From: a virus
IMG/VR virus record: IMGVR_UViG_3300048925_000168
Coordinates: 1-27,964 of that record
Reading direction: 5' to 3' (one strand)
DNA: 27,964 bases
Below the pieces are notes generated by a model. The model had not been told where the DNA came from. It searched no databases and saw only the letters and a program-made list of their open reading frames with translations. Shown in pieces: positions 1 to 27,964 of the stretch. How positions within the stretch are numbered: the stretch's first letter is position 1; each line of letters opens with the position of its first letter. Made by a program: the position numbers and the translations under genes.

Positions 1-602
1 GAAAAATTATCAATATGTCTTGGATTTCCGAGCCCAAGCGCCCCTACTGTTGGCAAATTTGATGTACCAACACCAGGCGAGATTTTATCGCTGGTTACAC
101 CTCTTGTGGCCGCGTCTCCCAAACCGAGGTTTGTGCGAGCGTCTTCCGCCTTCGTTGCCCCGGTGCCGCCATCAGCAATAGCAAGCGCACCGTTGCTCCC
201 TTTCTGCGCCAGTTTACCGATGCCGGGGATCGTTACGGCGGTACCGTTGATGGTAACGGCGATGCTCTGGTTTGCTGAGGTGGTGGCGAACGTCTCCCAC
301 GCGCCAATGTTCTCGTCATACTCTTTAATGAGCTGAGACATGGCCTGTGCCAGCCCATCAACCGAGATAATGTCCGAAACAAGAATTCCATACTTCTGAC
401 CGCTCAGCGCCGGGGAAGCAGCTGGCGTAACCGTCATTGACGTGGCGCTGTTCACGGATGAAATCTGAAACATCTGCACCGGGTTAGACATGACTATAAT
501 TGTCTGGCCAGCGCGAACCTGGCTGGCGGGTGCCGTCCAGTTCGTGCCGGTGCCGGTTGCGGTATTTCCGTTAATGGCGATGGTGCCGGTGTTATAAAGC
601 AT
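1..602 (-). CDS. Tail fibre protein, N-terminal part (runs off the left edge)
   Basis: An open frame starts at an ATG at 602 with a GGAG ribosome site just upstream and stays open for about 200 codons to the window edge, so the C-terminal receptor-binding part is missing. The visible part begins MLYNTGTIAINGNTATGTGT, a glycine/threonine-rich beta-type start common in enterobacterial tail fibres. At about residues 140-155 it has the motif DGGTGATKAEDARTNLGLG, the repeat typical of lambda Stf/P2 gpH-like fibres. It follows the central fibre gene and a 1 kb distal tail gene and is separated from them by a terminator hairpin. The role, binding the host surface at the tail tip, is inferred from motif and position. 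The last 30 or so residues are more AT-rich, which may mark entry into the variable distal domain. Confidence 0.85.
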   Translation of the reverse strand, partial: MLYNTGTIAINGNTATGTGTNWTAPASQVRAGQTIIVMSNPVQMFQISSVNSATSMTVTPAASPALSGQKYGILVSDIISVDGLAQAMSQLIKEYDENIGAWETFATTSANQSIAVTINGTAVTIPGIGKLAQKGSNGALAIADGGTGATKAEDARTNLGLGDAATRGVTSDKISPGVGTSNLPTVGALGLGNPRHIDNF

Positions 603-616
603 ATTTTCTCCAGGCA

Positions 617-642
617 ATAAAAAACCCCGCCGAAGCGAGGTT
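617..642 (-). terminator. Intrinsic terminator before the tail fibre gene
   Basis: On the minus strand CCTCGC-TTCG-GCGGGG forms a 6-bp stem with a UUCG tetraloop, followed by a run of six or seven T. It lies between the stop of the upstream tail gene (663) and the tail fibre ATG (602), so transcripts must pass it to express the fibre. Confidence 0.8.
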
Positions 643-662
643 GATTTGAATACACAGTTAAT

Positions 663-1628
663 TCAGACGTACATATCAGGCAGAACCGGAAGGCTGAGCG
701 GCGTTATAGTGTTATTACCGAAAATGGCATACTGCTCGCGACCAAGATATTTCCCGCCCTGAACTGAAGCGTTCCCGTTCTGTATTTTTATCCCGAACAT
801 CCGATACACGTACATGCCATTGACCATATGAACCATCAGCCCAAATCTCCCCAGCGGAACATAGCCGCTACCGATGCTCACGGCGCTTGTCGAAGGGCTC
901 CAGAGTTGGTTCAGATATACGAATGGCCGTTTTGTGGTTGAAAACGTACAGGCACCGGCAGCATTGAAAATATTGAGGCCGGTACCAGGCTGCGGCGCTA
1001 CGCCGCTGGCGAAGATAACGATGTCTATCGTGCCGGTTGCGGGGGCGTCATCATTCGTGGACGGAGGGCTGAAGAACCTGACCGTATTTCCGTCGAAGTC
1101 AATCGTATTGCCGCTGTTGCAGCGTCCAAAAACGATATATTTCGACTTGTCATAACCTGCTATCGTGGGAACCGCCCAACCCCCGGTCGGAACATTAACG
1201 GTACCCTTCCAGATACACTGGCCTGACTGTGTGGCATTAGTTATCGAGGTGAAGTCTGTACTGTTGCTGATGAGCAAGCCCACCCCACTTCGCTGACCTG
1301 TCGGGAATATCTGCCATAGGCTTCCCGGAAACGTGTAAGTGCTATCCCGTTCGCTGATGCGGTTGTCTTTCATCGTTGAGTTCTGCGTGACGCGGCCCCC
1401 CGATATGGTGACCGAGTTCATCTTATGAAGCAGCCCTGAATCAAGGTAAGCCGTAGCGTGCGGGATAAACAGCACCTGCGCCCCGGAAACATAACCGGCA
1501 ATATCCGCGTATTTTGCTTTCTGGTAGCCACTATCAAAACTGGCCCCATACGACGGGCATCTCAGGCCCGCCGTTATCTCCATACGCTTTCCCCCATCAT
1601 TCAGTTCTATCAATAATCCTGTCGGCAT
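663..1628 (-). CDS. Distal tail protein of unknown function, J-linked (DUF6453-like)
   Basis: This 321-residue protein is encoded immediately after gpJ; its ATG at 1628 follows one base after the J stop (TAA at 1632-1630). A longer GTG start at 1664 would overlap J and has no better ribosome site. The sequence is rich in Gly, Ser, Thr, Asn and aromatic residues, has no membrane segment and looks beta-rich, like a virion surface protein. It resembles proteins found next to J in Klebsiella and Enterobacter lambdoid phages (DUF6453-type, from memory). Position suggests a tail-tip or fibre-associated component. No catalytic motif is visible and its function is unknown. Confidence 0.75.
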   Translation of the reverse strand: MPTGLLIELNDGGKRMEITAGLRCPSYGASFDSGYQKAKYADIAGYVSGAQVLFIPHATAYLDSGLLHKMNSVTISGGRVTQNSTMKDNRISERDSTYTFPGSLWQIFPTGQRSGVGLLISNSTDFTSITNATQSGQCIWKGTVNVPTGGWAVPTIAGYDKSKYIVFGRCNSGNTIDFDGNTVRFFSPPSTNDDAPATGTIDIVIFASGVAPQPGTGLNIFNAAGACTFSTTKRPFVYLNQLWSPSTSAVSIGSGYVPLGRFGLMVHMVNGMYVYRMFGIKIQNGNASVQGGKYLGREQYAIFGNNTITPLSLPVLPDMYV

Positions 1629-1629
1629 T

Positions 1630-4600
1630 TTATGACCATGTCCCGAGTACGATCCGGCCACCACCCGGTATATTGATGGTTACGCCATTACCATTGATAA
1701 CCGTTGTGTTGCCGGAGCCATTGAAAGAAAAATTACCGTTTGTGGCGTAAATCGAGCCGCGAACGGTCACGTTGTTGAACGTCGCGTAGCCTGACTTGTT
1801 GATGTGCCAGCCAACGTTCCCCGTGCCGTCCCAGGTTGTGGACTGGATGTAGCTGCCGATTTTGGTGTTGTCGATAGTCCCTTCACCAATCACAGTATTT
1901 CGGATAAAGGTCTGCCCGTTCTGAATCACGAACGGAAGCGTAACGGTCGCTCCTGCCTGGTGCGTTACCGCGAAGCGATCAGCCAGGAAGATAACCTGCG
2001 ACTGCATCCCGGATGGCGTATTCTCAACGCCGATCCCCATCCCCGCCGCGTAATACTGGCCGTTGCTGGATAACCCGACCTTAATGCTGTACATCGCCTT
2101 CAGGTCGCCGTTGACGTTCGCAATGGCCTGCGCATTGGTGGTGATCGCAGAAGTGTGGCCATTAACGGTCGCCGTGATGCTGTTTACCTGCGTGGCCATA
2201 GCCTGCTGGTAATCCGAAAACGTCTGATTCAGGCTATTAATGGATGCTTTGTTGCCGTTGACGTCCGTCTGCAGACTAAGCAGAGCACGCGCCGTTGCCT
2301 CCTTCTCGTTAACGATCACCTCATCAATGCGGTCCAGCTGCGTGCTGTTACCGGCGACCGTTGCGGATAGCCTTTTGCGTGTGGCGACCTGCGCCAGCCC
2401 GTTCTGGATAATAGCGATTGCCGAGTTTTTCACCCGGCCCGTCATGCCGTCCATGGATACACTGATGTTATCGATGCGCTGGCCCAGCGCGGTATCAGCC
2501 GTCGCCACGGTCTGCTCAAGCTCCGAGAGAGAAGACGATACATCTCCGACCGTGCTGGAGAGCTCATTAACGCTGGTCTGAACCTTCCCGACGTCCTGGG
2601 CGTTTTTGGCGATATCCTTCGCATGCTGCTCAAGTTCATCATTGGCCTGTTTGATGTCGTCAGCCATGCCAGCAATTTTTTCATTGCTGTCCACCGCGTT
2701 CTCGATTAGGTCCTTGAACGTTTCCGACTCTTTCATATCCTCCAGAATGTCATTGGTTATTTCGCTGACATCTATCGAGGACGTGCCCATGACCCAGTCG
2801 GTCCAGTCCCCGGCGTTGCCGATACGGTCAATCAGGCGCGCGCGGTACCACTGGCGAACGCCGGCCGGCATGGGGCCATGCTGATAATCTGCAGCCGGGT
2901 ACGGCACCAGGACCAGCAGTTCAGGATTGGCGTAGTCGGCAGTTGTGGCGCGCTGAATCTCTGTATAGGCCGTGTCGCCAGATCCATCCGGAAATTTCCA
3001 GGTCAGGTCGATATGCCAGACCACATCTTCGGTCGCCAGGAAGTTGAGCGGAGTACCCGGTTTTCCCGTTTTACCGGAGAGATAAGTTGTTTCACCGTAT
3101 CCCCATGGTGACGACGTATCCTGCGCATTCAGCGCCCGGACGCGCACGTCATAGCTGCCCGAATAAATGCCCTGAACCGAGAAACCCTGCGCGCTGGTAA
3201 CCGGAACGTTGATCCAGTCCCCGTTATCCTTGCGCCACTGGGCAACGTACCGGATTGCGCCCTCAACCTTGTCCCATGACACGTCAAGGCTTGCTACCGT
3301 CAGACCCTGAGACACATGATCGCTCTCAGTCACCACGATATTCTTCGGCGCAGACAGGACGCTTATCGGCGTGACGGTGATCGGGGGCGACTCGATCCGA
3401 ACGCCGTCATCGATGTAACGGTATTTGTTTGGATCGTGCTGAACGGCCGTAATTGTGAAACCACCTGTGCTGTCATCGTTGGCAGCGATTGAAGTGACCC
3501 GGAAGTACTGTATCGCGAGGTTATCACTGTCTATCGCCCAGACAGCACCAGCGGCAGGTGCCTGACTGAAGGCCGTAGCCACCGTCACCGTTATTTTATC
3601 GACGCTCACCGCGCTGATTGTCCGCGTCTGGGCTTTTCCGTCGGGCAGGTTAACCACCAGCCGGTCTTTCGCTGCGTAATCTATTTCTCGATCCAGCGTA
3701 ATCTGGCGGCCATTGACCGCCACTATGCGGCCCCCGTTCTCCTTTCCGGAACGGAAAGGATCGGCGATACCGATAATTTCAGCGGGCAGAGGAATATAGC
3801 CGTCCAGCCCCACCCCAAACGATACGGTCCCGTCTTTGGCATTGGAGAGTAATACCCAGCGACCGCGCCGGTGCGCTTCACTTTGCGAGGTGCAGCCGAT
3901 TGCGGTCAGGGACGTTTGCCTGACGTCGTAACGCTCTACAAGCTCTGAATCGTAGACTCCCTCAACGGTATCGCTGTAATGGTTCTGCGGATCGGACCAG
4001 GACACGAGGCAGGAGCTGTAGCGATTCTTGTATGAGCCGCCCGCATAAGTAAACAGCCCATCGATAACGTTTGAGGCGTTATAAACCCAGTCAACATCGT
4101 CCTGCGGGACGTCTGCCTGGACATAAATCTGATCGTTGCCCCAGAACGTTATTCCACGAAATACCGCGGCGAGATCGTTAAGTACCTGCCAGGCGTCCTC
4201 CTGGCTCTGAATGAAAACGTTGCAGGTGAAACGCGGTTCGGTACCACCGGCCCCGTCGGAAACCATTTCGTCGCAATACTGGGCAATTGAATACAGCGCC
4301 CACTTATCCACCATGGACGCATCCACGCGCGTGCCCATGCCGTAAATTTCATCCAGAACCAGATCGTAAAAGATCCAGGCAGGGTTATTGGACCAGGCCA
4401 TTTTGAACCCGCCGGACCATGAACCAGAATAGGTTCGGGTTATCGGATCGTAATTATCCGGAACCTTAATCAGCTTGCCTTTTATCTTACAGGTCACTTT
4501 CGGCGCGCTGCCGTTGAACTGGCTGCTGTCCACTTCGACATACAGGAGCGCGGTTAAAGGATAACGAAGCTTGCTGTCGATGACTTCCGCATACGAAAAC

Positions 4601-5241
4601 ACCTTGAAGGCGTTAACCAGTTTCGAATTTGATCCGCTGGCATCTGCCGTAATACGCCTGACCCTGACAGACCAGCCGGACGTGGATTTTGGCAGATCGA
4701 TACGGTGGTCACGCTGATATTCCGTTGTGGTCTTTCCGTCAAACTTGCCGTTTACAACCGTTTTCCAGGCGCCGCCGTCCGTTGATAAATCGATCGCATA
4801 CTCGGTGACCGTGCCCACCATGTCGCCGTTATCTTTATAGAGATACTGGACCGGAAGGCTGAGCTTGATGCGGATGGCATCCAGGGAAAGATTGGTAAAC
4901 TGGCGCGTCCAGGGCGCGGTGGTGGTGACAGTTGTGCCCACCGCCAGCTCGTTATCGACCAGGGGCATCCCGGCAATATAGGTCTGGTCCTGTGTGCCCT
5001 TGCGGAACTCCCATTTCACGCCGCTGAAGTTGTATTCCCCGCTGTCGTTTGCCAGTGGCGTATCGTTGAGAAAAATGTTCTGAGCGGTCAGGTCGCCCTG
5101 TATTTCCCCCTCAGAAACGGCAATGAGCATTTTTAATTTTGCGACCGACAGCAGATCGTCAGGCTGCTCAACCGGAGTATGTGAACTGCCACCTCCCCCT
5201 TTGGCACCCTGCAGGATGGTTTCTTGTTTAAGAAGCTGCAT
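1630..5241 (-). CDS. J: Central tail fibre / tip attachment protein gpJ
   Basis: A protein of about 1203 residues homologous to lambda gpJ, the tail-tip fibre that forms the distal hub and contacts the host receptor. Lambda-like blocks are plain: DLLSVAKLKMLIAVSEGEIQ near the start, then MVDKWALYSIAQYCD and DGAGGTEPRFTCNVF. Fibronectin III-like domains follow, then a long coiled coil rich in E, Q, D and K (about residues 870-1010), and a DUF1983-like segment (SIKVGLSSNGQYYAAGMGIG) before a glycine-rich C-terminus. I prefer the ATG at 5241, preceded by GGGTGA, over the upstream ATG at 5253, which abuts a terminator. The C-terminal part usually sets receptor specificity and differs from lambda. 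Confidence 0.95.
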   Translation of the reverse strand: MQLLKQETILQGAKGGGGSSHTPVEQPDDLLSVAKLKMLIAVSEGEIQGDLTAQNIFLNDTPLANDSGEYNFSGVKWEFRKGTQDQTYIAGMPLVDNELAVGTTVTTTAPWTRQFTNLSLDAIRIKLSLPVQYLYKDNGDMVGTVTEYAIDLSTDGGAWKTVVNGKFDGKTTTEYQRDHRIDLPKSTSGWSVRVRRITADASGSNSKLVNAFKVFSYAEVIDSKLRYPLTALLYVEVDSSQFNGSAPKVTCKIKGKLIKVPDNYDPITRTYSGSWSGGFKMAWSNNPAWIFYDLVLDEIYGMGTRVDASMVDKWALYSIAQYCDEMVSDGAGGTEPRFTCNVFIQSQEDAWQVLNDLAAVFRGITFWGNDQIYVQADVPQDDVDWVYNASNVIDGLFTYAGGSYKNRYSSCLVSWSDPQNHYSDTVEGVYDSELVERYDVRQTSLTAIGCTSQSEAHRRGRWVLLSNAKDGTVSFGVGLDGYIPLPAEIIGIADPFRSGKENGGRIVAVNGRQITLDREIDYAAKDRLVVNLPDGKAQTRTISAVSVDKITVTVATAFSQAPAAGAVWAIDSDNLAIQYFRVTSIAANDDSTGGFTITAVQHDPNKYRYIDDGVRIESPPITVTPISVLSAPKNIVVTESDHVSQGLTVASLDVSWDKVEGAIRYVAQWRKDNGDWINVPVTSAQGFSVQGIYSGSYDVRVRALNAQDTSSPWGYGETTYLSGKTGKPGTPLNFLATEDVVWHIDLTWKFPDGSGDTAYTEIQRATTADYANPELLVLVPYPAADYQHGPMPAGVRQWYRARLIDRIGNAGDWTDWVMGTSSIDVSEITNDILEDMKESETFKDLIENAVDSNEKIAGMADDIKQANDELEQHAKDIAKNAQDVGKVQTSVNELSSTVGDVSSSLSELEQTVATADTALGQRIDNISVSMDGMTGRVKNSAIAIIQNGLAQVATRKRLSATVAGNSTQLDRIDEVIVNEKEATARALLSLQTDVNGNKASINSLNQTFSDYQQAMATQVNSITATVNGHTSAITTNAQAIANVNGDLKAMYSIKVGLSSNGQYYAAGMGIGVENTPSGMQSQVIFLADRFAVTHQAGATVTLPFVIQNGQTFIRNTVIGEGTIDNTKIGSYIQSTTWDGTGNVGWHINKSGYATFNNVTVRGSIYATNGNFSFNGSGNTTVINGNGVTINIPGGGRIVLGTWS

Positions 5242-5253
5242 TTTTTCACCCAT

Positions 5254-5278
5254 AAAAAAAGGTGCCGAAGCACCTTTA
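5254..5278 (-). terminator. Intrinsic terminator between gpI and gpJ
   Basis: Minus-strand AAGGTGC-TTCG-GCACCTT is a perfect 7-bp stem with a UUCG loop followed by seven T. It ends only about 12 bases before the J start, so it may also affect access to the J ribosome site. Confidence 0.85.
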
Positions 5279-5295
5279 AGTTAGTGGCCGCTGGC

Positions 5296-5913
5296 CTACT
5301 GCTGATCGCTCGAGTACATACCGGCGCTGACTATCGCTCCCCCTGCCTCGATCAGACCGTAGGCCAGGGGGACAGGATGCCCCATAGCGACCGTATTAAC
5401 CGGCGCCCCGAAGGCGTAGTTAGGCGTGTTGTCCGTGCTGGAGGATTTACCCGCGCCGAAGGATGGCTGTGGCGTGAGCATCTGGACAACGCCACCCAGC
5501 ATCATTGACACCCCGACTCCGGTCAAAATTGACGTGGCGCTGATGGCTGTTGCACTCATCGCCGCCCCCCAGGCTGCCATACTCGCACCGGCGGTAAAGA
5601 ATGCAGCGACCAGCGCAACGGCACCGACAACTATCTGCAGGACGCCTGAATTTTTGGCCCCCTCATAAACGGGCACGATCCGGTACACGCTTCCACCGCG
5701 GGTCATATCAAACTCTTCCAGCCCGATATTATTGTCACCGTTAAAAAAGGCGAAACGGATCCCCTTCATATGAGCTTCCGTCATATATTTTTTGAATCCG
5801 GGAACCTGTGAACACATGGCCCTGAGCATTTCGCGCAGGTCGGCAACATCAAACTGAACGCGTTTACCGAATTTTTTAGCCATTTTCCCTTCGAGAATAA
5901 GCGTCTTAACCAT
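5296..5913 (-). CDS. I: Tail assembly protein gpI
   Basis: A 205-residue protein in the place of lambda gpI, needed for assembly of the tail tip (initiator complex) together with gpJ, K, L and M. The ATG at 5913 overlaps the end of gpK by 8 bases and has AAGGA 8 bases upstream; longer ATG starts lie deep inside K and are rejected. It has a polar N-terminal half (KRVQFDVADLREMLRAMCS), then a small-residue-rich hydrophobic stretch at about residues 90-145 (VLQIVVGAVALVAAFF onward), then a Gly/Pro-rich tail, as in the lambda I family. The hydrophobic part is Ala/Gly rich and may be a buried helical segment and not a true membrane anchor. Confidence 0.9.
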   Translation of the reverse strand: MVKTLILEGKMAKKFGKRVQFDVADLREMLRAMCSQVPGFKKYMTEAHMKGIRFAFFNGDNNIGLEEFDMTRGGSVYRIVPVYEGAKNSGVLQIVVGAVALVAAFFTAGASMAAWGAAMSATAISATSILTGVGVSMMLGGVVQMLTPQPSFGAGKSSSTDNTPNYAFGAPVNTVAMGHPVPLAYGLIEAGGAIVSAGMYSSDQQ

Positions 5914-6625
5914 GCATTCGGTCCTTATGCCTGACCACCCGGACCGTTCTGTCGCGATAATATTTTCCATAAGGCGTTCGCGAAGAAAGATGCCCGAACA
6001 GATGATGAAGAATGATGTTGTCACCCACATATACCGCGGCGTGATTAGTCACCGATGCCTGCACACTCATCATGATGATGTCACCGGGCTGCATTGCGCC
6101 GGCGGCAATCTCAACGAATCCCTCGCGCTCCCAGTTGTCGTCGTAGAGGCGCTCCTTGCCACTCTCCCACCATTCGTAAGGTACCGAATAGTCCCCGAGA
6201 ACAATGCCGTATTCGCGCAGATAATATTCACGGATTAGCGACCAGCAGTCCGCGTAACCCAGCACCCACTGCCGCCCGGCATAATCCCGGTCTTCACGCG
6301 GGGAAATCGTACAAAAATCCCCGTCCGGCCAGGACATGATCCCCCACTCAATCCCCGACCAGTCGCACTGGATCCGGTCCAGCTCTGAGGGCACCAGCCG
6401 AACCACATCCGGATGGGAATGAATGAGCATGATGATCTCACCGCGCGCGCGGGCAGCGAGCTGATCTTCCGGGGAGAGCGTGAATGTCTCCTCGGGCTTA
6501 TCTGCAATGTTGCGGCAGGGAATAAAGATTTGCTGCTGGCCTGACTGAACAATCAGACCGCAGGCTTCTTTGGGGTATTCAGCAGCGACGTGCTGACGGA
6601 TAGCATCCAGCAATTTTTCACGCAT
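5906..6625 (-). CDS. K: Tail tip protein gpK, JAB/NlpC-P60 peptidase
   Basis: A 239-residue two-domain enzyme-like protein. Residues 1-105 form a JAB/MPN-type domain with E20, H69-x-H71, S80 and D83; the gap between HSHP and the Ser is one residue longer than in lambda K. Residues 115-239 form an NlpC/P60 cysteine-peptidase domain with the catalytic-type Cys127 in YADCWSL and His195 in NHAAVYVGD. The family acts in tail-tip maturation and probably peptidoglycan cleavage during DNA entry. The ATG at 6625 comes directly after the gpL stop, with a G-rich ribosome site (AGGGG). A longer open frame upstream is a shadow inside L. Confidence 0.93.
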   Translation of the reverse strand: MREKLLDAIRQHVAAEYPKEACGLIVQSGQQQIFIPCRNIADKPEETFTLSPEDQLAARARGEIIMLIHSHPDVVRLVPSELDRIQCDWSGIEWGIMSWPDGDFCTISPREDRDYAGRQWVLGYADCWSLIREYYLREYGIVLGDYSVPYEWWESGKERLYDDNWEREGFVEIAAGAMQPGDIIMMSVQASVTNHAAVYVGDNIILHHLFGHLSSRTPYGKYYRDRTVRVVRHKDRMHG

Positions 6626-6627
6626 CT

Positions 6628-7365
6628 TTATTTCCCCTGCAGGTTGGCGGCCGGAAAGCCCCCGAATGGCAGTGGCGCGTCCGGGCCGTGACGATCCTGA
6701 CAATCCTGCCGGCGGCCGCCACAAACGTCTTTCGACGGGTCATCGGTCGGCGTACCGTCTTTGGTAAAGTATTTCGTGCCGTTGTAATCGCATCCGGTCC
6801 CGCTTCGGTACCAGCCCCGCATACACCAGGTGCAGACAGGCGTAATCTGCCGTGTCGGCAGCTGCAGGCTCTGAATATCGAAAGGAGAACACAGCTCGAA
6901 ATCAACCTGTACCCGCGTCTCTGCGGTTTTAGCATTTACGTAAAAGAGCTGTACGCGCTCATCGGCCGGGCTGGCACCCGGATTACCGTTTTTCCAGTTG
7001 GCGGCATCGAGATACTTCGAAAGCGTGGTATGGATTTTGACCTTAGCCCTGACCATATCGTCATATTCGAGACACAGCACGGTGACATAGTTTCCGACGT
7101 TCCCGACGGACAGCGTGGGCGTTGGCTGGGAACCTGTACTCGATAACTCCATCCCCTTCAATTCGTAGGGATGGGGATCGTACTGGTTTCCCTGCCAGAT
7201 AATGGCGGGCAGATTTTCTGCGGCGAAGGCTGCCCACCCCTCTTCCTGAATATTGTGCGCATGAAAACGCAGCACCTGATCCATACCGAATTCAGTGCCG
7301 TCGATCTCAATCAGCTGAATAACGCTGCCGGGCTCAAGCTGTTGGATGTCTGCCGTAAAACTCAT
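6628..7365 (-). CDS. L: Tail tip protein gpL, iron-sulfur type
   Basis: A 245-residue homologue of lambda gpL, a minor tail-tip protein of the initiator complex. The N-terminal part carries motifs such as FHAHN and PIIWQGNQYDPHPYE-like text typical of the family. The C-terminal region has cysteines at 159, 178, 181, 192, 215 and 222; lambda gpL binds a [4Fe-4S] cluster through four C-terminal cysteines, and the 192-215-222 spacing (23 then 7) fits that pattern, with C181 or C178 as the fourth ligand. The start at 7365 is an ATG with GGGGAG just upstream, following a terminator hairpin. Metal binding is inferred from the family. Confidence 0.92.
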   Translation of the reverse strand: MSFTADIQQLEPGSVIQLIEIDGTEFGMDQVLRFHAHNIQEEGWAAFAAENLPAIIWQGNQYDPHPYELKGMELSSTGSQPTPTLSVGNVGNYVTVLCLEYDDMVRAKVKIHTTLSKYLDAANWKNGNPGASPADERVQLFYVNAKTAETRVQVDFELCSPFDIQSLQLPTRQITPVCTWCMRGWYRSGTGCDYNGTKYFTKDGTPTDDPSKDVCGGRRQDCQDRHGPDAPLPFGGFPAANLQGK

Positions 7366-7376
7366 ACTCCCCCCAT

Positions 7377-7402
7377 AAAAAAAGCCGCCCGGAGGCAGCT
7401 TT
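7377..7402 (-). terminator. Intrinsic terminator between gpM and gpL
   Basis: Minus-strand AAAGCTGCC-TCCG-GGCGGCTTT has a 9-bp stem with one G-T pair and a TCCG loop, ending in a run of seven T. It separates gpM (stop at 7421) from the gpL start (7365). Confidence 0.8.
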
Positions 7403-7420
7403 CAGTGTTTGTCGAGAAAA

Positions 7421-7759
7421 TCAGGGCGCGAACGCCTGTTCAAAAGTGAAGGCCACAGTGGCTTTTTTCCCGGTAGGGAAAGAAACGCTGAACGAATCGG
7501 CCTTCATTCTGAACAGCTTTTTTTCACCCCATGGAGTGGTCCACCAGAACGATTTAGTAACGTGAGACATCAGGAAAGCGCGCAGCGCAGCCGCCTCCTG
7601 TCTGGTGCCCGTCCAGTCCAGGTTCCACGTTTCCTGTTTGTCGTTGATCCCCATCCCCGCTATCTGTTTGTAGCCATCCCCGAACTGGGCCTGCAGCGTT
7701 CGGGCTGTTTCAGTGCCCTGAGCTGTTTTTCGCGTGCGCCAGGTAAACGTGTCCGTCAC
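7421..7759 (-). CDS. M: Minor tail protein gpM
   Basis: A 112-residue homologue of lambda gpM (109 residues), a tail-tip component added during initiator assembly. Family signatures include [27 protein letters not shown] and [13 protein letters not shown]. It starts at a GTG at 7759 with a strong GAGGAGG site upstream, and the GTGA overlap with the tape-measure stop indicates translational coupling. Confidence 0.95.
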
Positions 7760-10700
7760 TGTGTCCTCCTCGAATAAAGCACGCCGCCTGCGGACATTTC
7801 TTTTTTCAGTCGCTCGGTGATTGTCTGCTGTACAATCGCCTGCAGCTGTTTCGCTGTCCCCGTGGCGTTCGCCTGATTTATGCTCCCGTCACTCCCCTGC
7901 TGGCTGATGCTGACTGGGGCATAAACACTGATCCCGCCCATGCCAGCACCGGCTGCGCTCCCGCCGCCGACCAGCCCCCCCGAGGCATACCCGCGCATTA
8001 GACGATAGAGATTAGCCACGCCAATGCGGCTGGTTGATTCTTTGGTGAAGACGAATTCCCCGCGGTGAACGATACCGGCTGGCTCGTACTTGCCGCCGTG
8101 CCCGGTAAAACCGCCCACGTCAAAACCCTGTGGCCGGTATGACGGGACCGCGAATGACTGACCTGCAGAGGAGGTTTTCGCCCCGCCGCTCACCCAGCCC
8201 ATTGCGCTCTGGATGGTGTAAGCCACCAGCAGCTGGTTGATAACGGAAACAATCATTTTAAGGATCGAGCTGGTGAAGTCCCTGAAGCTCGCCTTCCCGG
8301 TTGTCGTCAGGCTGGTAAGCTGGCCCGCCAGCCCGCTGAACGTAGCCTGCGAAATCTGCTGAACAGAGCTGAAAACGTTTGTCGCTGAATCCTGATATTC
8401 GGCCCAGCCCTGTTTCGCACCGGCCAGCCAGTTTGCACGCAGGGCATCTTCAGCCTCGAACGTCGCCCTTTGCTCTTCCAGAACCTTTTGCTGCGCCTGA
8501 GGGTTGTACGAATAGCTTTCGCTGAGACGCTGCAGCGTAGTTTGTCGCCCGGCTTCCCGGGTGGATACCCCCTCAGACTGAGCCTGCAGGCCCGCCCTGG
8601 CGGCTTTTTGCTGCTGCTCAAACTTCACGGCCTGATCGGCCAGCTGGTTGAGCTTTTGCTGGCTGGCAACCTTATCGCCCAGGTCGGCCAGCTGCCGCTT
8701 GTACTCGAGCGTTTCTTCCTTGTGCGCCAGCAGGGATTTTTCCTGCACCGTAAGCTGACGACGCCCCGCGGCCTCCTGCAGAACGGTGAACTGATTTTCA
8801 GTCTGCCAGAGATCCTGACGCTGTTTGCTTATGACGTCGTTTACGCTGGTATGCTGCTCGAGCGTTTTAAGCTGGGCCTGAAGGGTGAGGAGTTCGGCCT
8901 GGGCCTTTTCCTCGGCCTTGTCTCCGGCGGGCGTTGCATAGCTTTTGCCTTTCGGCGTTTTGACGTCCTTAAACTGCTTTTCAATCCCGGCGCGGGCCGC
9001 GGCAATGTCTTTTTCAGTCCAGAGCGTGGCGACACCGTCTTTAGCATCCTGGCGGTTTTTCTCAATAAGCTGACTGAGCTTTTTCTCTGCTGAAGCCCGC
9101 TTTTCTGCCGCTGTCGCGCCGGACTCCACCAGCTGGTTAAACTGCTGCTGGCTGCGGATTGCCTGAGCCTGCTGGTCCGTTCGCATTTTTTCCCGCGCGG
9201 CTGCCAGCCCTTCCTGGGCGTATTGCTGATCGGCAAGATCGTAAGCCTGCTTTTTCAGCTCCACCTGCTGGCGCGCGTTTCTCAGCCTTTCCGCATCAGC
9301 TTTCTGCAGAACGTTGTTACCGGCATAATCCGGGTCGACCTTAAGATTTTTGGACAGCGCGCGGTACTCTTTCTCTGCTGCCTGCCATTCAGCAAAAGAG
9401 TCCTGGCGCTTCATCGCGGTGTCGGGATTACGCCCTATGCCAAGCATCGCATCCCATGCGCCGGAAGCTGCATTCTTCACCCAGTTCCAGGCTTTTTCGA
9501 GGGAGCCGAGGTTATCCTCGACCGCCCCGGCACGCTGAATGACCGCGTCAGAATATGCCCGCATGGCCAGCTCGGCAGCTTTCTGCGAATCACCCAGCGC
9601 CTGAGCAGAAGCTATCTGTTCATACTGGGTGGCCGTGAGAAAATGAAGGGAATCGTTGAGCGTCGCGACCGCGTTAACCGGATCATCCTTCAGGCGTTTA
9701 AACTGATTAATGGTTTCGTCAACGGCCTGCCCGGTAGCCTGCTGCAGCCTGGCGGCAACATTGCTGACCATGCTGACGTCATTACTGCTGAACGCGCCAC
9801 TTCCAACGACCTGCGCCAGCACGCCTGCAGCGGCATGCTGCGTGATGCCATTACCGGCCAGCGAGCGCGCCAGCGCCTGAAGCTGCCCTGACGTTTTCCC
9901 CGCGTAGTTCCCGGTCAGGATCAACTGCCTGTTAAATTCCTCAGACTCTTTGCTGCCGTCATACCAGGCCTTACCCAGCCCGAATACCGCCGCGGCAATC
10001 CCACCAACCATGCCGGCGATCCCCAGGCCGCGCAGCGACAGCAGCTGGTCTATCCATCCTGCCCGGTTCGCCAGCGTGATCCCGGAGCCGCGCAGCGCAC
10101 CGAAGTTACCGCGCATGACCTCGCCGATAAGTACCCCCAGCTCCTGCCGGGCAGCAGCACTTTGCAGCCCCAGACCGTGCGTGGCCACTTTGGCAGCTTC
10201 AAGTTTGCGGATATAGACCTCAGCTGCATCGCTGGCACCGACCTGCGCTGCCTTCATGCGCAGCAGCTCGGTACCGGAGAGCTTTTGCTCTGCAACCTGT
10301 TGCTTCAGCTGGCTGAGGAATCGCGTGCGCGCTGCGGCCGATTTTTCCTCCACGATCTGCAGTTCTTTTTGCCGGGCCGTGGTGCGGGAAATAAGGGCGA
10401 GATAATCCTGCTGGGTTATGTTGCCCTGTGCCCTGGCTGCGCGAAAGCGCGCCTGCACGTTCGCAAGCGACTGTGTTTCACCATTGAGCTGGCGAACGCC
10501 GTCAATCTGGCGGAAAAATGATGCCGCCAATTCATCCTGTCGGCGGGCAAGCGCTGCAGCCTGCCCGTCATTCTCACGCATGCGTTGGTTAAGTTCGGTC
10601 ACGCGGCGGTGAGTTTCATCAACGGACTTTGAAACGTTCTGCCAGTCTTTGGTCAGCCCTTCCGTTGCGGCCGACTGGCGGGATTTCATATCTGCGGCGG

Positions 10701-10893
10701 CCGCTGCGCCAGCGTCGCCCACACTCTTTAGTGCAGCGCTCTGACGGTCCGCAGCACGCTGCATTCGCGCCTGAACTTTATCAGACTCATCCGCCATTCC
10801 TGTCAGTTGCCCTTTGATTCGGGCGACCTGCTCGCTGAAGGTTGCGCGGTCAACATCCAGCTTAATAACCAGATCGCTAATCTGCTGGGCCAT
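7756..10893 (-). CDS. H: Tail tape measure protein gpH
   Basis: A 1045-residue tape measure protein (lambda H is 853 residues), so a tail somewhat longer than that of lambda is expected. The order is an N-terminal coiled-coil region (about 10-280), a hydrophobic segment at about 287-309 ([18 protein letters not shown]) likely to insert into the inner membrane during DNA delivery, and a long Gln/Ala/Lys-rich coiled-coil centre. The C-terminal block has the lambda signature [20 protein letters not shown] and [16 protein letters not shown]. The ATG at 10893 overlaps the end of the T frame by 17 bases. The C-terminus in lambda is trimmed (H to H*); the conserved block suggests the same here, but this is inference. 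Confidence 0.96.
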
Positions 10894-11218
10894 ATCGGAT
10901 ACCTCCTGTGATCCCCTCAGCGGCGGTCATCAGCGTGTCATCATCCGGCTCGTCATCGCTGATGACGACATCCGAAGGAGAAAGCAGGCTGAAATGTGCG
11001 GGGGTAAGTTCCGGGTCGCGGAAGAAAAGAGTGGAGATGGAATAAAGCAGCTCTGAGAAATGCGCATCGAGCTGCGCGTCCTGAAAATAATGCTCCCGGT
11101 AGAACTGGTGCCAGTCGCCCAGCTCACTGGAAGTCATTCCAGCCAGCATGGCGCGCCAGTCGGGTCGCCCGAACTCGCGCGCCAGATTCAGGACAAACTT
11201 CAGCTCGCTGGCAAGGGC
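10877..11218 (-). CDS. T: gpT part of the gpG-T tail assembly chaperone (made by -1 frameshift)
   Basis: This frame is open from the slippery heptamer at 11224-11218 to the stop at 10877 and translates as [36 protein letters not shown] and onward, matching lambda T, which exists only as the G-T fusion. It lies in the -1 frame of G. There is an internal ATG at 11149, but the conserved residues before it show that translation enters by frameshift. The fusion would be about 251 residues. In lambda, gpG coats the tape measure and the T part recruits gpV; the same role is inferred. Confidence 0.9.
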
Positions 11219-11631
11219 TTTTCCGCCGTAACGGGTTCAGCGCTTTCGGCCTCCGCGGAGGCATCCGGATCGGCAACGTTGTCATCATCAACCGGAACGA
11301 GCATGCCGGAGAGCAGCTTTATTTCCATTTCTGCTTTACCGATCGCCTCCGGCGGCCAGCCGCTAAGCACCTGCTGATAAAGCGTTTCCACATCCGTGCC
11401 AGCCGGATCGTTATGCCACAAAGACATCGCGATCAAACGCGCACCGCAGCGAATATTTGAGCCAATCAGCCTTGCCGTCATTTCCTGATCGCTGATGCCG
11501 TCGCTGTCAGCGCTGACAGCCTTTTCCTCTGCGGCCATAAACGTGATGTACTCGATACGCTGCAGCGCCGACAGCTCGAAGATGGTCAGGGATTCTGTTT
11601 GCCAGGTGAACTTCTCTTTTTTCAGAAACAT
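11200..11631 (-). CDS. G: Tail assembly chaperone gpG
   Basis: A 143-residue homologue of lambda gpG (140 residues), the chaperone that holds the tape measure protein before tail tube polymerisation. The N-terminus is MFLKKEKFTWQTESLTIFEL, followed by SALQRIEYITFMAAEE, both family typical; the C-terminal tail is acidic and Ala/Glu rich. The start at 11631 has AAGGAAGGA upstream. The frameshift site lies in the last six codons, so most ribosomes would stop at 11200 and make G alone. Confidence 0.93.
   Translation of the reverse strand: MFLKKEKFTWQTESLTIFELSALQRIEYITFMAAEEKAVSADSDGISDQEMTARLIGSNIRCGARLIAMSLWHNDPAGTDVETLYQQVLSGWPPEAIGKAEMEIKLLSGMLVPVDDDNVADPDASAEAESAEPVTAEKPLPAS
11218..11224 (-). 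other. Slippery site for programmed -1 frameshift (G to G-T)
   Basis: The zero-frame codons are GCG GAA AAG, giving the heptamer G-GAA-AAG five codons before the G stop. Lambda uses G-GGA-AAG. The A-site slip AAG to AAA is the same; the P-site slip GAA to GGA involves a G-U pair. The -1 frame after the heptamer encodes the conserved T sequence. Confidence 0.8.
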
Positions 11632-11641
11632 GCATCCTTCC

Positions 11642-12385
11642 TTACGCTGCAGTTACGGTGACTTTGCAGACCGCGACGAAATTACCGTCGCTGGTCATGA
11701 CAATGATGTCAGCAGTACCGGCCGCCACCCCCGTCAAGGTGATCGTAGTTCCGCTAACGGTAACGGTCGCTTTAGTCCCATCAGAGGTTGCCACGCGGAA
11801 CGAGGCATCAGAGGCGCTGACAGGATTGACCGTCACATTGAGCGTTGTGGTCATTCCGGCGGCCACGCTGGCTGTGGCTTTATCAAGGGTCACGCCAGTA
11901 ACAGAAATATTCGGCGCACCGCTTTCTTCAGCCAGTTCCGGCTTGCCGGTATTGGTGATTTTCGCTGTGCGGGTAATGACCTCTTTTGCCGGAATGGCTT
12001 TACCCAGGCTGCTGCACCAGCCGCGGAAAACGTCGACGGTACCGTTCGGGTATTTGATTTTGTAATAGCGTACTGAGCCATCAATAAACCATGCGACAAG
12101 GTCTTTTTGCCCTTCTTCGCCCGGCTTCCAGGCGAGGGTGAACGAGGTATCGCCAGCAGATTTTGCCCCCTGGGCCGTCGCGTTCCAGTCGGCATCCTCG
12201 TCGTCGAGGTAAGTGTCGTCATACGATTCGGCGGTCATTTCTCCCGGCGTTAGCTCTTTAATTTTCGCCAGGCGGTTCCAGTCGATATCCGAGAGTGGGT
12301 TAGCGAAAGCGTTGCCCGTTCCGGTGTAAAGCCAGAGTGTGGTACCGGCACCTTTCACGGGGGCCAGCGGGTTTGGAGTAGGCAT
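11642..12385 (-). CDS. V: Major tail tube protein gpV with Ig-like domain
   Basis: A 247-residue homologue of lambda gpV (246 residues), the subunit that stacks as hexameric rings to form the tail tube. Residues 1-155 are the tube domain, with conserved [24 protein letters not shown] and TFRGW-like ([16 protein letters not shown]) segments. Residues 160-247 are a bacterial Ig-like (Big_2-type) domain beginning [15 protein letters not shown], which in lambda decorates the outside of the tail. The ATG at 12385 has AGAGG upstream. Confidence 0.96.
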
Positions 12386-12394
12386 AAGTACCTC

Positions 12395-12796
12395 TTAAAT
12401 TGAATAGGTGATTAAGTACGTGAAATCGACTGAACCCCAGGTGGCCATTTCATCATCCCGCTGATAGTCATAACCCTGCGGGGTGAACGTCTCGACCAGT
12501 TCGGTCAGGCCCGGGATGAAGGCCATTGCCGGATACACTTTCTCTTCCATCCAGGAATCAAGCGCGCTGTCGGGGCTGGAGGCTTTAAGAAATACCTCGA
12601 TGTGAACAACCGCCTGCCACGAATCTTCGTCAAGCGAATCGCCGGTGTACTCCGCGTCAGAAAGATAAACAGCCACGGCAGGGAGATCCTGCTCTTCAAG
12701 AAAAACAGGGCGCCCGTCAAACCAGGTGACCGTGTCGGTGATCTCGGCTTTCAGTTTTGCCAGAATGGCTGCACGAATTGCGCTGTGTCTGTTCAT
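12395..12796 (-). CDS. U: Tail terminator protein gpU
   Basis: A 133-residue homologue of lambda gpU (131 residues), which caps the tail tube and forms the joining surface for the head. It starts MNRHSAIRAAILAKLKAEI and has family motifs TVTWFDGRPVFL and DLPAVAVYLSDAEYTG. The ATG at 12796 overlaps the gpZ stop as ATGA, indicating coupled translation. Confidence 0.95.
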   Translation of the reverse strand: MNRHSAIRAAILAKLKAEITDTVTWFDGRPVFLEEQDLPAVAVYLSDAEYTGDSLDEDSWQAVVHIEVFLKASSPDSALDSWMEEKVYPAMAFIPGLTELVETFTPQGYDYQRDDEMATWGSVDFTYLITYSI

Positions 12797-13371
12797 CGCT
12801 TCAGGTGGATCCTCAGTTGGTTTTTCAGGGCTGCGGAAAGTTCTTTGGGCATATCGCTTTCAATAAGGCGCTTTGAAATAGCGGTAAATGCCACGGTGAG
12901 CGGTGTCTCAAGAGGAACTTTGACCACATCAATCGGATAACGGGCCTGACCTACGCGCCGCATGACCTGCCAGCGCCCGTTCGCAAGCTGTTGGATAAAA
13001 GCGTTACGAAAGGTATAGGGCCCGATTTTAAGGACGCTGCCCGCTCCGTTTCTGGCCCCTTTTTTACGCGAGAGCCGGACGCGCGCCGTGCCGAGCTTTA
13101 TCGCAGGAAGATTACCGCGGTTGATTTTTATCGACGCGACCGGGCGATCGTGACGGGCCTTGCGCAGACGGGAACGCTGGCGGACCAGACGAACCGGAAG
13201 CCCCTTTTTCCGGTTATCATCAACTGTTGCTTCTTTCGCTACAGCTTTGCTCCCCTGGCTTATCGTTCTGCTGGCCACCCGGTTAAGTGCTTTTGCGGTT
13301 GCCTCAGGAACGATTAACCTGCTGAGGCTGTTCAGGTTCTGAATAGCCCTTTCCAGTCCTTTCACAGACAT
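12793..13371 (-). CDS. Z: Minor tail protein gpZ
   Basis: A 192-residue homologue of lambda gpZ, with the same length and the same basic character (many Arg and Lys). Conserved blocks are GLERAIQNLN, ALNRVASRTISQ, IKINRGNLPAIKLGTARVRLS, and FIQQLANGRWQVMRRV followed by RYPIDVVKVPL. It acts at the head-proximal end of the tail and is needed for correct positioning of the DNA end in lambda. The ATG at 13371 has GAGG upstream. Confidence 0.95.
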   Translation of the reverse strand: MSVKGLERAIQNLNSLSRLIVPEATAKALNRVASRTISQGSKAVAKEATVDDNRKKGLPVRLVRQRSRLRKARHDRPVASIKINRGNLPAIKLGTARVRLSRKKGARNGAGSVLKIGPYTFRNAFIQQLANGRWQVMRRVGQARYPIDVVKVPLETPLTVAFTAISKRLIESDMPKELSAALKNQLRIHLKR

Positions 13372-13380
13372 AGCGCCTCC

Positions 13381-13656
13381 TCATTCGAGATGGATGCGGG
13401 GTTTTCCGTTGAACATGTCATAGCGGGTAACGGTCAGGTTCTTACCGTCGTAGTCGACGCTGTCGTTTCGGCGTGGCTGGTAAAGCTCAGAGAAAACCAC
13501 CAGCGAAGTACCTGTTCCCGACAATGGCCCCATTTCCTCGAGTTGCTCGGCTGGAACAACGTCATAGCTGCTGCCATTGATGATCGCTGTCTTTCCCATC
13601 TTTTTTATGGTGGCCGCGTCCATGCGCGCCGCCATCCGGTCAAAGGGGTTAGGCAT
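13381..13656 (-). CDS. Small head completion / head-tail joining protein (FII-like position)
   Basis: A 91-residue protein starting MPNPFDRMAARMDAATIKKM, with the ATG at 13656 overlapping the stop of the decoration-protein gene by 8 bases. It occupies the slot of lambda FII (head completion, tail docking), and the N-terminal 'F-DRMAARMDAA' helix and short beta-rich remainder resemble that group, often named 'ATP-binding sugar transporter-like' in databases. I see no direct match to FII itself, so the role rests on size, position and weak resemblance. Confidence 0.7.
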   Translation of the reverse strand: MPNPFDRMAARMDAATIKKMGKTAIINGSSYDVVPAEQLEEMGPLSGTGTSLVVFSELYQPRRNDSVDYDGKNLTVTRYDMFNGKPRIHLE

Positions 13657-13975
13657 TGATCTTAACTTCAACAACGGTGGTGTTTGCCGCTGCATCTTCC
13701 CAGGCGATGCCCGCGGCAACGGCATCCGTTTCTTCGATCGTGATTTTGCCGTCCTTCAAATACACCTGCGCCCCGGCAGTAACCGCATCTGCGGATACTT
13801 TTGGCAGGAGGAAAACACCCTCAGTAAAACCGTCCCCGGTATCGCCAGCCGGGATATCGGTAATTGCCACCGCGATAAGTTTTCCAACAACAACCGGGTC
13901 GCCGCTGTGAACATCGGTTGCACCACTGTTTACCAGAGGGATCGTTTTCCCGTCCTGCGCATAGTTCTTAGCCAT
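13649..13975 (-). CDS. Capsid decoration-type protein (DUF2190 family)
   Basis: A 108-residue beta-rich protein starting MAKNYAQDGKTIPLVNSGA and containing VHSGDPVVVGKLIAVA, the pattern of the DUF2190 family that sits next to major capsid genes and is thought to bind the capsid surface, like lambda gpD. It lies directly downstream of the capsid gene behind a terminator hairpin. The ATG at 13975 has GGAG 5 bases upstream. The decoration role is inferred from family and position. Confidence 0.85.
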   Translation of the reverse strand: MAKNYAQDGKTIPLVNSGATDVHSGDPVVVGKLIAVAITDIPAGDTGDGFTEGVFLLPKVSADAVTAGAQVYLKDGKITIEETDAVAAGIAWEDAAANTTVVEVKINA

Positions 13976-13987
13976 AACTTCTCCATT

Positions 13988-14005
13988 CAGCCCCTTGCGG
14001 GGCTG
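13988..14005 (-). repeat. Short palindrome in the capsid-decoration leader
   Basis: CAGCCCC-TTGC-GGGGCTG style inverted repeat with a 7-bp perfect stem, lacking a T run. It lies between the capsid terminator and the ribosome site of the DUF2190 gene and could be a stabilising hairpin at the 5' end of a processed or restarted mRNA. Confidence 0.5.
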
Positions 14006-14015
14006 GTTTCAGGTA

Positions 14016-14035
14016 TAAAAAAAGCCCTTACGGGC
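14016..14035 (-). terminator. Intrinsic terminator after the capsid gene
   Basis: Minus-strand GCCC-GTAA-GGGC stem-loop followed by seven T, just past the capsid stop at 14058. The 4-bp core stem is short, so it is probably leaky. Confidence 0.7.
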
Positions 14036-14057
14036 GTCTGTTTGTCAGGACTGTTTT

Positions 14058-16073
14058 TTACTGACCAGAGGATTTGGTCATGCCGCGATAGTCCAGCGGC
14101 GCCACACCTGCATCAATACGCACTTTCGTGGCGATACCATCAGTGGTGAAGCCTTCCTGCTGATCGATGTATGGCGTGTCGACGCCGTTGAGATAAGCGA
14201 CCTCGATGGTGTCGGTGCCCTTCGCGGCAGCCAGATACCAGGCTTTCGCATCAGCTTCATCCAGGCGCGGTTCGGCAATGACTTCTGCAAAGTTCTGGAT
14301 AGGGTTAACGATCCCGGCATTGATGTCTGCACCTTTAACACTGGCCGACTTGATGGTCTGATTTGCCAGAGTTTCCAGGGCGACGGGCACCAGCATGTAG
14401 GCCGGACGGATATTCAGGGTTCGCTCCCCCTCCTTCTGCAGACGCATCAGCTTGCGCGATTCGTCCAGGCTGGCCACAGAAATTGCGCCCGAGCTCAGGT
14501 TCTTGTGATCGGCATGGAACAGCGCCTTTCCGTCTGAGAGTTTCGGGTTTTTGGTCAGAATGGCGTAAACCAGATCGCCAATCGTTGCTTTCGCCGCGCG
14601 CCCCATCTTCATCGGTACGTCGGTAAGCTGGTTCAGATCGTCGTTGATGATCGCCTGGCGGGTTACTGAGAAGATTTCACCATACGTGGCAAGCGCGATG
14701 GTTTCGCCTTTGTCACTGGTAGTGATGTACTTATACTCAGCCCCTTCGCGAACCTGTCGCAGAGAAGGGAAACCACCCATACCGACACGATGCGCCGTTT
14801 TGAAGTCCGACAGCTGGCCTTTTTTGGTCCACTGCTCGAAGGTTTCCTGCGCCTCGTCCCAGCCCTGAATCAGCGCTTTGTTCGCAACATCAAGCAGAAT
14901 GTTGCCAAAGTCAGAGGTGCTGTGGGTCAGCGCCAGGCCAACCATCTGCATCGGGTTGTAGCTGGCCACGCCGATACCTTTTTCTGTCAGGGCCATACGC
15001 GCATACTCGCGCAGCGTCATACCGTTATAAACGTTATCCCGCTCCTGACCTTCGAACCCGGCACGCGCCATCAGTGCCTGGCGAATACCATCCGCGACGA
15101 AGTTACCGTTGCCCGCATGAATATGCGGCTGGGTGGTTTTATTGGACGGCGTGGCCGTTTTACCGAGTTCTGCCAGCAGCAAATCTTTCGCCTTATCGAC
15201 GGAACAATCAGGGTCGGCCACACACTGATTCTGCAGATCCATGTGCTTATTGCCGAACATGGCAAAGAGATCGCCGATAGCGTTAACACGGGCTTTCTGC
15301 TCAGCCAACACCTGCGCGCGGATCGCATTTTCATCCGGTGCCGGGTCTGTTTTTGCCTGCGGTGCCTGAGGCTGGGTAATAACCGGGTCACGCTGGGTAG
15401 TGTTGCGCGGCGGGGTGATCATGTTGCGAATGCTTTTTGGCATTTTTTCAAATTCCTCAATACGTTTTGAATGAATACAGGCCATAGCCTGAAGGGATGG
15501 TGTCACCTGGTCGGCAAAACCCAGTTCAAGGCACTCGCTGCCGTTCATCCAGGTTTCGTCCTCCAGCATTGCCGCAATTTCTTCGGTGGATTTTCCGGTT
15601 TTCTGCGCATAAGCCGGGATAAGAACGGATTCAACCTTGTCGAGAAGATCCGCATAGTCGCGCATATCGCTCGCGTCACCACCAGCAAACCCCCAGGGCT
15701 TATGGATCATCATCATCGTGTTTTCAGGCATGATGACCGGATTGCCTACCATCGCAATCACCGAGGCCATGGAGGCCGCCAGACCGTCGATATGCACGGT
15801 AATCGCCGCGCCGTGATGCTTCAGCGCGTTATAAATAGCAATACCGTCGAAGACATCACCACCGGGCGAGTTGATATAAAGGTTGATGTGGGTGACGTCC
15901 CCAAGTGCCCGGAGATCATTGACGAACTGTTTCGCCGTTACGCCCCAGTACCCGATTTCGTCATAAATAAAAATGTCGGCTTCGCTGTTATTGCTGGCCT
16001 GCATGCGGAACCACGAATTACTTTTTGCGCTGGCTTTCGGACGGTGGCGCGCCCGGTTCTTTGGCTTCGGCAC
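14058..16073 (-). CDS. Fused ClpP-like prohead protease and major capsid protein
   Basis: A 671-residue fusion. Residues 20-205 are a ClpP-type serine protease with SPGGDVFDG, catalytic Ser101 in GLAASMAS and His124 in MMMIHKPWG. Residues 210-310 are a charged, Pro/Gln-rich linker that could serve as a scaffold. The remainder is a Mu gpT-like (HK97-fold) capsid domain with MQMVGLALTHSTSDF, LFHADHKNL and GRAAKATIGDLVY. The best start is a GTG at 16073 with AAGGAGG six bases upstream, overlapping the portal gene by 56 bases; an ATG at 16004 has no ribosome site, and the longer ATG frame from 16352 is portal shadow. In lambda these functions are split between C/Nu3 and E. The protease would process the prohead and release the capsid part. 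Confidence 0.92.
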   Translation of the reverse strand: MPKPKNRARHRPKASAKSNSWFRMQASNNSEADIFIYDEIGYWGVTAKQFVNDLRALGDVTHINLYINSPGGDVFDGIAIYNALKHHGAAITVHIDGLAASMASVIAMVGNPVIMPENTMMMIHKPWGFAGGDASDMRDYADLLDKVESVLIPAYAQKTGKSTEEIAAMLEDETWMNGSECLELGFADQVTPSLQAMACIHSKRIEEFEKMPKSIRNMITPPRNTTQRDPVITQPQAPQAKTDPAPDENAIRAQVLAEQKARVNAIGDLFAMFGNKHMDLQNQCVADPDCSVDKAKDLLLAELGKTATPSNKTTQPHIHAGNGNFVADGIRQALMARAGFEGQERDNVYNGMTLREYARMALTEKGIGVASYNPMQMVGLALTHSTSDFGNILLDVANKALIQGWDEAQETFEQWTKKGQLSDFKTAHRVGMGGFPSLRQVREGAEYKYITTSDKGETIALATYGEIFSVTRQAIINDDLNQLTDVPMKMGRAAKATIGDLVYAILTKNPKLSDGKALFHADHKNLSSGAISVASLDESRKLMRLQKEGERTLNIRPAYMLVPVALETLANQTIKSASVKGADINAGIVNPIQNFAEVIAEPRLDEADAKAWYLAAAKGTDTIEVAYLNGVDTPYIDQQEGFTTDGIATKVRIDAGVAPLDYRGMTKSSGQ
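15443..15458 (-). promoter_or_regulatory. Candidate internal ribosome site and ATG for the capsid part
   Basis: Inside the fusion gene the minus strand reads TGAGGAATTTGAAAAAATG, in frame, at the junction of protease and linker. The GAGG is 11 bases from the ATG, longer than optimal. Initiation here would give a protein of about 461 residues beginning MPKSIRNMITPP, which is linker plus capsid without protease. Confidence 0.4.
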
Positions 16074-17517
16074 TGGTGCCTCCTTTATCATTGGCGGGGT
16101 CGGTGTCAAACACCAGGCCCTGTTCACGGTTCTCGTCAACCTCCGCTTTACGGCGTGACTTAACATCATCCGGGTTGCGACCGCTGGCACGTATCCAGTC
16201 GGATTCAGTAGCAGCACCGCCGCGGATCTGCGTTTTCCAGGCATTCGCTTCTTTAACGGGATCAATCCACGGCATAACGGGCCCCGAATAAACCGCGTTA
16301 TAAAGCGAGTCCATATCGATGCCTCTCGGCAGCTTGATTTCTCCGGCAGCAATAGCCATCTTCAGCCAGGCCCGGTACATGGGCCGGGTCACTGAACCGA
16401 TGAACCAGTCCTGAAGAATCAGATATCCGTCGGTTGACTCGACAAGCTCCTGCCGCTGGGCACTGTACGTTCCGTTGTAGTTTCTGGAAGTGCTGGAAAA
16501 GCTGAGGCGACTGCCTGCGGACACGGCACGCAGCTGTCCGTTACGAAACGACTCGAGGTTAGGGTTCGGGCGATCGGATTTAATCATCCCGATTTCTTCC
16601 CCGGCCTGCAGCTCGTCATAGAGCATACCGGGCTGAATCATCAGCTCGCGGTCATCGCTGCCGGAGTCAGAATCGAAGCTCTGTCCGTCGCCTTTTTTGA
16701 TATACATGCCGAGTGCGGCAGCAATTCTGGCAGCAGTAAGCTCCGAGTCCTCGTACTCTTTCAGCGCGCTCAGACGCATCAGAACACCTGACAAAAGAGA
16801 CGTTCCGCGGGTCTGGTGCAGGCGTCGTGTGAATTTGAGATGAAGCATATTTTCTGCATCTATCTCTTTGGTATCGAACTGACGCCCGGATACTGGCAGG
16901 CTTTTATAGACCTGATATTTTTTCGGCCGCCCCCAGTTATCGACAAAAACGCCCTGATTGAGCTGGGTGGCGGCATCGCTGTTCATCGGCACGAAGTCCG
17001 GCTCAAGCGCTTCCAGCCAGAACGGCACGCCAGCAACCGGCTGAAGACCATTTCCGGTACCGCGAACCAGCTGAGCAAATACCTCACCGTCCCGGAGCCA
17101 CGTTCGCAGCATCAGCCGCTCCAGCATGGGACGGGTAAACTGGGTTGTGACATCGGGTTTTACGGACCATTCGCCCCACTTTCTGCGGATATCAGTGGCC
17201 AGCTTTTTAGCGATCTTCCCGTTACTCAGCATCGGATGCGGTTCAACTATGATGCCCTTCGCACCCACCACCCTTTCCTCCAGCTTGTCGAAAACGCCAA
17301 TCACCAGATCGTGGTTGTTGTCCAGCCAGCGTGCCTGCTGCCTCAGTGAAACCGCCCCCATCTGGCTGAGCTGATCGGCTGAACGATTTTCCTTCTGGGC
17401 TTTGTGGGTACGCGTTTGCTTTACCGCCTCATACGCCTTAATAACCGCGCGGGCACGCAGACGTGAGGCTTTCCAGCCTGGTGAAAACAGGCCAATCGCA
17501 TCATCTAAAAAACTCAT
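16018..17517 (-). CDS. B: Portal protein gpB
   Basis: A 499-residue lambda-type portal protein (lambda B is 533 residues), the dodecameric ring at the unique capsid vertex through which DNA is packaged. Family signatures are ARWLDNNHDLVIGVFDKLEE, RTWLRDGEVFAQLVRG, HLKFTRRLHQTRGTSLL and SRNYNGTYSAQRQELVES. The ATG at 17517 overlaps the gpW stop as ATGA. The C-terminus is charged and disordered, and its coding sequence overlaps the start of the protease-capsid gene. Confidence 0.95.
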   Translation of the reverse strand: MSFLDDAIGLFSPGWKASRLRARAVIKAYEAVKQTRTHKAQKENRSADQLSQMGAVSLRQQARWLDNNHDLVIGVFDKLEERVVGAKGIIVEPHPMLSNGKIAKKLATDIRRKWGEWSVKPDVTTQFTRPMLERLMLRTWLRDGEVFAQLVRGTGNGLQPVAGVPFWLEALEPDFVPMNSDAATQLNQGVFVDNWGRPKKYQVYKSLPVSGRQFDTKEIDAENMLHLKFTRRLHQTRGTSLLSGVLMRLSALKEYEDSELTAARIAAALGMYIKKGDGQSFDSDSGSDDRELMIQPGMLYDELQAGEEIGMIKSDRPNPNLESFRNGQLRAVSAGSRLSFSSTSRNYNGTYSAQRQELVESTDGYLILQDWFIGSVTRPMYRAWLKMAIAAGEIKLPRGIDMDSLYNAVYSGPVMPWIDPVKEANAWKTQIRGGAATESDWIRASGRNPDDVKSRRKAEVDENREQGLVFDTDPANDKGGTSAEAKEPGAPPSESQRKK

Positions 17518-17729
17518 CCAAACCTCGCCAGCCTGTAGCCGGGTCGCCCGCGGCGTTTGTTATTGAGCGTTGCCAGTCGTCGCTCCCACTCCTGACGGCC
17601 TTTTCTGATTTCCGACAGGTTTTCGAGCGTCATCTGCTGCCCGTTGAAAGTGATTGATTTCCCCTCCAGAACAGACAGCTCGGCTGCAGCGTAGCGGTCG
17701 ATCATGTTTTGAATATCTGCTGGATTCAC
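17514..17729 (-). CDS. W: Head-tail joining protein gpW
   Basis: A 71-residue homologue of lambda gpW (68 residues), which plugs the portal after DNA packaging and joins the head to FII. The helix-beta-helix layout matches: NPADIQNMIDRYAAAEL, a beta hairpin SITFNGQQMTLEN, a second helix, and the basic tail RRGRPGYRLARFG, comparable to the lambda RRRGPAGFYV end. It starts at a GTG at 17729 overlapping the terminase stop (GTGA), with AGGAGG six bases upstream. A GTG/ATG start further up would be too deep in the terminase gene. Confidence 0.92.
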   Translation of the reverse strand: MNPADIQNMIDRYAAAELSVLEGKSITFNGQQMTLENLSEIRKGRQEWERRLATLNNKRRGRPGYRLARFG

Positions 17730-19828
17730 ACCCAACCTCCTGACGAAGACCACGGATTAGCCTGCTCGGTTACGGGCTTCTCACGTTTTGGTTTTGATTT
17801 AGATTTCGGCGCAGGCGACGGGGATGGCATTTCGCCAGCTTCCGTCTGCGTGTCCTCGATCCACGTTTCCCGCCGTGCCCACTCAGGAGCAGACGGCCAT
17901 TTGATTTTTTCGTAACCACTAAGAATGGCGAGCGCGTCGGCATAAACGAGCAGGTCAAATGCTTCGTTTGCGCCCCGGCCAGGCTTACTCCATTTCCCTT
18001 CATTAGAGCGTTCCTCATACGTCAGTTCGTCATAGAACCAGCTGCCCAGCCAGGCGGGGAAATGCACATAGCCAGGGCCGGGTGAATCACGCCACAGCGC
18101 ATTATTCACCCGGTCTTTAAGGGCATCGGTCTGGAGAAGATAAAGAGGCACATCACCCGTCGCCTGTGCGCGGCGCGTTGATCTGCCCGTGTTGTCGGGA
18201 AATGTTCGCTGGATAAGTTTGCTACGCCTGACGCTGTCCCCCTTGAAGAGATAGATACGCTTACCCAGCCCCTCACGGCGACATCTGCGCCAGAACTTGT
18301 AGGCATTATCCGTCACGCCATCTTCGCCCCCTGAGTCCACGGCCATCGACATCAGCCGCATGCCCTTTGACGGGTCAGTTGCGAGTGGCCACGTTTTATC
18401 AAATACGTCGGTGAGTAAAAGATCCCAGTCCTCCGGATAGCTCGCTGGGTCCACCTGAATGCTTTCCCCATTGCCGTCGCAGCGCAGCGAATGCCGGATG
18501 TTGTAACGGTCAACTATCCAGCGCTCACCCATACTTCCATAACCCGTAATCTGCACAACAAAGCGCCGGTTGCGCCCGGCCTGCACGTCCACGGTCGCAG
18601 TGAGAAACTGCACGCCGTCCGGTACCGAACGTTTTGGGACTTCTTCGGCACGCTGCTCGAGCAATTCACTTTTACGCTGCTCCATGCTGGCCCGCGGCAA
18701 ATAGGGCCTGCCGAAATCGGTGTTGATCACCGTCTTAAGGGTTTCTTCGCTGCGCGTGGATTCATATTCCTGCTCGGCGGTCAGGAACTTATAAATAAGC
18801 TGCGCCCAGGTCTGGTAAGCAGCTGCCGGACCTTCCATCCAGAAGGAGGCAATACGGGAACGACGGCCATCACCGCTAACCTGGCCTTTCCTGTCGATGG
18901 TTTGCCCGTCCCGGAGCCAGACACATTTCATGTTAAGCGCACGCTTCATGTCCGGTGTGATCCTGCCTTTACAGGCAGGGCACTGAAGAAACGCCGCTTC
19001 GCTGGCAAGCACAGGATCGCTGCTGTCGCGGTACCCGGTCATATTGTCCATTTCCGGCTGGAAATATTCGCCGCAATGCGGGCATGGCCAGTAAAGACGA
19101 CGGCGGTCACCACGGTTATAGAGCGATAAAATTCCGGTGGTCGGAGGGGCTTCATGGGGCGTGGAGCGCCGCCATTTTGTGTCTCTGATATCCCTCCCGG
19201 GCGAGCTTTCAACCAGCGTCATCCCGGAGGACATGAATGTCGTGGTACGCTTCGATGCCAGTGAAAAAGCATCCCCCTCCCCGTCGATGTCTTCCGGAAA
19301 GCGGTCATAATCCGTCAGCGCCACACTCTTATAGTCCGAGGACGACATGATATTGACGGATGGCCAGCCAAGCTTCAGATAGTTACCGGCGCGGAATGTA
19401 CGGTCGTAGACGTTGTTATCGTTACGTCTTGGGCTTAGCCGGGTTTTAACTTCAGGGCTACAGCGAAAAGTACGGTCCAGGCGTTTTTTGGAATGCTCGC
19501 GCGCTTTTTCCTCAGATACCTGAATCACAAGCATATCTGCCGGATCGCAGACAATGTTATAAACAATCCAGCCGTCAATCAGCCCGATGGTTTTACCCGT
19601 TCGCGCCGGGCCCACAAACACCACCGCATCGTATTCACGCGATGCCAGGCAGTTCATCGGCTCAATCACATAGGGTGCCAAATCCGGATCCCATGGAACT
19701 GAGTTTCCCGCCCCCATTGGCACGCGCATATAAGTACTGACCGCATCGGCCACCGGCATACGACGCGGGGCTCGTAAAATACCGGAAACATCGCGGCGGA
19801 TGTCCCTGGCGGATGCCCGCTTTGCCAT
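17726..19828 (-). CDS. A: Terminase large subunit gpA
   Basis: A 700-residue packaging motor and cos endonuclease of the lambda gpA family (lambda A is 641 residues). It has an ATPase domain with Walker A VGPARTGKT at residues 72-80 and Walker B LTDYD at 171-175, then paired CPHC (249-252) and CPAC (283-286) cysteines of a zinc-ribbon insert. The nuclease domain carries acidic motifs ATVDVQ, MAVDSGG and NEAFDLLVYADA. The C-terminal tail (KSKSKPKREKP) is basic and probably disordered. The start overlaps the small-subunit stop as TGATG, with GAGGAGG upstream. Confidence 0.97.
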   Translation of the reverse strand: MAKRASARDIRRDVSGILRAPRRMPVADAVSTYMRVPMGAGNSVPWDPDLAPYVIEPMNCLASREYDAVVFVGPARTGKTIGLIDGWIVYNIVCDPADMLVIQVSEEKAREHSKKRLDRTFRCSPEVKTRLSPRRNDNNVYDRTFRAGNYLKLGWPSVNIMSSSDYKSVALTDYDRFPEDIDGEGDAFSLASKRTTTFMSSGMTLVESSPGRDIRDTKWRRSTPHEAPPTTGILSLYNRGDRRRLYWPCPHCGEYFQPEMDNMTGYRDSSDPVLASEAAFLQCPACKGRITPDMKRALNMKCVWLRDGQTIDRKGQVSGDGRRSRIASFWMEGPAAAYQTWAQLIYKFLTAEQEYESTRSEETLKTVINTDFGRPYLPRASMEQRKSELLEQRAEEVPKRSVPDGVQFLTATVDVQAGRNRRFVVQITGYGSMGERWIVDRYNIRHSLRCDGNGESIQVDPASYPEDWDLLLTDVFDKTWPLATDPSKGMRLMSMAVDSGGEDGVTDNAYKFWRRCRREGLGKRIYLFKGDSVRRSKLIQRTFPDNTGRSTRRAQATGDVPLYLLQTDALKDRVNNALWRDSPGPGYVHFPAWLGSWFYDELTYEERSNEGKWSKPGRGANEAFDLLVYADALAILSGYEKIKWPSAPEWARRETWIEDTQTEAGEMPSPSPAPKSKSKPKREKPVTEQANPWSSSGGWV

Positions 19829-20328
19829 CAGTCCTCCTCAGGCTCTTCCTCCTCTTTTTCAGCGTCCTGCACCCTCTCCGCCATCTGGTCGCGTAGATCA
19901 TCGATAACGCTTTGCACACGAACTACCGCAGCAGGCGTTAAAGCACAGTCGCGCTCGAGCACATCCGGGAGGGTTTCAAGTACCATGACGACAGCTTTCG
20001 CCATCAATGAGAATTCTCGCGCCACTTCATCTGCGGGTATTAACTGTCCCGTATCCTGTTCGAACTTCAGCCTCTCGTTCTCTGCTTTCCAGTGGGACAG
20101 CCTGTCTGATGGGGGCATATCATCGATATTGGCCGAAACGGTAGGGATCATCAGTTCGGTCAGAATGTCGGTCACCAGATAGAGCTTTAACTTGCTGTTG
20201 CTGCCCGGAGCAGGTTCGACATTTTTCAGTCTCGCGGCAACCGTCTGACGGTGTACGCCGGTTATCCCTGCCAGCTGGTTGATATTGAGTTTTAAAGTGG
20301 CAATTTCCTGGTCCATGATGGTGAACAC
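19828..20328 (-). CDS. Terminase small subunit (Nu1-like, DUF1441 type)
   Basis: A 166-residue DNA-recognition subunit of the packaging enzyme. Residues 14-36 (LNINQLAGITGVHRQTVAAR) form a winged helix-turn-helix like that of lambda Nu1, which binds cosB; a central helical region follows, and the C-terminus is a strongly acidic tail (KEEEEPEED) next to the large-subunit start. It lies directly downstream of the cos site, as expected. The frame begins at a GTG at 20328; an ATG four codons later (20316) is an equally possible start, as neither has a strong ribosome site. Confidence 0.88.
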   Translation of the reverse strand: MFTIMDQEIATLKLNINQLAGITGVHRQTVAARLKNVEPAPGSNSKLKLYLVTDILTELMIPTVSANIDDMPPSDRLSHWKAENERLKFEQDTGQLIPADEVAREFSLMAKAVVMVLETLPDVLERDCALTPAAVVRVQSVIDDLRDQMAERVQDAEKEEEEPEED

Positions 20329-20427
20329 TTTTTGAACGATTCGACATCTTGCGAAAATGGCCTCTAATTAAATCAAAGACCTGCGCACATGATGATGATG
20401 ACCCTGGATCCGAAAAACTAGCCGTTT
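20329..20427 (-). other. Probable cosB region (terminase binding segment)
   Basis: About 100 bases lie between the cos cut site and the terminase small-subunit gene, the place where lambda has the R sites and an IHF site. It holds an AT-rich patch (AATTAAATCAAAG on the plus strand) that partly resembles an IHF site and a GAT/ATC triplet run. No clear lambda R-site repeats are seen, as expected for a different Nu1. The assignment is by position. Confidence 0.5.
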
Positions 20428-20446
20428 CCCGCGAGCGCGCCGCCCC
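20428..20446 (-). other. cos: cosN, cohesive end site of lambda type
   Basis: The minus strand reads ACG then GGGCGGCGCGCTCGCGGG. The lambda cos core is GGGCGGCGACCTCGCGGG with ACG before it, so only two central bases differ (CG for AC). By analogy, staggered nicks would leave the 12-base 5' overhang GGGCGGCGCGCT (20445-20434). It lies between the lysis/moron region and the terminase genes, exactly as in lambda. Confidence 0.92.
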
Positions 20447-20479
20447 GTGGTAGGCCACCCTGCCGGGAGGACCCATAAG

Positions 20480-20504
20480 AAAAAAGGCCGCTTGAGCGAC
20501 CTTT
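20480..20504 (-). terminator. Intrinsic terminator after the pre-cos moron
   Basis: Minus-strand AAAGGTCGC-TCAA-GCGGCCTTT stem (9 bp with one T-G pair) followed by six T. It closes the 20513-21055 gene and stands between it and cos, so only antiterminated late transcripts would continue into the head genes. Confidence 0.85.
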
Positions 20505-20512
20505 CAATGTAG

Positions 20513-21055
20513 TTACATGAATTGTTTTATCTTACTTTTTATACGCTTATCTATTTTTAAACGCACCCTCTCGCCAGTAGAAAGCGCAACAACGCAACGT
20601 AGCCTTTCAGGTGATGAATTCACCTTACTTATTCTCATAGCAATTCTTTTTAGCCAATCATCATCTTCGTTAAGAATTATTCGATAATGAGCTTCATCGC
20701 CATGTTCCAAGCGAATTGGAAGCGGATCAGATGCTGGATTTCTAAATAACTGCTGAAATTCATAATCACCATTAACTTCCCAGAAAATTGATTTCAATTT
20801 AACTGCATGAAGAGAACGATTAACTACCGATATAGCTACAACTGATTTATCGTCGACATCAGAAAATATATGTCCAAGCCTTACCTTCCCCCCGATAAAG
20901 GACTTTTTATCCCTAAAAGCTATATAAAGAGAAGTTAGAACTGCTAAAAAGGTTGCTACACCAGCAAACCAAGTTCCTATCATAGACCAAAACGCCCAGT
21001 CAGCCGCATCTCGAGCAGCATTGAGGGTGGCTATAGCCATCACTTTCTCATCCAT
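20513..21055 (-). CDS. Unknown membrane-anchored protein (moron between Rz and cos)
   Basis: A 180-residue protein I do not recognise. A short N-terminal helix is followed by one membrane segment at about residues 22-47 (WSMIGTWFAGVATFLAVLTSLYIAF), then a basic RDKKSF stop-transfer and a soluble domain of about 130 residues with alternating beta strands, ending in a basic tail (RIKSKIKQFM). The ATG at 21055 has GTGAGG 5 bases upstream. It is visibly more AT-rich than its neighbours, has its own terminator, and sits where lambda carries bor, a lysogenic-conversion gene. A lysogen-expressed function such as exclusion or host modification is possible but unproven. A TTATAC -10-like element lies about 35 bases upstream, without a good -35. 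Confidence 0.75.
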   Translation of the reverse strand: MDEKVMAIATLNAARDAADWAFWSMIGTWFAGVATFLAVLTSLYIAFRDKKSFIGGKVRLGHIFSDVDDKSVVAISVVNRSLHAVKLKSIFWEVNGDYEFQQLFRNPASDPLPIRLEHGDEAHYRIILNEDDDWLKRIAMRISKVNSSPERLRCVVALSTGERVRLKIDKRIKSKIKQFM

Positions 21056-21165
21056 AGATTCCTCACTTTTTGGGTGAGTGTATAAGAAAGGCGACTCACT
21101 AGCACCTGGTGATAATCTCTCCTACCTGCAAAAAGAGAACAATTATCCGTTGGATGGGATAAGTA

Positions 21166-21681
21166 TCATTGACGCTCCTTCTCAATCTGCCTGATGCCCT
21201 CCAAATTATTGTTACCCTTTTCAATTACGGCCAGCAGCGGTTTAATCCAGAGCACAGCCTGGCAGTACGTTATTGTGTTGGCGGCAGCGGTACGATCATC
21301 GGCTGCGTCAGGTCCGCCGGTATCGGTGTGCAAGGCGCTGGCACGTAAACGGTGCGCGTATTCGAGCAGCCCACCAGCAATGTCAGCAGGAACAGGCAGA
21401 TCACAGGTTTTTTCACGACGGAGAATCTCCCGGTATTCGATAACGGTTTCTTCAGTGCTGGTGTCGATCAGGGAGTTAAGCCTGTTGGCATGTTCGGCAA
21501 CCTGATTGAACCGATTGAAGTTGAGTGCTTGTGAGGCGATCACCTGCCCCTGCAAAGAGTTGTCACTTCGCAGAACGTCGTTTTCGCTCTGAAGGCTGCT
21601 GGCGTCTGAGCAGCTCTTAACGAGGGCGGCTGACAGGCCAGCTATAACGAGAACGCCGATAAGAACCGGATTTATTTTCAT
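21166..21681 (-). CDS. Rz: Inner-membrane spanin Rz
   Basis: A 171-residue i-spanin. It starts [20 protein letters not shown], a single N-terminal membrane anchor at about residues 5-22, and continues as a long periplasmic helical domain with heptad-like regions (SLQSENDVLRSDNSLQGQVI). It acts with the lipoprotein Rz1 to fuse inner and outer membranes in the last step of lysis. The ATG at 21681 overlaps the endolysin stop as ATGA. Longer upstream starts lie inside the endolysin gene and are rejected. The Rz1 gene is nested in its second half. Confidence 0.88.
   Translation of the reverse strand: MKINPVLIGVLVIAGLSAALVKSCSDASSLQSENDVLRSDNSLQGQVIASQALNFNRFNQVAEHANRLNSLIDTSTEETVIEYREILRREKTCDLPVPADIAGGLLEYAHRLRASALHTDTGGPDAADDRTAAANTITYCQAVLWIKPLLAVIEKGNNNLEGIRQIEKERQ
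21270..21416 (-). CDS. Rz1: Outer-membrane spanin lipoprotein Rz1, nested in Rz
   Basis: A 48-codon gene entirely inside Rz in the +1 frame. It starts at a GTG at 21416 with GGGAGA upstream and reads KKPVICLFLLTLLVGCSN, a lipoprotein signal peptide with lipobox LVGC and Cys17 as the lipidated residue. The mature part is short and proline rich (VPAPCTPIPADLTQP, then IVPLPPTQ), as in Rz1 proteins. It is shorter than the lambda Rz1 precursor (60 residues). The embedded arrangement and signature are decisive. Confidence 0.88.
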   Translation of the reverse strand: MKKPVICLFLLTLLVGCSNTRTVYVPAPCTPIPADLTQPMIVPLPPTQ

Positions 21682-22217
21682 TGATCCAGCCCCCAGCACG
21701 CCAGCGCACTTTCCTGATCGCGCCGCTCGACCTGCCCATAGCAGCCATTCTTCTGCCCTTTGGTTAGTCGACAATCACGCCCACCGTCTTTAATCCACCA
21801 GCGGATTGCCTCGCATGCACCGATGCGGTCACCTGCGTTGATGCGCTTATAGAAGGTCGATGGGAAGCATTTACCGGGGCCGATGTTATACGGGCAGAAG
21901 GATGCGATACCCACCTTCTGTGGCTCTGTCAGAGGCACTTTGATATTGCGATCAACCCAGGCTAATGCCTTATCGCGTTCAATAGCGTTAACCTTCCGGC
22001 ATTGTTCCTCAGTGGCCGTCATGCCCTTAACAACACGCCTGCCATTGATAACGGTCACGCCGTGACATAGAGACCAGACCCCACCCGGATCAACAACGGC
22101 CACCAGCGCATTGCCTTCTTTCTCGCTGATGAATTGGTCGAAAATGAGTGGAGCAGATGCACCTGACGCGATTAGTGCCAGCACTGCTGCGCTGAGCTTT
22201 GCTTTGTTCGACATCAT
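21678..22217 (-). CDS. R: SAR endolysin (GH24 lysozyme, R21-like)
   Basis: A 179-residue muramidase that cuts peptidoglycan at lysis. The N-terminus has a weakly hydrophobic Ala/Ser/Gly-rich helix (residues 8-27), a signal-anchor-release segment that tethers the enzyme until the pinholin depolarises the membrane. The catalytic pattern E-x8-D-x5-T is E34, D43 and position 49, which is Ser here ([11 protein letters not shown]). It is Cys-rich (C51, C73 and several near C-terminal cysteines), which may give disulphide control or stability. The ATG at 22217 overlaps the holin stop (ATGA); a second ATG follows directly. It pairs with the phage 21-type holin upstream. Confidence 0.93.
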
Positions 22218-22429
22218 TCACCCCGCGCAGCTTTGCGGCGATCCGCTTTGATTTGGAAGTACAGACTCGTTAACCAGGTCAGCAAACCAAACATGAGGCT
22301 ACCGAGCACACCAATGGCCGCCCATTGAGATGGGGAGACTTTATCGAGGAGCTGAAGCAACCAGTATCCAGTCCCCCCTCCAGATGCTCCGTATGCTATT
22401 CCCGTCGTAATTTTTTCCATTGGATACAT
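22214..22429 (-). CDS. S: Pinholin, S21-like, with dual start
   Basis: A 71-residue holin very close to phage 21 S21: [38 protein letters not shown] and the basic end RRKAARGE. It has two membrane segments: the first (about 8-26) is Gly/Ala rich and leaves the bilayer on triggering, the second (about 36-57) lines the pinhole. It starts MYPMEK with ATGs at 22429 and 22420; GGAGGTGGAG precedes the first. In S21 (MKSMDK) the longer product is an antiholin because of an added Lys, which is absent here. A longer upstream ATG frame from 22612 covers the intergenic region and is rejected. Confidence 0.93.
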
Positions 22430-22532
22430 ACTCCACCTCCGTTCTGTCGAGGCGTTTGGTGAAATAGCCAAGTAATTAGCTATATAATTAGATATATTAC
22501 CCACACAGTGTCCCATGCATGGAGATTTCGAT
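22430..22532 (+). promoter_or_regulatory. AT-rich divergent region with tandem 12-mer, putative moron promoter
   Basis: Between the holin (minus) and the plus-strand moron lies an AT-rich patch with two tandem 12-base units, TAATTAGCTATA and TAATTAGATATA (22473-22496). These include TATAAT-like -10 sequences on the plus strand, but no good -35 at 16-18 bases is visible. It may hold the moron promoter and an operator. Confidence 0.4.
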
Positions 22533-23123
22533 ATGGCCGTTGTTAACCCGCTTGATAAGATAATTGATGATATTGAACAAACTAAGAATGATGGATACAA
22601 AAATTTAGACATTGAAAAAATGCTTATGTATCTCGAGAATTTAAAGCAAGAAAATGTTTATGACCATGATGTTCAGATGGAATTACTTAAGAGCAGCAAT
22701 ACAAGTCAAATTGAAATTGCCAAAATGAATCATGCTGCAAGCCTGGAGGCTTTTCGTTCAGTAATAACTGTCGGAGCAAATGCTGCCAGAGCGTTTATGA
22801 TTATAAATGGCGGAGCAGCAATAGCTCTACTCGCTTTTTTAGGTAATGTTTGGAATAAAGATTCAAGTCCAGATGTGTTGTCATCAATCTTAGGATCACT
22901 TTTAATTTTCTGTATCGGCGTTCTGTGTTCCGGTGTTTGCTCAGGGTTTACTTATCTTGCGCAATATTGTTATGCAACATCAGAATTAGGGTCAGATAGC
23001 AAATGGAAGATGGGAGGCGATGTTAACAATATCATCGCAATTTTGTCAGGGGTTTCTTCTTTGATTCTTTTTGGCGTTGGTGCTTATGTAACTTATGCCT
23101 CTATGGGTAATCAATTTGGTTGA
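22533..23123 (+). CDS. Unknown multi-pass membrane protein (plus-strand moron)
   Basis: A 196-residue protein, the only confident plus-strand gene in the window. The ATG at 22533 has GGAGA 7 bases upstream; an in-frame ATG at 22515 lacks a ribosome site. A soluble helical N-terminal region of about 80 residues ([39 protein letters not shown]-like text) precedes three membrane segments at about 86-106, 115-142 and 165-188. Codon use is AT-rich and unlike the lysis genes. It lies between the late terminator and the holin and is transcribed against the late operon, which points to expression in the lysogen. I do not recognise the family; superinfection exclusion or another lysogenic function is conjecture. 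Confidence 0.8.
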
Positions 23124-23250
23124 AGCTGCCATCATTTTGGTTAATTAACTTTTTGCCTTTAATATTACGTTTCAAATGGAATTATGCAACGACGCTAAGA
23201 CAGGGGTACTGGTGCAATGCACCTTTGCGAATACCCCTGTCGTATCGCCG
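23124..23250. repeat. Structured intergenic region with long nested hairpin
   Basis: Between the moron stop and the late terminator a 10-bp perfect inverted repeat (GACAGGGGTA at 23199-23208 with TACCCCTGTC at 23232-23241) encloses a second hairpin (GGTGC at 23211-23215 with GCACC at 23219-23223). No T run follows on either strand. It lies in the late leader on the minus strand and in the 3' region of the moron on the plus strand. Confidence 0.65.
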
Positions 23251-23278
23251 TAAAGCAAAAGCCCCGACTGGCGGGGCT
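23251..23278 (-). terminator. Late leader terminator (tR'-like)
   Basis: Minus-strand AGCCCCG-CCAGT-CGGGGCT is a 7-bp perfect stem with a 5-base loop, followed by TTTTGCTTT. It begins about 60 bases past the predicted late start point, the arrangement of lambda tR', at which transcripts stop unless Q has modified the polymerase. Confidence 0.85.
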
Positions 23279-23345
23279 CTCGTTATATTCAAATTGTCGC
23301 TTAAGTTCGCTGCCATCGCGGCGCAGCTCTGCCAAGCATGAATGG

Positions 23346-23373
23346 ATTATCTAAATTCCTGGCTCGTTTTCAA
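23346..23373 (-). promoter_or_regulatory. Late promoter (pR'-like)
   Basis: Minus-strand -35 TTGAAA (23373-23368), 16-base spacer, -10 GATAAT (23351-23346), each matching consensus in five of six positions. It lies about 45 bases downstream of the Q-like gene and upstream of the leader terminator. The expected start point is near 23339. A Q-binding element should overlap this promoter, but its sequence cannot be recognised by eye. Confidence 0.8.
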
Positions 23374-23417
23374 TACATAAATTGAAATGGAGCACGAAAA
23401 GCTAAAAAACCAATAAT

Positions 23418-24023
23418 CTAGCTCTGTTCTGCCAAGAGTTTTCGCGTAGATAAAAAGACCTTCGCCCTGAATATTTCCAGGCACCAGCGTACACGTTTTC
23501 TCGCCTCCCAGTCCGTTAACCACGGTGCGATCGACTGTAATTCCCGCGTAATGTCAGAGATTTTTTTGCGTGTGGTGTAGTACTGCAGACCGACGATATA
23601 AACCGGGTCATTTACATCAAGCGCCTGCAGAACTGACTGCTCGACAAAATCAACGTCATCATCGTGCATGGCTTCATCAATGATGCTGGTGGCTGGCTGT
23701 GGCCAAAGGATAGCGTGGGCACGATTAAGCGCCTGCGGCCCCCTGAATCCTTCACCCCGAGCTTGTTCGAGTGCAGCTGTAAAGCGAGACAATGCCCTGT
23801 CCGACCATCGCCCACCTTTAAGGACATCCCAGCAGGCATGTGCACGGGGTAGACGTGGAGCAGTTCCACCGCTTACACCTTCTCCCCATGTTGTAAGCAA
23901 TGACTTAATCCAGGCCGCCTGAATATCGGTCAGGAGCATGCTTTTACCCAGCCAGCTTTTACGCGGCGCAGTCGCTGCTTTACCCAGCGCTTCGATATGA
24001 TTACGGCGTTGACGTGGTGTCAT
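23418..24023 (-). CDS. Q: Late antitermination regulator, Q-like (DUF1133 type)
   Basis: A 201-residue basic protein starting MTPRQRRNHIEALGKAAT, with a helical central part (DRALSRFTAALEQARGEG) and a C-terminal region QYYTTRKKISDITRELQ then TDWEARKRVRWCLEIFRAK that has the look of a DNA-binding helix-turn-helix. This matches the DUF1133-type proteins found in the Q slot of lambdoid phages. It is followed at once by the strong late promoter and terminator pair, the context expected for Q. The ATG at 24023 has AAGGAG upstream. It would load on RNA polymerase at the late promoter and let it read through the terminators of the late operon; direct biochemical evidence for this family is limited. 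Confidence 0.8.
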   Translation of the reverse strand: MTPRQRRNHIEALGKAATAPRKSWLGKSMLLTDIQAAWIKSLLTTWGEGVSGGTAPRLPRAHACWDVLKGGRWSDRALSRFTAALEQARGEGFRGPQALNRAHAILWPQPATSIIDEAMHDDDVDFVEQSVLQALDVNDPVYIVGLQYYTTRKKISDITRELQSIAPWLTDWEARKRVRWCLEIFRAKVFLSTRKLLAEQS

Positions 24024-24035
24024 CCTGTTCGCTCC

Positions 24036-25055
24036 TTACGCCAGAACGCCGAGCGCGTAGGCCCGGTCCAGCACTCTAATGATCATTTCCAGCTGCGAGC
24101 CATATTTGCGCTCGAATGCCAGGCGGTCGTTATGCAGTTCGGTATGATGTTTTCGGCAAAGTGGAATGGAGAAGATGTCGTGGGCTTTTGTTGCCATGCC
24201 ACCCTGCCCCCATCCGATTAAGTGATGCGGGTCGTCTGATTGCTGCTGGCAGCATTCGCAGGGCTGCGTTTTCACCCAATTCAGATAATCGCGACTTTCC
24301 CAGCGCAGACGCTTTGGGCGCCGCATGAAAGACTGAGGCGGCGCTTGATCCACCACCACACCCACCAGCGGTTCTGTCAGAGCATCAGGCAGGTCAACGG
24401 CTGACACTAATTCCCCAAGGATGCTGGTGGCCGGTACTGCAGGCGTAATATCGCTTTCGCGACCAATCCTGCTTTCTTCAGGTAAACGAAGTGCTTCCCG
24501 GGCGCAACATTCCGGTAAGGCATCCGTTACAGTCTTACGAACAGCCCACCAGCTGAGTTCAGCGAGGGAAATCTCGCGGCTTTTGTCGATACCGAGAGAG
24601 ATACGAATAGAATCCAGAACAAAGGCAATTACGTTTCTGCGTGCCACCTCTGCCAGCGCCTCGGTATGCTGCTCTCGCAACTGAATGTCGCAATAGCCAC
24701 AAAGCAGGATGGAGCCCGGCTCATGGTGCATGATGGTTAGTTCATGATAGTGGTAATCACTGTGAGCACACTGGCAATGTCCGCCACCATACTTCAGCAA
24801 CCAGTAATCAAGCCCGCTTATGCCTCCAGCTGCAGTCAGTACCTTTTTATTCAAAAAGAAGCTTCGCAGCTGCTCATTTTCAGCCAGTGGCTGCCGCACA
24901 TCTGAAACACGACCAGTTTGATACCCGGCCATACTTTCTGGCTGGCGCTCGATCAGCACTCTTCCTGCGGTGAACAACTCCATCAGCTCTCTGCCCGGCT
25001 TCAACAGAACGACACCCAGCTCTCTCGCAATAACAGGTTGAAGAAGAGCACGCAT
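24036..25055 (-). CDS. DUF968-like protein with HNH-type zinc motif
   Basis: A 339-residue protein of the DUF968 group common in the nin-like region of lambdoid phages. The N-terminal two thirds are of unknown fold and include CQCAHSDYHYHE and ILLCGYCDIQL, cysteine/histidine clusters that could bind a metal. The C-terminal part is HNH-like: CECCQQQSDDPHHLIGWG then IPLCRKHHTELHN, with paired cysteines and a His-His core. A recombination or nuclease role beside RusA is inferred from the motif and the neighbour. The ATG at 25055 overlaps the RusA stop (TGATG); a GTG one codon earlier is possible. Confidence 0.82.
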   Translation of the reverse strand: MRALLQPVIARELGVVLLKPGRELMELFTAGRVLIERQPESMAGYQTGRVSDVRQPLAENEQLRSFFLNKKVLTAAGGISGLDYWLLKYGGGHCQCAHSDYHYHELTIMHHEPGSILLCGYCDIQLREQHTEALAEVARRNVIAFVLDSIRISLGIDKSREISLAELSWWAVRKTVTDALPECCAREALRLPEESRIGRESDITPAVPATSILGELVSAVDLPDALTEPLVGVVVDQAPPQSFMRRPKRLRWESRDYLNWVKTQPCECCQQQSDDPHHLIGWGQGGMATKAHDIFSIPLCRKHHTELHNDRLAFERKYGSQLEMIIRVLDRAYALGVLA

Positions 25056-25411
25056 CACTCGCTCTCCCTGATAATAATTTGCCCGTTTTCGCCCCAGAGC
25101 TTTGTTATCCTTGAATCCCAGATATGCGTGTCGTCCTCGAAGAGCGCATCCATCAGAGACTTCATCAGGTTATCAAGATCGGGTTTACCCTGATGGGGCT
25201 GCCCGTTCATCTCTGCACGCTTCTTTTTGCTCCAGCTATTCGGCATCGGAAGAACGAAGGTAACGTGTGAATTTGATTCAGGCATACAAATGCCCAGGAA
25301 CCGGACGTGATCGCAAAAAGCCCGGTAACGCATAACTTCAGGGCGCTTCTTCCATTTGTCGGCACGCGTCATGCGTGGCTTACCCATCGGGAGGATGTTG
25401 TAGACTGTCAC
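25055..25411 (-). CDS. rusA: Holliday junction resolvase RusA
   Basis: A 118-residue homologue of RusA, a homodimeric nuclease that cuts Holliday junctions symmetrically and helps to resolve phage recombination intermediates. The family core KPDLDNLMKSLMDAL with downstream EDDTHI supplies the metal-binding aspartates, followed by ITKLWGENGQIII. I choose the GTG at 25411, preceded by GGGGG at 5 bases; an ATG at 25423 gives four more residues but has no ribosome site. It overlaps or abuts the 66-codon gene upstream and is coupled to the DUF968 gene downstream. Confidence 0.92.
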   Translation of the reverse strand: MTVYNILPMGKPRMTRADKWKKRPEVMRYRAFCDHVRFLGICMPESNSHVTFVLPMPNSWSKKKRAEMNGQPHQGKPDLDNLMKSLMDALFEDDTHIWDSRITKLWGENGQIIIRESE

Positions 25412-25413
25412 GA

Positions 25414-25614
25414 TTACCCCCATGCCCGGGAACGCATGCTTTGCTGTGTCTTTGGAATGGTATTGTGCTGCGGTAGAAGTGCGCTAACTATCCAAAAGCG
25501 AGGATCAATATCGAGACATTTTTCGACGGTAACGCCTTTTGACTGATAACGGGTCATCAGCTCATTGGCTTCTTCGGTTGTCAGCCCGGTGTGAGTGAAC
25601 CAGCTTTTCTTCAT
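25414..25614 (-). CDS. Small unknown phage protein
   Basis: A 66-residue protein starting MKKSWFTHTGLTTEEANELM, with a helix-rich N-terminus and a second half CLDIDPRFWIVSALLPQHN. No known domain is visible. Its ATG overlaps the stop of the mini-gene upstream (ATGA) and its stop overlaps the RusA start region, so the three are co-translated. Similar short proteins occur before RusA in enterobacterial phages, from memory. Function unknown. Confidence 0.7.
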   Translation of the reverse strand: MKKSWFTHTGLTTEEANELMTRYQSKGVTVEKCLDIDPRFWIVSALLPQHNTIPKTQQSMRSRAWG

Positions 25615-25703
25615 GCCGCCCCCCGCAGGAATGACGTCAAAAGAAAATTGCTGGCCCTATGAGGGGTCAGTAGGTATTCGTTCTGGTTTGATTTTAGCGC
25701 CAT
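25611..25703 (-). CDS. 30-residue mini-protein upstream of the RusA cluster
   Basis: An ATG at 25703 with a strong GGAGA site six bases upstream opens a 30-codon frame (MALKSNQNEYLLTPHRASNF onward) whose TGA overlaps the next gene's ATG. The spacing and coupling are those of a real gene or a translated leader. No function can be given. Confidence 0.6.
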   Translation of the reverse strand: MALKSNQNEYLLTPHRASNFLLTSFLRGAA

Positions 25704-25749
25704 GGTTTCTCTCCAGTGGCGCAGCAGGTATAGGGTGTTCAGGCCTATG

Positions 25750-25778
25750 ATTGTACATTAAGATAAAACGCTCATAAA
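25750..25778 (-). promoter_or_regulatory. Weak candidate promoter before the RusA cluster
   Basis: Minus-strand TTTATG, a 17-base spacer and TACAAT lie 47 bases upstream of the mini-gene ATG. The -10 is good and the -35 poor. It would serve the downstream cluster independently of the AT-rich cassette. Confidence 0.3.
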
Positions 25779-25792
25779 TGAAAGCTATAATC

Positions 25793-26221
25793 TCATTTTT
25801 CAATTTCAGATTGATTCATTATCTTTGTTTCATCATTTTTATTAGCACCAAACAGGTATCCAAGACCCAAAGTAATAATAGGCGTAAAAATCATCCATAA
25901 GTCTTTGATGTCTGAAACTAAATCTGCGACAGAGTAACCGTATGTATGAATAACAATCAAAGATGCGGTAATACAACCGAAGATCACTAGGGTAGTCGAT
26001 ACAATATAGTATATAACATTCGTCTTGGCATGATTCCCTGTACCTATATTTTTGGCATACTCTCCTTCTCGATCATTGTTTTTATCATTAGAACTTGTTG
26101 TACTTGATAGTTCTAACTTATCTATCTTTGTTCTTTTTGTTTTCGGGTCAATGGATGCATCCCCCTGCTGGTCAGCGTCTAAATCATCATCAAGGTCGCT
26201 CATGGTGTAATCTTTACTCAT
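25793..26221 (-). CDS. Unknown protein with two membrane segments (cassette gene 3)
   Basis: A 142-residue protein I do not recognise. The first 65 residues are highly charged and low in complexity (DLDDDLDADQQGD, Ser/Asn/Lys stretches) and probably disordered and cytoplasmic. Two membrane segments follow at about 69-93 (VIYYIVSTTLVIFGCITASL) and 108-126 (LWMIFTPIITLGLGYLFGA), with a short polar tail. The ATG at 26221 has GGAGAG upstream and overlaps the previous stop by 8 bases; a GTG one codon earlier is possible. It is much more AT-rich than the rest of the phage. Confidence 0.75.
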   Translation of the reverse strand: MSKDYTMSDLDDDLDADQQGDASIDPKTKRTKIDKLELSSTTSSNDKNNDREGEYAKNIGTGNHAKTNVIYYIVSTTLVIFGCITASLIVIHTYGYSVADLVSDIKDLWMIFTPIITLGLGYLFGANKNDETKIMNQSEIEK

Positions 26222-26633
26222 CACCGCTCTCCAGAATAACGGCAGGAGTTTTAATCAATTGAAAATGCAGTAAAAATGCGACGCCTGCTTTGTTTTCTAT
26301 ATTAAAGTTTACTTTATACTGAGTTTTGGTCTTAGTGCCATCATCTTTATCAACAGTAACAACATGAAACAAATTAAAAGTTTTACGCAAAAGACCTATA
26401 TTAGATTTCTTTTTGATATATAGGACTTTAAAAAAAGCCTCATTATCCCCACAATCTAAAAAATCAATTTTTGTATCACTAGCTTTCTCGTCAGAGTTTT
26501 CTTCAAAAATATATTTCACTAAAAAATTAATATCTTTGAAATCTAATGAGATTTCACTCTCGGACATTGGAATGATATAACTACCAGAAAACACTATCTC
26601 TTGGGAATTAGTTAGTTTTACTATTGGTTTCAT
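26214..26633 (-). CDS. Unknown soluble protein (cassette gene 2)
   Basis: A 139-residue soluble protein starting MKPIVKLTNSQEIVFSGSYI, with alternating beta strands and two charged loops; no membrane segment, signal peptide or catalytic motif is seen. The ATG at 26633 lies inside the end of the upstream gene (26-base overlap) with AAGGA about 11 bases before it. A longer ATG frame from 26666 has no advantage. Overlaps on both sides place it in one transcript with two membrane proteins, so it may be their cytoplasmic partner. Family unknown. Confidence 0.72.
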   Translation of the reverse strand: MKPIVKLTNSQEIVFSGSYIIPMSESEISLDFKDINFLVKYIFEENSDEKASDTKIDFLDCGDNEAFFKVLYIKKKSNIGLLRKTFNLFHVVTVDKDDGTKTKTQYKVNFNIENKAGVAFLLHFQLIKTPAVILESGDE

Positions 26634-26847
26634 TTGCTTTAGCTTCCTTTGATGGAATGTTATCAATTTTTTTTGCTGGCTGTGACAACTGACAAACCCA
26701 TATGGTTAAAAGAATAATTATGATGACAAATACAGCATGACTAAATAACTTCGCTGCGAACCCCTTTAAAACATAATAGATGAAAGACCACATAGTGAGA
26801 TTATCAAAATAGTCCTTTGACCTAGTTACTTCCTTATTACCATCCAT
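26608..26847 (-). CDS. Small unknown membrane protein (cassette gene 1)
   Basis: A 79-residue protein with a charged N-terminus, an amphipathic stretch (MWSFIYYVLKGFAAKLF) and one strong membrane segment at about 37-55 (AVFVIIIILLTIWVCQL), then a polar Lys/Asn/Ser-rich tail. The ATG at 26847 has GGGTGG six bases upstream. AT-rich codon use matches the two genes that follow and overlap it. No family recognised. Confidence 0.72.
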   Translation of the reverse strand: MDGNKEVTRSKDYFDNLTMWSFIYYVLKGFAAKLFSHAVFVIIIILLTIWVCQLSQPAKKIDNIPSKEAKANETNSKTN

Positions 26848-26990
26848 TTACAACCACCCTTTGTAAGGTAACAAAAAATTATATGCTTAAAATTTATGCA
26901 TTTTATCTCCCAACCCTCTACTGATTTTATACGTTATCTGCTTCAAATAAAAGCACCTTGACCTGTGACAGTTGTCCAGTAACTTCCACC
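26848..26990 (-). promoter_or_regulatory. AT-rich leader of the cassette with candidate -10 elements
   Basis: The region upstream of cassette gene 1 contains TATAAA and TATAAT -10-like boxes on the minus strand and several short AT palindromes, but no convincing -35. A promoter here is likely because the cassette differs in composition from the flanking genes, yet it cannot be placed exactly. Confidence 0.35.
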
Positions 26991-27050
26991 CAGCATCAGC
27001 ATCAGCATCAGCATCAGCATCAGCATCAGCATCAGCATCAGCATCAGCAT
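26991..27050. repeat. Hexanucleotide microsatellite (CAGCAT)10
   Basis: Ten perfect, uninterrupted copies of CAGCAT (ATGCTG on the minus strand). They sit between the 27.3 kb gene and the leader of the AT-rich cassette. On the minus strand one frame reads Met-Leu ten times and continues 15 codons to a TGA at 26943. Confidence 0.98.
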
Positions 27051-27074
27051 CTCAAATTTATCAAAATCAGAAAT

Positions 27075-27323
27075 CTAATTGGGAAGACTTATAGAATTCA
27101 CGTTTGTGATTAGATAACCAGCCTTCGCGAACATTTGTGTAAAGAGAGTAGGAGTTCCTACAATCTCATCATCCTGTAACGGCATGAATGACACCTCATC
27201 CCCGCGTCTGTACATCAGCGCACGCTCACCGTCAGGAAATGAGTGCAGTCTTGCAACGATAACCCCATCGTTGCATCTGATGACCGCGTAACCTTTGCTC
27301 GGTAATTCTTCTTTTTGTTTCAC
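27075..27323 (-). CDS. Small unknown early phage protein
   Basis: An 82-residue protein beginning (V/M)KQKEELPSKGYAVIRCNDG, compact and beta-rich, with YRRGDEVSFMPLQDDEIVGT in the middle. The preferred start is a GTG at 27323 with GGAGG seven bases upstream; an upstream GTG at 27338 has no ribosome site. It lies 40 bases after the DinI-like gene and is probably in the same transcript. Function unknown; no motif seen. Confidence 0.7.
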   Translation of the reverse strand: MKQKEELPSKGYAVIRCNDGVIVARLHSFPDGERALMYRRGDEVSFMPLQDDEIVGTPTLFTQMFAKAGYLITNVNSISLPN

Positions 27324-27362
27324 CAATCCCCCCTCCACACTGGAAAGTTACTGCATGCTGTC

Positions 27363-27596
27363 TCAATAAAACCAGTCGTCTGCGCTTTCCCAGGTCTGCT
27401 GGAGGATTTCCTCAACCTTTTTCTTCGCTTCCTTTTCTCCACCGTAAACACTCAAACCATCTGAGCCTGCGCGGCGTATAACCAGACTGCATTCATCGAA
27501 CTGATTCTGGAGTCGTTTTAATAGTTCTTTTTCCAGCGCCGGGACCGAGCCCTTAGGAAGTTCTTTAATACGATCAATGGTTAATTCAACTTTCAT
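27363..27596 (-). CDS. dinI: DinI-like SOS-response modulator
   Basis: A 77-residue member of the DinI family. It shares the beta-alpha-beta-beta-alpha plan, the start MKVELTIDRIKELPKG and the C-terminal EILQQTWESADDWF, which in E. coli DinI forms the acidic helix that binds RecA. DinI proteins tune RecA filaments and the cleavage of LexA and UmuD. In phages they may adjust repressor cleavage during induction (inference). The ATG at 27596 has GGAGG five bases upstream, and a perfect LexA box overlaps its promoter. Confidence 0.92.
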   Translation of the reverse strand: MKVELTIDRIKELPKGSVPALEKELLKRLQNQFDECSLVIRRAGSDGLSVYGGEKEAKKKVEEILQQTWESADDWFY

Positions 27597-27616
27597 AAAT
27601 GCCTCCGCCGCTTTAA

Positions 27617-27632
27617 CTGTATATTAATACAG
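27617..27632 (-). promoter_or_regulatory. LexA (SOS) box for the DinI-like gene
   Basis: CTGTATTAATATACAG on the minus strand fits CTGT-N8-ACAG perfectly with an AT-rich centre. It lies 21 bases upstream of the ATG and overlaps the predicted -10. Confidence 0.9.
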
Positions 27633-27656
27633 TACACTGCAGGGTGGGTTTGATCA
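27627..27656 (-). promoter_or_regulatory. Promoter of the DinI-like gene
   Basis: Minus-strand -35 TTGATC, 17-base spacer and -10 TACTGT, the latter overlapping the LexA box, so LexA binding would block it. Confidence 0.6.
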
Positions 27657-27964
27657 ACGCTTTAACCGCACGAAATGCAAATGCGCATATCAGTTGATGA
27701 AAAAAAATCGCTGTAAGTGGCTTTCTATTAACGTGAAAACTCATTGGATTGGTATAGATCATCAAAATTAGTGGGCACTAAAACAAAGTTCATCTAACAA
27801 AAACTTCAGCACAAGCATTGCTCGTGGAGTCCGCTTAGTGCCAAAAGCAGGCATTTCTCCTTCGCAACCATTATGTATTAATCACTGGGGGTCAGGTCGT
27901 TTTCTATGAGGTCTATGCATTTTCTGAATGCCAGTTAAACGCAAACGTGATGACTGGTAAGAGA
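27657..27964. other. Right-edge region without a clear long gene
   Basis: About 300 bases upstream of the DinI-like promoter hold no frame longer than 60 codons on either strand. One mini-ORF is listed separately. The stretch probably belongs to the early operon outside the window. Confidence 0.6.
27768..27854 (-). CDS. 28-residue mini-ORF with strong ribosome site
   Basis: An ATG at 27854, preceded by GAAGGAGAA, opens a 28-codon frame (MPAFGTKRTPRAMLVLKFLL onward). The ribosome site is closer to the ATG than usual (2 bases). The basic N-terminal part followed by a hydrophobic stretch looks like a real peptide, but it may be a remnant. Function unknown. Confidence 0.4.
   Translation of the reverse strand: MPAFGTKRTPRAMLVLKFLLDELCFSAH

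Follow-up and report, generated by a model that had tools for sequence, protein, structure and literature searches.

A DUF6864-like gene and a two-helix membrane gene form a linked pair that may serve as anti-phage cargo of prophages and plasmids

Introduction

What is a compact cassette of three AT-rich genes doing between the dinI-like and rusA-like genes of a phage early region? The cassette lies at positions 25793-26847 of the window, by which we mean the whole stretch of viral DNA analysed here (27,964 nucleotides; IMG/VR record IMGVR_UViG_3300048925_000168), and consists of three minus-strand ORFs, g1, g2 and g3. An earlier note, made from the letters of the sequence, had proposed that these genes encode two membrane proteins and one soluble protein, that none of them is recognised, and that together they are phage cargo, perhaps an undescribed superinfection exclusion or defence system.

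The genes of the cassette

The three ORFs are as follows.

26608-26847, minus strand: g1, 79 aa, one strong membrane segment; the accessory first gene of the three-gene form
26214-26633, minus strand: g2, 139 aa from an inner ATG, soluble, predicted all-beta; a divergent DUF6864 relative
25793-26221, minus strand: g3, 142 aa from an ATG, two membrane helices, signature IGTGxxAK...W..FTPIITLxLGYxFG

When ATG starts are assumed, g1 and g2 overlap by 26 bases and g2 and g3 by 8 bases, and the GC content of the cassette is 32.9% compared with 52.9% for the whole window, confirming the overlaps and the AT-richness that the earlier note had described. A TTG at 26666 and a GTG at 26224 are possible alternative starts for g2 and g3, respectively. 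The division into two membrane proteins and one soluble protein also holds at the level of prediction. A 19-residue Kyte-Doolittle maximum of 2.7 marks one strong hydrophobic segment in g1, g2 is modelled as an all-beta protein of eight strands at a mean pLDDT of 79, and the model of g3 contains long helices at residues 64-93 and 99-140, where alone it is confident, together with a disordered N-terminus. We therefore treat g3 and g1 as predicted membrane proteins. The cassette genes look real, because dN/dS is low in close pairs of the three-gene form (g1, 0.20-0.25; g2, 0.07-0.13; g3, 0.06-0.07), and values in this range indicate that g1 is under purifying selection in these pairs.

The insertion slot and its flanks

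The cassette is flanked by ordinary early-region genes, which include a DUF968/HNH gene on the downstream side, and matches to PF06183 and PF05866 show that its placement between dinI and rusA had been read correctly.

27363-27596, minus strand: dinI-like gene, upstream flank (PF06183, E 1e-23)
27075-27338, minus strand: phrog_1813 gene, upstream flank, with its final 38 bases inside the inserted block
25751-27112: AT-rich inserted block that holds the cassette; homology with prophages L014 and L015 ends at 27113 and 25749/25750
26991-27051: CATCAG tandem repeat, ~10 copies (9 full units), between the upstream gene and g1
25414-25614, minus strand: phrog_1212 gene, downstream flank (PHROG match)
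25055-25423, minus strand: rusA-like resolvase gene, downstream flank (PF05866, E 4e-14)

Flotzy, mEp213 and other E. coli phages have structural genes with ~97% identity to those of the window, and two E. coli prophages, L014 and L015, have the early region of the window in common. The points at which homology breaks, window positions 27113 and 25749/25750, are identical in both. Between them, L015 (isolate SC476) has only 29 bases and no cassette, L014 (strain 1344_LBHALD) has a colicin-like tRNase gene and an immunity gene, and the window has 1362 AT-rich bases that comprise the cassette and the CATCAG repeat. A site that is empty in one prophage and differently filled in two related elements shows that the dinI-rusA region contains a slot for exchangeable cargo, and this comparison supports the proposal that the cassette is cargo in a swappable prophage site. 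E. coli genomes matched the flanks only, and the phage collection contained no related DNA. Other prophages are worth searching for cargo at this early-region slot.

Pairing of g2 and g3

A search with g2 by sequence alone found no relatives in phage records, plasmids or genome contigs, and among viral contigs it returned just two near-copies of the same phage region; the link of g2 to a known family surfaced through searches with g3 only. By tblastn, g3 matched small E. coli plasmids, a Pantoea plasmid and an Acinetobacter prophage, and in all of these loci the gene directly upstream was DUF6864 by annotation or by Pfam. Searching viral contigs with four g3 proteins recovered 55 loci. In 84,980 species genomes the search gave 14 loci, and the pairing was present in 14 of 14. 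In total, a g2 (DUF6864-like) gene stands directly upstream of g3 in 81 of 82 g3 loci, a set that includes near-copies and the window itself and holds 57 distinct g3 sequences; the exception (L023) is a locus cut by a contig end. The two genes are mostly separated by a few-base gap or overlap by a few bases, and no g2-g3 fusion ORF was found among the loci examined. The P0009 search returned its own phages only and no plasmid relatives, and an hhalign comparison of A4 with A2 was set aside as evidence, one sequence being common to both sides.

Because these loci had been found with g3, we also took the reverse path, starting from DUF6864 in evenly drawn genomes. DUF6864 was found in 4 of 392 genomes from the family of Cedecea (one over the cut-off), 4 of 369 from its class (two over the cut-off) and 4 of 395 from the Bacteroidota (three over the cut-off). 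Two of the new loci found in this way (L089, L092) have a recognisable g3 partner, and two others (L093, L094) have an overlapping small hydrophobic gene whose sequence is not recognisable as g3. The g3 profile matched exactly two of the 395 Bacteroidota genomes, each with an adjacent DUF6864 gene. Weak DUF6864 matches in three Enterobacteriaceae loci (L086-L088) stood without a membrane partner and are probably unrelated. The earlier note had named a lack of co-conservation as grounds for abandoning its proposal; the searches from both directions instead show that g2 and g3 are a tightly linked gene pair that occurs in many unrelated places.

Relationship of g2 to DUF6864

The view that none of the three genes is recognised proved wrong for g2. 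On its own, g2 aligns to Pfam DUF6864 (PF21732) with 16.7 bits and E 0.0066; this lies below the gathering cut-off of 27 bits, and we therefore call g2 a divergent relative rather than a formal DUF6864 member. A profile built from 43 relatives with the g2 of the window left out finds g2 among the window ORFs at E 2.9e-5, and a comparable profile of 33 relatives finds the left-out g3 at E 1e-29. The position of g2 is the position that DUF6864 occupies elsewhere, with g3 directly downstream, and NCBI annotates the plasmid counterparts of g2 as 'DUF6864 domain-containing'. The likeness to DUF6864 thus consists of a weak alignment and a location upstream of the same membrane gene, whereas g2 differs in scoring under the curated cut-off and, like the g3 of the window, in having no match in PHROGs, where phrog_32866 matches 23 of 44 g2 relatives. 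In the literature searched, we found no mention of DUF6864 (PF21732; phrog_32866), and none of the libraries used assigns it a function.

Comparison of g2 with the PDB gave nothing significant by fold (Foldseek best E 0.1; VIA best Z 4.8, to unrelated proteins) or by profile, and g3 had no PDB match by profile. One match, at E 5e-5 with a TM-score of 0.55-0.61, was to the model of an uncharacterised viral protein, A0A8S5UAT7.

Genomic spread of the pair

The pair occurs on chromosomes and small plasmids as well as in phages and prophages, and its range extends from the Pseudomonadota to the Bacteroidota and Bacillota. Its positions in phages, which we named from PHROG matches of flanking genes, vary widely. 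In P2-like loci (L019-L021) it lies between the tail fibre assembly and tail sheath FI genes; elsewhere it lies between phrog_791 and tape-measure genes (L039), between the major tail protein gene and phrog_791 (L030), between tape-measure and minor tail genes (L036), among other tail genes (L022), beside integrases (L018, L044, L055, L059) and, in Acinetobacter-type prophages (L064), downstream of a Q-like gene. Two plasmids of 2.5-2.9 kb (L010, L013) carry the pair with little other cargo, and some chromosomal copies have no obvious phage genes nearby. This spread across unrelated elements marks the pair as a cargo module rather than a phage core function. The g1, g2 and g3 proteins had no match to replication or nin-region functions, the other finding that was to have counted against the cargo proposal.

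Ten hand-picked neighbours of unknown role were scanned for defence domains, and the matches were mostly weak. They comprise a match to the PADLOC candidate PDC-S52 in L046 (E 1e-50), an RT-protease-like trypsin gene in L092, weak HEPN matches in L073 and L077, and an AAA gene with a weak NACHT match in L059. As the choice of these ten genes was non-random, the defence-like neighbourhood of the pair is suggestive only.

The first gene, g1

Is the cassette a three-gene unit, as had been proposed? A small membrane ORF also adjoins g2 in a plasmid (L010), in five phage loci (L016, L018, L019, L020, L021) and in Cedecea neteri (L069). All of these three-gene loci and the window fall into one g3 group of 11 rows (support 98/96), which also contains the two-gene loci L013, L035 and L044; L017 is the L018 sequence cut at a contig end. 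Since all three-gene loci fall in this one group, the three-gene unit is a recurring form that is confined to the g3 clade holding the window. Co-conservation applies to g2 and g3: the core of the unit is the pair of DUF6864 and two-helix genes, with g1 added in one clade only.

The g1 protein of the window has no detectable sequence similarity to other g1 proteins (4.4 bits, a score reached by 125 of 500 shuffles), so that its equivalence to them rests on position, size and hydrophobicity. The g1 of L018, and of no other locus, has a weak match to the PADLOC model 'Effector 2TM' (E 0.002).

Proposed function and its alternatives

We propose, with a probability of roughly 0.4, that the cassette is mobile cargo (a moron) that protects the lysogen against other phages, a role that we infer from context and architecture. 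This reading draws on the pairing of the genes, the swappable slot, the many phage positions and some defence-like neighbours, and its closest working analogy is provided by soluble-plus-membrane prophage exclusion pairs. Counting against it, PADLOC models matched neither g2, g3 nor the g1 of the window, the PDB gave no fold match for g2, the defence-like neighbours came from a hand-picked and mostly weak set, and the g1 of the window does not resemble other g1 proteins in sequence. The g2 protein would be a cytosolic sensor or regulator that is docked on g3 and holds it silent, perhaps at the conserved IGTGxxAK stretch before the first g3 helix. Upon infection, g2 would release or trigger g3, which would assemble in the inner membrane and damage or depolarise it, such that the infection aborts; in the one clade that has it, g1 would act as a third subunit and tune the membrane component. 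The g3 protein is more conserved than g2, as expected of an effector in comparison to its sensor (2066 of 2145 locus pairs, which are not independent of one another). Such a contrast, with the membrane part held more constant than the soluble part, fits either an effector and sensor or a toxin and antitoxin.

One alternative is superinfection exclusion at DNA entry, in which g3, with or without g1, would block the injection apparatus of tailed phages in the absence of cell death, and g2 would be a chaperone or a cytosolic cap. By analogy, this could resemble the action of the inner-membrane proteins HK97 gp15 and P22 SieA (PMC10883804). For long-tailed phages, escape from such exclusion maps to the tape-measure region (PMC10883804), and the pair adjoins the tape-measure gene in several phages, although that location is one of many pair positions. 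In addition, P22 SieA is reportedly sufficient alone, whereas g3 is nearly always accompanied by g2. We regard a block at DNA entry as unlikely, if still credible.

The same pattern of conservation bears on toxin-antitoxin function, in which g2 would be the antitoxin to a membrane toxin, g3, and the two together would stabilise prophages and small plasmids. The faster evolution of g2, the order of an upstream soluble gene and an overlapping small membrane gene, and the presence on small plasmids with little else to carry are all consistent with element maintenance. However, the cassette proteins matched no toxin or antitoxin family in Pfam, PHROGs or NCBIfam, and the additional g1, like the IGTGxxAK signature that precedes the first helix of g3, would exceed the needs of a simple membrane toxin. 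On balance, we consider this role improbable.

Lysogenic-conversion cargo could also benefit the host in ways unrelated to phages, such as envelope stress, transport or bacteriocin resistance. The bacteriocin and immunity genes that fill the slot in L014 and the chromosomal copies lying apart from obvious phage genes point in this direction, but presence in many phages and plasmids, rarity and patchiness (<=1-2% of species) fit conflict genes better, and we think such a benefit quite improbable. A lysis role, with g3 as holin and g2 as antiholin, would suit a small two-helix membrane protein but can be dismissed as highly improbable, given that the family occupies varied non-lysis positions and plasmids and that the window has a separate lysis-like cluster at 21678-22612, read from sequence as a hydrophobic 132-aa ORF beside a lysozyme-like ORF.

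Returning to protection of the lysogen against other phages, a broader form of this proposal is more tentative: DUF6864 and the two-helix protein might together constitute an anti-phage system that spans phyla and is undescribed. In it, a rapidly changing beta-domain sensor would gate a conserved two-helix membrane effector, the effector would be shared with other soluble partners, and a third membrane subunit would have been added in one Enterobacterales phage and plasmid clade. The claim that the system is undescribed agrees with PADLOC-DB 2.0.0, where no model for a known defence system matched g2 or g3 (of the window or its relatives) or the g1 of the window. Prophage exclusion modules are a known kind, and as far as we can tell from the literature and libraries searched, this one is undescribed. 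If the proposal is true, DUF6864, which occurs on chromosomes, small plasmids and phages across three or more phyla, would acquire a partner gene, a known architecture and a role open to testing, and the cassette would become a compact (~1 kb) candidate exclusion system that can be assayed in E. coli.

Two loci outside the pair contain two-helix genes with a g3-like C-terminus behind different soluble genes (L097, 1495-1803; L098, 270-545), and the soluble partner in L098 is a Cys-X2-Cys protein. These loci hint that the membrane module is modular and possibly common to several systems.

Comparison with known systems

The soluble and membrane prophage exclusion pairs RexAB and gp30/gp31 of Mycobacterium phage Butters, for which phage protection has been shown, resemble the cassette in being adjacent temperate-phage cargo genes, one soluble and one membrane (PMC7542560). 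The cassette differs in that phage protection is, in its case, a proposed role and that a second small membrane gene (g1) precedes the pair, and the searches made here brought up no sequence relation to these systems. The 2TM-beta effectors of CBASS (Cap15) and Panoptes also combine two helices with a beta domain (PMC12657230), but they do so in one polypeptide rather than in separate ORFs, and they are encoded alongside a nucleotide cyclase, of which there is none among the scanned neighbouring genes of the window. A comparison of the predicted fold of g2 with the PDB, which bears on a possible Cap15-like beta-barrel, gave no significant match, its best VIA hits being to unrelated proteins. 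The P2 fun(Z) record is a single gene of 1587 bases, annotated as blocking T5, that lies before tail sheath FI, the same place as the cassette in L019-L021; fun(Z) differs in being a single larger gene, and we claim a common place and no sequence relation. A system of three hypothetical proteins in P2-like phages was reportedly described by Rousset in 2022; the PADLOC library, which may or may not cover that system, gave no match to the proteins of the window.

Regulatory elements and other cargo sites

A LexA consensus stands before dinI.

27617-27632: LexA consensus CTGTATATTAATACAG

Because of this site, the cassette might be transcribed by read-through from the dinI promoter after DNA damage. 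In a scan for sigma-70 promoters upstream of g1, none stood out and sites were not more numerous than in shuffled sequence, and scans of the window for tRNA and Rfam RNAs found none. The CATCAG repeat has 9 full units in the window and 17 in two near-identical IMG/VR contigs (L006, L007), for which a single base is the only other difference from the window over kilobases. The repeat may be a variable element that affects expression, or the difference in copy number may come from assembly. In L014, the colicin-like tRNase and immunity genes (3039-4880) have a LexA-like box, CTGTATGTATATACAG, upstream.

Beyond window position 27846 the L004 contig takes a different course, with genes that look phosphotransferase-like and glyoxalase-like from their sequence, and L003 continues to match the window through its end at 27964. 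The gene at 20513-21055 is AT-rich, encodes 180 aa with a hydrophobic segment (phrog_16957) and separates the terminase small subunit gene from the lysis genes. Phage Flotzy has two other genes there, one of them annotated as a kinase, and the position is likely a second cargo site. A hydrophobic gene of 202 aa at 22515-23123, also AT-rich and without a family match, runs on the opposite strand; it is flanked by the lysis genes and by the gene at 23418-24023, and is possibly a third cargo gene.
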